Of a DNA stretch of 58,241 bases, positions 1 to 58,241 are shown piece by piece. The notes under the pieces were generated by a model. The model searched no databases. It was not told the DNA's origin and saw nothing but the letters and a program-made list of their open reading frames with translations. The DNA is taken from the NCBI GenBank assembly GCA_016872555.1, contig VGZO01000027.1, forward strand, positions 1-58,241. The letters are read 5' to 3'. The stretch comes from Planctomycetota bacterium (lineage in GTDB: Bacteria > Planctomycetota > Planctomycetia > Pirellulales > UBA1268). Each line of letters starts with the position of its first letter. The first letter of the stretch is position 1. The position numbers and the translations under genes are program-made.

Positions 1-255
1 GTCGGCCGCGGCCAGCTCCTGCGGGGGTTTGAAACGCGGGGGGAGGAAGGCGGCGGCGAGCCGGCGCGACAGCGCCGAGCGATCCTCGTCGACGAACGCC
101 AACGACGCGTTGTGGACCTCCGACGACGTGCCCCGGGCCTGGCTGAGGACCGCCAGCGTGAACGCGTAGGCCACGAACACCACCAGCACCACGTCGCGCG
201 ACAGCTCGCGCAGCTCCTTGAGCCCGAGCCAGAGGATCGTGGCGGCGGAGGCCAT
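1..255 (-). CDS. ABC-2 type permease, N-terminal part (cut by window edge)
   Basis: Only the first 85 codons are present; the gene runs off the left edge. The start ATG (253-255) lies one base after the stop codon of the upstream ATPase/permease gene, and an AGGAGG ribosome site sits inside that gene's last codons, so the two are translated together. A hydrophobic segment at about residues 20-35 (VVLVVFVAYAFTLAVL) is followed by an FVDED stretch, the pattern at the start of YhhJ/YbhR-type ABC-2 permeases, where a first membrane helix is followed by a large extracytoplasmic domain. With the two genes upstream it should form a tripartite exporter of unknown substrate. Confidence 0.8.
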   Translation of the reverse strand, partial: MASAATILWLGLKELRELSRDVVLVVFVAYAFTLAVLSQARGTSSEVHNASLAFVDEDRSALSRRLAAAFLPPRFKPPQELAAAD

Positions 256-256
256 C

Positions 257-2998
257 TCAGACCTCCTGCCGCGGGAGCAGGGCGCGGGCGATCGCCAGGA
301 GCACCGGCACGAACGCCGCCAGGGCCAGCGCGTCGGCGGCGAGGAGGGGGGCGTCGAGCCCCTTGGTAAACGCGCCGACGCTGGCGTGGAGGAAATAGGT
401 CGTCGGCCACAGCGTGCCGATCACGCGGGCCTGGCCGACGAGCGTCGATACCGGCTGGAACAGGCCCGAGAACTGGATCGTGGGGAGCATCGTGACGATC
501 GCCGTGGCGAACACCGCCGCCACCTGGCTGGACGTGAACGAGGCGATCACCAGGCCGATCGCCGTCGTCGCCAGCACGTACAGGCAGGCGCACGCCGTGA
601 GCATCGGGCCGTGGCCGCGGAGGGGCACGCCGAACAGCGTCACGGCGACGACCACCAGGAGCATGTAGGCGACCAGGGCGATGACCGCCGTCGGCAGCTG
701 CTTGCCGAGGAGGAATTCGAGCCGCGTCGTCGGCGTGACGTAGAAGTTGACGATCGAGCCGAGCTCCTTCTCGCGGACCACGCTGACGGCGGTGAGGATC
801 GCCGGGAGGAGCATCAGGAGCGTCGCCGGGATGCTCGGCACGATCGCGTATTTGCTCTCGAAGGCCGGGTTGTAGAGGAAGCGCGGTTCGATCGCGGGGA
901 GGCGCTTGGCGAGGTCGGGAAGCGGGGCGCCGCGGCGGACGACGTCGGCCACGTGGCCGGCGACGACCGAGGTGGCGTAGGCGGCGATCGTCTCGGCACG
1001 GGCGGGATTGGCGCCGTCGACGACGGCCGACAGCTCCGTCGGGCCGCCGCGCGCGACGGCGCGACCGAACTGCGGCGGGATCTCGAGTGCCAGCGAGATC
1101 TCGTTGGCGCGCAGCCGCCGCTCGAGGTCGGCGGCCCCGGCGAGGTCGGGCCGGCCGGCGAACGAGCGCGATCCGGCGAAGGCGGCGACGAGGTCGCGGC
1201 TGGTGGGGCTGCGGTCCTGGTCGAACGCGGCGTAGCGCACCTGCTCGACGTCGGTCGTGATCCCGTAGCCGAGCACGACCATCAACAGCAGCGACCCGCC
1301 GAACGCGAACGCCAGCCGGACCGGGTCGCGGAGGATCTCGAGCGACTCGCGGTGGGCGTAGGCGAGGAGACGCGTGAGGCCGGGAAAGCGCGGCGGGCGC
1401 ACGGGCCCGCCGTGGTGGAGGACGGCGGCGGCCGGTGGCGGCGCGGCGGCGTCCGACGGCTCGGCGGCGTCGGCCATCGCGTGGATGAACGCCTCTTCGA
1501 AGTCGTCGGTCCCGGCGGCGGCCAGGAGCGCCGCCGGCGTGTCGCAGGCGATCACCCGGCCGGCGTGCATCAGCGAGATCCGGTCGCAGCGCAGGGCCTC
1601 GTTCATGAAGTGGGTGGAGACGAAGATCGTCACCCCCTGCTCCCGCGACAGGCCGACGAGCAGCTCCCAGAAGGCGTCGCGCGCCACCGGGTCGACGCCC
1701 GACGTCGGCTCGTCGAGGATCAGCATCTCCGGCTCGTGGATCACCGCCACGGCGAGCGACAGGCGCTGGCGCACGCCGAGCGGGAGGATCTCGGCACGGT
1801 CGTCGCGGTGCGCGCCGAGGCCGAAGCGCTTCTCCAGCTCGGCGATCCGCGCGGCGGCGCGGGCCGCGGGGAGGTGGAACAGACGGGCATGGAGGAGGAG
1901 GTTCTGGCGGACGGTGAGGGCGCCGTACAGCGAGAACGACTGCGACATGTAGCCGACGCGCCGCCGGGCGGCGACGCCGGTGTCTTCCACCGGGGAGCCG
2001 AGGAGGATCGCCTCACCCGACGTCGCCGGGAGCAGGCCGGTGAGCATCTTCATCGTCGTCGACTTGCCGCAGCCGTTGGAGCCGAGGAACCCGAAGATCT
2101 CGCCGCGCGCGATCTCGAACGACAGGTCGTCGACGGCGACGAAATCGCCGAAGCGCTTGGTGAGGTGGCGGGCGACGATCGCCGGTGGGCCGTCGTGGAC
2201 GGTGCGCGGCGGGATCACGAGGGCCTGTGTCGGACCGCGATCGGCCTCGGGCAGGAGGGCGACGTAGGTCGCCTCGAGCGTGGCCGTGCCGGTCCGCGCC
2301 ATCAGCTCGGCCGGTGTGCCGACGGCGAGGATCCGGCCCCGGTCGACGACCACGAGCAGGTCGAAGCGCGCCGCCTCCTCCATGTCGGCCGTCGCCACCA
2401 GGACGCTCATCGTCGGCCGGTCGCGGCGGATCAGGGCGATCAGCGTCCAGAACTGCCGGCGCGACAGCGGATCGACGCCGGTGGTCGGCTCGTCGAGGAT
2501 CAACAGGTCGGGGTCATGGACCAGCGCCGTACACAGCCCCGTCTTCTGCTTCATGCCCCCCGAAAGCGAGCCGACGGGGCGGTCGGGAAACGGCGCGAGG
2601 CCGGTCGCCGCCAGCAGCGCCGCGATCCGGGCCGGACGTTCGGCGGCGGGAATCGCGAACAGCCGCGCGAAGAAGTCGACGTTCTCGAACACCGACAGCT
2701 CGTTCGACAGATTGCGCCCCAGCCCCTGCGGCATGAAGGCGATCCGCGGGCAGACGGCGTCGCGGTGGCGCGCGTCGGCCATGTCGCCGCCGAGGACGGC
2801 GACGCGCCCCGACTGGATCCGCTTGGCCCCGGCGACGATCGACAGGAGCGTCGACTTGCCGACGCCGTCGGGGCCGATCACGCCCACCATCCGCCCGGCG
2901 GGGATCGCCAGCGTGATCCCGTCGAGCGCCACCGTGGCGCCGTAGCGGTGGCTGAGCCCGTCGACCACGGCCACGCTGTCGGCCGGCTGAGGGGGCAT
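257..2998 (-). CDS. ABC transporter, two ATPase domains fused to an ABC-2 permease (RbbA/YhiH type)
   Basis: A 913-residue fusion. ATPase 1 has Walker A GPDGVGKST at 42-50, signature LSGGMKQK at 145-152 and Walker B LLILDEP at 165-171. ATPase 2 has Walker A GSNGCGKST at 306-314, a weaker signature LPLGVRQR at 405-412 and Walker B at 425-431. From about residue 500 an ABC-2 permease follows, with one N-terminal membrane helix, an extracytoplasmic domain and a C-terminal cluster of helices. The order and length match the RbbA/YhiH family, encoded between a HlyD-like adaptor and a second permease, as here. The start ATG lies two bases after the adaptor's terminal stop. Family members export drugs or act on ribosomes (RbbA); the substrate cannot be told from sequence. 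Confidence 0.9.
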   Translation of the reverse strand: MPPQPADSVAVVDGLSHRYGATVALDGITLAIPAGRMVGVIGPDGVGKSTLLSIVAGAKRIQSGRVAVLGGDMADARHRDAVCPRIAFMPQGLGRNLSNELSVFENVDFFARLFAIPAAERPARIAALLAATGLAPFPDRPVGSLSGGMKQKTGLCTALVHDPDLLILDEPTTGVDPLSRRQFWTLIALIRRDRPTMSVLVATADMEEAARFDLLVVVDRGRILAVGTPAELMARTGTATLEATYVALLPEADRGPTQALVIPPRTVHDGPPAIVARHLTKRFGDFVAVDDLSFEIARGEIFGFLGSNGCGKSTTMKMLTGLLPATSGEAILLGSPVEDTGVAARRRVGYMSQSFSLYGALTVRQNLLLHARLFHLPAARAAARIAELEKRFGLGAHRDDRAEILPLGVRQRLSLAVAVIHEPEMLILDEPTSGVDPVARDAFWELLVGLSREQGVTIFVSTHFMNEALRCDRISLMHAGRVIACDTPAALLAAAGTDDFEEAFIHAMADAAEPSDAAAPPPAAAVLHHGGPVRPPRFPGLTRLLAYAHRESLEILRDPVRLAFAFGGSLLLMVVLGYGITTDVEQVRYAAFDQDRSPTSRDLVAAFAGSRSFAGRPDLAGAADLERRLRANEISLALEIPPQFGRAVARGGPTELSAVVDGANPARAETIAAYATSVVAGHVADVVRRGAPLPDLAKRLPAIEPRFLYNPAFESKYAIVPSIPATLLMLLPAILTAVSVVREKELGSIVNFYVTPTTRLEFLLGKQLPTAVIALVAYMLLVVVAVTLFGVPLRGHGPMLTACACLYVLATTAIGLVIASFTSSQVAAVFATAIVTMLPTIQFSGLFQPVSTLVGQARVIGTLWPTTYFLHASVGAFTKGLDAPLLAADALALAAFVPVLLAIARALLPRQEV

Positions 2999-3000
2999 GG

Positions 3001-4023
3001 TCAGCGGCCCGGGGAGGCGTCGGCGGGGGTGTCTTCGGGCGGGAACGGGCGGTCGAGATCGGCCGGCCAGGAGACGGTGTCGTCGACCTTGACGTAGCCC
3101 ACGCCGCGGACCCCGGTCTTCACTCGCTCGACGTGGGCCTGCGCGAGGTCGGGGGGAACCTGGAGCTTGACGCGGAACATCAGCTTGTCGCGCTCGGCGG
3201 CCGTCTCGACCTGCTTGGGGGTGAACTGTGCTTACGGGGAGACGAAGCTCACCGCGGCGCGGGCGGCGTATTCCGGCCGGACGTCGAGCTTGATCCGGGC
3301 GTCGGCCCCGATCTTCACCCGGGCCGCGTCGCGGGCGGGAAGGAAGATCTCCATATACACGTCGCCGAGATCGAGGAGCGTCAGCGCCTTGCCACCGGCG
3401 GCGAGCACCTCCCCCTCGCTGGCGAGGCGGTAGAGGACGCGGCCGCGGACCGGGGCCGCGAGCCGCGAGTCGTCGATCTGCGCCTGGACGCGGCGGACGT
3501 CGGCCCGGGCGACGGCGATCGACTGCTCGACGGCATGGAGGTGGGCGGTGGCGGCGTTGACGGCGGCGTCGGCCACCTCGAGCCGCGACTCCTTCTCCTC
3601 GTATTCCTCGCGCGTGATCGTCTTCGACTCGAGCAAGCGCTCGGCGCGGTCGAGCTGGTGGCGGGCGGAGAGCCGCTGGCTCTCCTGGCTGACGATCTCC
3701 GCCTTGGCGCGGGCCACCTCCTCCTCCGCCTCGGCGATCCGCGCCTCCCCCTTGGCCCGCTCGGCCTCCAGCTCGAGCGTGTTCATCCGCACGAGCACCT
3801 GCCCTGGCTCGACCAGGTCTCCCTCGCGGGCCGTCAGCGTGTCGATCCGGCCCGCGTATTTCGTCGCGATGTCGACCTGCACGGCCTCGATCCGGCCGTT
3901 GCCCGACACGATCCCCGTCGGGATGCCGCTGCCGAGCCGGCGCGTCCACTCCTGCCAGCCGAGGAATGCCAGGGCGGCGGCGGCGACGACGGCGATCACC
4001 AAGCTCAAGCGCGGGGCGGACAT
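3001..4023 (-). pseudogene. HlyD-family efflux adaptor interrupted by an in-frame TAA
   Basis: The frame 4023-3001 encodes 340 residues of a membrane-fusion adaptor if one codon is ignored. Residues 1-25 form an N-terminal membrane anchor (LVIAVVAAAALAFLGW). A lipoyl/barrel-sandwich half follows at about 38-75, a long Glu/Arg-rich coiled-coil hairpin at about 80-180, then the second lipoyl half and a beta-barrel domain. Codon 264 (3232-3234) is TAA. After it the same frame continues [10 protein letters not shown] and [10 protein letters not shown], typical of YbhG/YhiI-type adaptors, where a Glu codon is usual at this place. A single GAA-to-TAA change explains it. The uninterrupted part is 3232-4023 (263 residues) and lacks the last 76. 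True nonsense mutation and sequencing error cannot be separated here. Confidence 0.8.
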
Positions 4024-4169
4024 GGAGTGAATCGTGGCGGGGCTGGCTGCCGCTGGACGGGGCGTGCAGTATCCTCCACCCGGCGCGGCGGCGGAAGGAG
4101 GGCGGGCCGCGCCGGGGCGCCGCCGGCAGGGTGCGGCAGCACCGGCCCAGCCGACACGCGGAGAGCCCG

Positions 4170-5099
4170 ATGCGGATCGTGATCCTCGACGGCCACACGG
4201 CCAATCCCGGCGATCTCTCCTGGGAGGCGCTAGAGCGCCTCGGGAGCGTCACCGTCTTCGACCGCAGCGCGCCGGAGCAGGTCGTGGAGCGGGCCCGCGA
4301 CGCCGACGTCGTCCTCACCAACAAGACGCCGCTGCCTGCCGCCGTGATCGCGGCGCTGCCGCGCGTCAGGCTGATCGGCGTGTTGGCGACGGGCTTCAAC
4401 GTCGTCGATGCCGCGGCCGCGCGGGCCCGGGGGATCGCGCTGGTCAACGTGCCGGAATACTCGACCCCGAACGTCGCCCAGGCGACGTTCGCGCTGCTCC
4501 TCGAGCTCACCAACCGCACCGGCCACCACGACCACGCCGTCCGCGCGGGGCGCTGGGCCGCCTGCCCCGACTTCTGTTTTTGGGACGGCGAACTGGTGGA
4601 ACTGGCCGGGAAGACATTCGGGATCGTCGGCCATGGTCGGATCGGGCGGGCCGTGGGGCGGATCGCGACCGCCTTCGGGATGGAGGTGATCCATGCCAGC
4701 GCCCGCGGCGACGCCGCCGCGATCGATCGGCTGTTCGCCGCGGCCGATGTCGTCTCGCTCCACTGCCCGCTCGTGCCCGCGACCGAGCGGATGGTCGACG
4801 CGCGGCGGCTGCGCCTGATGAAGCGCACGGCCTACCTGCTCAACACGGCCCGCGGGCCGCTCGTCGACGAAGCTGCGCTCGCCGCGGCGCTCGTCGCCGG
4901 CACGATCGCCGGTGCCGGCCTCGACGTGCTGGCCGTCGAGCCTCCGGCGGCGGATCATCCGCTCATCACGGCGCCCAACTGCGTGATCACGCCCCACCTC
5001 GCCTGGGCGACGCGTGCGGCACGGGCCCGGCTGATCGAGATCGCGACGGCCAACGTCGCCGCGTTTGCCGCCGGCGCGCCGGTCAACGTCGTCAACTGA
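4170..5099 (+). CDS. D-2-hydroxyacid dehydrogenase (glycerate/hydroxypyruvate reductase type)
   Basis: 309 residues, the usual length for the D-isomer-specific 2-hydroxyacid dehydrogenases. The Rossmann loop GHGRIG is at 154-159. The catalytic Arg lies in NTARGPL (225-231), the Glu in LAVEPP (254-259) and the His in ITPHLAWA (273-280). After the second beta strand the sequence is HASARG, with no acidic residue where NAD-specific enzymes usually carry Asp, so NADP(H) use is possible (inference). Closest in style to glycerate dehydrogenase or hydroxypyruvate reductase, which interconvert D-glycerate and hydroxypyruvate in the cytoplasm. It is transcribed away from the exporter operon; the 146-bp gap must hold both promoters. 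ATG 4170 was chosen because the family N-terminus (MRIVILDG) starts there. Confidence 0.85.
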   Translation: MRIVILDGHTANPGDLSWEALERLGSVTVFDRSAPEQVVERARDADVVLTNKTPLPAAVIAALPRVRLIGVLATGFNVVDAAAARARGIALVNVPEYSTPNVAQATFALLLELTNRTGHHDHAVRAGRWAACPDFCFWDGELVELAGKTFGIVGHGRIGRAVGRIATAFGMEVIHASARGDAAAIDRLFAAADVVSLHCPLVPATERMVDARRLRLMKRTAYLLNTARGPLVDEAALAAALVAGTIAGAGLDVLAVEPPAADHPLITAPNCVITPHLAWATRAARARLIEIATANVAAFAAGAPVNVVN

Positions 5100-5105
5100 C
5101 CGCGC

Positions 5106-8100
5106 TCAGCCGTCGTCGCCGGCCTGTGGGGCGTAGCGCACCGAGACGTCGATCGCGCCGTCGATCGGGATCACCTGCTGCCCGGAGACGAGCTCCATCG
5201 TGAGCACCAGGTCGCAGGCGATCCGATCGGGGTCGTCGGCCGGCACCGCGGCCCCGACGGAGTCGAGGTAGGGCTTGATGGCGCCGCGGAGCGTCTTGTC
5301 GGTGGCCGGGCGCGAGGTATCGCCGATGAAGTTGCGCAGCTCGCCGCCGGCGAGGACATACGCCCCTTCGGCGACGTCGAAGTGAGGCGCCGTCGTCGCG
5401 AACGCCGCGACCACGGCGCCGGTGTCGCGCTCGCGCACGGTGCTGCGGAGCTCGGCGAACGACGGCGCGGCGAAGCGCTGGGGCACGTGGATCCGGATCG
5501 CGTCGGGCGTGGCGTCGAAGTATTCGTTGACGCGCCACGTGCCGGCACCGGTCCGGCTCGCGGTCAGCGCGATCTCGGCAGGGGGATCGATCGCCAGCGG
5601 GCAGGCGGCGGGGGGCGGCGCGGTGACCGGGGGCGGGGCGGGTGCTGCCGGTGGAGGGAGGTAGGGGATCAGCAGATGCCCCGAGACGCCGTATGGCGTG
5701 GCGAGGTGGATGTCGACGAATTGGCCGTCGATGCAGTCGCGACCGCAGTTCGCTGCGAGCTCGTCGGCATACACGTCGGGGCACACGAGGGGGGCTTCGG
5801 GTGCGGGGAGCCCACCGAAGCCGAGCGTGGCCGGCGGGCAGGGTTCGACGAGGACCGAGTCGGGCAGGCTTCGGGCGCGGAGCGGGTTGCCGGCGGGCGT
5901 CGGCAGTGGCTCGATCGCCGCCGTCCGCGCGACCTGCCCCGTCGCCCGTGGCCGCAGCGCCCGCGCGGTCGCGGGCGTCGGCGGACAGGGAGGCGGGGGA
6001 GGCGGCGGACAGGCGCAGTCGCCGGCCGACGGCCGCCGGATCGGCTGCACGCCGGCGGGGATCGTGATCCGCATCACCTGCCGGCTGATCAACTCGACCC
6101 CCGCCAGCTGCCCGCCGGCGATGACCTGCGTGTCGAGGACGCTGAACCCCTTGCCGACGAGAAACATCGTCGTCTCGCCGGTCGCACTGACTCCGGGCGC
6201 GCCGTACCAGCCGACCAGTTCCGGGGCCAGGTCGGTGATCCCGGTGGTCAGCAGCTCGAATCCCCCCGACGTGTTCTCGTAGGGAATCTGCGTGAGCATC
6301 GACTGCAACGGGAGCTCGCGGTCGAGCTGCTCGACGCGGCGCATGAGGCGGGCGACCTCGCCGTCGCGGTAGGCGCCGGCGCACTCGGCGCAGCGCGCGG
6401 CGGACGACTGCATCGCCTTGATGCTCCGCGACAGCTGCAGCGTCTGGCGCATGCTCTGCTCGGTGTCCTTCGGCTTGGTGAGCGAGAACCAGTTGGTGCG
6501 GACGTCGAAGTTCACGTAGGGCACGAACGACGGCATGACGACGATCGCCGTGCACTCGCGGATCCCGGGCTCGAGGCGGCGCTCGGCGAGGTCGCGCTTT
6601 TCCGAATTGCTCCCCACGAGGGTGTCGGCGAAGGCGGCGATGTTGTTGCGCGTCGGCGGTGATTGGAAGCGCGGGTAGAAGCGCCAGCCGAACGTGTCGC
6701 TGCCGTGGGAGAAGGCGACCGCCGTCTTGTTGAGGGCGATCGTCGCCATGTCGGTCTGGAGTCGGCGCGCGTAGCGGCTGGCGGCCTGGGAATTGAGCCG
6801 CCCGCCGGCGGTCGCCAGCGCCATCGTGATCTGCAGTTCGCGCTGCTTGGAATACAGGTCTTCGATGTTCTGCTCCTGGACGACCGGATCGAGGGCGAAG
6901 ATCCGGATCGGCCAGCGGAGGCGGACGTAGTCGTTGAACGCCGATCGGGCGGAGGGACCGGGATCAGGGCCGTAGAACGGGCCGGCCCAGCTTCCGTCGG
7001 GGGGCGACAGACGCCCCTGGGCGCTGGCGGCCTCGCGCATGTCTTCGACGAGTCGCTCGCCGAGCAGCGCGCTTTCGACGAGGATCCCCCAGGCGAGGAC
7101 ACCGGTGATCGAGTTGCAGGTGGCGTGGCACGCCGTGTCGTTGCAGCAGGGCATGCCGGTGGCGCCGGCGGGCGTGGCGGGCTCGCCGCCGAGCAGCGAG
7201 AAGAACTCGCAGCGCCGCCGCTCCAGCTCGTTGAAGCGCCGCGTGCGCACCAGCTCGGCGAGGTTCCACGCCGGCAGCGACTCCCACACGCCGCGCGAGG
7301 CCGGCTGGGAGAGCAGGTCGTAGGCGGCCTGCAGCTCCTCGCCGAGGAGACCGCGGACGTCGTTGTAGTCGATGCAGGGGCGGTTGGCGGGATGGGTGTG
7401 CAGGGCGCCGTGGATCTCCGTGATCAACAGCGACACCTGGCGCAGGCCGCCGACCTCGGTGAGCTGGCTGGGGGGAATCGGCAGCCGCGAGCGGCGCGAC
7501 TTCGTCGACGGCACGATGGCCGGTGAGACCACCGACAGCCGGGCCCGGAGCGACGCGAGGGCATCGCCGAGGTCACGGGCGCTTGTGCGCGCCTCGGCCT
7601 GGCGTGCTTCGGCATCGGCGAGGGCTTGCTGGGCAGCGGCGAGCGCCGACTCGCTGGCGAGCCGCGACGATTCGAAGTCGGCGATCCGGGCCGTGATCTG
7701 GGCCTGCGTTTGCTGGGCCACCCGGACCGTCGACCGCGACTGCTCGACGAGATCGGGATGCTGCTCGGTGATCGATTGCCAGGCTTTCCCCATCAGCTCC
7801 AGCGTCGTCTGCGAAGCAGGCGAGCGTGTCGCGGCTGCCGCGCGGGAGGCGCCGTCGGCGGACGGGGCGAGCATGTCGGTGACGAGCCGGCGCGTGACGG
7901 CCGTGACGTCGCTGCTCGACAGCGGCTTGTCGGCGGTGCCGGGGGCCGTGCGGACGGCGCCGCCGCCCTCCGCCCGAGCGCCCGCCCCGCCGGCGGCATA
8001 GCGGCGGATCTCCGCCGCGATGCCTTCCGCCTCCTTGGTGCCGAGCAACGCCTGGACCTGCCCGGTGGCCGCGTTCACGACGGCATCGCGGGCGTCGGCC

Positions 8101-9167
8101 GCGATCCCCGCCTGCTCGGCTTGGGCGGCTTCGAGCTCGGCGAGGTGCTCGCGCGCCGCGGTCATCGCGGCGGCGGCGGCCGCCTGCTGCTCCCGTGCCC
8201 GGGCCAGATCGTCGGCCGTGCGGGCGATCCGTTCCTCGATCGCCTCGCGGTGGACCGTCTGCCAGGCGACATGGCGGCTGAGGGGATCGTTGATGGCGAA
8301 GGTCAGCGTCGGGGCGATCGTGTCGACGAGGTCGTTGATCACGAGACTGCGGAACGTGATCGGGAGGAGTTCCTCGCCGAGGACGAGGTCGGCGGTCACG
8401 GTGATCTCGGCACCGTGGCCGCGCTGCGTGTATTGGCCCGGGAGGATCGAGACCGGGATCCGCACCAGGTTCAGCGAGTACCCGGGCGAGTCGCCGTTGT
8501 CGTCGCCTTCGTTGATCCGGCGCAGCTCCTGGAGGTGCTTGACGTAGCCGGCGAGGTGGTCGAGGTGGACGTTGGGCTCGAGCGACACCGCGTTGTCGTC
8601 GCCGAGGCCGAACGTGGCGAACGGCGCGGTGCCGGTGTTGGCTAACGGCGCGCTGCGGAAGATCGGCGTCGCGTCGCCGTCGGTTCCGGTCGTGACCAGG
8701 CTGATCGCCGAGGCCGTCGGCGAGCCCTGGCCCGCCCCGGGGATCGGCTGGCCGCGCGAGGCTGCCTGGAGCGCCATCGCCATCCCAAGGAAGCTCTGGT
8801 CGCTGCGGCGCAGGCTGCCGTTGTTGAGATCCTGGAACTTGCCGAGCTCGTCGACGAGCGTCTTTTCGAATTCGACGCGGTGCCGCATCAGCCGGCTCTG
8901 GCCCCAGACGTCGGGGTGTTTGGCGACGATCGACCCGTAGGAGTCGATGTATTTCTCGAGCCAGTCGATCTCACCGGCGAGACGCTCGACGCAGCCGTCG
9001 ATCGGCGTCGCCGGGGGACGGGCGCGCTGATGCGACGACGAGCGCGACAGGCCGCGCCACAGGGAATCGGCCCATTCCCCGCCGTCAGCCCGTGGCGGTG
9101 GAAGGAGGCAGGCCCAGGCCGTCAGCAGGGTGACGGCCTTCCGCAGCGGGCGGTGCGACGTGCGCAT
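5106..9167 (-). CDS. large secreted protein of unknown function, coiled-coil and Cys/Pro-rich
   Basis: 1353 residues; I do not recognise a named domain. The chosen ATG gives a signal peptide (AVTLLTAWACLLPPPRADG, residues 11-29). Two Ala/Glu/Arg-rich stretches at about 305-365 and 475-545 look like coiled coils, separated by a low-complexity linker. A small Cys cluster (CCNDTACHATC) lies at 674-684. A polyproline tract follows near 1065 and more Cys/Pro-rich sequence to about 1210. Segments such as DTFGWRFYPR (824-833) and ECTAIVVMPSFVP (871-883) look conserved and I associate them with unnamed planctomycete proteins, from memory only. Likely a cell-envelope protein. It is alone on its strand, 141 bp from yjbQ. 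Confidence 0.75.
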   Translation of the reverse strand: MRTSHRPLRKAVTLLTAWACLLPPPRADGGEWADSLWRGLSRSSSHQRARPPATPIDGCVERLAGEIDWLEKYIDSYGSIVAKHPDVWGQSRLMRHRVEFEKTLVDELGKFQDLNNGSLRRSDQSFLGMAMALQAASRGQPIPGAGQGSPTASAISLVTTGTDGDATPIFRSAPLANTGTAPFATFGLGDDNAVSLEPNVHLDHLAGYVKHLQELRRINEGDDNGDSPGYSLNLVRIPVSILPGQYTQRGHGAEITVTADLVLGEELLPITFRSLVINDLVDTIAPTLTFAINDPLSRHVAWQTVHREAIEERIARTADDLARAREQQAAAAAAMTAAREHLAELEAAQAEQAGIAADARDAVVNAATGQVQALLGTKEAEGIAAEIRRYAAGGAGARAEGGGAVRTAPGTADKPLSSSDVTAVTRRLVTDMLAPSADGASRAAAATRSPASQTTLELMGKAWQSITEQHPDLVEQSRSTVRVAQQTQAQITARIADFESSRLASESALAAAQQALADAEARQAEARTSARDLGDALASLRARLSVVSPAIVPSTKSRRSRLPIPPSQLTEVGGLRQVSLLITEIHGALHTHPANRPCIDYNDVRGLLGEELQAAYDLLSQPASRGVWESLPAWNLAELVRTRRFNELERRRCEFFSLLGGEPATPAGATGMPCCNDTACHATCNSITGVLAWGILVESALLGERLVEDMREAASAQGRLSPPDGSWAGPFYGPDPGPSARSAFNDYVRLRWPIRIFALDPVVQEQNIEDLYSKQRELQITMALATAGGRLNSQAASRYARRLQTDMATIALNKTAVAFSHGSDTFGWRFYPRFQSPPTRNNIAAFADTLVGSNSEKRDLAERRLEPGIRECTAIVVMPSFVPYVNFDVRTNWFSLTKPKDTEQSMRQTLQLSRSIKAMQSSAARCAECAGAYRDGEVARLMRRVEQLDRELPLQSMLTQIPYENTSGGFELLTTGITDLAPELVGWYGAPGVSATGETTMFLVGKGFSVLDTQVIAGGQLAGVELISRQVMRITIPAGVQPIRRPSAGDCACPPPPPPPCPPTPATARALRPRATGQVARTAAIEPLPTPAGNPLRARSLPDSVLVEPCPPATLGFGGLPAPEAPLVCPDVYADELAANCGRDCIDGQFVDIHLATPYGVSGHLLIPYLPPPAAPAPPPVTAPPPAACPLAIDPPAEIALTASRTGAGTWRVNEYFDATPDAIRIHVPQRFAAPSFAELRSTVRERDTGAVVAAFATTAPHFDVAEGAYVLAGGELRNFIGDTSRPATDKTLRGAIKPYLDSVGAAVPADDPDRIACDLVLTMELVSGQQVIPIDGAIDVSVRYAPQAGDDG

Positions 9168-9308
9168 CGAGCGGCTCCGATCGGTGCGGGAACACACCGA
9201 CGCTCCAATCGGCAGACCCGTGCGCCGTGGACCAGCCCCGGCCGTCACCGCCGGCACAGGTCGCCCAATTTGCCCCGGTTCGCGGGGCCGGTCGCCCGCA
9301 CCGTGGCC

Positions 9309-9727
<419 letters not shown>

Positions 9728-9731
<4 letters not shown>

Positions 9732-11431
9732 TTGGCAGCCTCCCTGCGCCACACCGTCTTCCCCTCCTTGATCGTCTCCATGACCTCGATGTCGCGGATC
9801 GTCATCGGCTCGACGGCACAGGGGTCGTGGGACAGGATCACGAGGTCCGCGAGCTTGCCCGGCTCGAGCGATCCCTTGCGGTAGTCCTCGCGATACTGCC
9901 GGGCGGCGTCGATGGTCAGCGCTTCGAGCGCCGCCAGGGGCGTGACCCGCTCGTCGGGCCCGATCACCGCGCCCGATCGGGAGACGCGGTTGACCGCCGT
10001 CCAGACGGTGAACAGTTGGTCGATCGGCGCGACGTTGAAGTCGGTGTGGTTGGTGCAGTGCAGGCCGAGGGCCCGGGCCGACTTCAGCGGGCTGATTCCC
10101 GCCGCCTGCTCGGCACCGCGGTTGGCGACGTGCGTGTCGCCGAAATAGAAGCAGTGCTCCGTATAGAAGCTCGGCGAGATCGCGAACGCCTTGAACTTCT
10201 CCAGTTGATCGGGGCGGGCGAACTGGGCGTGGACGGCGACGGTGCGCCGGTCGGCGGCGGGGTCGGGGGCGGCGGCCCGGTGGGCGTCGAGGAGGAGGTC
10301 GATGGCGGCGTCGCCGTTGCAGTGGATGAACAGTTGGGCGTCGCCCTGGTAGACACGCTTCACCAGGTCGACGAGCGTCGCCGGCGGGAACGTCGGCTCA
10401 CCGCGCCACTCTTTCTCGCCGGCCGGTCCACCGGTCAGGTAGGGCGTGGTGAAGTAGGCCGTTTTCGCCTGCGGCGAGCCGTCGGCGACGATCTTCACGC
10501 CGCCGAGGCGGAGGTGGCCGACGTACTCGCGCTCCGACCGCGGCGGCTTCGCGCCGAAGATCGCGTCGAGGTCGGTGATGAATGCCAGCGACACGACGTC
10601 GATCGAGAGCATCCCGCGACTGGCCGCCTCGCGGAGCAGGGTGAGCTGGTCGGCGTGGGTCGCCCCCTCCTGGGCGGTCGTGATCCCGGCGGCGGTATAC
10701 AGCTCGACCGCCTGGGGCACCAGCGCCAGCAGGTCGTCGGGCGGCGGGGCGGGCATCCCGGCGAACACCGGAAGGAACGCCGTCTCGAACAGCAATCCCG
10801 TCGGCTCTCCCGTCGCCGGGTCCTTGGGCATCACGCCGCCGGCAGGCACCGGGGTGTCGCGGCCGATCTTGAAGTGGGCCAGCGCCTTGCCGTCGAGCAT
10901 CGCGCCGTGGCCGCTGACGTGGATCACGATCACCGGATTGTCGGGAAACGCCCCCTCGAGCTCGGCGCACGACGGCATGCGCTTCTCGGCGAGCAGCTCG
11001 GGATCACAGCCGAACCCGACGACGAACTTCCCGGGACCGAGGTGCCGCCGCTCCTTGAGCGCACGGAGCTTGGCGATCACGTCGGCCACGGAGCGGCAGT
11101 CGCCCGCCGGCGGCGACCACAGGACCGCCTGCGTGAGCACCTCCAGGGCGCTCCAGAAATGGGAGTGGCCGTCGATGAACCCGGGGAGGAGCGTGGCGCC
11201 GCCGAGGTCGACGCGGCGCGTGTTGCCGTCGGCGAGCGCCTCGACATCGGCACGGCGGCCGACGCCGATGATCGACCCGCCGGCGACCGCGATCGCCTCG
11301 GCCGTGGGGGCGGCGCGGTTCATCGTGTGGATCGTGCCGCCGTGATAAATCGTCTCGGCCGGCTGCGCGCAGGCGACGACCGGCGCGAACGCGAGGGCGG
11401 CGGACAGGAGGATCGAGACGGCGGCACGCAT
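9728..11431 (-). CDS. exported amidohydrolase of the YtcJ/amidohydrolase-3 family
   Basis: 567 residues with a clear signal peptide (residues 1-22, ending VVACAQ). It has the composite amidohydrolase fold. An N-terminal beta-sandwich strand [12 protein letters not shown] comes first, then the metal-binding HxH in FIDGHSHFW (H89, H91), later His residues in [15 protein letters not shown] and VHAQFA, and the C-terminal [14 protein letters not shown] that returns to the sandwich. YtcJ-like proteins hydrolyse C-N bonds in diverse, mostly unknown substrates; an envelope location is inferred from the signal peptide. ATG 11431 was chosen because it begins the signal peptide. The upstream neighbour is another exported enzyme on the same strand, 100 bp away. 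Confidence 0.85.
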
Positions 11432-11531
11432 GCGGCACTCCGGGGGACGGGACGACGGGAGGTGGAGGTCGATTCGGTCAGGGGGGCGTCGATCAGGGGG
11501 CGAGGGTCGGGTCTGCGGGCGGGGCCGGGCC

Positions 11532-12506
11532 TCAGGCAAACGCCGCGCGGAGCATCGCGAGGCTCTGGGGGACGGCCGTTTCCGCCGGAGCGAGGCCCTC
11601 GAACTCGAGCGACACCCAGCCGCGGTAGTCGTGGCGACGCAGCATCGCGGCGACGCCGGGATAGTCGATGTCGAGCGAATACCACTTGCCGCCGCCGTGA
11701 TACGTCTTGGCCTGGACGAGCACCGCGCGGGGGGCGAGGGCTTCCATCTGTGGCACGGCGTCTTCGAGGAAGTTGCCGGTGTCGAGCGTCACCTGCAACC
11801 AGGGGGAGTCCACGGCGTCGACGACGCGGAGCACGCCCGCCGCCGTCCGCCCCAACCCCCAGTGGTTTTCCAGGCCCATCACCACGCCGAGCGCCTCGGC
11901 ACGCGGCACGCACTCGCGAAACGCGTCGATCACCCAGGCGAAGCCCTCGTCGTCGGTGTGGCCGGGGAGGCGCGGCTCGATCCCCTTGTTGGCCATCAGG
12001 TCGTCGAACGACTTCGACGTCCCCCAGCGCCCGGTGTTGACGCGGATCGTGGGGATCCCGAGGGCGTGGGCCAGCTCGAGCGAGCGGATCGTCTTGGCGA
12101 CGTTGTCGCGGCGCACCGCAGGATCGGGGGAGACGAATCCCTGGTGCGTCGACAGGCCGATGAGGTCGAGGCCGGCCACGAACGCCTGGCGCTTGATCCG
12201 CTGGAGGCGACCGTTGGAGCGGTCGTCGCCGAGCTGCATCTCGAGGATCTCGACGCCGTCGAATCCCATCCGCGCCGCGTCGGCAATCGACGCCTCGACC
12301 TCGACGCGCGGCTCGCGGAACTGCCAGAACGAATAGGTCGAGACGCCGATCTTCGTGCGGGGCGCGGGGGTTGCCGGGCCGTCGGCTGCGGCGACGCCCC
12401 GGGGCACGGCCGTCGCCAGCGCGCTTGCGCCGGCCAGCCGCGCCAGGTGCCGGCGCGTGATCCGCTGACCGGACGACGACAAGCCAGGGGAAAGGGGTGG
12501 ATGCAT
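11532..12506 (-). CDS. sugar phosphate isomerase/epimerase-like TIM-barrel protein, Tat-exported
   Basis: 324 residues. The N-terminus carries a twin-arginine leader (RITRRHLARLAGASALATA, about residues 15-33). The rest fits the xylose-isomerase-like TIM barrel (AP endonuclease 2 superfamily): KIGVSTYSFW, GFDGVEILEMQ, GLENHWGLG (metal-site strand), VTLDTGNF (His replaced by Asp/Thr-type loop) and GWVSLEFEG. Such exported proteins are abundant in planctomycetes and are thought to act on sugars or cyclitols; the substrate is unknown. It lies upstream of the exported amidohydrolase with a 100-bp gap and may share its transcript. Confidence 0.82.
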   Translation of the reverse strand: MHPPLSPGLSSSGQRITRRHLARLAGASALATAVPRGVAAADGPATPAPRTKIGVSTYSFWQFREPRVEVEASIADAARMGFDGVEILEMQLGDDRSNGRLQRIKRQAFVAGLDLIGLSTHQGFVSPDPAVRRDNVAKTIRSLELAHALGIPTIRVNTGRWGTSKSFDDLMANKGIEPRLPGHTDDEGFAWVIDAFRECVPRAEALGVVMGLENHWGLGRTAAGVLRVVDAVDSPWLQVTLDTGNFLEDAVPQMEALAPRAVLVQAKTYHGGGKWYSLDIDYPGVAAMLRRHDYRGWVSLEFEGLAPAETAVPQSLAMLRAAFA

Positions 12507-12584
12507 CGATCTCCTCGGGCGCGGTGGATGAGTCGGGGCGGGGAGCCGGCGCTGCCGCCGGCCCGAACATTAGACTGCCATCCC

Positions 12585-13484
12585 ATGACACCTGCACGCC
12601 GACCGCGCCGGACGACGGGCGCCCGCCCCGCGCCGCCGCCGGGAATCCGCCGTGGCAAGGGCTCCGCTCCCGGGCCCACCGACCGTGAGCCGGGGCGGCA
12701 TCGTCGCGCCGACGAGGAGGTCTATCACGGCGTCCGCGCCTGCCAGGCGCTGTTTGCCCGCCGTCCCGACGACATCGTGCGCGTCTACCTGGCGGCGGGG
12801 AGGCGGGCCGACTTCGCCGACCTGCTCGGCTGGTGCGCGCGGTCGCGCCGCGGATTCCAGATCGTCGAGGAGGAGAACCTCGGGCGCCTCACCGGCTCGA
12901 TCCACCACGAAGGGATCGCGATCGTGGCCCGCGCGGCGCGGCGGCTGGGGCTGGCCGAGCTGCGAGACGCGCTTGCCGCCGGCCAGCGCCGCGGGCCGAT
13001 CGTCCATCTCGACGGCGTCCACAATCCGCACAACCTCGGCTCGATCCTCCGTTCGGCCGCCCATTTCGGCGCCGCGGCGGTGAGCGGCCGGTCCGGCGAT
13101 CTGCCGGCCGTGTCGCCGGCGGCGGCCCGCGTCGCCCAGGGGGCCGCCGACGCCGTGCCGCTGTGTGACTTCGCCGACGTCGCCGCCGACCTGGCCGTGC
13201 TCCGCGGCGACGGCTGGGTGATCGTCGGCACGTCGAGCCATCGCGGCGATCCGTATCGGGCCCGGCCGCTGCCGCTGCGGACGGTGATCGTCCTCGGCAG
13301 CGAAGGGCAGGGGATGTCGCCGGAGATCGAACCGCTGCTTATTCGCTGCCTGCGGATTCCGGGCACCGGCGCCGTCGAGAGCCTCAATGTCGCCGTCGCC
13401 TGCGGGATCCTCCTCGCCGAATGGTCCGCCGCCCACGCCGACCGCCCGCCGCAGCCGGGAGGCCCGGGGCGGCGCCGACCCTGA
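12585..13484 (+). CDS. SpoU/TrmH-family RNA 2'-O-methyltransferase
   Basis: 299 residues. A basic N-terminal tail (1-40) is followed by a SpoU substrate-binding domain (VYHGVRACQALFARRP, about 47-62) and then the knotted SPOUT methyltransferase domain with all three motifs. Motif 1 is VHNPHNLGSILRSAAHFG, motif 2 is VIVLGSEGQGM, and motif 3 is RIPGTGAVESLNVAVACGILL with the Asn that contacts S-adenosylmethionine. It should methylate a ribose 2'-OH in rRNA or tRNA; the site (RlmB-like or TrmH-like) is not determined. ATG 12585 is the first start consistent with the domain. A TAGACT hexamer ends only eight bases before it, so the message may be nearly leaderless. Confidence 0.88.
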   Translation: MTPARRPRRTTGARPAPPPGIRRGKGSAPGPTDREPGRHRRADEEVYHGVRACQALFARRPDDIVRVYLAAGRRADFADLLGWCARSRRGFQIVEEENLGRLTGSIHHEGIAIVARAARRLGLAELRDALAAGQRRGPIVHLDGVHNPHNLGSILRSAAHFGAAAVSGRSGDLPAVSPAAARVAQGAADAVPLCDFADVAADLAVLRGDGWVIVGTSSHRGDPYRARPLPLRTVIVLGSEGQGMSPEIEPLLIRCLRIPGTGAVESLNVAVACGILLAEWSAAHADRPPQPGGPGRRRP

Positions 13485-13598
13485 CGGTCGTGCCGGTGGG
13501 TCGGCCGTCGGCCGCCGGACTGTTCGGTACCGTCGCCACAACCCGATCCCCGCACAAGGGAGGCGATCGGTCGCCTTCCGCTCCGCAGGGAGGCGGAC

Positions 13599-14477
13599 AT
13601 GCGGCGGATCGTGGTGGTGACGGCGGTGGCGCTGGCGGCGGTCGTGGCTCGGGCCGACGTCGCGCCGCGCGAGCTCGATCTGTCGGGGTTCGCGACGTTC
13701 GGATCGTCGGTCGGTCGGGCCGGCGGCATCGGCGTCTGCCTCCCCACCACCGGGATCCTCGACGACCGCCCGACCCTCGCGCCGCCGGTCGATGGCGACG
13801 GGATCGACCGCGATCTGGAGCGCTATGCCGATGCCGTGTTGCCCGACGAGCAGCGGTTCTACATCGCCGGCCTGCTCGGGGTTTCGTTCGCGACGCTCGA
13901 GGTGGGGGAGCCGCCGAGCATCGTTGACGACCTCCTTACCGCCGGTGCCGCCGCGGGTGTCGCCTTCGAACGTGAGACGGGCTGGCTCCGCGTCGAGTTC
14001 GAGGGGCGTGGCCGCGACCCGATCACCGAGACCCGCACCGACCCACTGCTTGTCGGTGGCGTGACGGCCACGGCAGTCGGCGGCTGGTCGGCGCTGGCCA
14101 ACGTGTGGCGCGACATCGAGATCACCGACCGGCTCGGCTGCTATCTCGGCGGTGGCATCGGCGCCGGGGGCTACACGATGCAATTCAGCGGCGCCGTCTC
14201 GAGCCCTCCGCTGCCGATCACGATCCAGCTCGGGGGGCGCACCGGCCTCACCGGCTTCGCCTGGCAGGCCGGCACGGGAGTCACCTGGGCGCTCGGCGAC
14301 CGCACCACCCTCGATCTCGGCTACCGGTTCTTCGCCGTCGACGGCGGGCCGGCCGACGTCACCTTCACGATCCCGCCATTCGGCCCCATCAGCGATCAGG
14401 TGGGAACGGCGTTCAGCGCGAGCGAGTTGATGTTCACGATCCGCGTCCACGAGCCGTTCCGCGACTGGCGGGACTGA
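13599..14477 (+). CDS. exported beta-barrel-like protein, unknown function
   Basis: 292 residues. A signal peptide covers residues 1-20 (VVVTAVALAAVVARADV). The remainder alternates short polar/hydrophobic strands (GVAFERETGWLRVEFEGRG; DRLGCYLGGGIGAGGYTMQF; TTLDLGYRFFAVDGG) and ends in an aromatic strand ELMFTIRVHEPF, the usual look of a small outer-membrane beta-barrel of the OmpA/opacity type. No enzyme motif is seen. GGGAGG lies six bases before the ATG. A strong inverted repeat overlaps the stop codon. Function unknown; a porin or adhesin is possible. Confidence 0.7.
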   Translation: MRRIVVVTAVALAAVVARADVAPRELDLSGFATFGSSVGRAGGIGVCLPTTGILDDRPTLAPPVDGDGIDRDLERYADAVLPDEQRFYIAGLLGVSFATLEVGEPPSIVDDLLTAGAAAGVAFERETGWLRVEFEGRGRDPITETRTDPLLVGGVTATAVGGWSALANVWRDIEITDRLGCYLGGGIGAGGYTMQFSGAVSSPPLPITIQLGGRTGLTGFAWQAGTGVTWALGDRTTLDLGYRFFAVDGGPADVTFTIPPFGPISDQVGTAFSASELMFTIRVHEPFRDWRD

Positions 14478-14496
14478 GCCGCCAGCCGCGGAACGG
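14454..14496 (+). terminator. strong hairpin across the stop codon, convergent gene pair
   Basis: Arms 14454-14471 and 14479-14496 are 18 bases each with one mismatch; the loop is seven bases and contains the TGA stop. It lies between two converging genes (ends 14477 and 14538). There is no T run on either side, so it may act as a bidirectional hairpin terminator or 3'-end stabiliser rather than a classical intrinsic terminator. Confidence 0.6.
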
Positions 14497-14537
14497 CAAG
14501 CTTCACGTGGACAAAGCCCTCCATGGCCCCACCCGGT

Positions 14538-15080
14538 TCACTCCTCGCCGGCCAGCTCGAGGATCTTCTTCCGCACCCGCGGCGGCATCACGTAGCGCGG
14601 GTTGCCGGCGGCGTCGGGGTCGGCCCCCGGCGCCGGCACGAGCAGCGACAGCCCGAGTCGCTTCTCGAGCTTGGCCATGATCGCCTTGAGCGAGCGCATC
14701 TTGTTGGGCTGCAGGCCGATCGCCTCGTCCCACTCGGTGAGGCTGCGCGGCGTCTCGCTCAGCCGCGCGATCGCCAGGAGGTGCGTCCACATCCCGCGCC
14801 GGCGGATGAGCCGCAGCTTCTGCCCGAGCGGCAGGTCGCGCGGATCGGCCATGCCGGGCGGAGGCGGAGGAGGTGGCGGAGGTGGCATCCAGTCTGGCCC
14901 ACCCGGACCGGGACCATCACCGCACATCCCGCGCCGTCTGCCGCGCGGGCCGCCCATCTCCGGGCCACCAGGCCCTTCCCCGCCCCCGCGCGGCCGTCCG
15001 CCGGCTGCCAGCCGCCACAGCAGCTCGAGCCCGCGCCTGCAATCGCGTGGGTCGTCGAGATCGACCATCAAAAACGCCAT
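14538..15080 (-). CDS. small protein with possible winged-helix C-terminal domain
   Basis: 180 residues, family not recognised. The N-terminal third (MAFLMVDLDDPRDCRRGLEL) is followed by a Gly/Arg-rich then polyproline linker (about 27-75; ten prolines in a row). A compact C-terminal domain (about 76-180) contains LPLGQKLRLIRRRGMWTHLL, ARLSETPRSLTEWDEAIGLQ, and a basic helix KMRSLKAIMAKLEKRLGLSL. The helix-turn-helix look and basic charge suggest nucleic-acid binding (inference). Its upstream region carries two near-identical ten-base palindromes at 15148-15168, which may be its operator. It converges with the beta-barrel gene. Confidence 0.55.
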   Translation of the reverse strand: MAFLMVDLDDPRDCRRGLELLWRLAAGGRPRGGGEGPGGPEMGGPRGRRRGMCGDGPGPGGPDWMPPPPPPPPPPGMADPRDLPLGQKLRLIRRRGMWTHLLAIARLSETPRSLTEWDEAIGLQPNKMRSLKAIMAKLEKRLGLSLLVPAPGADPDAAGNPRYVMPPRVRKKILELAGEE

Positions 15081-15147
15081 TTTCTTGCTCCCTCACGGCC
15101 GCCGCGCGGCCAGAACCGATCCCCGAACCCAAACTCGCTCGACGCAC

Positions 15148-15168
15148 TGCGCACGCAATGCGTACGCA
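15148..15168. promoter_or_regulatory. tandem palindromic ten-mers, candidate operator
   Basis: TGCGCACGCA (15148-15157) and TGCGTACGCA (15159-15168) are each nearly self-complementary and are spaced 11 bp start to start, one helical turn. They lie 68-88 bp upstream of the ATG of the leftward small gene (15080). This layout is typical of a dimeric regulator's double site. The regulator is not identified; autoregulation by the downstream gene is one possibility. Confidence 0.45.
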
Positions 15169-15254
15169 AACAATAGGGCCTCGCCTCCCCGGAAGCAACA
15201 AACGGGCGCGCCCGCCGCCCCGATCCCAGGGACCCGCGAAGCCCCTCCGCCGTC

Positions 15255-15301
15255 GCCCTCGCATCGGCCCGTCGCAACCTCGTGCGGGTCGATGCGAGGG
15301 C
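15255..15301. other. 17-bp stem hairpin, no T run
   Basis: Arms 15255-15271 and 15285-15301 pair over 17 bases with a single G-U wobble; the loop is 13 bases. It lies 120-170 bases downstream of the propeller gene that ends at 15424 and upstream of the next leftward gene. No U tract follows in either direction. It could be a terminator hairpin, an RNA processing site or a structured leader. Confidence 0.5.
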
Positions 15302-15423
15302 AAAGGCGCGAGGGGCGCCCCCCTCTGCAGAGCCCGAGTTGAGGTCCCCTCCGGCACCGCGCCCCGAGGCGACATCAAGCGCGATCGGCGTCCCTTTGCA
15401 GAGACCGACCCGAGGCTGCCTGG

Positions 15424-16662
15424 TCAGAGCCCCAGTTCCAGCGCCACCACCTGGCTGTCGTTCCGCAGATACAACCTTCCACCCGCCAGCGCCGGCGGCG
15501 CTCGCACCGCCGCGTCGAGCACCCGCGTGCGACCCAGCACGCGCGGGGCCTGCGGATCGGCGGCGATCACCAGCGTTTCGCCGTCGTTGGTCACGGCGAG
15601 CACCTTGTCGCCAGCCGCGATCACATGGCCATACCCGACGTCCGGCACGCTCCACGCGCGCCGGCCGGTCGCCGGGTCGAGGCACACCAGGGTCCCGGGA
15701 GGCCCGTCCTCGCGGCCGTCGAAGGCATACACATGGTCGCCGACGGCCACGGGCGTGCAGTACTGCGTTGCCAGCCCGTCGATCCCGTCCCACACGCGCG
15801 CCACCCCGGCGCCGTCGAACCGGGCGCCGACACTGCCGATGCCGTATGACGCGGTGACGAGCAGCAGGTTGCCCGGCAACACGACCGGCGTCGCGGCATT
15901 CACCGTCGGGCCGCGCTGGCCGAAGGCAAACTCCCAGCGGACCGTCCCGTCGGCGGGGTCGAGCAACAGGCATTTGTAGCGCGTGACGGCGACCACGTGG
16001 GGCTGTCCCGCGACCGTCACGCCGACGGGCGCCGAATAGCCCGCCGGCTCGGCTGTCTTCGACCAGGCGACCGCGCCGTCGGCCAGGGCGAATGCGACGA
16101 GCCCCGCGTCGCGGCGCGTGCCGCCGACGTTGACCACGACGCGCTGGCCGATCACCAGCGGCGTGCTGCCGGCACCGAAATAGCCCTCCTGGGCGCCGAA
16201 CGTGCGGTGGGTCTCGACCTGCCAGAGGCGCTTGCCGGTGGCGACGTCGGCACACGACAGCACTCCCTGGGCGCCGAACGTGATCACGCGATCGCCGGCG
16301 ACGACCGGCGTGCACAGCGGGCCGGTGTTGCCCCCGACCTGCGGCGCGAACGACGTCGGATGGTCGAGCGACCAGAGTGACTCGCCGGTGCCGGCATCGA
16401 GGGCCTCGAGGCGCTCGGCGTCGGCGACGCGGTGGAAGACGAATGCCCGTCCTGCGGCGACCACGATCCCGCCGTAGCCCGGTCCGATCGCGCGCTGCCA
16501 CGCGCGGCGCGGGCCGCCGGCGGGAAACGCGTCGGGGAGCCGCTCGTCGGCAGCCGCGCGGCCGTCGCGTGCCGGGCCGAGCAACTGCGGCCAATCGCCG
16601 GCGCGGGCGGGGAGGGTGGCGACGGCGACGAGCAGGGCCGACAGGCGGACGGCGACCTTCAT
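15424..16662 (-). CDS. exported PQQ-like beta-propeller repeat protein
   Basis: 412 residues with a signal peptide (residues 1-22, [20 protein letters not shown]). Propeller blades of the outer-membrane PQQ-like type follow, with repeats such as [42 protein letters not shown] and [13 protein letters not shown] (the A-x-D-x-x-T/D-G-x-x-x-W motif). No quinoprotein-dehydrogenase catalytic residues are seen, so it is a binding or scaffold propeller. The start at 16662 is preferred because GAGG lies six bases ahead; an ATG at 16674 would add four residues. It diverges from the deacetylase-family gene. Confidence 0.82.
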
Positions 16663-16746
16663 GGCGAGCCTCATGGAGCGACGAAACGTCGGACGCCGGG
16701 TAGTCTACGGCCGACCGCGACCTTCCCGTCACCGAGGAGGCGACCG

Positions 16747-17685
16747 ATGGCCACCGGAATCGTCCTCTCGCCGCGGTACCGCGAGCATCTCACCGGGGCC
16801 GGGCATCCCGAGCGCCCCGAGCGCGTGGCGGCGATCGAGGAGCGGCTGCGGACCGACGGGCTGCTCGAGCGCCTCGAGCGAATCGAACCGCGGGGGGCCG
16901 ACGACGCCGAATTGCTCCGCGTCCACCCGGCCGAGTACCTGGCGACCGTGCGCCGCGACGTCGCCGGCGGCGGCGAGACGCTGTCCACCGGCGACACGGC
17001 GATCTGCCCGGCGTCGGCCGACGTGGCCACGCTCGCGGCCGGCGGCCTGCTCGCGGCCGTCGATGCGGTCTGCATCGGCCGCGTCGCCAACGCGTTCGCC
17101 GTCGTCCGCCCCCCTGGCCACCATGCGACGCCGGCGCGCGGGATGGGGTTTTGCCTGTTCTCGAACGTGGCCCTCGCCGCGCGCCACGCCCAGGCCGTCC
17201 ACGGCGTCTCGCGGGTGCTCGTCGCCGATTGGGACGTGCACCATGGCAACGGCACGCAGGACGTCTTCTATGAAGACCCGGGCGTCTTGTTCTTCGACAC
17301 CCACCAGCATCCGCTCTATCCCGGCACCGGCCTGGCCCACGAGACGGGGCGCGGGGCGGGGCAGGGATCCACGATCAACTGCCCGTTTCCCGCCGGGGCG
17401 GGGCGCGACGAGGTGGTGGCGGCGTTTCGCGAGAAGCTCGTCCCCGCGGCCGACGCCTTTCGGCCTGACCTGGTGATCGTGTCGGCCGGATTCGATTCGC
17501 GGGTCGGCGATCCGCTCGGCGGGTTTCGCCTCACCGACGACGACTTCGCCGAGTTGACGGCGATCGTCTGCGGCATCGCGGCGCGCCACTGCGGCGGCCG
17601 GCTCGTGTCGAGCCTCGAAGGGGGCTATTCGCTCGCCGGCTTGGCCAGCGCCGCGGCGGCGCACGTGGGGGCGCTCGTGTCCTGA
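16747..17685 (+). CDS. histone-deacetylase-family (acetoin utilisation/acetylpolyamine) amidohydrolase
   Basis: 312 residues, full length for the bacterial class. The charge-relay pair is in [16 protein letters not shown]. The zinc ligands are in [12 protein letters not shown] (Asp, His) and [14 protein letters not shown] (Asp). ECxx-like glycine loops come at the C-terminus ([12 protein letters not shown], with the active-site Tyr). Bacterial members remove acetyl groups from polyamines or other small amides; the substrate is not predictable here. A TAGTCT hexamer at 16701-16706 sits 40 bp upstream as a possible -10 element. It is a single-gene unit between two leftward genes. Confidence 0.9.
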
Positions 17686-17707
17686 GCCCGGTGCCCACGC
17701 GACGGCT

Positions 17708-18319
17708 TCAGGCAGCACCGGCCGGGTCGCGGAGGCAGGCGCGGAGGATGTCGACGAACGCCTCGAGCGGCGGCGTCTCGAGCCCGGCGACCTTCGCCTC
17801 GTCGTCCCAGCGCCGCAGTTGGACCGCCGCCCGCCAGTGGGGCTCGGCTTCGAACACCGCCACCTCGGTGGCGTTCATCGGGCCCCCCTGGAGCGTCAGG
17901 CTGGTGCGCGACGGGGCGCTGAGCCGCGCCAGGTAGGCCGGTTCCACGGCGGTGAGGTAGCGCTTGGCGGCGACGTGGAGCCGGATCGGATCGCAGACCT
18001 CGGGGCCGAAGACCCGCGCCAAGCGCCGCGCCGCGAGGGCTTCGTGGCGGTCGTCGATGCCGCGGTCGGGGGCGTCGTCCGGGAGCCCGTGGAGGAGATG
18101 GCCGAGGTCGTGGAGCAGCGCGGCGGCGACGAGCGCGTCGGCAGCCCCGGCAGCGGCCGCGAGTGTCGCCGCCTGCAAGGCGTGTTCGAGCTGCGTCACC
18201 GCCTCGCCGCCATATTCGGAGTCGCCGTGCTTCGCGAACAGCTCCGTGATCGCGGCCAGAGGATCGCCGCTGTCGGCTCTGGCGGCGGGCTCGCGGTCGT
18301 CACGATCGGGAGCGGCCAT
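17708..18319 (-). CDS. PhnZ-like HD-domain mixed-valent diiron oxygenase
   Basis: 203 residues. The HD ligands are H46, H70-D71, H92, H115 and D172. The extra residues of PhnZ are also present at matching spacing: Y36 and E39 in EYGGEAVTQLEH, H74 in LLHDLGHLL, and K119. PhnZ oxidatively cleaves 2-amino-1-hydroxyethylphosphonate to glycine and phosphate. No PhnY hydroxylase or phosphonate transporter is near. The gene is the last of a leftward run after a FAH-family protein and an aldehyde dehydrogenase of pentose-acid breakdown, 57 bp downstream. It may be a stand-alone phosphonate oxygenase or act on an inositol- or sugar-like substrate, as the related MIOX does. Confidence 0.78.
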   Translation of the reverse strand: MAAPDRDDREPAARADSGDPLAAITELFAKHGDSEYGGEAVTQLEHALQAATLAAAAGAADALVAAALLHDLGHLLHGLPDDAPDRGIDDRHEALAARRLARVFGPEVCDPIRLHVAAKRYLTAVEPAYLARLSAPSRTSLTLQGGPMNATEVAVFEAEPHWRAAVQLRRWDDEAKVAGLETPPLEAFVDILRACLRDPAGAA

Positions 18320-18376
18320 GGCGGTCCTCCGAGCTCGGTGGGGGTGGGGTACTCGGCGGAAACGGTGAAGCGCCTG

Positions 18377-19966
18377 TCAGGCGAGCGCCTCGCGCGACGG
18401 CCGGCCGTCGACGAGGCGCACGATCCCGAGCGGGTTGGCGTTTTGCAGGGCCGCCGGCAACATGCCGTCGGGCACGTCCTGATAGCAGACCGGCCGGATG
18501 AAGCGCTCGAGCGCCGCGGCACCGACGCTCGTGAACCGCGGGTCGCTGGTCGCCGGCCAGGGGCCGCCGTGCTGCATCGCGTGGCCGACCTCGACGCCGG
18601 TCGGGTAGCCGTTGACGATCAGCCGGCCGGCCTTGGTGGCGAGGATCGCCAGCAACTCGGCCGCCTGCTCGAGATCGGCCGGCGTGCCATGGACGGTGGC
18701 GGTGAGCTGACCGTCGAGGTGGCGGGCGACGGCGAGCAGCTCGTCGGGCGTGGCCGCCGACACGACGAGGCTCGCCGGGCCGAAGACCTCCTCGCCGAGC
18801 CGCGCGTCGCCGAGGAAAGCGGCGGCGGTCGTGGTCGCCACCAGCGCCACCGCGTCGTCGGGGCGCGTGCCGGCGGCACCGGTGGCCAGCAGCGCCGTAC
18901 CGCCGTTGCCGACGAGGTCGCCGCTGCCCTTCCGGTAGGCGGCGAGGATCTCGCTTGTGAGCATCCGCCCCGGCGCGGCGCCCGCGACGGCGCTGGCGAG
19001 GAGCCCGCGGAAGTGGGCGAAGTCGGGCCCCTCGACGCCGACGACCAGCCCCGGCTTGGTGCAGAACTGGCCGACGCCGAGCGTCATCGAGCCGACGAAC
19101 CCGGTGGCGATCGCCTCGGCGCGCGCCGCCAGGGCGCCGGGGAGGAGGAACACCGGATTGAGGCTGCTCATCTCGGCGAACACCGGGATCGGAAACGGCC
19201 GCCGCGCGGCGGCGTCGAACAGCGCCCGGCCGCCGGCGCGCGATCCGGTGAACCCGACCGCGGCGGCGAGCGGATGCTCGACCAGCGCCGTGCCGACGGT
19301 CGCCCCCGCGCCATGGAGCATCCCGAACACCCCCGCCGGCAAGCCCGCCTTCGCGACCGCGCGTTCGACCGCCCCGGCGACGAGCTCCGACGTGCCCGGA
19401 TGGCCGCGGTGCGCCTTGACGACGACCGGATTGCCGGTCGCCAGGGCGCTGGCGGTATCGCCGCCCGCCACGGAGAACGCGAGCGGGAAATTACTGGAGC
19501 CGAACACGATCACCGGTCCGAGCGGCACCTTGACGCGGCGGATGTCGGCCCGCGGCAGCGGCTGGCGCGAGGGTTGGGCGGGATCGATCCGCGCGTCGCA
19601 CCACGTGCCCTCGCGCGCCAGCGCCGCGAACAGCCGCAGCTGGCCGACCGTGCGCCCCCGTTCGCCGACGACGCGCGCTTCGGGCAGCGCCGTCTCGGCG
19701 CGGACCCGGGCGATGAGGTCGTCGCCGAGCGCGAGGATCTCCTCGGCGATCCCCTCGAGCAGCGCGGCGCGGACGGCACCGGTCGTCGCGGCGAAGACGG
19801 GAAACGCGTCGGCGGCGGCGCACACCGCGTCGGCCGCGTCGGCCGGTGTCGCCAGCGCGAACCGGCCAGGCAGCTCCGCCCCGTCGGCCGGGCCGGTCGC
19901 CGCGAACGTCGTCGTGCCGCCGCGCCGGGTGCCGGCGATGAACTGCTGCCCATGGAACGCGGTCAC
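18377..19966 (-). CDS. aldehyde dehydrogenase, 2-oxoglutarate-semialdehyde (2,5-dioxovalerate) type
   Basis: 529 residues, close to the NADP-dependent ketoglutaric-semialdehyde dehydrogenase family. Catalytic residues: N159 (FGSSNFPLAFS), E265 (VFAEMSSLNPVF) and C302 (GVGQFCTKPG). The EMSSxNPVFxxPG block is characteristic of this subgroup. The start is GTG 19966 with GAGGAG seven bases ahead; upstream codons in the same frame are not homologous. It follows the FAH-family gene by 46 bp and would oxidise its product to 2-oxoglutarate, the last step of Weimberg-type pentose or hexarate breakdown. Adjacent genes support this reading. Confidence 0.88.
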   Translation of the reverse strand: MTAFHGQQFIAGTRRGGTTTFAATGPADGAELPGRFALATPADAADAVCAAADAFPVFAATTGAVRAALLEGIAEEILALGDDLIARVRAETALPEARVVGERGRTVGQLRLFAALAREGTWCDARIDPAQPSRQPLPRADIRRVKVPLGPVIVFGSSNFPLAFSVAGGDTASALATGNPVVVKAHRGHPGTSELVAGAVERAVAKAGLPAGVFGMLHGAGATVGTALVEHPLAAAVGFTGSRAGGRALFDAAARRPFPIPVFAEMSSLNPVFLLPGALAARAEAIATGFVGSMTLGVGQFCTKPGLVVGVEGPDFAHFRGLLASAVAGAAPGRMLTSEILAAYRKGSGDLVGNGGTALLATGAAGTRPDDAVALVATTTAAAFLGDARLGEEVFGPASLVVSAATPDELLAVARHLDGQLTATVHGTPADLEQAAELLAILATKAGRLIVNGYPTGVEVGHAMQHGGPWPATSDPRFTSVGAAALERFIRPVCYQDVPDGMLPAALQNANPLGIVRLVDGRPSREALA

Positions 19967-20012
19967 GGAGCGACTCCTCGACGGGACGCCGGCACGTGGG
20001 CCGGGCTGACGA

Positions 20013-20897
20013 TCAGACGACGACGACCGGGTTGGCAAGCGCGCCGACGCCGTCGATCGTGATCGCGACGGCGTCGCCGCCGGCGAGCGTGAACGACTCG
20101 TCGGGCACGATGCCCGTGCCGGTAAGCAGCACGGCGCCAGCCGGAAACGTGTTGCAGCGGCAGAGATGGCCGATGAGGTCGGCGAACGGGCGCTTGATCC
20201 GGTCGACCGTCGTCTCGCCGGAAAACACAACCGCGTCACCGCGGCGGATCTCGATCGTGATCCGCCAGGTGCGGATCGCCGCTTCGTCGCTGCCGAGCAC
20301 GATCCACGGGCCGAGGGCACAGGAGCGGTCGTAGACCTTCGCCTGCGGCAGGTAGAGGAGGTTCTCCCCTTCGATGTCGCGGCTGCTCATGTCGTTGCCG
20401 ACCGTGCAGCCGACCAGTCGGCCGTCGGGCGCGATGACCAGCGCCAGCTCCGGCTCCGGCACGCTCCACGCCGCGTCGCGTCTGATCCCGACCGGTTCGC
20501 CGGGGCCCACCGCCCGGGCGCCGACCGCCTTGAAGAACAGTTCCGGCCGAACCGCCTCGTAGACGCGGTCGTAGGCCGTGGCGGCAAACTCCGACTCCTC
20601 CATCCGGGCCGTCTTGCTCCGCAGGTAGGTGACCCCGGCCGCCCACACCTCCTGGTCGGGATCGACCGGAGCGCGGAGCACGACGTCGGCCAGCGACAGA
20701 GAATGCAGTGCCCGGCGGACCGCGTCGGCGAGGGCGGCGGCGGGATCGCCGGCCGCGAGGATCGTCCGCAGCCGGGGCACGCCGCTGGTCGACAGGTCGT
20801 GGATCCGCTTGCCGTCGAGACTGCCGCCGACGCGGATGTCGGCGGGATCGTCGGCCAGCGAGAAGCGGCAGAGGAAGGGGCCGGCGGCGGGGGGCAT
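20013..20897 (-). CDS. fumarylacetoacetate-hydrolase-family protein, probable 2-keto-3-deoxy-pentonate dehydratase
   Basis: 294 residues. Fold markers are [21 protein letters not shown], the acidic metal ligands in [11 protein letters not shown], and the long block [21 protein letters not shown] that is typical of the XylX/KdaD branch rather than of fumarylacetoacetase. This branch dehydrates 2-keto-3-deoxy-D-pentonate to 2-oxoglutarate semialdehyde. It is first in the leftward operon and divergent from the pentonate dehydratase, so the three enzymes can run pentonate to 2-oxoglutarate. No sugar dehydrogenase or lactonase is in the window. Confidence 0.82.
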
Positions 20898-20993
20898 GGC
20901 GTGACTTGGCGGGGACGGGGCGAGGACGCAGAGTATATCGCCGTGCCGAGCCGTGACTTGTGCCGTGCGTCGTCCGCAGCGAGAGACCAACCG
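20898..20993. promoter_or_regulatory. divergent control region of the sugar-acid cluster
   Basis: This 96-bp gap separates the two divergent arms of the sugar-acid cluster. CGTGACTTG occurs twice in the same orientation, at 20900-20908 and 20952-20960, 52 bp or about five helical turns apart. That is a plausible pair of sites for one regulator. TATATC at 20934 could be a -10 element for the rightward gene. No regulator gene lies next to it. Confidence 0.35.
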
Positions 20994-22946
20994 ATGACCT
21001 CATCCGCCGCCACGCCCGGGTTCGACTCCGCCGACGAGTCGATCTACGCGGTCGCGACCTCGTCGCCCGGCCCGACGGGAAAGCTGCCGCTCACCGACCG
21101 GATGCTCCGCGACAGCCCCAGCGGCGACCTGTTCGGGCTGTCGCAGAACGTCGGCATGGGATGGAAGCCGGCCAACGCCGCCGCGGCGCAGGTCATGCTC
21201 CTCAGCACGCAGGGGGGCATCCGGCGCCCCGACGGCACGCCCGTCGCCCTCGGCCTCCACACCGGCCACTGGGAGATCGGATTGCTCGTCGAGGCGGCGG
21301 CGGCGGCACTCGAGTCGGCCGGCCTGGTCCCGTTCGCCGCTGCCTGCTCCGATCCCTGCGACGGGCGCACGCAGGGGACGACGGGGATGTTCGACAGCCT
21401 GCCGTACCGCAACGACGCGGCGATCGTGCTGCGGCGGCTTGCCCGGTCGCTGCCGCAGCGCCGGGCGGTGATCGGGATCGCCACCTGCGACAAGGGGCTC
21501 CCGGCGATGATGATGGCGCTGGCCGGCCTCGGCGACCGGCCCGGAGCGATCGTGCCCGGCGGAGTCACGCTGCCTCCCGAGCGCGGAGAAGATGCCGGGA
21601 CGATCCAGACGATCGGCACCCGCTACGTCCACGGCCGGATCACGCTCGAGGAGGCGGCCGACCTCGGCTGCCGCGCCTGCGCCTCCCCCGGCGGCGGCTG
21701 CCAATTTCTCGGGACCGCGGCCACGGCGCAGGTCGTGGCCGAGGCGCTCGGACTGACCGTGCCCCACGCGGCCCTCTCGCCCAGCGGCCAGCCGGTGTGG
21801 CTCGACATGGCCGTCCGCTCGGCGCGCGCGGTCGTCGCCAGGATCGCCGCCGGCGACACGCTCGCCGCGATCCTCACGACCGCGGCGCTGCGCAACGCGA
21901 TGGTCGTCCACGCCGCGTTCGGCGGATCGACCAACCTGCTCCTCCACGTCCCGGCGATCGCGCACGCCGCCGGTCTCGAGCCCCCGAGCGTGGCCGACTG
22001 GATCGACGTCAACCAGCGCGTGCCGCGCCTGGTCAGCGTGCTTCCCAACGGCCCCGAGCACCACCCGACGGTGCGCGTGTTCCTCGCCGGCGGCGTCCCC
22101 GAGGTGATGCTCCACCTCGACCGCCTCGGCCTCCTCGACACGAGCGTGCGGACCGTGTCGGGGGGCACGCTTGCCGACCAGCTCGCCTGGTGGGAATCGA
22201 GCGAGAGGCGGCAGCGCTTCCGCGAGCGCCTCGCCGCCGACGGCATCGAACCCGACGACGTGATCCTGCCCCCCGCGCGGGCGCGACACCGGGGGCTGCG
22301 CGGCACGATGGCGTTTCCGCGCGGCACGCTCGCGCCGGAGGGGAGCGTGGTCAAGGCGACGGCCATCGACCCGGCAGCCTGCGACGACCAGGGGCGCTAC
22401 CGGCACCGCGGGCCGGCGCGCGTGTTTACCAGCGAGCGGCAGGCGATGGCGGCGATCAAGGAGGGGCGGATCCGGGCCGGCGACGTGGTCGTGCTCGCGG
22501 GCATCGGGCCGCTCGGCACGGGGATGGAGGAGACCTACCAGGTGACCTCGGCGATCAAGCAGCTCCCGTTCGCCGCTCGGGTGGCGGTTGTCACCGACGC
22601 GCGGTTCTCCGGGGTCTCGACCGGGGCGTGCATCGGCCATGTCGGGCCTGAGGCGCTGGCCGGTGGGCCGCTCGGCAAGCTCGTCGACGGCGACGAGATC
22701 GCGATCACGATCGATCCGGCCACGGCGACGGGACGGATCGACCTGGTCGGCGACGGGAAGCGCGAATTCACCGTTGCCGAAGCCGAGGCGGAGCTCGACC
22801 GGCGGCCGTTGCGGAGCGACCTCGCCCCCGATGCCTGCCTCCCGGCCGACACCCGGCTGTGGGCCGTGCTCCAGGGGATCAGCGGGGGCACGTGGGCCGG
22901 GTGCGTCTACGACCCGGACCGGATCGCCCGCCGGCTGGGGGGCTGA
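20994..22946 (+). CDS. yjhG: IlvD/Edd-family pentonate (D-xylonate) dehydratase, YjhG/YagF type
   Basis: 650 residues, the length of YjhG/YagF. The N-terminal [20 protein letters not shown] and [11 protein letters not shown] blocks are specific to this branch and absent from IlvD. Iron-sulfur and active-site Cys lie in [12 protein letters not shown] (118-129), ATCDKGLP (163-170) and [13 protein letters not shown]. The enzyme dehydrates D-xylonate (or a related pentonate) to 2-keto-3-deoxy-xylonate. In E. coli the partner is an aldolase; here the divergent genes encode a dehydratase and a semialdehyde dehydrogenase, the oxidative branch. The long upstream in-frame extension is not homologous; ATG 20994 fits. 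Confidence 0.9.
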
Positions 22947-22972
22947 AAACCGACGGTTTTCGGCGTTCAGCC
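22941..22972 (+). terminator. nested hairpin after the pentonate dehydratase
   Basis: An outer stem GGCTGAA/TTCAGCC (22941-22947 with 22966-22972) encloses, as an alternative, an inner perfect stem GAAAACC/GGTTTTC (22945-22951 with 22955-22961, loop GAC). The hairpin overlaps the stop codon TGA at 22944-22946. The second arm of the inner stem carries TTTT, but no longer T run follows. Confidence 0.5.
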
Positions 22973-23086
22973 GCGGAAAAAGCCGTGTCCGGCCGATAAC
23001 TTGTGTGGACGACTGATGTCGAGACGGCTATTTTTACGCCAGTTGCCCGAGTCAGAGACGGCGACGTGGTTTCGCCGGTGCCGCCG

Positions 23087-23584
23087 ATGCATGCAAAAGT
23101 CTCCGTTCAGCGTGCCAACTCGCCGCGCGGGAAGTGCGATTCGCCCGAGCAGGAGGCCTACCTCCACATGTGGCGGACCTACGACCTGCTCAAGGCTCTC
23201 GAAGAGCAGGTCTTCGATCGCCACGACCTCTCCGCCCAGCAGTACAACGCCCTGCGGATTCTCGCCGACGCCGCCCCCGACTCGTTGCCAACGCTCGCCC
23301 TCGCCGGCCGGCTGGTGTCGCGGGCCCCGGACATTACCCGGCTCCTCGACCGGCTCGAGCGACGCGGTCTGATCCGCCGCGACCGCCGTGCCGACAACCG
23401 CCGCGTCGTCGCCGTCTCGATCACCTGGGCCGGCACGGCGCTCCTCGACGACCTGGCCGACGAGATCGTCGCCTGCGGTCACCGCCAACTCGGTCACATG
23501 AAGCCCTCTGACCTGCGCCTCCTCGTCGACCTGCTCCGTGCGGCACGCGCCCCTCACGAGCGCGAGCGGCGCGGCGACGCCTGA
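23087..23584 (+). CDS. MarR-family transcriptional regulator
   Basis: 165 residues from ATG 23087. A winged-helix core of the MarR type is clear. The dimer helix is EAYLHMWRTYDLLKALEEQV, then LSAQQYNALRILADA, the recognition region LAGRLVSRAPDITRLLDRLERRGLI, and the wing RRDRRADNRRVVAVSITWAG. A GTG at 23003 in the same frame would add 28 residues, but that part looks like leader DNA. The flavoprotein gene starts 31 bp downstream on the same strand, so the regulator probably controls it, possibly in response to a small aromatic ligand (inference). Confidence 0.86.
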   Translation: MHAKVSVQRANSPRGKCDSPEQEAYLHMWRTYDLLKALEEQVFDRHDLSAQQYNALRILADAAPDSLPTLALAGRLVSRAPDITRLLDRLERRGLIRRDRRADNRRVVAVSITWAGTALLDDLADEIVACGHRQLGHMKPSDLRLLVDLLRAARAPHERERRGDA

Positions 23585-23615
23585 ACCGACCCCGATCCCC
23601 ACGCGGAGACGTCCC

Positions 23616-24887
23616 ATGATGGTCGCCCTGCCCGAAACCCCGTCGCGGACCGACGTCGTCGTCATCGGCGGCGGGCCCGCCGGCTCCACCGCGGCCACGC
23701 TCGTCGCCCGCGCTGGCCACCGGGTCACGCTGCTCGAGCGCGAGCGGTTTCCCCGCTACCACATCGGCGAATCGCTGATTCCCGAGACGTTCTGGGTCCT
23801 CGAACGCCTCGGTGTGCTCGACCGGCTCCGCGATGCCGCGTACGTCCAAAAGCGGAGCGTGCAGTTCGTGACCGGCACGGGGAAGCTGTCGGCGCCGTTT
23901 TATTTCCAGGAGCACAAGCCGCACGACTCGTCGCAGACCTGGCAGGTGGAGCGGGCCGACTTCGACCTGATGATGCTCGACAACGCCCGCGAGGCGGGCG
24001 TCGAGGTTCACGAAGGGACGCGCGTCCTCGAGGTCTTGTTCGACGGCGAGCGCGCCCGTGGCGTGGCGATCGCCGACCCGGCGGCACCCGGTGGCCGCCG
24101 TGAGATTCATGCCGACGTCGTCGTTGATGCCGCCGGGCAGAGCGGCCTGATTCTCGACCGCCTCGGCCTCCGCGAGTGGGACCCGGTCCTCAAGAAGGCG
24201 GCACTGTGGACCTACTGGAAGGGGGCGACCCGCGACACCGGCCGCGATTCGGGTGCGACGCTGGTGATGCAACTCGACAACAAGCTCGGCTGGTTCTGGT
24301 ACATCCCGCTGCGCGACGATGTCACGAGCATCGGCGTCGTCGCGCCGTTCGAGTACCTGTTCAAGGATCGCCCGACGAAGGACCATGAGGCGATTTACCG
24401 GGAGGAGCTGGCCCGCTGCCCCGGTTTGCAGTCGCGCCTCGGGGAGGCGACGCAGTTCGGCCCGTACCGGGCGGCGAAGGAGTATTCCTACCGCTCGCGG
24501 CAGGTGGCCGGCGACGGCTGGGTGCTCGTCGGCGATGCCTTCGGATTCCTCGATCCGCTGTACTCGTCGGGAATCCTCCTCGCGCTGCATTCCGGTGCCA
24601 AAGCTGCCGACGCGATCGTCGCGGGGTTGGCGGCGGGCGACACGTCGGCCGAGCGGCTCGGCAGTTGGGGCGCGGAGTACGTCGCCGGGATGGAGCGGAT
24701 GCGGCGGCTGGTCTGCGAGTTTTACGACGGCTTCAATTTCGGCGGGTTCGTCAAGAAGCATCCCGACCTCAAGGGGCACATCACCGACCTGTTGATCGGC
24801 GACTTGTTCACCTCCAGGACCGACGTCCTCGTCGAGCCGATGGACTCGTTTCGGGCCGAACGGCAGGCGCTGCCCGCGGCAGGCTGA
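23616..24887 (+). CDS. FAD-dependent monooxygenase/halogenase-like flavoprotein
   Basis: 423 residues. FAD-binding GGGPAG at 18-23, the RFPRYHIGESLIP block (44-56) and the second FAD motif WVLVGDAFGFLDPLYSSG (302-319) place it in the geranylgeranyl-reductase/flavin-halogenase group. GWFWYIP at 225-231 matches the GWxWxIP fingerprint used for flavin-dependent halogenases. K79 in QKRSVQF stands where the free-standing halogenases carry a catalytic Lys, though the flanking residues differ. Substrate unknown. It could equally be an oxidoreductase that retained the fingerprint. It is preceded by the MarR gene; GGAG lies nine bases ahead of the ATG. Confidence 0.8.
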   Translation: MMVALPETPSRTDVVVIGGGPAGSTAATLVARAGHRVTLLERERFPRYHIGESLIPETFWVLERLGVLDRLRDAAYVQKRSVQFVTGTGKLSAPFYFQEHKPHDSSQTWQVERADFDLMMLDNAREAGVEVHEGTRVLEVLFDGERARGVAIADPAAPGGRREIHADVVVDAAGQSGLILDRLGLREWDPVLKKAALWTYWKGATRDTGRDSGATLVMQLDNKLGWFWYIPLRDDVTSIGVVAPFEYLFKDRPTKDHEAIYREELARCPGLQSRLGEATQFGPYRAAKEYSYRSRQVAGDGWVLVGDAFGFLDPLYSSGILLALHSGAKAADAIVAGLAAGDTSAERLGSWGAEYVAGMERMRRLVCEFYDGFNFGGFVKKHPDLKGHITDLLIGDLFTSRTDVLVEPMDSFRAERQALPAAG

Positions 24888-24951
24888 GTGCGGTACGGGC
24901 CTGGCCGCTCGTCCAATCGGCTCCACCGCGAGGGGGGCGAGCGACACCGGT

Positions 24952-24981
24952 TTGCCGGTGGCCGCGGCGACGCGGTAGTCT
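24952..24981 (+). promoter_or_regulatory. candidate promoter of the lipoprotein gene
   Basis: TTGCCG (24952-24957), an 18-base spacer and TAGTCT (24976-24981), 45 bp before the ATG. The same -10 hexamer and spacer length occur upstream of the RNase III gene. Confidence 0.4.
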
Positions 24982-25026
24982 CATCCGAGTCTCAGGGATC
25001 GCGTCGTGTCTTTCGGGGGAGAGCAG

Positions 25027-25530
25027 ATGAACCACGCCGCTGGCCGTGTCGCGGGGATCGTGATGGTCGTCGTCGTCGGGTGCGCCCCGCCGGCGAAGAA
25101 GCCGGCGGCGACCTCGACGCAGCAGCCGATCGAAACGCGGAAGACGATCGGCAAGACGACGCAAAACGTGCTCCCGCTGGCCGACGCCCTCCAGCAAGGA
25201 GGGCAACTGGCCGAGATGTCGATCACCAGTGGCGGCTTGGGCGCGATCACCTCCGACGCCTACCGGACGAGCGTCGGCAAGATGGGGATCATCGCCGTCG
25301 AGCACCAACTCCAGCTCGTCGAGGCGGAGCACGGCCCGAAGCCGATGAACTACGACGAGTTCATGGCCAAGGTGATCGGCAAGGGCAAGCCCGACGGCAT
25401 CCAGCTCCCGATGCTGCCCTACTACCAGGAATGGGCCTACGACCCCGAAGCCAAGAAGCTCGTCGTCGTCGAGTTCCCGCTGAAGAAGGAACAGCGGCAG
25501 CAGGAAACGACCGGCGCGTCGGGATTGTGA
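25027..25530 (+). CDS. lipoprotein of unknown function
   Basis: 167 residues. A lipobox VVVVGC puts the lipidated Cys at residue 19, after a short hydrophobic stretch. The mature part has no recognised domain. A T/Q-rich linker (about 28-45) is followed by a small folded region with KPMNYDEFMAKVIGKG and LPYYQEWAYDPEAKKLVVVE. Probably membrane-anchored in the envelope. GGGGGA precedes the ATG; an in-frame ATG at 25006 would spoil the signal. It stands alone, with its own candidate promoter, and converges with the Gfo/Idh/MocA gene. Confidence 0.7.
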   Translation: MNHAAGRVAGIVMVVVVGCAPPAKKPAATSTQQPIETRKTIGKTTQNVLPLADALQQGGQLAEMSITSGGLGAITSDAYRTSVGKMGIIAVEHQLQLVEAEHGPKPMNYDEFMAKVIGKGKPDGIQLPMLPYYQEWAYDPEAKKLVVVEFPLKKEQRQQETTGASGL

Positions 25531-25582
25531 CCCGCGGTCGTCGCCCTGCCGTGGAAGCTGCAAGCTCGGTTCCCGATCCTCG

Positions 25583-26935
25583 TCACACGCGCGGGATCCC
25601 GTAGCCGGCCCGCGGGGTCCGCGCGGCGAGCCCCGCCGCTTGCTCGTCGCCGGGGATCGTCTCGGTCTTCGGATCCCAGCGGATCGTGCGGCCGAGCCGG
25701 GCGGCGATCGCGGTCAGGTGGCAGGTGTTCATCGCGATCACGTGGCTGAACAGGTCGGAGACCGGCAGCCCCCCCTCGCGGATGCAGCGGTAGAAGTTTT
25801 GCTTGTGACCCTCGAACGGCTTGCCCTTGTAGAGGGCGACGATGTCGGCGTCGGTGAACTGGTCTTTGTCCCACTGCTCCTCGATCGGCTTGCCGACGAT
25901 CTTCTCGCGGTTGACGAAGATCCGACCCTTCGTCCCCTCGAACAGGATGCCATTGTCGGAGCGGCTGTCGACGACCATCCCGACGCCGCTGGGAAACACG
26001 CACTTCACGGCGAAGTCGTGCGACGTGTTGTAGCTGTCGGACACGGTCGGGTAGCCGTCCTTGAACGGGACCGGGTGCTTGGAATCGGTGCCGTCGATCC
26101 GCACCGGCCCCTTGCCGAGGGAGTCCTCGCGCAGCGCCCATTGGGCGATGTCGACGTGGTGCGCGCCCCAGTCGGTGAACTTGCCCCCGGAGTATTCGTA
26201 CCACCAGCGAAACTCGTAATGGCAGCGCTTCTCACGGTACGGCTCGGCCTTCGCCTGGCCCTGCCACATCTCCCAGTCGAGTTCCTTGGGCACGTCGACG
26301 ACCGGGAACGGCCCGCCGGTCGGGGCGCCGTTGATCCCCACGGTGACGTTGACGATCTCGCCGAGCAGCCCCTTGTGGACCATGTTGACGGCGCGGAGGA
26401 ACCGGTCGCGGTCGCTGCGCTGCTGCGTGCCGATGAGGAACTGCTGCTTCGGATACTTCTCCGCCGCGGCACGCACGAGCCGGTTTTCCTCGAGCGTGAA
26501 CGACAGCGGCTTCTGGCAGAAGACGTGCTTGCCGGCCTGAAGGGCCTCGATGGCGATCTTCACGTGCCAGTGGTCGGGGGTGACGATGCTCACCACGTCG
26601 ATGTCCGGGCGCTCGAGGACCTCGCGGTAGTCGCGGTAGGCGTCGGCCTTCCCCTTGCCGATCCGCTCGTCGTGCTTGGCACGCTGGGCGTGGCGGTCGT
26701 CGACGTCGCAGACGGCGAGGATGTCGCCGAATTCGGCGTGGCCGTGGGCGTCGCCGGTGCCCATCGAGCCGGTGCCGATGCAGCCGATCCGCGGCCGGTC
26801 GGCTGCCGCCCGGTTGGCGAACGCCGGCGTCGTCCAGGCGAAGGCCGGCACGAATCCGCCGGTGAGCGCGGCGACGCTCCCCGCGGTGGAACGGAACACC
26901 TCCCGGCGGGTGGAACGCTGGCGCGTGCTGCTCAT
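25583..26935 (-). CDS. Tat-exported Gfo/Idh/MocA-family oxidoreductase
   Basis: 450 residues. A twin-arginine leader (STRREVFRSTAGSVAALTGG, residues 8-27) precedes the Rossmann domain (RIGCIGTGSMGTGDAHGHAE, 49-68). The conserved catalytic-site region is GKHVFCQKPLS (Lys-Pro), and the C-terminal domain has YEFRWWYEYSGGKFTDWGAHH and DIAQWAL. This planctomycete type is dedicated to secreted or periplasmic sugar or cyclitol oxidation with tightly bound NAD(P); the substrate is unknown. GGGAG sits six bases before ATG 26935. The frame continues far upstream but without homology. It diverges from the propeller gene. Confidence 0.9.
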   Translation of the reverse strand: MSSTRQRSTRREVFRSTAGSVAALTGGFVPAFAWTTPAFANRAAADRPRIGCIGTGSMGTGDAHGHAEFGDILAVCDVDDRHAQRAKHDERIGKGKADAYRDYREVLERPDIDVVSIVTPDHWHVKIAIEALQAGKHVFCQKPLSFTLEENRLVRAAAEKYPKQQFLIGTQQRSDRDRFLRAVNMVHKGLLGEIVNVTVGINGAPTGGPFPVVDVPKELDWEMWQGQAKAEPYREKRCHYEFRWWYEYSGGKFTDWGAHHVDIAQWALREDSLGKGPVRIDGTDSKHPVPFKDGYPTVSDSYNTSHDFAVKCVFPSGVGMVVDSRSDNGILFEGTKGRIFVNREKIVGKPIEEQWDKDQFTDADIVALYKGKPFEGHKQNFYRCIREGGLPVSDLFSHVIAMNTCHLTAIAARLGRTIRWDPKTETIPGDEQAAGLAARTPRAGYGIPRV

Positions 26936-27097
26936 GGTCGGCTCCCGGAGTGGACGAGTGTCGGCGGCATGTCTCGGGGGGAGAGTGTAGCGACGCGGCG
27001 GCCGTGGCATGAACCCCGCAGGACGGCCGGGACGCCATAATAAGCCGCGGCGGCGGACGCGGCATGACGGCACGGTTCGGGAGCCGGGGAGGTGGTG

Positions 27098-28414
27098 ATG
27101 GGCGGATGGAAACGTGACGGGGGGCGGCGAGCGGCGTGGCGCGTGGCGACGCTGTTCGCCGTCGTCGTCGACGTGGGTGCCGTCGGGGCCGCTGAGCCCT
27201 GGCCACGGTTTCGGGGTGCCGATGGCGCGGGGCAGGGGGGCGTGGTCCGTTTTCCCCGCCAGTGGGCCGACGACGGCTGGGCGTGGCGCGCGACGCTGCC
27301 CGGCTCGGGCCACGCCTCGCCCGTCGTCTGGGGCGATGGCGTCTACACGGCGTCGGCCGAGGTCGATCCGGCCGACCCCACGCGCGGAACGCGGATCATC
27401 ACCCGCCATGCCCTGGCCGGGGGAAAGCAGACGTGGGACCTGCGCCTGCCCGGTCCGTTCGACCGGCATCACGCCTTCAATTCCTCGGCGTCCGGCACGC
27501 TCACCGCCGGGCCCGAGGGCGTCTGCTGGGCATGGGGCACCGCCGCCGGGATCCACCTCGTCGCGGTCGGACACGACGGCACGCGGCAGTGGCAGGTCGA
27601 TCTCGGGCCGTTCGTCTCCGAACATGGCTACGCCGGCTCCCCCGCGCTCCACGGCGACCTCGTGATCATCGCCGTCGAGCACGAGGGGCCGAGCTTCGTC
27701 GCGGCGTTCGACCGCGCGACCGGCCGCGAGCGCTGGCGGCTGCCGCGTGAGCCGGGGCGCGCGACCTACGCCACGCCGCTGGTCGCGCCGGGGCCCGATC
27801 CGCTGCTGGTCGTCGCCAGCACGACGCACGGCCTCACCGGGATCGATCCGGCCACCGGGCGCGTCCTCTGGGAGCGGCGCTGCTTCCCGAAGCGCGCGGT
27901 GTCGTCGCCGCTGTTGGTCGGCCCGGCGGCCGAGCGGCTCGTGATCGGCACCTGTGGCGACGGCGGCGGAGACAACGGCCTGTTCGCGCTGCGGCTGCCG
28001 GTGGCGAACGACGCTGCCGCGGCGGCCGAGCCGCCGATCGCCTTCCAGCTCGACCGCAGCGTCGCCCCCTACGTGCCGACGCCGGTCCCCGGTGTGGCGG
28101 GCCTGTATCTGTGGGGCGACCGCGGCGTGGTGACCTGCGTCGATCCGGCAAACGGCGCGGTCCGCTGGCGCGGTCGCGTCGGTGGAACCTACTCGGCATC
28201 GCCGCTCGTCGCCGGCGGCACGGTCGTCAACGTCGCGGCGGACGGCGAGGTGGTGGTGCTCGCCGACGGTGCGGAGTTCGAGATCCTCGGCCGCACCGCG
28301 CTCGGGGAGGAATGCCGCTCGAGCCCCGCGGTCGCCGGGGGACACCTCCTGTTCCGCTCGAAGTCGAAGCTCCATGCGGTGGCAGCGCTCCCGGCGGCGG
28401 CACGGGCGCCGTGA
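27098..28414 (+). CDS. exported PQQ-like beta-propeller repeat protein
   Basis: 438 residues. A leader (about 1-34, ending VGAVGAAEPWPRFRG) is followed by propeller blades with AFDRATGRERWRL, GIDPATGRVLWERR, CVDPANGAVRWRG and an ending SSPAVAGGHLLFRS. W-P-x-F-R-G at the mature N-terminus is typical of planctomycete PQQ-like propellers. No dehydrogenase site is seen. The start is ATG 27098, five bases after GGGGAGG; two in-frame GTG codons just ahead overlap the ribosome site. The next gene starts 28 bp downstream and is likely co-transcribed. Confidence 0.82.
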   Translation: MGGWKRDGGRRAAWRVATLFAVVVDVGAVGAAEPWPRFRGADGAGQGGVVRFPRQWADDGWAWRATLPGSGHASPVVWGDGVYTASAEVDPADPTRGTRIITRHALAGGKQTWDLRLPGPFDRHHAFNSSASGTLTAGPEGVCWAWGTAAGIHLVAVGHDGTRQWQVDLGPFVSEHGYAGSPALHGDLVIIAVEHEGPSFVAAFDRATGRERWRLPREPGRATYATPLVAPGPDPLLVVASTTHGLTGIDPATGRVLWERRCFPKRAVSSPLLVGPAAERLVIGTCGDGGGDNGLFALRLPVANDAAAAAEPPIAFQLDRSVAPYVPTPVPGVAGLYLWGDRGVVTCVDPANGAVRWRGRVGGTYSASPLVAGGTVVNVAADGEVVVLADGAEFEILGRTALGEECRSSPAVAGGHLLFRSKSKLHAVAALPAAARAP

Positions 28415-28442
28415 TCGGAATCCCACGACGGGGAAGGTGACC

Positions 28443-30962
28443 ATGGAACGGGTCGATGGAAAGCCGGAACCTGTCCTGCACGCCGCGCCGCCGGCGCGTG
28501 ACGGGGGGCATGGCGGTCATCGCGCGGGCGGCGCTCGGAACGCTCGCGGAGAGCGCTGGCGGCGCTGGCGGCTCGCCGGGCTGGCCACCGTGACCGCCGC
28601 AGCGACCGGGACGGCGGGATGGAGCGTGGCGAAGATGCGCGGCAGCCTGCCGCAGCTCGAGGGGGCCCGGCAGCTCGACGGCCTCGCGGCCGAGGTCCGT
28701 GTCGAGCGCGACGCGCTCGGCGTGCCGAGTGTCCATGCCGGCAGCCGGCTCGACGCGGCGCGGGCGCTCGGCTTCCTCCACGCCCAGGACCGGTTTTTCC
28801 AGATGGATCTCCTCCGCCGCCGCGCGGCGGGGGAGTTGGCGGAACTGGTCGGGCCGATGGCGCTGGCGGTCGATCGTCAGGCACGCGTCCACCGCCTGCG
28901 GCAGGTCGCCCGCGCTGCCTATGCCGACGCCTCGCCGCGCGACCGCGGCCTTCTCGATGCCTACACCGCCGGCGCCAATGCCGGCCTGGCGGCGCTTGCC
29001 GCACCACCGGTGGAGTATCTGGCGCTCGGGGGCACGCCGCGCCCGTGGCTGGCGGAGGACTCGTTCCTCTGCGTGCTGGCGATGTTCCTCGATCTCCACG
29101 ACGACTCGGCCGCGCTCGAATCGCTGCGGGGCGCGATCCACGACACGCTCCCGCCGGAAGTGGCGGCGTTTCTCCTTCCGGCCGGCAGCCCCTGGGACGC
29201 GCCGGTCGCGGGCGACGCGCTGCCTTCGGCGCCCCTTCCGGGTGCCGCCATCGTCGACCTGCGGCGCACGCCTCCGCCGCTGCAGGCGGAGCGGCCGGCC
29301 GAGAGCGCCGCGGACGACGTCTGGGCGCCGTCGGGAGGCCGACGTGGCGAGGTGGTGATCGGGAGCAACAACTGGGCGGTCGCCGGCGCGCACAGCGCGT
29401 CGGGAGGGGCGCTCCTGGCAGGAGACATGCACCTCCGTCTCGGCGTTCCCGGGATCTGGTACCGCGCGGCACTCCACTGGCCTGTCGATGATGGCGACCG
29501 GCGCGTCGTCGGCGTGACGCTGCCGGGCACACCGGCGGTCGTCGCCGGCAGCAACGGCCGCGTCGCCTGGGCGTTCACCAACACCGAAGGGGACTGGGCC
29601 GATCTGGTGGTGATCGAGTCCGATCCGGCCGATCCGGCCAGCTACCGCACGCCCGACGGCCCGCGTCCGTTCGGCCGCGCGACCGAGACGATCGCGGTCC
29701 GTGGTGCGGCCGACGAGACGCTCGAGATTCTCACGACCATCTGGGGACCGGTGCTCGACAGCGATCACCGCGGCCGGCGCCGCGCGCTGCGCTGGACCGC
29801 CCACGACCCCGCCGCCGTCAACCTCCGCCTCGTCGACTTCGAGGAGGTGGCCGACGTCGACGCCGCCGTGCGCCTCGCCCCGTCGGTCGGCGTGCCCGCG
29901 CAGAATCTGGTCTGCGCCGACGCGTCGGGGCGCATCGCCTGGACGATCATCGGCCGGATCCCGAAACGGCGCGGATGGGACGGTCAACTGCCGGTCTCCT
30001 GGGCCGACGGCTCGTGCGGCTGGGACGGCTGGCTGGCCGGCGACGACCATCCGCGGCTCGTCGACCCGCCGGCCGGCAGGTTGTGGAGCGCCAACGCGCG
30101 CGTCGCCGACCCTGAAGGAGCGAAACTCGTCGGCGACGAGGGGCAGGACCTCGGCGCCCGCCAGGGGCAGATCCGCGACACCCTGCTCGCCCTCGACAAG
30201 GCGACTGCGGCCGACATGCTCGCCCTCCAACTCGACGACCGGGCGCTGTTCCTCGGGCGCTGGCAGCAACTCCTCCTCGACCTGCTGACTCCGGCCCACG
30301 TCGCCGCTGTTCCACGCCGGGCGGAGGTACGCCGGCTGGTCGAGGCCTGGGGGGCGCGGGCCACGGTGGAGTCGGCCGGCTACCGGATCGTCCGCGCGTT
30401 CCGCAGCGCCGTGGCCCGGCGGGCGCTGGGATCGCTGACGGCGCCGGTCGCAGCCGCCGACCCACGCTGCGATTACCTGGCGACGTTCCGCCGCTGGGAG
30501 GAGCCGCTGTGGCAGTTGGTCGTCGGGCGTCCCACCCATCTGCTCGACCCGCGGCACCGCGACTGGGACGACCTCTTCCTCTCCGGGCTCGATGAGGCCC
30601 TCGACGGCCTCGACGACGAGGGGCCGCTCTCGGAACGCACCTGGGGTGAATGGAACACCGCCCGGATCCGCCATCCCCTCTCCGCCGCCGTGCCGGCGCT
30701 GTCCGATTGGCTCGACATGCCGGCCGAGCCGTTGCCGGGCGACGCCCACATGCCGCGCGTCCAGGCGCCGCAGGCGGGGGCCTCGCAGCGGATGGTGGTC
30801 TCCCCCGGGCGCGAGGAAGAGGGGATGTTCCACATGCCGGCCGGGCAGTCGGGGCACCCGCTCTCCCGCCATTACGGCGACGGCCACGAGGCCTGGGTCC
30901 GCGGCGAGCCGACCCCGTTTATCCCCGGGCCGGTGCGTCAGACGCTCGTGCTCCGCCCCTGA
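28443..30962 (+). CDS. penicillin-acylase-family (Ntn) hydrolase
   Basis: 839 residues. A membrane segment at about 44-63 anchors or exports the protein. The alpha-chain region contains FLHAQDRFFQMDLLRRRAAG (111-130). The autocatalytic site is GEVVIGSNNWAVAG with the nucleophile Ser308 that becomes the new N-terminus of the beta chain. The S-N-N-W tetrad is the family hallmark. ALRWTAHDP and the Asn-containing block near the oxyanion site (QNLVCADASGRIAW) follow. Members hydrolyse acyl amides such as penicillins, N-acyl-homoserine lactones or aculeacin; the substrate here is unknown. It lies 28 bp after the propeller gene. Confidence 0.88.
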   Translation: MERVDGKPEPVLHAAPPARDGGHGGHRAGGARNARGERWRRWRLAGLATVTAAATGTAGWSVAKMRGSLPQLEGARQLDGLAAEVRVERDALGVPSVHAGSRLDAARALGFLHAQDRFFQMDLLRRRAAGELAELVGPMALAVDRQARVHRLRQVARAAYADASPRDRGLLDAYTAGANAGLAALAAPPVEYLALGGTPRPWLAEDSFLCVLAMFLDLHDDSAALESLRGAIHDTLPPEVAAFLLPAGSPWDAPVAGDALPSAPLPGAAIVDLRRTPPPLQAERPAESAADDVWAPSGGRRGEVVIGSNNWAVAGAHSASGGALLAGDMHLRLGVPGIWYRAALHWPVDDGDRRVVGVTLPGTPAVVAGSNGRVAWAFTNTEGDWADLVVIESDPADPASYRTPDGPRPFGRATETIAVRGAADETLEILTTIWGPVLDSDHRGRRRALRWTAHDPAAVNLRLVDFEEVADVDAAVRLAPSVGVPAQNLVCADASGRIAWTIIGRIPKRRGWDGQLPVSWADGSCGWDGWLAGDDHPRLVDPPAGRLWSANARVADPEGAKLVGDEGQDLGARQGQIRDTLLALDKATAADMLALQLDDRALFLGRWQQLLLDLLTPAHVAAVPRRAEVRRLVEAWGARATVESAGYRIVRAFRSAVARRALGSLTAPVAAADPRCDYLATFRRWEEPLWQLVVGRPTHLLDPRHRDWDDLFLSGLDEALDGLDDEGPLSERTWGEWNTARIRHPLSAAVPALSDWLDMPAEPLPGDAHMPRVQAPQAGASQRMVVSPGREEEGMFHMPAGQSGHPLSRHYGDGHEAWVRGEPTPFIPGPVRQTLVLRP

Positions 30963-31086
30963 CGGCGTGGTGCCGCGCCCGACGCTGTCGCGGTCCGTAG
31001 GACGCGGTACATTGCGCGGTGCTGGAATGTTTGCCCGGGGCGGCCGGAGAGGCCGGTCCCGTCGCTGCCCGTCGAGGAGACCGAGC

Positions 31087-32142
31087 ATGGGCTGTCGTGG
31101 CGGATCGTGGGCGGCGCTCGTGTGCCTGATCGGATCGGGGCTCACCGTGGGACCCGCCGCGGGACTGGCACGTGCGCAGACATCGGCCGCGCCGCCGGCA
31201 GACGGCCAGCCGCAGCCGGGCACGCGTCCCGGGGCCCCTGGGAAGGTGGTCCAGGCCCCGGCCAACCCGTCGGCCGCCCCCGCCGCGGCGACGGCCGAGC
31301 AACCTGGCGACACGCAGCCCCCCACCGACGCCGATCTCCGCGCCCAACTCGAGCAGGCGACCGCCGAGTATGCGGCGGCGTTCAACGCCCGTGATTACAC
31401 GGCGTTGTCCAATCAGTGGACCGCGGGCGCTTTGCTCGTCGAAGGAGGGGGGCAACTGGTCGGACGGGAACAGATCATCCAGTCGATCGGTGCGTGGGCG
31501 GGGCGGTACCCCGAGGCGAAGCTCGAGATCGCACTCACCGGCGTCGTGCCGCTCGGGGCCACGATCGCCAGGGTACGGGGCACGATGCGCTTCGTGCCGA
31601 AGCCGGGCGCTCGGGCAGTGGACTCCCAATTCGTCAGCCTCCGGGTCCGCGTCGACGGCAAGTGGCGGTTGGCGGAATCGATCGTCACCCCCAGCCAGGA
31701 CGTGGCGATGGAGCAGCTCGGCTGGCTGCTCGGCACCTGGACCGCGAGCGACCCCGCCGACGGCGCCGTCCTCGAATGCCGTTACGAGCGGGCTGCCGAC
31801 GGCCACGTGATCATCGGCCGGACGAAGATCACCCCCAAGGAAGGTGCCGTGCTCGAGTCGGTCGACGTGATCCACGCCGACGCCGCCAGCGGCACGGTCC
31901 GCTCCTGGGTGTTCGACTCGACCGGTGCCCGCGCCGAGGGGGTGTTCGAGACCGACGGCACGGTTTTCAACCGCGTCTACCAGGGGACCGCGGCTCCCGG
32001 CAGCGCCGGCACGCGGACCTCGTGGGTCCAGATGGTGGTCCCGACCGACCGCGACACGCTCGTCATGCAGGCCATCGAACGGTCGCTCGACGGCCGCCCG
32101 GTTCCCGACGGTCGCCCCTGGCATTTGAAACGCAAGCCGTGA
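31087..32142 (+). CDS. exported NTF2-like (SnoaL/DUF4440) protein
   Basis: 351 residues. A signal peptide ends near residue 31 (AAGLARAQT), followed by a Pro/Ala-rich linker (about 32-78). An NTF2-like domain (about 84-205) starts with LRAQLEQATAEYAAAFNARDYTALSNQW, the classical SgcJ/DUF4440 opening, and carries GREQIIQSIGAW. A second beta-rich half (about 208-351) opens with LGWLLGTWTASDPADGAVL, reminiscent of DUF1579-type lipocalin-like domains. No catalytic residues can be named. GAGGAG lies eight bases before ATG 31087. The repeat-rich gene follows 47 bp downstream. Confidence 0.75.
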   Translation: MGCRGGSWAALVCLIGSGLTVGPAAGLARAQTSAAPPADGQPQPGTRPGAPGKVVQAPANPSAAPAAATAEQPGDTQPPTDADLRAQLEQATAEYAAAFNARDYTALSNQWTAGALLVEGGGQLVGREQIIQSIGAWAGRYPEAKLEIALTGVVPLGATIARVRGTMRFVPKPGARAVDSQFVSLRVRVDGKWRLAESIVTPSQDVAMEQLGWLLGTWTASDPADGAVLECRYERAADGHVIIGRTKITPKEGAVLESVDVIHADAASGTVRSWVFDSTGARAEGVFETDGTVFNRVYQGTAAPGSAGTRTSWVQMVVPTDRDTLVMQAIERSLDGRPVPDGRPWHLKRKP

Positions 32143-32189
32143 CGCGCGCCGGTTCCCCGCGTCCTGTCCCCGTTCACCCGGAGGTTGCC

Positions 32190-33557
32190 ATGTCGTCGTC
32201 GCCCGTTCGTGCCACCGGCCGGTTGCCGCTGGCGATCACGCCGCGCCTCCGCGCGACGGTCGCCTGGATGCTCGCCGCCGTGGTCGCGGTGCCCCCGCCA
32301 GTGGTGTTCGCACACGGCGGTGGCGGTGGCCACATGGGCGGCATGGCCGGCGGGATGCACATGGGGGGCGGCGGCGCTCACATGGGCGGGTTCAGCGGCG
32401 GTGGCTTCGAGGGGGGAGGCATGCGGTCCGGCGGCTTCGATGGCGGGATGCGCCCCGGTGGGTTCGACGGCGGCATGCGCCCGGGAGGATTCGACGGCGG
32501 TTTCCGTCCCGGTGGGTCCGACGGCGGCCGGCCGATCGGGGAAGGCCGGCCGATCGGAGAAGACCGCGGCGGAGTGGACCGGGGAGGCATCGACCGCGGG
32601 GCGTTGGATCGGGGCGGCATCGACCGCGGGGGGCTGGATCGGGGTGGCTTTGACCGGGACGGCTTCGATCGGGGTGGTTTCGACCGCGTCGGGGCCGGTC
32701 ACTTCGCCGGCGATGCCGGCATCTCGCGCGGGGATCTCCAGCGCGTCGCCAATCGCGGAATCGTCAATGGCGTCCGCCCCTACTCGATCGCCAATCTCTC
32801 CAACCGCGGCACGATGATCCGCAACAATTTTTACAACGGCGGCTGGTACGGCGGCCGCGGCTGGTACGCCAACCATTTCAATGCCTGGTGGCCGGGCGGC
32901 TGGTGGGGTGGCTTCGGCTGGGGCCTGGGCGTGGGGATGCTCGGTGGCCTCGCCTGGGGCGGGCTCGCCTCGTGGGGTGGCTACGCCGCCGCGCCCGTCG
33001 CCTACAACTACGGCACCACCGTCTGCTACCAGGACGACGGCGTCTACGTGCAGGGGACGCGCGTCGGGTCGGCCGAGGAGTATGCCGCCCAGGCGCAGTC
33101 GATCGCGGCGTCGGGGAACGCTGACGTCCAGATCGCGAAGGACGACCAGTGGCGGCCGTTGGGCGTGTACGCCGTCGCCCGTGGCGAGGAGACGAGTCCC
33201 TCGACGTTCATGAGCCTCGCCCTCGACCAGGCCGGGCTGCTCCGCGGCACGTACTACGACGCCGTCTCCGACACGAGCATCAACATCACCGGCAAGGTCG
33301 ACAAGAAGACGCAGCGCGCCGCCTGGACGATCGGCGACAAGAAGACGACCGTCTACGAGGCCGGCCTGACGAACCTCCTCCAGCAGCAGACGACGATCCT
33401 CGTCCACCGCGACGGCAAGGACGGGAAGGCAGCCGTCGAGCAACTGTTGCTCGTGCGCGTCGAGAACCCGCAAGGCGGCGACGCCGCCAAAGCCGCCGGC
33501 GGAGCGGGGAACGCGCCGCCGGCCGACGTCGATCCTCCGGGTGGCGGTGATCGCTGA
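32190..33557 (+). CDS. exported Gly-rich repeat protein
   Basis: 455 residues of unknown function. A signal peptide (about 20-41, ending VVFAHG) leads into a Gly/His/Met-rich stretch (HMGG repeats, 43-66). Nine-residue GGFDGGMRP repeats (81-115) come next, then eight five-residue GG[VILF]DR repeats (127-166). A middle part (YSIANLSNRGTMIRNNFYNG) precedes a Gly/Trp-rich hydrophobic segment (WWPGGWWGGFGWGLGVGMLGG). The C-terminal domain (about 270-440) is compact and predicted beta-rich, with KKTQRAAWTIGDKKTTVYEA. It could be a matrix or surface protein with Ca- or metal-binding repeats (the acidic D in each unit; inference). GGAGG lies five bases ahead. TGATG overlaps the next gene. Confidence 0.75.
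   Translation: MSSSPVRATGRLPLAITPRLRATVAWMLAAVVAVPPPVVFAHGGGGGHMGGMAGGMHMGGGGAHMGGFSGGGFEGGGMRSGGFDGGMRPGGFDGGMRPGGFDGGFRPGGSDGGRPIGEGRPIGEDRGGVDRGGIDRGALDRGGIDRGGLDRGGFDRDGFDRGGFDRVGAGHFAGDAGISRGDLQRVANRGIVNGVRPYSIANLSNRGTMIRNNFYNGGWYGGRGWYANHFNAWWPGGWWGGFGWGLGVGMLGGLAWGGLASWGGYAAAPVAYNYGTTVCYQDDGVYVQGTRVGSAEEYAAQAQSIAASGNADVQIAKDDQWRPLGVYAVARGEETSPSTFMSLALDQAGLLRGTYYDAVSDTSINITGKVDKKTQRAAWTIGDKKTTVYEAGLTNLLQQQTTILVHRDGKDGKAAVEQLLLVRVENPQGGDAAKAAGGAGNAPPADVDPPGGGDR
32430..32534 (+). repeat. 27-bp tandem repeat inside the Gly-rich gene
   Basis: Three copies of a 27-bp unit encoding GGFDGGMRP or GGFDGGFRP and a degenerate fourth (GGSDGGRP). Copies differ mainly at third positions, so the repeat is maintained at the protein level. 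Confidence 0.75.
32568..32687 (+). repeat. 15-bp tandem repeat inside the Gly-rich gene
   Basis: Eight 15-bp units encoding GG-hydrophobic-D-R (Val, Ile, Leu or Phe in the third place). Some neighbouring pairs are almost identical in DNA, which suggests recent slippage or duplication in 30-bp steps. Confidence 0.75.
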
Positions 33558-34480
33558 TGGTGGCCGCGGTCGCCATTCGTCGGTGGCGGCAGTCCGACGC
33601 CGGCACGGCCGGAGCGGTGGTTGCCCGGTGGAGCCGCCTCATGGCGACCGTGATCGCCGGAGTTGTGGTTCCAGGTGTCGTGGCGCCGCACGGTGCGGCC
33701 GCGCAGGAGCAGGCTGTCGCGGCACGCGGCGAGCCGGCCGACCCGTCGACGGCGGACGGCCCGTGGATCGACCTCACGCATCCCTTCGGCCAGCGCACGA
33801 TCTACTGGCCGACCGAGCGGGGGTTCCTCTTCGAGCCGGGGAGCAACGGTCCGACCGCGAAGGGCTATTACTATGCGGCCAACCGGTTCGCCGCGGCCGA
33901 GCATGGCGGGACCCACCTCGACGCGCCGCGCCATTTCTCTGCCACGGGCCTGACGGCCGACGCGATCCCGCTGGAGCGGCTCGTCGGGCCGGCGGCGGTG
34001 GTCGACGTCTCCGGGCGCTGCGCGGCTGATCCGGTCCACGAGGTGACCGCCGACGAGCTGGTGGCGTGGGAGGCGGCTCATGGCCGGCAACTCGTCGACG
34101 TGATCGTGCTGCTGCGCACCGGCTGGGGCGCTCGCTGGGGCGACCGGTCGGCTTACCTGGGCACCGCTGCCATCGGCCCGGAGGCGGTGGCGAAGCTGCG
34201 CTTTCCGGGCCTCGCCCCCGATGCGGCGCGGTGGCTTGCCGAGCACCGCCGGCCGTTGGCAGTCGGGATCGACACGGCGAGCATCGACCATGGCCCGAGT
34301 ACCCATTTCGGCAGCCACGTGGTCCTCTGTGGGGCGAACATTCCGGTGTTCGAGAACGTCGCGTCTCTCGATCGGGTGCCTCCGACCGGTAGCTTCGTCG
34401 TCGCCCTGCCGATGAAGATCGCCGGCGGGAGTGGTGGGCCCCTCCGAATCGTCGCCCGGGTGCCGGGCGCGGCCCGCTGA
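33557..34480 (+). CDS. exported cyclase/kynurenine-formamidase-family hydrolase
   Basis: 307 residues. After an N-terminal hydrophobic leader (MATVIAGVVVPGVVAPHGAAA, about 29-49) comes the cyclase fold: WIDLTHPFGQRTIYWPT, the metal site EHGGTHLDAPRHF (H-x-G-T-H-x-D), the strand VIVLLRTGW and a C-terminal GIDTASIDHGPS. This is the manganese/zinc-binding signature of bacterial KynB-like formamidases and of isatin hydrolase. The substrate is unknown. Its ATG overlaps the stop of the preceding gene (TGATG), so the two are translationally coupled, which is odd for an enzyme next to a repeat-rich surface-type protein. Confidence 0.85.
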   Translation: MVAAVAIRRWRQSDAGTAGAVVARWSRLMATVIAGVVVPGVVAPHGAAAQEQAVAARGEPADPSTADGPWIDLTHPFGQRTIYWPTERGFLFEPGSNGPTAKGYYYAANRFAAAEHGGTHLDAPRHFSATGLTADAIPLERLVGPAAVVDVSGRCAADPVHEVTADELVAWEAAHGRQLVDVIVLLRTGWGARWGDRSAYLGTAAIGPEAVAKLRFPGLAPDAARWLAEHRRPLAVGIDTASIDHGPSTHFGSHVVLCGANIPVFENVASLDRVPPTGSFVVALPMKIAGGSGGPLRIVARVPGAAR

Positions 34481-34626
34481 CGGCGTGGCCCAAGGGGTTC
34501 CGGCCCAAGTGCGCGGGCACCCGCTGGCCGGACCCTGTCGGTCGAGGGTGGCAGCTTCGGATCGCCGCCGCCATACTCTCTGCGCGGTCGCCGGGCGGCG
34601 GCTCGCGGCGCTGGGGAGGATGCATC

Positions 34627-35199
34627 GTGGCGCGGGTCCGTTCGACGCGGCGGCAGCGGATCGTGATGCGGTCGGGGGAGGCCCTCGTCGAGGCCGACGA
34701 GGCGTGGAGCGCCGCCGAGCCGGAGGTGGTGATCGGCGAGCTCGACGGCCCCGTCGGCCACGCGATCGCCACGCTCATCGGCGACCAGGTCAAGGGGCAC
34801 ACGCGCGTGTGGGCGATCCTCAACAGCGACGTCCAGGTGCGCCCCGCGACGCTGATGGTCAGCAAGTACACCGCCCCCAACGCCCGCTACACCAACATCC
34901 TCATGGGGACTGTCCAGGCGGCGATCGCCAACGCGGTCCTCGACGCCGTCCGCGCCGGCGACATCCCCAAGGCCGCGGTCAACGACGTGGGGATCATCGT
35001 GGCGGTATGGCTCGATCCGGCGGTCGCCGACGCGAAGACGAAGATCGACCACGAGGTGCTGTTCCGCACCCACCGCGAGGCGACGGCCAAGGCGATCCAC
35101 AAAGCGATGCACAACGAGCCTTCGATCGACTGGCTGTTGAAAAACCAGGCGAAGGTTGGCCACTACTTCCACGAACTGGGCGTGAAGGGGGAGCTATGA
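34627..35199 (+). CDS. formaldehyde-activating-enzyme (Fae) family protein, paralogue without the usual histidine
   Basis: 190 residues. Fae fold blocks: SGEALVEADEAW, VVIGELDGPVGHAIATL, VKGHTRVWAIL, VRPATLMVSKYT and a C-terminal HREATAKAIHKAMHNEPSID. Fae condenses formaldehyde with tetrahydromethanopterin. When the strand is aligned by eye to the methylotroph enzyme (H-I-D-L-I-I-G), this protein reads E-P-E-V-V-I-G, so the histidine thought to act as acid catalyst is a glutamate. It is therefore a paralogue whose activity is uncertain. The start is GTG 34627, six bases after GGGGAGGA. ATGA couples it to the serine-hydrolase gene. No other pterin C1 gene is in the window. Confidence 0.85.
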   Translation: MARVRSTRRQRIVMRSGEALVEADEAWSAAEPEVVIGELDGPVGHAIATLIGDQVKGHTRVWAILNSDVQVRPATLMVSKYTAPNARYTNILMGTVQAAIANAVLDAVRAGDIPKAAVNDVGIIVAVWLDPAVADAKTKIDHEVLFRTHREATAKAIHKAMHNEPSIDWLLKNQAKVGHYFHELGVKGEL

Positions 35200-36290
35200 C
35201 GCGGCGGCGCTTTGGCGCGGCCGTCGGGGCGGCGATGGTCGGGTTGCCGTATGCATCGGGCATTCGAGCCGAGGAGCCTGCCGGTCCGCCGCTCGACGCC
35301 ATCCGCACGCGCCACCAGCTTCCGGGATTGGTCGCCGGCGTCGTCGAACGCGATGGCCTCGCGGATGCGGTCACGGCGGGCGTGCGCCGGCAGGGGGGCG
35401 ACGCCGCGTTTTCCGTCGACGACCGGATCCATCTCGGATCCTGCACCAAGGCGTTCACGGCCACCCTCGCGGCGCTGCTCGTCGCCGACGGGCGGATCGC
35501 TTGGGGCGCGACCGTCGGCAGCACGCTCGCGGCCGAACCGGTGATCTCCCGCGGGTGGCGCGACGTGACGCTGGAGGAGTTGCTGCGCCACCGCGGCGGT
35601 GCGCCCGAGAAGGCGCCGCCGGCCGCCTGGCGCGAGGCCTGGGAGTGCGGCAAGCCGGCGCACGAGTGCCGGGAGGCGTTCGTGCGCCGGCTGCTGGCCG
35701 ACGATCCACCGGAGCGCCGGGGCGAACACCACTACTCCAATCAGGGCTACGCCATCGCCGGGAGGATGCTCGAGACGGTGGCCGACCGCCCCTACGAAGC
35801 GCTGCTCGGCGAGCGGCTGCTGGTGCCCCTGGGGATCACGAGTGCGGGATTCGGCCCGCCGTCGGCCTTGCAGCCCGACGCCCCGGTCGGCCACGACGGC
35901 GCGGGAAAGCCCGACGACGCCGACAACCCCGCCGCAATCGCCCCGGCCGGCACACTCCACATGACGGTCGCCGACTGGGCCCGGTTCCTCGCCGTCCACC
36001 TCGGCGGCCCGTTGCCTGAGGCGCTGGCGGCACTCGCGCCGCTTCTGCCCGACCTACAGCGCCCGTCCCCGACGCCGCCGGGCGAGGCGCTGGGGTGGGT
36101 GACCGCCCGGCGCCCATGGGGCGGCAGGGTCCTCAATCATGCCGGTTCCAACACCCGCTGGTACTGCGTCGCCTGGTTGGCCCCGGAGCGCGGATTCGGT
36201 GTCGTCGCCGCGGCCAATCAGGGGGGGGCTGCGGCGACGAAGGGCTGCGACGACGCCTGCGCGGCGTTGATCGCGGCACGGCGCGGCTGA
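35196..36290 (+). CDS. exported beta-lactamase-family serine hydrolase
   Basis: 364 residues. An N-terminal leader (RRRFGAAVGAAMVGLPYASG, 3-22) resembles a short Tat or Sec signal. The class C beta-lactamase/D,D-peptidase motifs are present: S82-C-T-K85 (SxxK), Y180-S-N182 (YxN) and NHAGSN near residue 320 in place of KTG. Members include esterases and D-aminopeptidases, so the substrate is open. Its ATG overlaps the Fae-family stop (ATGA), which means co-translation of an exported hydrolase with a cytoplasmic C1-type protein. It converges with the PEP carboxylase gene, 14 bp apart. Confidence 0.86.
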   Translation: MTRRRFGAAVGAAMVGLPYASGIRAEEPAGPPLDAIRTRHQLPGLVAGVVERDGLADAVTAGVRRQGGDAAFSVDDRIHLGSCTKAFTATLAALLVADGRIAWGATVGSTLAAEPVISRGWRDVTLEELLRHRGGAPEKAPPAAWREAWECGKPAHECREAFVRRLLADDPPERRGEHHYSNQGYAIAGRMLETVADRPYEALLGERLLVPLGITSAGFGPPSALQPDAPVGHDGAGKPDDADNPAAIAPAGTLHMTVADWARFLAVHLGGPLPEALAALAPLLPDLQRPSPTPPGEALGWVTARRPWGGRVLNHAGSNTRWYCVAWLAPERGFGVVAAANQGGAAATKGCDDACAALIAARRG

Positions 36291-36304
36291 GCCACGGGCC
36301 CCCG

Positions 36305-39034
36305 TCAGCCGGTCGTCCGCATCCCCGCGGCGATCCCCTGGACGCACAGCCGGGGGAGGTCGCCGCCGTCGTCGCCATGGCCCGAGCGGCGGCGGCGGAG
36401 GAACTCGATCTGGATCAGGTTCAGGGGATCGATCGAGGGATTGCGCGACTCGATCGAACGCTGGAACCAGGGGGTGGTCGCCAGCAGCTCACCCCCGCCG
36501 ACGGTGTCGAGGATCGCCTGCCGCGTCCGGTCGCGCTCCGCGGCGATCCGCTGCCAGATCCGGCGTCGCGCGTCGTCGTCGGCGGCGAGCTCGGAGTAGC
36601 GCTGGGCGATGTACATGTCGGCTTTGGCCAGGGCGAGCGCCGCATTGTCGATCGTCGCCTGGAAGAAGGGCCATTGGCGGTACATGTCCTGGATCGCCTG
36701 CCAGGCATGGCGGTCGTCGTACTTGACCTCGACGAGTGCCGCGCCGAGCCCGTACCAGGCCGGGATCATGCACCGGCTCTGCGTCCAGGCGAACACCCAG
36801 GGGATCGCCCGGAGGTCGTCGAGCGAGCGGGCGCCGTCGGGGCCGCGCCGGCGCGACGGCCGTGATCCGATCGGCAGGGTCTCGATGTCGTCGATCGGTG
36901 TCGTGTCGGCGAAGTAGCCGATGAACCCCGGCTGGTCGACCAGTTCGCGGTAGACGGCGAACGACCGCTCCGCCAATCGCGACAGCAGCGCGGTCCATTC
37001 GGCCGCCGGCACCTGCCTCCGCGCGGTCGAGGCGATCAGCGTCGCCCACGACACCTGCTCGAGGTGGCGGACGGCGATTTGGACGTCGTCGTAGCGCTCG
37101 GCGAGCACCTCTCCCTGCTCGGTGAGCCGTAACGAGCCGTCGAGCGTCTCGGCGGGGAGCGAGAGGATCCCGCGGGCAGCCGGGCCGCCGCCACGGCCGA
37201 GCGAGCCGCCACGGCCGTGGAAGAAGGTCAGCGCGACGCCGCGGGCGGCGGCGACGGCGTGAAGCCGGCCCTGGGCGACCTGCAGCCCCTGGCAGGCGGC
37301 GAGGTACCCGCCGTCTTTCGTGCTGTCGGAGTAGCCGAGCATCACGATCTGTCGAGCGCCGCGGGCAGCGAGATGGGTGGCGTAGGCGGGCTCGTCGAGG
37401 ATCGCCGCGAGCGTGTCCTGGCTGGCCGACAGGTCGGCGATCTTCTCGAACAGCGGCACGATCGCCAGGTCGCGGGGGGCAGCCGGCTCCCCCCGCGCCT
37501 CGGCCCGCCGCCGGGCCCCGCGCCACAGCCAGAGCACCGCGAGGACGTCGGTCGGGTGCCGGGTGAGGCTCACGATCGCGGCGCCGACGCTTTCAGGCCC
37601 GAACCGCGTCACCGCGGCATGGAGCACGTCGAACAGCCGAAGGGTGTCGAGCGCGAGGGGCGAGAGGCCCGCCGTGGCGATCGGCGGCGTGGCGTCGATC
37701 GAGGCCACGATCCGGCGGCGGCGGTGGTCGGCGCCGACGGCCTTGGCGGGCTGGCCGGCAGCGGCGAGCAGCTCGTCCATGATCGACTCGTAGGCCCTGG
37801 CGTCCTGGCGGACGTCGAGGCTCGTCATGTGGAGCCCGAACGTGCGAACCAGGTCGAGCCACTGCCCCGCCGCCGTCTCCGTTCCTGGCGCGAGATCGGC
37901 GTGGAGCCCGGCCAGCAGCGCCTCGGCATCGGCCCGGAACTCCTCGGGCCGATATGCCCCCGCCGGCACGGGGCCGTCGAGCCCGACGTCGCGCGATCGC
38001 TCGAGCCGGTGGCGGATCACGCGCAGCCAGCGGCGGTAGATCTCGTGGGGGGCGATGGCGTCGAGCGCTGGCCCGAGGTCGGGCCACGCCCGCCGCGCTT
38101 CCTCGATCCGCCCCTCGAGACCGGCGGCGCCGTGCCCGGCGGCGGCCGACAGCGTCAGCTGGCCGTGAAGGCGGCGGCACCACGCCAGGTGGGCGTCGAT
38201 GGCCGCCGTCCGCAGGCGGAGCAGCGTCTCGCGCGTGACGTCGGCGGTGACGAACGGATTGCCGTCACGGTCGCCCCCCATCCAGGAGCCGAACGACAGG
38301 AACGGGGGAATCGTGAACGTCGTCCCCGGATAGCGCGCCGCCAGCCCGTGGCGCAGCGACGCATACACCGCCGGTACCGCCTCCCAGAGGCGCGGCATGA
38401 TCGACAGGCCCCGGTCGACCTCGTCGAGGACCGTGGGACGCGTGGGGCGGAGGAACTCGGTCTGCCAGAGGACGGCGAGCTCGTCCGCGAGGGCTCCGAC
38501 GATCGCCTCGCGCTCGCGCGCGAGGAGATCGCCGCCGTCGAGGCGCTCGAGGCACTGCCGCATCCGGCGGAGCTTGGCGCGGATCGAGCGCCGCTTCGCC
38601 TCGCTGGGATGCGCGGTGAACACCAGCTCGATGGCGAGGCCGTCGAGCGCCGCCTGGACCGCGGCGGCGGGCCAGCCGAGGTCGGCCAGCTCGGCGATCG
38701 CCGCGGGGAGCGACTCGGCCGGCGGGGCCGGAAAGCGCTGGCGTTCACGCTCGCGGAGGACGCGGACGCGCTGCCGGTCCTCGGCGATGTTCGTCAGGTC
38801 GAAGAGGATGCTCAGCGCCCGGGTCACGCACCGGGCCTCGGCCGGCGACAGCCCCTCGATGCAGGCGGCCAGTGCCGGCTCGGCACCGGGCCGGCCGAGG
38901 CGCCGGTCGTGCGCCAGCCCGCGGATCCGCTCGACGAGGTCGGCCGCCGCGCTGCCGGCGAGGGCGACGATCGTCCCCCGGAGCATGTCGGCGAGGAGAC
39001 GGACGTCGCGGTCGAGCGGTTCGTCGGCGGGCAT
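36305..39034 (-). CDS. ppc: phosphoenolpyruvate carboxylase
   Basis: 909 residues, full length. Signature blocks: VFTAHPSEAKRRSIRAKLRR (catalytic His), SWMGGDRDGNPFVT, MLGYSDSTKDGGYLAACQGL, FFHGRGGSLGRGGGP (mobile glycine loop), IPWVFAWTQSRCMIPAWYGL, and the C-terminal RNPSIDPLNLIQIE ending QGIAAGMRTTG. The enzyme makes oxaloacetate from phosphoenolpyruvate and bicarbonate to refill the TCA cycle. The usual HPT is HPS here, a mild change. ATG 39034 fits the family N-terminus. It lies 26 bp downstream of the desaturase gene on the same strand. Confidence 0.96.
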   Translation of the reverse strand: MPADEPLDRDVRLLADMLRGTIVALAGSAAADLVERIRGLAHDRRLGRPGAEPALAACIEGLSPAEARCVTRALSILFDLTNIAEDRQRVRVLRERERQRFPAPPAESLPAAIAELADLGWPAAAVQAALDGLAIELVFTAHPSEAKRRSIRAKLRRMRQCLERLDGGDLLAREREAIVGALADELAVLWQTEFLRPTRPTVLDEVDRGLSIMPRLWEAVPAVYASLRHGLAARYPGTTFTIPPFLSFGSWMGGDRDGNPFVTADVTRETLLRLRTAAIDAHLAWCRRLHGQLTLSAAAGHGAAGLEGRIEEARRAWPDLGPALDAIAPHEIYRRWLRVIRHRLERSRDVGLDGPVPAGAYRPEEFRADAEALLAGLHADLAPGTETAAGQWLDLVRTFGLHMTSLDVRQDARAYESIMDELLAAAGQPAKAVGADHRRRRIVASIDATPPIATAGLSPLALDTLRLFDVLHAAVTRFGPESVGAAIVSLTRHPTDVLAVLWLWRGARRRAEARGEPAAPRDLAIVPLFEKIADLSASQDTLAAILDEPAYATHLAARGARQIVMLGYSDSTKDGGYLAACQGLQVAQGRLHAVAAARGVALTFFHGRGGSLGRGGGPAARGILSLPAETLDGSLRLTEQGEVLAERYDDVQIAVRHLEQVSWATLIASTARRQVPAAEWTALLSRLAERSFAVYRELVDQPGFIGYFADTTPIDDIETLPIGSRPSRRRGPDGARSLDDLRAIPWVFAWTQSRCMIPAWYGLGAALVEVKYDDRHAWQAIQDMYRQWPFFQATIDNAALALAKADMYIAQRYSELAADDDARRRIWQRIAAERDRTRQAILDTVGGGELLATTPWFQRSIESRNPSIDPLNLIQIEFLRRRRSGHGDDGGDLPRLCVQGIAAGMRTTG

Positions 39035-39060
39035 GGCGTGGCGACGGGGCGATGGCCCGA

Positions 39061-40164
39061 TTACCCGGCCCGGACGGCGCCGCGCCCCCACACGGTCCGC
39101 CGCGCGACCGGCCACCAGCCGGGCTGGTCGAGACCGCGGTACGGGGAGTCGGCCGGCAGCGTGCGGATCAGGTGGGCGTGGGCAGCGGCGAGGTTGTGGT
39201 ACGGAAGCGACGGGAACAGATGGTGGAGGGCGTGGTAGCGGATCGAGAACGGGAAGAACAGCCAGGTGAGCGGATCGGTGGCCGGGAAGTTGCAGCTGTC
39301 GAGGATGTGCTGCTCGACGGGGGCCACCGACCCGTCGCCTTGGAAGTGATGGTCGGCCAGCTGCCGCATCTGGTTCATCACGAACGTCGCCAGGCCGAGC
39401 AGGTAGAGCAGGGGGATGCGGCTGGGGTGGGCGGCTCCGCTGCCGACGGCGACGAGGATCGCCGCGGCCCGCAGGAAGCAGAGCAGCTCGACGGCCGTGA
39501 TCGCGCGGCGGTCGAAGGCGTTGACGCGGCGGCGGTAGCGCGTGTTGAGCGTCAGCGAACTGGCCCGCTCGAGCACCAGCTTCCGGAGGCGCGGGTGGAG
39601 GAACGTCAGCGGGGCCAGCAGGAAGCGGAGGTAGACCAGCAACGGGAACACGAGCATGAACGCCCCGTAGCCGAGGGCACTGCGCCAGTCACCGCCGGTG
39701 AGGACGTTGGCGACGTACTCGGGATCCTCCGGTGTGCCGTACATCCGCAGGCTGTGATGGTCGCGGTGGTGCCGCGTGAAGAACGGTGACGGCGTGAACG
39801 TCATCACCCCGACGAGCAGGTTCCAGCAGACCTTGAAGGCGCGCATCTCGTGGTGGCCGAGATGGCAGACCTCGTGGATCAACGAGCCGAGGCGGTACAG
39901 CCAGAAGACGGCGATCGGGAACGCGACCAGCTGCGCCCAAGAGCCGAGCGGGGCCAGCAGGTAGATGGTCGCGGCCCCGTAGCCGCAGACGAGAGCGACG
40001 AGGAAATCGACCCAGTAACGCCAGGGATCGACGGCGAAATAATCCTCCGGGCCACCGCTCACGGCGCAGCGCGCGTCACGGATCCAGACGGCACCGTCGT
40101 GGCCACCTTCAGGGGCCGAGTGGGTGGCCGAACCGCGCGCGGTGTCGAGAATCTCGCTGGCCAT
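39061..40164 (-). CDS. membrane fatty-acid desaturase-family protein
   Basis: 367 residues. Two hydrophobic blocks (about 52-92 and 175-280) and the three histidine boxes of the membrane diiron desaturases/hydroxylases: HEVCH (97-101), HHRDHH (132-137) and HALHHLFP near residue 320, plus LADHHFQG just before it. It should introduce a double bond or hydroxyl group into a lipid acyl chain or carotenoid at the membrane. GGGAG lies seven bases before ATG 40164. It is downstream of pdxJ with a 190-bp gap and upstream of ppc. Confidence 0.85.
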   Translation of the reverse strand: MASEILDTARGSATHSAPEGGHDGAVWIRDARCAVSGGPEDYFAVDPWRYWVDFLVALVCGYGAATIYLLAPLGSWAQLVAFPIAVFWLYRLGSLIHEVCHLGHHEMRAFKVCWNLLVGVMTFTPSPFFTRHHRDHHSLRMYGTPEDPEYVANVLTGGDWRSALGYGAFMLVFPLLVYLRFLLAPLTFLHPRLRKLVLERASSLTLNTRYRRRVNAFDRRAITAVELLCFLRAAAILVAVGSGAAHPSRIPLLYLLGLATFVMNQMRQLADHHFQGDGSVAPVEQHILDSCNFPATDPLTWLFFPFSIRYHALHHLFPSLPYHNLAAAHAHLIRTLPADSPYRGLDQPGWWPVARRTVWGRGAVRAG

Positions 40165-40354
40165 CCGGCGTCTCCCTGCGGGACGACCCCGCTGGCCTGT
40201 CGATCGAGCGAGCACAGCCGGCGGCCGCGCCCCGGCCGCCAGACCGTTCCGGCAGGTGTCGCGATGACTCGGGCCCGAGGAGGGCACGACCGACGCCTCG
40301 GCGGCGGAGTAGACCAGAAACGACCTGCGAGGGCCAGGCGGGCCGTCGTCGCGC

Positions 40355-41071
40355 TCAGCCGGTGATCAGCGCCTTCATCTCGCGCACCGCCTGGGTGAAA
40401 CCGACGAGCACGGCGCGGGCCACGATCGAGTGGCCGATGTTGAGCTCGCCCATCCGGTCGATCCGCGCCACCGGCCCGACGTTGCGGTAGGTGAGCCCGT
40501 GCCCGGCGGCGAGCTCCATCCCAGCGCCGGTGACGAGCTTTCCGCCATGGGCCAGTTCGGTGAGCCGGGCCTCGCGCTCGGCGGCGGTCGGCGCGTCGGC
40601 GTAGCGGCCGGTGTGCAGTTCGACGGCGTCGGCGCCGAGCTCGGCCGCGACGTCGATGTGGCGCGGGTCGGCGTCGATGAACAGCGACACGCCGATGCCC
40701 GCGTCGCGGAGACGGGCGATGGCCGCGGCCGTCCCCGCGCGGTGGCCGACGACGTCGAGGCCCCCTTCGGTCGTCACTTCTTCGCGCCGCTCCGGCACGA
40801 GCGTCACGTGGTCGGGGCGGACGCGGCAGGCGATGGCGATCATGTCGGCCGCGATCGCCGCCTCGAGATTCAGCTTCACCTGGACGGTCCGTCGCAGGAC
40901 CTCCAGATCGCGATCCTGGATGTGGCGGCGGTCCTCGCGGAGGTGGACGGTGATCGTGTCGGCGCCGCCGAGCTCCGCCAGGGCTGCCGCCCAGACGGGA
41001 TCGGGCTCCACCGTCCGCCGCGCCTGGCGGATCGTGGCCACGTGATCGATGTTGACGCCCAGCGTGGCCAT
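40355..41071 (-). CDS. pdxJ: pyridoxine 5'-phosphate synthase
   Basis: 238 residues. The family opening [18 protein letters not shown], the phosphate loop and active-site pieces [39 protein letters not shown] and [11 protein letters not shown], and the C-terminal [16 protein letters not shown] are all present. PdxJ closes the pyridine ring from 1-deoxyxylulose 5-phosphate and 3-amino-2-oxopropyl phosphate in DXP-dependent vitamin B6 synthesis. ATG 41071 matches the family start; a TTG at 41089 would add six residues. An inverted repeat lies 30 bp upstream. Confidence 0.95.
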
Positions 41072-41100
41072 CGCGGCGGAAGACTCCAAAACCTGGAATG

Positions 41101-41122
41101 CCGTCCGGTCGCGACCGGACGG
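41101..41122. terminator. perfect 11+11-bp palindrome between degP-type gene and pdxJ
   Basis: Positions 41101-41111 are exactly complementary to 41112-41122 with no loop (the middle reads TCGCGA). It lies 66 bp after the protease gene's stop and 30 bp before the pdxJ start, both leftward. A GGTTTTGG stretch follows on the leftward strand but no pure T run. It is either a terminator hairpin or, because it is perfectly symmetric, a dimer-binding operator. Confidence 0.5.
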
Positions 41123-41187
41123 CAGGCGCGCCCCTTGCCGGCCCCGCGGCTGTGATGGCCAGCGGGGCCGGCGGAGGCAAACGGGGC

Positions 41188-42759
41188 TCAGCCGCCCTTC
41201 TTGAGGAGGATCACGGCGTTGCCGCGCGGCGTCCGCACCTGGAGCATCACGCCATCCTCGGGTGACACCCGCTCGATCGCCGCGGCGAAGTCCGCGGCAG
41301 TGGCGACAGGCACGCGCCCCACTTTGCGGATGAGCAGGCCGGGGACGAGCCCACTGTCGTCGGCGACCCCGTCGGGGGCGACCTTTTCGATGATCACACC
41401 GTCGAATCCCGCGAACGGATCCTCCCCCTCGCCGACGGCCGCCTCCTTGTCACGCACCGTGAGCCCGAACGCCTCCGACGTGAAGCTGTCCTCGCGCTCG
41501 AGGCGCCGGGGGCGCGGGTCGGGGCCGGCGGCGACCCGGTCGGGTAGCGGGGCGACCTTGATGTCGAGGTTCACCTTGCGGCCGTCACGGAGAACGGCGA
41601 GCGAATGGGACCGGCCGACCTCGGCCCGCTCGACGACCTCCTGGAGCGTCCGCGGACCGTCGACCGCGGCCCCGTCGAATCCCGTGATCACGTCGAGCTC
41701 CTCGACGCCGGCCCGCGCCGCAGGCGAATCGCGGATGACCTCCGTGACGAGCACGCCGCGGCGGTCCTTGACGCCGAGCTTGGCGGCCATCGGACCGTCG
41801 AGTGAGCCGATCGACACGCCGAGCCAGGCGCGTTCGACCTTACCGCGCGCGATCAGCTGATTGCTGACCCACTTGGCGAGGTTGACGGGAATGGCGAACC
41901 CGATGCCGTTGTAGGAGCCGGTGTTGGAGGCGATCGCGGTGTTGATCCCGACCACCTCGCCGGCGAGATTCACCAGCGGCCCGCCCGAGTTGCCGGGGTT
42001 GATGGCGGCATCGGTCTGGAGGAACTTCGCCCGGCGCACGTTGTCGAGCTCGCGCCCCTTGGCGCTGATGATCCCGGCGCTGACGGTTGTCTCGAGCTCG
42101 AACGGATTGCCGATCGCGATCACCCAGTCGCCGATGTCGAGATCGTCGGAGTTGCCGAGTTTCGCGACCGGAAGCGAATCGGCGTCGGCGAGGCGGATCA
42201 CCGCCAGGTCGCTGGCCGGATCGGTCTTGATCTCGGCCGCCTTGAACTCGCGTCCGTCGGACAATTCGACGGTGACGACGTCGGCACCCTCGACGACGTG
42301 ATTGTTGGTGAGCACGATCCCCTTCGAGTCGACGATCACACCGGAGCCGACGCCCGAACGGCCGCGGCCGCCGGGGCCCGGCATCGGACCGTCGGGGCCG
42401 AACTGGAAGCCCTCCGGGACGCCGTCACGGAAAAAGTCCTCGAACGGTGTGCCCTTGAACGGGTTCTCCTGGTTGTTCTGCTGATTGTCGCGCCGCTGGC
42501 CACCGCTGGGCTGGCGCCTGGCCTGGACCTCGCTGCGGACGACGACGACGCTCGGCGTCGCCCGCCCGGCGGCGTAGCGGAACGCCCGCGACAGGGCGTT
42601 GGCATGGGCCATCGCCTCGGCCGGAGGCTCGTCTGCCCGGAGGGCGGGGGTGGAGGAGCCGGCCGCCGCGGCGGCGGCGAGACCGAGGAGGAAAACCCGC
42701 TGCCACCGCGCGGCACGCCACCCGGCGACGGCGGCCCGAATCGAACCTGGCACGATCAT
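41188..42759 (-). CDS. DegP/HtrA-type serine protease with two PDZ domains
   Basis: 523 residues. Signal peptide (about 1-42). Chymotrypsin-like protease domain with the triad H154 (TNNHVVEG), D184 (DPASDLAV) and S258 (NPGNSGGP). PDZ1 (about 320-405) begins [13 protein letters not shown]2 (about 430-520) ends with [21 protein letters not shown] Gln/Asn- and Gly/Pro-rich insert (about 83-132) lies in the LA-loop position. It degrades or chaperones misfolded envelope proteins. ATG 42759 is preferred, eight bases after AGGAG; a GTG nine bases earlier overlaps the ribosome site. A 441-bp gap separates it from the divergent RNase III gene. Confidence 0.93.
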
Positions 42760-43200
42760 GAGTGACACTCCTGGTAACGACGTTGGTGTGAACCGTGCCC
42801 GCGACCATCTCCCGTCGCGTCACGGCGCTCCGCCGGGCGTGCGGTTCACGCTCACGGCGGCGGATTGTAGCCCAGCGGGCAGGTCGCGTCCGCTGCGAAG
42901 CGTCCGGATGGCGCACCGACCGATGGGCGCCACCGAGTGGATACGGGGCCGGTCGACGGTTGGTTCGGCCCGCATGGCGTCGGCCGGGAGTCGGACGGAA
43001 TAGCCAGTCCCCGGGGCGTGCGCCGGCTTTCCGCCGGGATGCCGGTTTGACAGGGATCCGCGATCGTTTTTAGTCTGGACGGTTTCGAAAAGGGTCGGCC
43101 CGGCCGGTAGACGGCGTCGATCCGCCCCCGCGTGTGACGCGATCGGCGCGGCGTCCGGCTACTGCGGCGTTCCTCCCGGGGGCCTGCCAGGGTTTCGTGC
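42760..43200. other. 441-bp divergent gap, no gene
   Basis: No credible coding region is seen on either strand. It holds the promoters of the leftward protease and of the RNase III gene (candidate at 43047-43076). Confidence 0.6.
43047..43076 (+). promoter_or_regulatory. candidate sigma-70-type promoter of rnc
   Basis: A perfect TTGACA (43047-43052), an 18-base spacer and TAGTCT (43071-43076). The start codon follows 124 bases later, leaving a long leader. RNase III often cleaves its own leader in other bacteria; whether this one folds suitably was not established. Confidence 0.5.
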
Positions 43201-43956
43201 ATGGCCAAGCGGGCGCGGGGCGAGACGGCGGCAGTCCTCGACGTCGTCGAGTGCGAACGGCGGATCGGTCATGCATTCGCCGATCGTGCCCTGCTCCGGG
43301 CAGCGCTGACGCATGCGTCCGGTGCCCAGCACCGGCTGGCGAGCAACGAGCGGCTCGAGTTTCTCGGTGACTCGATCCTCGGCTTCATCGTCTGCGAATA
43401 CCTGTACCGTGCCTTCCCGGATTCGCTCGAGGGTGATCTGACGCGGATCAAGTCGGTGGTCGTGAGCCGGGAGACGTGTGCCCGGATCACACGGCAGCTC
43501 GGTTTGACCGATTTCCTGATCGTCGGCAAGGGGCTGGTGGCGAACCAGGAGGTGCCGCTGTCGGTGCTCTCCGACTTGTTCGAGTCGGTCGTCGCCGCGG
43601 TGTATCTCGATGCCGGGTTGGAGCCGGTGCGCGACCTCGTCACCCGGCTCCTCGAACCGGAAATTCTCAAGGTCGCCAGCGGCGAAGAGGGGTCGAATCA
43701 CAAGTCGGTCCTCCAGCAGGTCGCGCAGCGTGACTACGGCGTCACGCCCACCTACGAGGTCGTCGAGGAGACCGGCCCCGATCACAGCAAGAGCTTCCAG
43801 GTGTCGGCCCAGATCGGTGCCCGCCGCTACGCCCCGGCCTGGGGTCGTAACAAGAAGGAAGCCGAGCAACGGGCCGCTTCCAACGCCCTGGCGCAGCTGC
43901 GTGGGGTCACCGTGGGTGACGATCCCGATCCGGCGCCGCTCGCGCCCGTCGAGTAA
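43201..43956 (+). CDS. rnc: ribonuclease III
   Basis: 251 residues. The RNase III signature NERLEFLGDSILGF lies at 49-62 with the metal-binding Glu and Asp, and the second acidic set is in LSDLFESVVAAVYLDAG. A double-stranded RNA-binding domain follows (about 165-235): NHKSVLQQVAQRDYG, SFQVSAQIGARRYA and the basic helix GRNKKEAEQRAASNALAQL. It processes rRNA precursors and structured mRNAs in the cytoplasm. The ATG at 43201 has no strong ribosome site. Confidence 0.95.
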   Translation: MAKRARGETAAVLDVVECERRIGHAFADRALLRAALTHASGAQHRLASNERLEFLGDSILGFIVCEYLYRAFPDSLEGDLTRIKSVVVSRETCARITRQLGLTDFLIVGKGLVANQEVPLSVLSDLFESVVAAVYLDAGLEPVRDLVTRLLEPEILKVASGEEGSNHKSVLQQVAQRDYGVTPTYEVVEETGPDHSKSFQVSAQIGARRYAPAWGRNKKEAEQRAASNALAQLRGVTVGDDPDPAPLAPVE

Positions 43957-44073
43957 AGCCATGCGGCGCCGCTGACGGGTTTCTGCACGCGGTGTGAACG
44001 TCGTGATAATGTCGGGGCTCCATGGCAGCCCGGGGAAACATCCCCTGAGGCGAGGGTCGGTGTTGCCGGTCGG

Positions 44074-44101
44074 TTGACCGATGACCCGTGTGAACTATCA
44101 T
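44074..44101 (+). promoter_or_regulatory. candidate promoter of the small basic protein gene
   Basis: TTGACC (44074-44079), a 16-base spacer and TATCAT (44096-44101), 79 bases before the ATG at 44181. A second, weaker GATAAT lies at 44005. Confidence 0.45.
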
Positions 44102-44180
44102 CTGGCTTGGCCGGTCGTCACTTCCGGCACGAGCTGCTGGTTTCGAAGTCTGTCACATCCCCCGGAGTCCCGTGAATTCC

Positions 44181-44525
44181 ATGGCTGAAAAGAAAGACAT
44201 CAACAAGTCCGAGGAGATCCGCCGCGTCGCCAACGAGCTCAAGGCGAAGGGGCAGAAGATCTCGCCGAAGGCGATCATCGACTTGCTCAAGAAGCAGGGG
44301 ATCACGGTTTCCTCGCCGCAGTGCTCGATGGTCCTGAAGCGGGCCGGCTTCAAGCGCCGGGCGCGAAAGGCCCGGGCGACGGGGCCGAAGCCGGCGGCTG
44401 GCCGTGCGGCCGCCAAGTCGGCGATCAGCATCGAGGATCTGATCGCGGCCAAGAAGGTGGTGGAGCAGTTCGGCAGTGCCGAACGGGCGATCGACGCTCT
44501 CCGGGCCCTCGCCCGCCTGTCGTGA
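44181..44525 (+). CDS. small basic protein, possible nucleoid or RNA-associated, planctomycete type
   Basis: 114 residues. The N-terminal half (NKSEEIRRVANELKAKGQKI, SPKAIIDLLKKQGITVSSPQ, CSMVLKRAGFKRR) is a compact helical domain similar in rhythm to small planctomycete proteins with a K-S-x-x-I-R start. A Lys/Arg/Ala-rich linker (about 59-80) and a C-terminal helix (IEDLIAAKKVVEQFGSAERA) follow. Basic charge suggests nucleic-acid binding (inference). A GTG nine bases upstream (44172) is better placed after GGAG and would add three residues. The gene ends before a long bidirectional hairpin. Confidence 0.75.
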   Translation: MAEKKDINKSEEIRRVANELKAKGQKISPKAIIDLLKKQGITVSSPQCSMVLKRAGFKRRARKARATGPKPAAGRAAAKSAISIEDLIAAKKVVEQFGSAERAIDALRALARLS

Positions 44526-44547
44526 CCGCTCTCGGTCGTCGAGCCTC

Positions 44548-44584
44548 GCAATGGCCGGTGATCCCCGTGATCTCCGGCCATTGC
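44548..44584. terminator. bidirectional 11-bp hairpin between convergent genes
   Basis: GCAATGGCCGG (44548-44558) pairs exactly with CCGGCCATTGC (44574-44584) around a 15-base loop that itself contains GATC repeats. It lies in the 92-bp gap between converging genes ending at 44525 and 44618. No T run on either side. Confidence 0.6.
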
Positions 44585-44617
44585 AGGGCGACGCGTGATG
44601 GAGTCGATCGCAACGCG

Positions 44618-45628
44618 CTACTTCATGCGCACGAGCTTCATGATCCGCCCCGACACGTTCCAGTCCTGGACGTACAGGTTTCCCTCGGCGTCCCATGCGG
44701 AGCCATGGGTGCCGCTGAAAATTCCCTCGCGCCACTGGTCCCGGGGCACGTTGAAATTGGCACGGGTCGCGGGGTCGGGATTGTGTCCGAGTACGGCCAT
44801 GATCGTGTTGCTCCGGTCGAGGATCACCAGCCGGCCGTGAAGATCGGGAACGGCGACGTAGTCTCCCTGGACGCGTGCCGATGTCGGCATCCCCAGGCCC
44901 GTCACCACCTCTTCGATGAAGTTCCCGTCGAGGTCGTAGTGGACCAGCCGTCCCTTGGGCTCGTGGTTGCGGTCGCAGACCAACAGCCGGGGCGGATCGT
45001 AGCGCGGGTCGAGCGTCATCCCGTGGGCGGTGTTGAACTCCTTCAGTCCGTTCCCCTTGACGCCGAAGTGGGCGAGGTATTTTCCGGTCCGATCGAACTT
45101 GAACACGTGATTCGAGGCATAGCCGTCGGCGAGAAAGATCGCCCCGTCGGGGGCGACGGTGATCGCCGTCGGCGCCCACTTCGTGAGGCCCAGCCCCGAC
45201 TCGGCCGGGATCCCGAGACGGAGCACGACCTCGCCGCTGACCGCATCGACCTTGATCCCCTCGCCGGCAACGTTCCGCGCACCGTAGAGGAAGTCGCGGT
45301 CCCCGTCCGCTTCGATTTTCAGGTCATGGACGTTGGAGTAGGCATCGCCGAGGAATCGGCGGACGACTTTCCCGTCGGGTGAGAAGCCGAACAGGCCGAG
45401 GCTCGAACTGGTCCAGATCGTGCCGTCGCGGCCGATCGCGACGCCGCCATGGGTCGAGCCGAGGACCGACTTGCCGTCGTCGCCGAGCCCCCAGCCGGGC
45501 ACGGTGTCGAACGTCATCGTCCCGCAGCCCATCCGCACCGGCTCGGCGGCACGGACCGGGTTGGCGGCGGCGGAGAGCAATGCGGCGAGGATGCACAGCT
45601 CTGCGACGAAGGGGCGGATGGCTTCCAT
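44618..45628 (-). CDS. exported NHL/6-bladed beta-propeller protein
   Basis: 336 residues with a signal peptide (about 8-28, ILAALLSAAANPVRAAEP). Repeats of the NHL type run through the mature part: GVAIGRDGTIWTSSS, FGFSPDGKVVRRF, AITVAPDGAIFLADGYASN, VFKFDRTGKYLAHFG, GMTLDPRYDPPRLLVCDR, and a final DAEGNLYVQDWNVSGRI. Such propellers bind ligands or act as lactonase-like enzymes; no catalytic set was recognised. GGAGG lies six bases before ATG 45628. Confidence 0.82.
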   Translation of the reverse strand: MEAIRPFVAELCILAALLSAAANPVRAAEPVRMGCGTMTFDTVPGWGLGDDGKSVLGSTHGGVAIGRDGTIWTSSSLGLFGFSPDGKVVRRFLGDAYSNVHDLKIEADGDRDFLYGARNVAGEGIKVDAVSGEVVLRLGIPAESGLGLTKWAPTAITVAPDGAIFLADGYASNHVFKFDRTGKYLAHFGVKGNGLKEFNTAHGMTLDPRYDPPRLLVCDRNHEPKGRLVHYDLDGNFIEEVVTGLGMPTSARVQGDYVAVPDLHGRLVILDRSNTIMAVLGHNPDPATRANFNVPRDQWREGIFSGTHGSAWDAEGNLYVQDWNVSGRIMKLVRMK

Positions 45629-45711
45629 GACGATCCTCCAGGGGGACGAGGGTACGGGAGTCGGTCGACGGTGGACGGCGGCCCGGGGGCGGTCAACGCC
45701 GGTTGCATGCC

Positions 45712-47181
45712 TCATCCGCTCGCAGGCGGCACGTTGGCATTGCGGCGGAACAGATTGTCCGGATCATGCCGTGCCTTGAGCGCGGCGAGTCGGGGGTGGT
45801 TGACGCCGTAGATCGCCGCGGCGCCGGCCGGCGCCGCATACGTCTGGTAGTTGGAATAAATCCGCTCGTCGCGCGCGGGGCGCAGGAGCCGCAGCCATTC
45901 CTCTCCTTCCGCGAACCGCGCGGCCGACTCGGCGGGGTCGGTCCAGGTGGTGGCGAGGCGGAGATGGACGGAGTGCGCTTGGCGGTGGGGGAACGCCGTC
46001 GCCGCGGGATCGACAGTGCAGACGGCGCCGTGCATGAAGTGGCTGAGGCCGAGGACCGTCTCGGGGGCGGCCCGCGCGAGCCGGTCGACGACGATCCCGA
46101 TCAGGTCGTCGTCGATCCGCTCGCGGTACACCGTCTCGATCGCCCGGGCGACCGGCGCCGGCGTGTTCCCCGGATTGGTGGCCGCCGCCTTCTCCGCGAG
46201 GTCGGCGAACGGCTGCCTGCGCACCGCCTCGCGGGTCGGCGGCGCCAGCCGGCGCAGCGCCTCGAGCAGCCGCTCCCCCTCGCGCGCGTCGCCGGCGTGG
46301 GAGAAGCTGACGAACAGGCCGCGCGGGCCCGGGGTGAGGTTGAGCGTCGCCTGGAAGGCGTCCGGGCATCCGGCCATCAGATCGCCGAACCCGGCGACGA
46401 CCTGCCGGGCATGGGCGGCCGAATAGTGGACGTCGCCGCCGAGAACGTCGCCGAGCGGATGGAGACGGAGCGTGATCGTCGTGGCGACGCCGAAATTCGC
46501 ACCGGCGCCGCGCAGACCCCAGAGGAGATCGGGCGCGGTGTCGGCGTCGACCTCGAGCAGGCGCGCGTCGGCGGTCACGATCCGGGCGGCGACGAGGTTG
46601 TCGCAGCTGGCGCCGAACAGCCCCGACAGCCAGCCGAGCCCGCCGCCGAGCGTGACGCCGGTCGCCCCCACCCCCGGGCACTGCCCGAGCACGGGCACGA
46701 GCCCGAACGGCGCGCAGGCCCGGGCGACCTCGCCGCCGAGCGCCCCGGCGCCGACGTGCGCGACGCGGCGCTCGTGATCGACGACGACGCGCTTCAGCGG
46801 CGAAAGGTCGAGGACGAGGCCGTCGGAACTGCTCCAGGCGAGGTGGGCGTGGCCCCCGGCGCGGACGGCGATCTCGAGCCGGTGGCGCCGCGCGAACCCG
46901 ATCCCGCGGGCGACGTCGTCCTCGGTCGCGCAGCGAACGATCGCGCGCGGTGCCGTGGCGGTGCGGGGATTGGTGTAGAAGACGCGCCGGGCGAGAGCGT
47001 AGGCCTCGTCGTCGGGTGCGACGAGCGACCCGTCGAGGGCTTCGCGAAGGGCGACGAGTGCCCGGGCATCGACGGGCGGTGTCGCGGCGCCGGGATCGCG
47101 GGCACCGGCCGGTGCGGCGACCAGGCCTGCGGCGGCGGCTGCAGCCCGGCGGAGGACGCGGCGGCGGGTCGGGAAACTCAT
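45712..47181 (-). CDS. exported FAD-linked oxidase of the berberine-bridge (BBE) type
   Basis: 489 residues. A basic twin-arginine-like leader (TRRRVLRRAAAAAAGLVAAP, 5-24) precedes a PCMH FAD-binding domain. Both covalent FAD anchors are present: H111 in VRAGGHAHLAWSS and C168 in GQCPGVGATGVTLGGG, the bicovalent pattern of BBE-like enzymes. The C-terminal BBE segment has IYSNYQTYAAPAGAAAIYGVNHPRLAALKARHDPDNLF. Members oxidise sugars, alkaloids or phenolic alcohols with O2. The substrate is unknown. ATG 47181 gives the leader directly. Confidence 0.86.
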   Translation of the reverse strand: MSFPTRRRVLRRAAAAAAGLVAAPAGARDPGAATPPVDARALVALREALDGSLVAPDDEAYALARRVFYTNPRTATAPRAIVRCATEDDVARGIGFARRHRLEIAVRAGGHAHLAWSSSDGLVLDLSPLKRVVVDHERRVAHVGAGALGGEVARACAPFGLVPVLGQCPGVGATGVTLGGGLGWLSGLFGASCDNLVAARIVTADARLLEVDADTAPDLLWGLRGAGANFGVATTITLRLHPLGDVLGGDVHYSAAHARQVVAGFGDLMAGCPDAFQATLNLTPGPRGLFVSFSHAGDAREGERLLEALRRLAPPTREAVRRQPFADLAEKAAATNPGNTPAPVARAIETVYRERIDDDLIGIVVDRLARAAPETVLGLSHFMHGAVCTVDPAATAFPHRQAHSVHLRLATTWTDPAESAARFAEGEEWLRLLRPARDERIYSNYQTYAAPAGAAAIYGVNHPRLAALKARHDPDNLFRRNANVPPASG

Positions 47182-47369
47182 GGAACCCAGGATATCGCAG
47201 GGGCTCCGGTGGCGGCACCGTCCCGCAGCCTGTCGTGACCGGACGTGCCGGGAACGACGACACGCCCTTGGTGTTGAAACCGGTTTTCCCCCCTGCAGCA
47301 ATACGCCGTAGGATTCCGCGCGGTGCGCGTGATCGGGGCCATGCCGCCGCCGTAGGGGAGGGCTATCCG

Positions 47370-47462
47370 ATGACGCGGGCCATGTGGTTGATCGCGGTGC
47401 TGATGGTCTGTCTCGCTTCCGGAGCCGTGCCCGGCGGTGCGGGGCCCGCCGGGTTCGAGTGA
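47370..47462 (+). CDS. possible 30-residue membrane or exported peptide
   Basis: A 30-codon frame after GGGGAGGG, seven bases ahead of the ATG. The peptide starts MTRAMWLIAVLMVCLASGAV, a signal-like or membrane-spanning helix, and ends PGGAGPAGFE. There is no other gene in this 300-bp divergent-convergent gap (47182-47487). It may be a real small peptide, or the remnant 5' end of a lost secreted protein; no family support. Confidence 0.35.
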   Translation: MTRAMWLIAVLMVCLASGAVPGGAGPAGFE

Positions 47463-47487
47463 GCCGCCCGTCGGCTCGGTGCGTCGC

Positions 47488-48786
47488 TCACTTCGCCGGC
47501 GCGGCCGCCGCGGGAACGAGCGCCGGCGCGGGGCGGACGGCGACCGGCTGCCAGTGGCCGTGCATCGCCGCGCGCCCCGGGGGCTCGGCGGTGAGCTGGA
47601 CCTCGATGCCGTCGGCGAGCCGCCGGGCAAACAGATTGCGCGCCATGCCGCCGGCGACGGCGCGCCGCGAGCCATACAGCAGCCAGGCTCCGTCGGGCGA
47701 AGGGCGCGGGTGGTAGTGCGTCGTGCCCGGCGGTGACGTCGTCAGGCGTCTGCGTTCGGCATCGCCGTCGAGGTGGACCTGAAACAGCTCGACGGTCTCG
47801 GGGGGCGGCGGGGCGTCGCCAGCCGCCCGTGGGACGTCGACCCTGGCGGTGAAGAACACGGCGCGGCCGTCGTGTGACCAGGTCGGCACGTCGCTCGACC
47901 CGTCATGGAAGTCGGGCACGTCGAGAAATTGTGTCACGCCGCGGTAGCCGCCGCGGTCGGCGAGTTTTCGCAGGCCGCTGCCATCGGAGCGGACGACGTG
48001 CGGATGGCAGTCGTGATGCGTGCCGGCGAGGAACAGCAGCCAGCGGCCGTCGGGGGACCACGACGGGGCGAAGTTGAAGGGCCGGCCGGTGTCGATCCTG
48101 AGCCGGTTGCCGCCATCGGCGTCGGCGAGCCACACCTGGTAGTTTTCGTGCCAGGCCGCGCGGCTGCCGTCGGGCGATCCGGAAAAACCGTAGGCGAACC
48201 CGCGCGACTCGCGGGCCAGGTCGGTCTTCCTCCGTCCGTCGCGGTCCATGGCAAACGGCTTGGAGACGCCGTCGACGAGCGCCGTGAACCCGAGCCGCGT
48301 CGGATCACCCGGCCAGGCAAACAGGCCGCTGTTGTAATCGCTCACGCGCTCGACCGCGGTGACGTTGTCGGCCCGGCCGGTGGCCATGTCGAGCAGCCAC
48401 GTGTCGACGAGCCAGTCGCCCGGCCGGAAGCGGAACTGCCCGTGCTCTTCCTCCCAGGCGGCGTTGTCGCGCGACTCCCAGCCGCGGACGACGATCGCCG
48501 TCGCACCGTCGGGAAACCAGCCGGCGAACTGCGTCCATGAGTCGGCTTCGGCGGCCAGGTGCGGCACGAGCTCCACCGGCTCGCGGTCGGGAAGGAGGAG
48601 CAGCGCCCGGCTGGTGGCGACGTTGGCGAGCCGGCCGCCGGCGAGCGCCGTGGCGTGGGCCGTGTAACCCACGGCCACCTGCGGGCGCGCTGGGGCACCG
48701 TGTGTCGCCGCGGCAACCGGCGGCTCGGTGGCGCCCGCGCACTGCGCGGCAACGAGGAGCAGGGCGACGAGGACGAGGGGGCTCAC
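47488..48786 (-). CDS. exported TolB-like WD40/beta-propeller protein
   Basis: 432 residues, with a signal peptide (SPLVLVALLLVAAQCAGA, 2-19). TolB/PD40 repeats occur in series: FAGWFPDGATAIVV, GFSGSPDGSRAAWHENYQVW, APSWSPDGRWLLFL, PTWSHDGRAVFFTARV and PRPSPDGAWLLYGSRR. A His-rich stretch (GTHHDCHPHVV) might bind a metal. Probably an envelope binding protein. It starts with GTG 48786, overlapping the stop of the HepT-like gene by four bases (GTGA), an unexpected partner for a toxin-antitoxin gene. Confidence 0.8.
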   Translation of the reverse strand: MSPLVLVALLLVAAQCAGATEPPVAAATHGAPARPQVAVGYTAHATALAGGRLANVATSRALLLLPDREPVELVPHLAAEADSWTQFAGWFPDGATAIVVRGWESRDNAAWEEEHGQFRFRPGDWLVDTWLLDMATGRADNVTAVERVSDYNSGLFAWPGDPTRLGFTALVDGVSKPFAMDRDGRRKTDLARESRGFAYGFSGSPDGSRAAWHENYQVWLADADGGNRLRIDTGRPFNFAPSWSPDGRWLLFLAGTHHDCHPHVVRSDGSGLRKLADRGGYRGVTQFLDVPDFHDGSSDVPTWSHDGRAVFFTARVDVPRAAGDAPPPPETVELFQVHLDGDAERRRLTTSPPGTTHYHPRPSPDGAWLLYGSRRAVAGGMARNLFARRLADGIEVQLTAEPPGRAAMHGHWQPVAVRPAPALVPAAAAPAK

Positions 48787-49265
48787 AGGAGACGAGCGTG
48801 GGCGTAGGAGCGAACGTGTGCCAGGAATTCACACAGAGTGGCAACGGCACCGTGAATCTCTGCCAGGGCGGCCACCATGTCCGCGGCGAGGTCGACGTAC
48901 TCGTGCACCATCCGGTTGCGGAGCTTCCGCACGCGCAGCCAGTCGTCGGCCGAGGACAACCAACCAAACCGTTCCGCGCGGTCGAGGTTGCCGATGACCG
49001 GTTGTGGCTCCTCGCCACTCATTCGCAGCACGAGCGGCAGAAGTTTGTCGCCGAGAATGTCCTGGAAGCGACTGAACCGGGCGACGAAGGCTTCGACCCG
49101 TTCGGCGATCACCGGGTCGCTCGCGGCAGCCGCCGCGACATCTGCCGCCGATGCCGCTGTGAAAAGCCGCCTGTCGGTATCGCGCAGATTCCGCTCCTCG
49201 GCCGCCGCGGTGGCGAGCAGGCGGCGGAGGCGGATGCGGTCAGGATCGTCGGGCGTGCCTGTCAT
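48783..49265 (-). CDS. HepT-like (HEPN) ribonuclease toxin candidate
   Basis: 160 residues, all-helical. The HEPN catalytic motif R-x4-H-x-Y is present as R116-N-R-M-V-H121-E-Y123 in LRVRKLRNRMVHEYVDLA. FSRFQDILGDKLLPLVLRM precedes it. HEPN proteins paired with a minimal nucleotidyltransferase form HepT/MntA toxin-antitoxin systems, in which the nucleotidyltransferase silences the RNase by adding AMPs to the Tyr. The partner lies directly upstream (20-bp gap). ATG 49265 chosen; a longer in-frame start would overlap the partner. Confidence 0.82.
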   Translation of the reverse strand: MTGTPDDPDRIRLRRLLATAAAEERNLRDTDRRLFTAASAADVAAAAASDPVIAERVEAFVARFSRFQDILGDKLLPLVLRMSGEEPQPVIGNLDRAERFGWLSSADDWLRVRKLRNRMVHEYVDLAADMVAALAEIHGAVATLCEFLAHVRSYAHARLL

Positions 49266-49284
49266 TCGGCTTCGTCGCCACACG

Positions 49285-49584
49285 TCAGAGGGGAATGCCG
49301 GTCGCTCTGGCGATGGCATGGATGGGAAGGTGCGGAACATTCGGGGCGGCGATCACGACATCGACTCGCCGTCCGTCGAAAGCCCGTTCCAGGGCGGCGG
49401 CAATCTCGCACTCCAGGTGCAGCCGATTCGCAACCGCATCCGGCAGGTCGACCAGCAGATCGATGTCTCCACCTCGACGGTCATCTCGGACGCGCGAGCC
49501 GAACAGTCGAATCTCCGCCGCTGGCCCCGCCCGAGCGGCCACGGTTTGCCGAATCAGTTGCCGGTCTGCCAGTGAAAGACGCAC
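49285..49584 (-). CDS. MNT-type minimal nucleotidyltransferase (antitoxin candidate)
   Basis: 99 residues. The nucleotidyltransferase motif GSRVRDDRRGGDIDLLVD lies at 29-46 with the metal-binding D40 and D42; a third acidic residue is in RRVDVVI (about 72-78). The size and the position just ahead of the HEPN gene are those of MntA antitoxins. GTG 49584 is the only fitting start. Upstream 176 bp hold no gene. Confidence 0.85.
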   Translation of the reverse strand: MRLSLADRQLIRQTVAARAGPAAEIRLFGSRVRDDRRGGDIDLLVDLPDAVANRLHLECEIAAALERAFDGRRVDVVIAAPNVPHLPIHAIARATGIPL

Positions 49585-49760
49585 GGTGCATCGCCTTGGG
49601 TGAGAAGGCCGACCTGTTGGTCAAGTGTACCTCGTTCACATCGGAACCAGAGGCCGAGCCGATCACACGTCGATAGCGTGCGGTGAAGGCCCGTGTCGGC
49701 GGGTATCGGTCCCGAGCGGCGATGGCAGACACGTGCGTATGCGTCGCAGTCCGCGTCCGC

Positions 49761-51533
49761 TCACGCAAACGCCGTCACCGCTCGGCGCAGCAGCGCCAGG
49801 CTGGCCTGCGGAAAGGCGAGCAGGAAGCGTTCGAAGCGCGTGTAGTCGAGCTCGTAGACGGTCGCGGCCGACAGTGCCCTGATCGATGCCGTCCGACGCC
49901 GTCCGGCAAACAGACCGTATTCGCCGGTCAGATCACCAGGCCCGTGGGTGCGGACGCGCTCGGCGTGATCGGCGACGAACACGTCGAGCTGTCCGGCGGC
50001 GACGAGAAACACGCCTGCCGCGTCGTCCCCCGCGCGGCACAGCCAGTCGCCGGCGGCGAGGGAACGTGGCTCGAGCATCGTGGCAAGCAAGCGCACCTCG
50101 GCCGGGGCGATATCGGCAAATGGCTCGCACCCGGACAGCAGCCGGGCTCGCCTGGCCAGCTCGTCGGGATCGATGGCGGCGATGCGGAGGTTGAAAAACC
50201 GGCTCGCACGGCCGAGCTGGGCGCGCCAGCGCCGGTTCTCGGTGAAGTTGCGCGGCGGCAGCAGCGCCGCATCGCCGGTGATCCGGGCGGCTTCGCGGAG
50301 GCCCGAAACATACGCCCCGTGAGCCACGGCCCACTGCGTCGGATTGGTGGCCTCGCCGGCGAAGAACAGCCGGTCGTCCACCGGCTCGGCGAGCGCGGCA
50401 AGGTCGGCGGGGCTCGAGCCGACGGCGATGAACGAATACGACCCCAGCGCGAACGGGTCGAGCGACCACCCGGTGCGGCAGACCGCGATCGGCTCGGGGA
50501 CCCCCGCGCCGAACGTGCGCCGCAGTTGCTCTGTCGCCCAGTCGCGCGCCGCGGCATCGTCGAGCGCCTCGACGCGGCGGCCGAGCGCGCCGCCGGCGAG
50601 GAGCACGAGCACCGGCGTGCCGTCGATCGCCGCCTTGCTCACGGCCACCGTCGCGCCGTCGCCGGCCCCGTCGGCAAGGCCGAACACATACACCTGCGCT
50701 GGCCAAAAGACCCGTTCGAACGTCACTCCGACCTTGGCGAGCGTGCCGACACCGAGGCGCTCGATGGCGTGCTGTTTTGCCACCGGGAGCGGTGGATCGA
50801 ACGCCACGCGGCCCGCCTTGAGCACCCCCAGCGGCAGTGTCACCACCACCCGCCGCGCCCGCAGCTCGCCACCGTCGGTGATGACGCGGACACCGCCGTG
50901 CCCATACTCGATCCGACGCACCACCGTGCCCAGGCGGATGTCGAGGCCGACTGCCAACCGGTCGGTGAGCGCCTGGAAGCCGTCGAGGAGGATGCTGTCG
51001 CCGTAACCATAGACCTCGAATCCCTCGTCCCAGTGGCGTGCCGAGAGCCGGTCGGCGTCGGTGGCGCAGTCTTCGCGCACGAGCAGTTGGAGGTGCCAGC
51101 GGGCGAGGCGGGCACGGGGCTCGTCGAGCGCCAGCGCGGGGAGCACGGCTTCGACGGCCTCGGCGAGCGAGCGGTCGGCGGTGCCTCGGGCCGCGTCGAG
51201 CGCGTCGAAGAGCATGTCGGCGGCGACGATGCTCCTGTCCATCTCGTCGTCGTCGTGGCCGGGAAACACGATCCGGTCCCAGCCGCCGGTGTAGGTCGAA
51301 TCACCACCGACGAAGTAGGTGGCGAGGCCCTCGCTGCGGGCCAGATTGGTGAGCGGATTGCCCTCGGTGCCGTGGATCCAGTGGGCGCCGGCATCGAATC
51401 GCTCGCGGGTGTGGATCCGTCCTCCGGTCCGGTCGCGGGCCTCTACGACCACCACCCGGAGCCCCTTCGAGACCAGCGCCCGCGCCGCGGCGAGCCCCGC
51501 GATCCCGGCCCCGATCACGATCACGTCGGTCAT
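49761..51533 (-). CDS. FAD amine oxidase fused to a C-terminal cyclic-nucleotide-binding domain
   Basis: 590 residues. Residues 1-440 are a flavin monoamine/polyamine oxidase: VIVIGAGIAGLAAARAL (4-20), EARDRTGGRIHTRERFDAGA (31-50), HWIHGTEGNPLT, VVVTLPLGVLKAGRVAFDPP, and a C-terminal FAD-binding RLFFAGEATNPTQWAVAHGAYVSGLREA. Residues about 470-590 resemble a cNMP-binding domain. FADIAPAEVRLLATMLEPRS comes first, then DWLCRAGDDAAGVFLVAAGQLDVF, the phosphate-binding cassette GDLTGEYGLFAGRRRTASIRA and a C-helix (RFERFLLAFPQASL). The linker (about 445-470) is helical. No frameshift is needed, so the fusion is real in this sequence. It may be an oxidase regulated by cAMP or cGMP. Confidence 0.88.
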   Translation of the reverse strand: MTDVIVIGAGIAGLAAARALVSKGLRVVVVEARDRTGGRIHTRERFDAGAHWIHGTEGNPLTNLARSEGLATYFVGGDSTYTGGWDRIVFPGHDDDEMDRSIVAADMLFDALDAARGTADRSLAEAVEAVLPALALDEPRARLARWHLQLLVREDCATDADRLSARHWDEGFEVYGYGDSILLDGFQALTDRLAVGLDIRLGTVVRRIEYGHGGVRVITDGGELRARRVVVTLPLGVLKAGRVAFDPPLPVAKQHAIERLGVGTLAKVGVTFERVFWPAQVYVFGLADGAGDGATVAVSKAAIDGTPVLVLLAGGALGRRVEALDDAAARDWATEQLRRTFGAGVPEPIAVCRTGWSLDPFALGSYSFIAVGSSPADLAALAEPVDDRLFFAGEATNPTQWAVAHGAYVSGLREAARITGDAALLPPRNFTENRRWRAQLGRASRFFNLRIAAIDPDELARRARLLSGCEPFADIAPAEVRLLATMLEPRSLAAGDWLCRAGDDAAGVFLVAAGQLDVFVADHAERVRTHGPGDLTGEYGLFAGRRRTASIRALSAATVYELDYTRFERFLLAFPQASLALLRRAVTAFA

Positions 51534-51604
51534 CGCCGTCGTCCCCCGCCGACAGAGACGGGATCCTACCACATGCCGGGACCGCCGCTCCCGGGCAGCG
51601 GGGC

Positions 51605-52654
51605 TCAGCGGGGCCGCGTATCGAGCAGCTCGACCATGCCCCGGCCGAGGGCGTCGCCGACGAGCAGATAGGTCTCGGCGTTGCCGAACTCATGATGTCC
51701 GTGGCCAGGATTCGGCGACTGCTCCGGGGCGCGGACGAAGTCGCGCGTCGGCACGAACCGCGTCGTACCACGAAACTCGTCGCGCTGCGTCACGGCCTTC
51801 TGGGACGCGCGGAGGCGTTCCCATTCCGGCGGTGCGTCGACCCACGGCCCGGTGAGCTCGCCGACGACCACCGGAAGCCCCGGTGCGGCGAGGTCGCGGC
51901 GCACGTCGCGGACGAGGGCGGCGAGGTTCTCTTCATAGGCCGGGATCGCGAGTTTCGGGTCGACGCCGTCGTTCCACCCGTGCCACCACACGAACCCCGT
52001 CAGTTCCCCGCGGCGCACGCCCGGCACGAGCGCGGGCACGGCGGCGACGGCCTCTTTCACGTCGGCGATCATCCGCGTGTAATACGGCCCCGGCGCCGGC
52101 ACGTCTCTGCCGCGGGTGTCGGTGGTCGGGCCGACCGACGGCGGGCGGAAGTCGGCAAACAGGCTCTTGCCCCCCCACGCGGTCTTGACGAGCACCACCG
52201 GTTCGCCGCGCCGTGCGAAGAAGTCGCCGACGACGTGGCCGAACTGCAACTCGGGCCCGAAGTGGTGCCGTCCGCCGTAGACGGCGTAGCCCATGCCGAG
52301 CGGGCCGGCGAGGAGCGGCCGATTCTCGCGCTGGTAGGAGACGAACACGTCGTCGCGCGTGGTCCACGAGCCGTCGGTGCCGCGGAGGTGGGCGAACCGC
52401 GTGGCGAACGGCAGTTCGCGAAACAGCGTGGCGAGCGTGCCCTTGCCGTCGTTGTAGTCGCGCCCGTCGAGATCGACGACGGCCTGACCCTCCATGTTCG
52501 ACTGGCCCGCGAGGACGAACACCCGCGCGACGCGCTCGCCCACCGGTGCCGGCTCGGCGGCGCAGGCGACCGCTACCGACGAGGCGAAGGCGGCGAGCCA
52601 GGCTCGCCGCGCCAGATGCAATTGCGAGTATCGGGCCGCGTGGCGATGGCGCAT
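51605..52654 (-). CDS. exported SGNH/sialate-O-acetylesterase-like (SASA) hydrolase
   Basis: 349 residues. Signal peptide about 15-33 (ARRAWLAAFASSVAVACAAE). The SASA nucleophile block VFVLAGQSNMEGQAVV has the catalytic Ser at 52 in GQSNMEG. Further blocks are VVLVKTAWGGKSL, FVWWHGWNDG and a C-terminal PGHGHHEFGNAETY carrying the likely catalytic His. Members remove acetyl groups from sialic acids, pectin or xylan. GGAG lies six bases before ATG 52654. It shares its strand with the amine-oxidase fusion, 71 bp downstream. Confidence 0.85.
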   Translation of the reverse strand: MRHRHAARYSQLHLARRAWLAAFASSVAVACAAEPAPVGERVARVFVLAGQSNMEGQAVVDLDGRDYNDGKGTLATLFRELPFATRFAHLRGTDGSWTTRDDVFVSYQRENRPLLAGPLGMGYAVYGGRHHFGPELQFGHVVGDFFARRGEPVVLVKTAWGGKSLFADFRPPSVGPTTDTRGRDVPAPGPYYTRMIADVKEAVAAVPALVPGVRRGELTGFVWWHGWNDGVDPKLAIPAYEENLAALVRDVRRDLAAPGLPVVVGELTGPWVDAPPEWERLRASQKAVTQRDEFRGTTRFVPTRDFVRAPEQSPNPGHGHHEFGNAETYLLVGDALGRGMVELLDTRPR

Positions 52655-52884
52655 CGGGATCTCCGCGAACAGACGAGGCGACGATCGGAAGAAGCGTGGT
52701 GACGATCGCAACAAGAAAGATAACGACAACGGTCGCCCAGGGGTGTCGACATCCTTCCAACGCGACCGTGGGAGTCGATTTCAGGACGGTCACCGGGCTC
52801 GCGCTTGACCGTGGGGGCAGGCCCCGAGCCGGAGTCCTCGTGGACCTGTGGGGCTCGTCATCATGGCCTGCTACGATTCCGAGC

Positions 52885-53994
52885 ATGAAACTTTCCATCG
52901 CGGTCCTGCCCGGCGACTACATCGGCCCCGAGGTCATGGATGTCGCCCTGCCGATCCTCGAGACCGTGCTCCGCCGGTCTGGCCACACCCTGGACCACGT
53001 CGTCTGCGACGTCGGCGGCACGGGGATCGACCGCCACGGCAAGGCGCTTCCCGATCCGACGCTCGAAGCCTGCCGTGCGGCCGATGGGATCCTCTTCGGA
53101 TCGGTCGGGGGCCCGAAGTGGGAGGGCCTCCCGCCTTCCGAGCAGCCCGAGCGGGCAGCGCTGTTGCCGCTGCGCCGGCACTTCCGGCTGTTCGCGAACG
53201 TGCGCCCCGGGCGGCTCCTCCCGGCCCTCGTCGATACCTCGCCGCTGCGGCCCGACCGCATTCCCGACGGGATCGACATGGTCTGCATCCGGGAGTTGAC
53301 CGGGGGACTCTATTTCGGTGCCAAATCGACCCGGCCGGTGCCTGCCGACGGCAGCCCCGATGGCGACGTCGAGGCGATCGACACGATGGTCTACCGCCGC
53401 TCGGAAATCGAGCGGATCACCGACGTGGCGATCGCCGCGGCGCGGGCGCGGCGGAAGCACCTCACGCTCGTCGACAAGGCGAACGTCCTCGAAACCTCGG
53501 TGCTCTGGCGGAAGGTGGTCGGCGAGAGAGTGCGGTCGCTCGCCCCCGACGTCAGCCTCACGACGATGTACGTCGACAACGCCGCGATGCAGCTCGTCTT
53601 GCGCCCCGCGCGATTCGATGTCTTGCTCACGGAGAACATGTTCGGCGACATCCTTTCCGACGAGATGGCCGTCGTCTGCGGGTCGCTCGGGATGCTGGCC
53701 TCGGCCTCGCTGGGGATCGGAGCGAATCGCCACAGCTTCCCGTTCGGGCTCTACGAGCCGGCCGGCGGGACGGCCCCCGACATCGCCGGGCAGGACAAAG
53801 CCAATCCCTGTGCGCAGGTCTTGTCGGCGGCGCTCATGCTCCGCCACTCGTTCGGCATGGAGGCCGAGGCGCGACAGATCGAAGCCGCGGTGGAGGGGGC
53901 GATCGCCTCCGGTATCCGCACGGCCGACATCGCCGCCGGCGGCCCGGCCGTGGGAACCCGTGCGCTGGGTGAAGCGATCCTCGCTCGGCTGTGA
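52885..53994 (+). CDS. leuB: 3-isopropylmalate dehydrogenase
   Basis: 369 residues, slightly longer than the usual 350-360. Key blocks: PGDYIGPEVMDVALPIL, ICIREL-type VCIRELTGGLYFG (Arg contacts to isopropylmalate), LTLVDKANVLETSVLWRKVV (Lys), TTMYVDNAAMQLVLRP, and the signature NMFGDILSDEMAVVCGSLGML with metal-binding Asp. The C-terminal YEPAGGTAPDIAGQDKANP is the NAD-binding element of LeuB rather than of isocitrate dehydrogenase. Leucine synthesis. A small frame overlaps its stop. Confidence 0.95.
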   Translation: MKLSIAVLPGDYIGPEVMDVALPILETVLRRSGHTLDHVVCDVGGTGIDRHGKALPDPTLEACRAADGILFGSVGGPKWEGLPPSEQPERAALLPLRRHFRLFANVRPGRLLPALVDTSPLRPDRIPDGIDMVCIRELTGGLYFGAKSTRPVPADGSPDGDVEAIDTMVYRRSEIERITDVAIAAARARRKHLTLVDKANVLETSVLWRKVVGERVRSLAPDVSLTTMYVDNAAMQLVLRPARFDVLLTENMFGDILSDEMAVVCGSLGMLASASLGIGANRHSFPFGLYEPAGGTAPDIAGQDKANPCAQVLSAALMLRHSFGMEAEARQIEAAVEGAIASGIRTADIAAGGPAVGTRALGEAILARL

Positions 53995-54143
53995 CGGAAG
54001 CGGGCCAACTCAGGCTGTATCGCGATCTTCCTGCCCTGATCGGCCGCGATGCGGAAGATCCCGAACGGCTGCGACTGGCCATCGAAGCCGCATCGAGAGG
54101 TTACGTCCGGCGGCAGCCGGGACGCTCGCGAGCTGAGGGATAG
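53991..54143 (+). CDS. possible 50-residue protein overlapping leuB
   Basis: Begins at GTG 53991, overlapping the leuB stop by four bases (GTGA). The peptide (VTEAGQLRLYRDLPALIGRD and AEDPERLRLAIEAASRGYVR, then basic RRQPGRSRAEG) has a plausible helical composition but no recognised family. Coupling geometry is the only support; it could be chance. Confidence 0.3.
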   Translation: MTEAGQLRLYRDLPALIGRDAEDPERLRLAIEAASRGYVRRQPGRSRAEG

Positions 54144-54237
54144 AAGACCCCGGGGCGCCAGACGACCCCCCTCTGCACTCGCGATCTCCAGAAGGGTCGC
54201 TGCTTTATCCGGCAGCTCTTTCGCATAAGATTCGGTC

Positions 54238-54537
54238 ATGCGACCTGCCCCGGCTGCGTCTGACAACTCTTCTGCCGATCTGGCACGGCTGCAGCATGAG
54301 TTGCTGCAAACGCGTGTCGCCCGAGCCCGGCGGCTGACCGAGGATCAGCGGCTGGCAGAGGCATTCGCCCTCACCAACGGCGTTCTCAGGCGCATGCACG
54401 AAGGGGTGATGGCCGAGTTGGAAACGGCGGATGCAGCAACCGCCTGGCGGGAGATTCGCAGGCGCTTGGAGCGACTTCGGTCGGTGCGAGCGCGAAGCGG
54501 GTTGCCGCCGAACGGTGCATCTGCCGACAGCGAGTAG
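54238..54537 (+). CDS. small helical partner protein of the downstream nucleotidyltransferase
   Basis: 99 residues, mostly helix: SSADLARLQHELLQTRVARA, RRLTEDQRLAEAFALTNGVL and AATAWREIRRRLERLRSVRA. A short protein with a L-T/S-x-x-Q/E-R-L-x-x-A-F opening often precedes nucleotidyltransferase genes in planctomycetes (memory, not searched). The downstream gene begins eight bases after its stop. Probably an antitoxin-like or accessory subunit of a two-gene module whose second gene is damaged. Confidence 0.6.
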   Translation: MRPAPAASDNSSADLARLQHELLQTRVARARRLTEDQRLAEAFALTNGVLRRMHEGVMAELETADAATAWREIRRRLERLRSVRARSGLPPNGASADSE

Positions 54538-54545
54538 GTACCGCG

Positions 54546-55088
54546 ATGACCGTCGAACAGCTTGCCGCGGCGGTGATCAGCGCCTGTGAGCAGGCCGGTG
54601 TCGAGCACATGCTCACCGGAGCCTTTGCCACGAGTATCTACGGCGTTCCCCGTTCGACCAGTGACGTCGATGTCGTCGTCGATGCCGCTGACGGCGAACC
54701 GACCCAGCGTGTGGTGGCAGAGCTGATGCCAGTCGTGGTTTTTGATCCGCAGGTGCAGTTCGACACGTTGACATGGGGGCGTCGGCGCGTGGGGATGACA
54801 CGGACCGACCCGCCGCTTGTCGTCGAGTGCTGGGAGCGACTGCCCGACGCGGTCCGGGCCGGGATGGTGGCGATGGTGAAGGCGACGGGGCGGAGCCATC
54901 GGGCCGTTGCTTGGCTGGCTGGCCGCGACGCGGCCAGGATTGTTAGGGATCGCAAACCCAGTCCAGAAAATGGCTTGCGTAAAGCGGATGCTGGAAAAAT
55001 CGGCCGGCCGAAAAAGCCGGCGTCAGATTTACCGCCGTGGTGCCGTAGTCCTGACAGTGCGACCTCCTACCGGCCAAGAGGCTGGTAG
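54546..55088 (+). CDS. nucleotidyltransferase, N-terminal half intact, C-terminal half foreign
   Basis: 180 codons. Residues 1-93 are a nucleotidyltransferase domain of the DUF1814/AbiEii-like type: LTGAFATSIYGVPRSTSDVD (23-42) with D40 and D42, then QFDTLTWGRRRVGMTRTDPP and the strand LVVE. Homologues continue with a substrate-binding part and a K-x-x-x-x-R-x-K-D-x-x-D block. Here the sequence switches at about residue 94 (near 54825) to CWERLPDAVRAGMVAMVKAT, which looks like the end of another protein. After about residue 130 it is low-complexity. Probably a fusion by deletion; if expressed, the transferase is truncated. Confidence 0.6.
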   Translation: MTVEQLAAAVISACEQAGVEHMLTGAFATSIYGVPRSTSDVDVVVDAADGEPTQRVVAELMPVVVFDPQVQFDTLTWGRRRVGMTRTDPPLVVECWERLPDAVRAGMVAMVKATGRSHRAVAWLAGRDAARIVRDRKPSPENGLRKADAGKIGRPKKPASDLPPWCRSPDSATSYRPRGW

Positions 55089-55463
55089 ATACTGCTCGAG
55101 AACCACGGATCCGCTCCTGCAAGCACCCACCCGTCGCGACGGCCATCGGCTGCCGACGGCAATCTGACCGGCGTTTTTCTCGCGGGGAGTTTTTCTCCTC
55201 GTGTCTGCCGGTGGTGCTTGGGTTTTCCCCGGGGTGAATATCCCGCGGAGAGCCTGCGCGGTGATTGCGTCTGCCGCCGGGGGAGTGTCGTGACGAGGTG
55301 CGTGCCTGTGCACCTCGTTACTCCCGAAGTCCGCCTGACCACCTGACACCCGCGTGCAAGCCTCCGATACCGCCTCGTGCCGTGGTCAGCGGCTGCGCCC
55401 GGTTTCGCCTTCCTGAATCTGCTGCGTCTTCGTTTTTGACCACTCTTCAAAGGAGAATGACTG
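55089..55463. other. 375-bp gap before the PEP-CTERM gene
   Basis: No gene is visible. It holds a hairpin at 55293-55318 and, close to the start of the next gene, AAAGGAG. Composition is somewhat less GC-rich than the housekeeping part of the window. Confidence 0.55.
55293..55318. other. nine-base hairpin or operator
   Basis: ACGAGGTGC (55293-55301) and GCACCTCGT (55310-55318) are exact inverted repeats around an eight-base loop, about 145 bp upstream of the PEP-CTERM gene. No T run follows. Confidence 0.4.
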
Positions 55464-56506
55464 ATGAATGCGTTTTGCTTCAAGACTCTGGCCGCGCTCG
55501 TGCTGGTCGCGCTCTCGGCCGGAGCAGCCCGCGCCGTCACGATCGACATGGTGACGGTGGGGAACCCGGGAAATGCCAATGACACGACAGGCTATGGTGC
55601 CGTCGCCGACTCGTACCAGATCGGCAAGTACGGCGTGACGATCCAGCAGTACACGGACTTTCTGAACGCCGCTGCCAAGAGCGACCCCTACTCGCTCTAC
55701 AACTCGAGTATGGCCACCGACCTGAACATTGCCGGGATACAGCGAAGCGGAGACAGTGGGTCGCACACCTACAGCGTGATCAACAACGGCGGCTTCAGCG
55801 GAAACCGACCGGTCACGTACGTCTCGTGGTTCGACGCGGCCCGTTTGCCAACTGGATGCAGAACGGCCAAGGGTCGGGGAGCACGGAGACAGGAGCGTAC
55901 ACGCTCGTGGGCGGCCAGACGAGCGGTGTGGCCCCGGCGAAGAATGCCGGTGCCACGTTCTACATCCCTACGGAGAACGAGTGGTACAAGGCGGCGTATT
56001 ACTCGCCAGTAAAGGGCGGGCCGGGCTCGCCGGGCTACTACACCTACGCTACGCAGAGCGACACTGCTCCGGGCAACAATATCGGCAGCGGGACGAATCA
56101 GGCGAATTACATCACGGGTGCAGGGTATTCAGTGACGCAGTCGGGGATATTCTCATCGGCCCAGAACTACCTTACGAACGTGGACGCCTTCCCAAACTCC
56201 GCGTCGTTCTACGGCACATTTGACCAGAGCGGCAATGTGACGCAGTGGAACGATCTTGACGGCACCCCTGGCTCGTCTCGTGGGCAGCGGGGCGGCTCCT
56301 GGGGCTCTTTCGCGTATAGCATGTCGTCCTCCGTCAGTGGCATGCCCCCCACGTTTGTTGAAGGCAATTACCTCGGTTTTCGTCTCGCAAGTCCGGTCAG
56401 CGGCCCCGCCGGCGTACCGGAGATCGACGCGGCGGGAGCGCGCCTGGTGGCGGGGTTGATCGTGTGTGGACTGGCGCTCCTGGAGCGACGCCGGCACGGC
56501 CGCTGA
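55464..56506 (+). pseudogene. PEP-CTERM SUMF1/formylglycine-type exported protein, frameshifted
   Basis: A signal peptide (about 1-24) is followed by ITIDMVTVG-like VTIDMVTVGNPGN, TGYGAVADSYQIGKYGVTIQQY and RPVTYVSWFDAAR. The frame then breaks. The next expected residues FANWMQNGQGSGSTETGAYT lie in the +1-shifted frame from about 55847, as if one base were lost after 55846. That frame continues IPTENEWYKAAYYSP, SGNVTQWNDLDG, RGQRGGSWGS and YLGFRLASPVSG. It ends with VPEIDAAGARLVAGLIVCGL and ERRRHGR, an exosortase-type sorting tail. Together they make one SUMF1-family domain protein of about 347 residues. AAAGGAG precedes the ATG. The break may be mutation or assembly error. Confidence 0.8.
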
Positions 56507-56580
56507 CGGTTGCCTGCGAGCTTTGTCGCTTTGACCCTTTGTCCCCTTTTGATTGCGGATGGGAGTGAGGTCGGCGTGTG

Positions 56581-56609
56581 CCCCGGCAGGGGCTGTCTCC
56601 CTGCCGGGG
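56581..56609 (+). terminator. 11-bp hairpin downstream of the PEP-CTERM gene
   Basis: CCCCGGCAGGG (56581-56591) pairs with CCCTGCCGGGG (56599-56609), loop seven bases. It lies about 75 bp after the stop of the PEP-CTERM gene. No T run; GC-rich on both sides. Confidence 0.6.
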
Positions 56610-56734
56610 CGTCGCCGTCGCTGTCTCGCGGCGGCGATGCTTCGCGGCGTGTCGCCCTATGGGACGCTGCGATACTCCTTCCGTGACCGGCGGAACTGCT
56701 TGCTCCGGCTGCGGGGGCGGTCAGGCGGCGGCGA

Positions 56735-57427
56735 TCAGGACGCGAATGCGGTCGAGTACGAGCGGGAGGCGATCCTGGCTCTTGGCGTCGGGCAGAAGCT
56801 GGGGGCGATCACGTCCTCCGCCTCGGGCAGAGCCAAGACCGCCTCGAGCCGCGCGGCGATCGCGGCCCGCAGTTCGGCCGGGGCCGCGGCAACGTCGGCG
56901 ATGATCTCCGGCCGCCCGTCGATCACGGCGATCACGTCCTCGAGATCGTGGCTGGCCATCGGGTTGCGGCGGCCGCGGTTGCCGAAGGCCGCGAGCTTCG
57001 TGGCGACGAAGCAGGCGGGCGTCACGAGACGGATGACCGTGCCGTCGGGCAGCGTGAAGGGCGTCGCCGTCTCGTAGGCCAAGGGGTACCACTCGGCCGA
57101 GAAGCCGAGGATCTCGCCCCCCGTGGGCATGATGTCCACGATGCCGTCGTCGAGGATCCAGCGACAGACAGGAGCGCCTTCGCGGGTGTCCTCGCGGAGT
57201 CCCAGGGCCACGAGCTGCTCGCGAAGGATCTCGGAGTATTCGCCGAGGTTCACGACATCGATGACCACGTCCACGTCCTTGGTCTGTCGTGGCCCCGGGC
57301 CGCCTCGCTGGGTGATGAAAAACTCGGTGACGATGCCGCCGAGAAACACCAGCCGCTCCCGGAGCGGGCCGAGGCGATCCGCGACCTGCATCAGCATGGC
57401 CACGTTGTCGGAGACCCGGTCAGCCAT
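56735..57427 (-). CDS. nucleotidyltransferase with frameshifted C-terminus (toxin/antitoxin type)
   Basis: 230 codons. The N-terminus has a nucleotidyltransferase site FLGGIVTEFFITQRGGP then TKDVDVVIDVV (D51, D53). Later blocks are PACFVATKLAAFGNRGRRNP and HDLEDVIAVIDGRPEIIADV, the second-domain hallmark of AbiEii-like and DUF6036-like enzymes. From about residue 207 the frame ends in Ser/Arg-rich sequence. The neighbouring frame instead gives LLPDAKSQDRLPLVLDRIRV and a stop at 56721, which fits homologues. One missing base in the run of five G at 56801-56805 explains the shift. Its ATG overlaps the regulator's stop by eight bases. Confidence 0.75.
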   Translation of the reverse strand: MADRVSDNVAMLMQVADRLGPLRERLVFLGGIVTEFFITQRGGPGPRQTKDVDVVIDVVNLGEYSEILREQLVALGLREDTREGAPVCRWILDDGIVDIMPTGGEILGFSAEWYPLAYETATPFTLPDGTVIRLVTPACFVATKLAAFGNRGRRNPMASHDLEDVIAVIDGRPEIIADVAAAPAELRAAIAARLEAVLALPEAEDVIAPSFCPTPRARIASRSYSTAFAS

Positions 57428-57926
57428 CGAGCAGCCTCGTGAGGTGTTCCGTGGCGAGGTTCCGCTCGCGGGCTCGGCCGCTGCGGAGGGCGTCGATGAG
57501 GGCCAGGCACTGGTAGAGCTGCGGGTCGTTCCTTGCGGCCGCGGGCACTGACGGATAGAGCGGCTCGATCGCCGCGCCGCGGGCCTCCCCCTGGGCGTCG
57601 GGCCAGACGGGAATCGGATCGAGGTCGGCGTGGATCAGTTCCGAAAGCGGCAGTGCCGCATGGGCCGTCGGCATGCCGCGCGTCATGCTGCCGCGGACGA
57701 CCGGAAAGGCATACCGCAGGCCGTGAAGCACGAACTCGAGGATCGCGTGGCGGACCGGGAGGCGGGTGCCACGGAGCAGGCCGGCCGCCTTGGCCCGGGT
57801 CACGCAGCGGTGGACCGCGGACAGGCTGAGGTCGAGCGAGTCGGCAAGCTTTTGAATCGTGAGCCCTGGGTGCAGGGCAAGTTTCAGGGCAACGACGATG
57901 TCTTGGGGATGAAGATGAGGTTGCAT
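57420..57926 (-). CDS. winged-helix regulator paired with the nucleotidyltransferase
   Basis: 168 residues. The N-terminal winged helix is clear (residues about 7-55): LHPQDIVVALKLALHPGLTI, QKLADSLDLSLSAVHRCVTR, AKAAGLL. The remainder (HAILEFVLHGLRYAFPVVRG, then TAHAALPLSELIHADLDPIP and QLYQCLALIDALRSGRARER) is a helical C-terminal domain. The overlap with the nucleotidyltransferase gene and the DNA-binding fold fit an AbiEi-like antitoxin/repressor of a type IV-like toxin-antitoxin pair (inference). ATG 57926 is chosen; the frame runs upstream into non-coding repeats. An inverted repeat at 57940-57963 may be its operator. Confidence 0.7.
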   Translation of the reverse strand: MQPHLHPQDIVVALKLALHPGLTIQKLADSLDLSLSAVHRCVTRAKAAGLLRGTRLPVRHAILEFVLHGLRYAFPVVRGSMTRGMPTAHAALPLSELIHADLDPIPVWPDAQGEARGAAIEPLYPSVPAAARNDPQLYQCLALIDALRSGRARERNLATEHLTRLLDG

Positions 57927-57939
57927 GACACCAGCATAC

Positions 57940-57963
57940 TTTCCACTTTCTGGAAAATGGAAA
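57940..57963. promoter_or_regulatory. inverted repeat, candidate auto-operator
   Basis: TTTCCA (57940-57945), five bases, TGGAAA (57951-57956), and one more TGGAAA at 57958-57963. The first pair is a perfect 6+5+6 inverted repeat, 13 bases upstream of the winged-helix gene's ATG. It is an AT-rich island in a very GC-rich setting, as expected for a repressor site overlapping a promoter. Confidence 0.45.
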
Positions 57964-58094
57964 CCATGCGTTTTGGTAGCGTTTTTTCCGTGCCAGTGAC
58001 GGCCTTCACACGATCCGCACCCGGCTCCCGGCAGGATGGCCGGGCGCCGATCCGCCGGACAGGCGCCACCAACGCCGGCCCGGATGGCCGGCGC

Positions 58095-58128
58095 AAAAAA
58101 AAGCCCGCCCGGGCCAGGATGGCCGGGC
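58095..58128 (-). terminator. leftward intrinsic terminator in repeat copy 1/2
   Basis: On the minus strand a GC hairpin (58128-58107, one bulge, three-base loop) is followed by GGGC and eight T (58102-58095). This is the only classical U-run terminator in the window. Confidence 0.7.
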
Positions 58129-58177
58129 GCCGATCCGCCGGACAGGCGCCACCAACGCCGGCCCGGATGGCCGGCGC

Positions 58178-58211
58178 AAAAAAAAGCCCGCCCGGGCCAG
58201 GATGGCCGGGC
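58178..58211 (-). terminator. leftward intrinsic terminator, second copy
   Basis: Identical to the element at 58095-58128, offset by 83 bp. Two terminators in series precede the winged-helix operon and would block read-through from the right. Confidence 0.65.
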
Positions 58212-58241
58212 GCCGATCCGCCGGACAGGCGCCACCAACGC

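Follow-up and report, generated by a model that had tools for sequence, protein, structure and literature searches.

In the window, by which we mean the whole 58,241-nucleotide stretch of planctomycete DNA analyzed here, a gene for an HD-domain protein of phosphonate-oxygenase type lies directly behind genes of sugar-acid catabolism, which raises the question of whether it serves the pentonate pathway or phosphonate breakdown. The gene (17708..18319, minus strand) has an ATG start with GGAGG upstream and encodes a 203-amino-acid putative mixed-valent diiron oxygenase (TIGR03276; Phn-HD or PhnHD). Its start is separated by 57 bp (18320..18376) from the stop codon of an aldehyde dehydrogenase gene (18377..19966, minus strand; PF00171), whose product is probably the alpha-ketoglutarate semialdehyde dehydrogenase of the pentonate pathway; the best NCBIfam model for that protein, 2,5-dioxovalerate dehydrogenase, scored 120 bits, far below the cutoff of 750. 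There follows a FAH-fold protein (20013..20897, minus strand; PF01557), a probable 2-keto-3-deoxypentonate dehydratase that matched an AraD1-family model weakly. Divergent from the FAH gene, and beyond the interval treated in an earlier note on this DNA, is a gene for a YjhG/YagF family D-xylonate dehydratase (20994..22946, plus strand; TIGR03432, 1058.7 bits against a cutoff of 808.15). We treat all three as neighbors of the HD gene, and the aldehyde dehydrogenase not as its partner.

Identity of the HD protein

The TIGR03276 model, which describes HD-domain oxygenases of phosphonate degradation, matched the protein at 228.1 bits (curated cutoff, 214.6; E, 5.3e-68), and the sole strong matches among PDB sequences were TmpB (E, 8.1e-36) and PhnZ (E, 1.1e-28). 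Judged by sequence, the similarity to TmpB, PhnZ, and TIGR03276 is far above chance. The residues that the earlier note had named as PhnZ hallmarks (Y36, E39, H46, H70, D71, H74, H92, H115, K119, and D172) are all present and are invariant both in an alignment of 15 sequences that includes TmpB and PhnZ and among 22 HD proteins from this genome and its relatives, as are S137, Q144, and R169. The invariant columns include the diiron ligands (H..HD..H..H..D), the additional conserved His, the YxxE lid, and the Lys/Arg/Gln/Ser phosphonate site. A metal motif by itself is no proof of oxygenase activity, according to the excerpted account of PMC11203657. When the predicted structure (model pLDDT, 89.3) was used in a fold search, 10 matches were obtained at an E value of ≤0.001, all of them TmpB or PhnZ. 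The generic Pfam match of the protein, to the HD domain PF01966, might point to a phosphohydrolase rather than an oxygenase, but the full set of diiron ligands with YxxE, and the fact that only TmpB and PhnZ are close structurally, leave a phosphohydrolase with next to no probability.

The earlier note had preferred a sugar-acid, polyol, or inositol oxygenase recruited into the pentonate pathway. Myo-inositol oxygenase (MIOX) indeed belongs to this fold class, though as a distant relative, and the HD gene comes 57 bp after that of the aldehyde dehydrogenase, in the same orientation. Against this, mouse MIOX (2huo) matched the HD model poorly (E, 0.78; TMq, 0.49); the HD protein retains the phosphonate-oxygenase lid Y36xxE39, a YxxE loop absent from MIOX, along with the residues of the phosphonate site. 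No MIOX family appeared among the Pfam matches or in the PDB sequence search. Together with the genome statistics given below, fold and residues led us to reject a MIOX-like or sugar oxygenase, to which we assign very little probability.

In a tree of 112 rows (L035, L101, L056, and L064 were dropped for an internal stop or insufficient length), the protein falls within the broad TIGR03276 family and apart from both TmpB and PhnZ, the latter on a long separate branch; support for the larger clade that contains it is weak (88, drawn open). The protein scored below the cutoff of 300 with both the TmpB equivalog model (179.8 bits) and the hydroxymethylphosphonate dioxygenase model of GmPhnZ1 (NF052439; 173.4 bits), and it neither clusters with PhnZ nor has a convincing counterpart of PhnY*, the partner of PhnZ proper. 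The phylogeny, a check that the earlier note had proposed, thus sets the protein apart from PhnZ and TmpB. Sequence, residues, and predicted fold do support that note in calling it a PhnZ-like oxygenase, with the mixed-valent metal state predicted. On these comparisons, nothing about the protein looks out of the ordinary for the known family of iron enzymes that free phosphate from phosphonates, to which it belongs.

Linkage to the pentonate genes

In two genomes of the same genus with a readable locus (G001 and G002), the locus aligns colinearly with the window, interrupted by two blocks, of ~7.0 to 7.2 kb and 2.6 to 4.4 kb, that flank the HD gene. The distance from the aldehyde dehydrogenase gene to the HD gene in these genomes is ~7 kb, and a large gene lies between them; because this intervening gene is on the opposite strand, the HD genes of G001 and G002 must have their own promoter. 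Among the three same-genus loci compared, the HD and aldehyde dehydrogenase genes are adjacent in the window only, and in none of them does the HD gene adjoin phosphonate genes. HD and xylonate dehydratase genes lie within 20 kb of each other in 2 of 20 relatives having both, both of the window's genus. The comparison of gene order that the earlier note had suggested therefore does not sustain its view of the gene as the end of a pentonate-catabolism operon: adjacency is not kept in relatives, and the arrangement is absent from 18 of the 20 genomes. The same result argues against a sugar oxygenase.

A further reading is that in this strain the gene of a phosphonate oxygenase is transcribed together with those of the pentonate pathway, which would link phosphorus scavenging to sugar-acid use. 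The 57-bp same-strand gap would permit read-through, which counts against our reading of the gene as displaced; the gene has its own ribosome-binding site (GGAGG), and a consensus scan of 17600 to 18500 found no promoter- or terminator-like site, although in such GC-rich DNA these scans carry little weight. Since neither G001 nor G002 keeps the arrangement, and the intervening gene lies on the other strand in both, we consider cotranscription unlikely.

Co-occurrence with phosphonate genes

We compared gene content across 146 genomes, 34 with and 112 without the HD gene. HpnW/PbfD, PhnX, or DUF5690 was present in 33 of the 34 HD-bearing genomes. HpnW occurred in 26/34 HD genomes versus 8/112 others (odds ratio, 42; p, 4e-15), PhnX in 29/34 versus 21/112 (odds ratio, 25), and DUF5690 in 24/34 versus 16/112 (odds ratio, 14), while co-occurrence of xylonate dehydratase with HD was slight (odds ratio, 2.2; p, 0.05). 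The HD gene thus tracks phosphonate genes, with a marginal signal for xylonate dehydratase, and the sugar-like or polyol substrate suggested in the earlier note finds no support here. One of the 13 HD genomes of the window's own family (G021) has none of HpnW, PhnX, and DUF5690. HD lies within 20 kb of HpnW in 15 of the 26 genomes with both, and of PhnX in 13 of 29.

Of 80 named HD loci, 31 have HpnW, PhnX, HpnZ, or DUF5690 nearby, and 49 have none of these four partners in the locus DNA compared. These 80 overlap with 33 loci of relatives, and the same HD gene is present in L032 and L087 and likewise in L037 and L094. A scan of neighbors, covering 121 of 153 listed proteins from 45 of the 49 loci, detected matches to TmpA (7 proteins), PhnM (4), PhnE (3), and phosphonoacetaldehyde dehydrogenase (3), with single matches to PhnI and PhnJ; it left out L165 (no HD open reading frame by script), L087, L094, L159, and some short or very long proteins. 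Some of the gene lists compared were made with a crude script, and some open reading frames in them are probably in the wrong frame; the conclusions rest on tblastn and family searches. A class III aminotransferase beside some HD genes is closest to HemL models, below their cutoffs.

Phosphonate genes and partners in the same genome

The phosphonate context typical of TIGR03276 is present for the family and in the genome as a whole and absent from the HD locus itself. No PhnY or TmpA gene lies beside the HD gene, so the earlier note's remark that PhnY and phosphonate genes are lacking holds for the neighborhood but not for the genome, where contig C25 carries ADH-PhnX-HpnW // DUF5690-HpnZ, without HD. 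PhnX, HpnW, DUF5690, and HpnZ each scored above their cutoffs; PhnW, PhnA, the C-P lyase protein PhnJ, and PhnE gave nothing above cutoff in this genome, and neither a TmpA-type (TauD-family) gene nor a convincing phnY was found in it. We accordingly rejected a true PhnY-PhnZ or TmpA-TmpB pair. The sole PhyH protein (contig C18) scored 59 bits against a cutoff of 500 with the methylphosphonate hydroxylase (PhnY-type) model, and it was set aside as a PhnY since its best structure matches were amino acid hydroxylases. Because the G002 homologue, which shares 90% identity with it, is encoded on the same contig as HpnW at a distance of ~7 kb, a role for it retains a small probability. The earlier note had held that its reading would fall if the protein clustered deep inside true PhnZ, with phnY elsewhere in the genome and no conserved sugar-acid link. 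This is borne out in substance, as the link is not conserved and phosphonate genes do lie elsewhere, though not to the letter: there is no convincing phnY, and the protein falls outside PhnZ.

A probable displaced phosphonate oxygenase

We conclude, with a probability of roughly 0.86, that the HD gene is a displaced phosphonate-cluster gene encoding a PhnHD-type diiron oxygenase of phosphonate catabolism and that it came to stand behind the pentonate genes through a local rearrangement, presumably in that direction. Family, residues, fold, gene content, co-occurrence, and the absence of conserved pentonate linkage are directly established. An Fe(II)/Fe(III) pair would be held by H46, H70-D71, H74, H92, H115, and D172, with Y36 and E39 acting as a substrate-gated lid. 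The enzyme is predicted to act on a phosphonate hydroxylated at C-1, the likeliest being (R)-2-amino-1-hydroxyethylphosphonate (R-HAEP) or a close relative. Cleavage of the substrate's C-P bond by O2 would release phosphate together with a carboxylate, which in the case of R-HAEP is glycine. Because no dedicated PhnY was found, the enzyme probably cleaves hydroxyphosphonates that are imported ready-made. It would complement a second route on contig C25, in which HpnW/PbfD would convert 2-aminoethylphosphonate (AEP) or N-methyl-AEP to phosphonoacetaldehyde, PhnX would cleave the latter, and HpnZ may feed in another alcohol.

A different hydroxyphosphonate is conceivable, either hydroxymethylphosphonate, as for GmPhnZ1, or hydroxylated trimethylaminoethylphosphonate, as for TmpB. 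The two corresponding models scored nearly equally, and a planctomycete methylphosphonate route is described in the excerpted PMC6581173; yet both scores are far below cutoff, the genome has no TmpA-type gene, its PhyH protein is a poor match to the hydroxylase model, and HpnW and PhnX, which commonly accompany HD, are AEP enzymes. We regard such a substrate as possible but doubtful.

Uptake would rest on DUF5690, a putative importer, because PhnW, PhnA, PhnJ, and PhnE gave nothing above cutoff in this genome. Wherever DUF5690 occurs among the 80 named loci (23 of 23), HD is no more than 1.5 kb away, and this membrane protein may be a phosphonate transporter that imports the substrate. We tentatively suggest, at somewhat less than even odds, that planctomycetes and some Bacteroidetes share a phosphonate module of DUF5690 and PhnHD (with HpnW/PbfD, PhnX, and HpnZ). 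Within it, PhnHD would accept 1-hydroxyphosphonates that arrive ready-made, with no need for PhnY, and DUF5690 would be a phosphonate importer of a kind not described before; the window would then show a genome whose PhnHD has split from the module and still works. What looked like a link between sugar and phosphonate metabolism comes down to how genes are arranged locally, and the finding is ordinary in itself. The comparison nonetheless ties planctomycete PhnHD to HpnW/PbfD, PhnX, and HpnZ and nominates DUF5690, an unnamed membrane family, for phosphonate transport, a direct experimental lead.

Comparison with known systems

MIOX (2huo) is likewise an HD-type diiron oxygenase, but it gave no sequence match and a weak fold match, and it lacks the YxxE lid according to the excerpted PMC8177086. 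TmpB (PDB 6npa) is closer (127 bits over residues 13 to 194; 39 to 40% identity in the fold alignment), with all active-site residues kept; it differs in acting with TmpA on trimethylaminoethylphosphonate and in its separate place in the tree. PhnZ (PDB 4mlm, 4mln, 4n71, and 4n6w) shares fold and residues but has a lower score (104 bits), acts with PhnY*, and occupies a long separate branch. GmPhnZ1 of Gimesia maris is also a planctomycete HD phosphonate oxygenase; the HD protein falls below the cutoff of its model, and the HD protein's own genome has no clear PhnY hydroxylase. The PbfD2-PhnX pathway of Mariniblastus fucicola is a planctomycete route without PhnW, and an HpnW/TIGR03364 and PhnX pair is found on C25 as well; the excerpted account (PMC10590968) mentions PhnZ as a separate pathway and not as a PbfD partner. 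PhnHD of Achromobacter insolitus and A. aegrifaciens shares a TIGR03276 clade with the window protein. As far as the excerpt of PMC11203657 goes, it adjoins a phosphonatase operon lacking PhnW, whereas the window gene lies on a different contig from its phosphonate genes, beside pentonate genes; it occurs in a genome with HpnW and PhnX, and HAEP is its predicted substrate.

Results

The 203-aa ORF at 17708-18319 on the minus strand (here HD), described in an earlier note as a PhnZ-like oxygenase, matched TIGR03276, the phosphonate degradation HD-domain oxygenase profile, with 228.1 bits (cut-off 214.6), and scored far below the cut-off of 300 with the models for TmpB (179.8 bits) and hydroxymethylphosphonate dioxygenase (173.4 bits). 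Among all PDB chain sequences, the real matches were TmpB (127 bits, E 8.1e-36) and PhnZ (about 104 bits, E about 1e-28), with none to any other protein. A fold search with the AlphaFold model (mean pLDDT 89.3) returned 10 PDB chains at E <= 0.001, every one TmpB or PhnZ; mouse MIOX ranked 19th (E 0.78, TMq 0.49). All ten hallmark positions named earlier are invariant in an alignment with TmpB and PhnZ and across 22 relatives. Since profile score, PDB matches, fold and residues agree, the presence of a PhnZ-like oxygenase gene is confirmed. A quick tree was built from 112 HD proteins, and in it HD grouped with those of the same-genus genomes G001 and G002 (support 99). All three sit in a weakly supported group (88, drawn open) with 54 rows; of its 53 labelled rows, 41 carry one of four partners: HpnW (HpnW/PbfD), PhnX, HpnZ or DUF5690. 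TmpB and PhnZ, the latter on a very long branch, fall outside this group; judged from this placement, HD is neither TmpB nor PhnZ proper, deep within which it does not lie, and instead belongs to the broad PhnHD proteins.

The proposal that HD ends a pentonate operon fared differently. An aldehyde dehydrogenase (18377-19966), 57 bp from HD, and an FAH-fold protein (20013-20897) share the minus strand with HD, and a YjhG/YagF xylonate dehydratase (20994-22946), the sole pentonate neighbour to pass a curated cut-off, is divergent; GGAGG precedes HD's own ATG. The three neighbours look like a xylonate/pentonate route to alpha-ketoglutarate, by comparison with the Weimberg-type pathway. A MarR-type regulator and then a tryptophan-halogenase-family flavoprotein (PF04820, 123.6 bits) occupy 23003-24887.

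The G001 and G002 regions are colinear with the window by blastn, and in both the aldehyde dehydrogenase-HD adjacency is absent, the two genes being about 7 kb apart. The 7-kb block holds an opposite-strand gene of 2200-2300 aa with passenger-repeat motifs (and a PEP-CTERM motif in one homologue), so HD there cannot be transcribed from the aldehyde dehydrogenase promoter. A second block, containing DUF1559 genes, follows HD (2.6 kb in G001, 4.4 kb in G002). Three genomes from a different genus in this family (L037, L039 and L041) carry homologues of the large gene close to HD or to phosphonate genes; this suggests, without proof, that the window lost both blocks. In G003, the third same-genus genome, HD is a different copy that adjoins a DUF5690 gene. 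HD and xylonate dehydratase are both present in 20 of 146 relatives, and lie within 20 kb of each other in just two, the window's own genome (G000) and G001; among 80 named HD loci, pentonate genes were strongly matched near HD, within the sequence compared, at G001's own locus alone (L087, identical HD). The HD-pentonate link is not conserved.

Co-occurrence was counted in 146 genomes, 34 with HD and 112 without, many of them incomplete and with shared descent ignored. HpnW was found in 26/34 and 8/112, respectively (odds ratio 42, p 4e-15), PhnX in 29/34 and 21/112 (25, p 2e-12), and DUF5690 in 24/34 and 16/112 (14, p 1e-9); these associations persist both within and beyond the window's family. 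Xylonate dehydratase was found in 20/34 and 44/112 (2.2, p 0.05), with odds ratios of 3.75 within the family (p 0.04) and 1.25 outside it (p 0.8). At least one of HpnW, PhnX and DUF5690 occurs in 33 of the 34 HD genomes, G021 having none. Any of the four partners lies near HD at 31 of the 80 named loci (HpnW 25, DUF5690 23, PhnX 14, HpnZ 14). Of the 49 others, 45 were scanned; their 121 neighbour proteins included matches to TmpA (7), PhnM (4), PhnE (3), phosphonoacetaldehyde dehydrogenase (3), PhnI (1) and PhnJ (1), and nothing else tied to phosphonates in these tallies. In one relative the HD gene is disrupted, having both a frameshift and a stop codon in frame (L064, G142:C1:2899823-2900330).

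HD occurs once in G000 (completeness 97.9%, contamination 3.2%). Contig C25 of this genome carries a zinc alcohol dehydrogenase, PhnX (325 bits, cut-off 220) and HpnW (419, cut-off 285) on one strand and, divergently, DUF5690 (L082, G000:C25:10145-11275; 403, cut-off 25) and HpnZ (387.5, cut-off 328). Because G098 (L045) and G090 (L050) keep this order with HD in place (PhnX-HpnW-HD // DUF5690-HpnZ), the window's HD is the piece absent from the C25 cluster. PhnW, PhnE, PhnA and PhnJ did not exceed a cut-off in G000, and no TauD-family gene, therefore no TmpA, was found there. Its sole PhyH protein scored 59 bits with the model for methylphosphonate hydroxylase, whose cut-off is 500, and higher, 69 bits, as ectoine hydroxylase. 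This PhyH protein (L083:8328-9164) is about 90% identical to one in G002 (L085:408-1238), which sits about 7 kb from HpnW-PhnX on one contig. The HpnW and PhnX of G002 (C158, L085) are only 57-59% identical to those on C25 of G000, and those of G001 (C32) are 93-94% identical to them, which hints that the phosphonate cluster was replaced within the genus.

Discussion

We infer the cofactor state, substrate and products of HD by analogy with PhnZ and TmpB, as far as their mechanism is set out in PMC8177086. A mixed-valent diiron pair would bind a 1-hydroxyphosphonate, Y36 would dissociate from iron, and E39 would contact the substrate amino group; O2 would then take the hydrogen from C1, followed by cleavage of the C-P bond. 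(R)-2-Amino-1-hydroxyethylphosphonate (R-HAEP) would be the first choice of substrate, because genomes with PhnHD, HpnW and PhnX otherwise handle aminoethylphosphonates and because, according to PMC8154272, phnZ homologues occur in clusters with phnWX or phnWAY and never with pbfA, a pattern consistent with both genes serving the use of R-HAEP.

DUF5690 (PF18943) is a membrane family of unassigned function. It turned up at 23 of the 80 named loci, from both planctomycetes and Bacteroidetes, each time no more than 1.5 kb from PhnHD (e.g., L045:9911-11317); it is a candidate phosphonate importer. Our literature search for DUF5690 returned no papers, hence no published association with PhnHD, and that for HpnZ/TIGR03366 found nothing on an HpnZ enzyme. 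Some PhnHD genes have a nearby class-III aminotransferase (L042:11870-13192; also L046, L049, L089 and L094), perhaps a PhnW stand-in, whose nearest models are HemL, with scores below the HemL cut-offs.

The window itself contributes one displaced PhnHD member. For Achromobacter PhnHD, PMC11203657 likewise arrives at R-HAEP, as a guess from modeling, and already reports the gene adjoining HpnW and PhnX, whereas the window's HD lies on a different contig from the HpnW and PhnX of C25.
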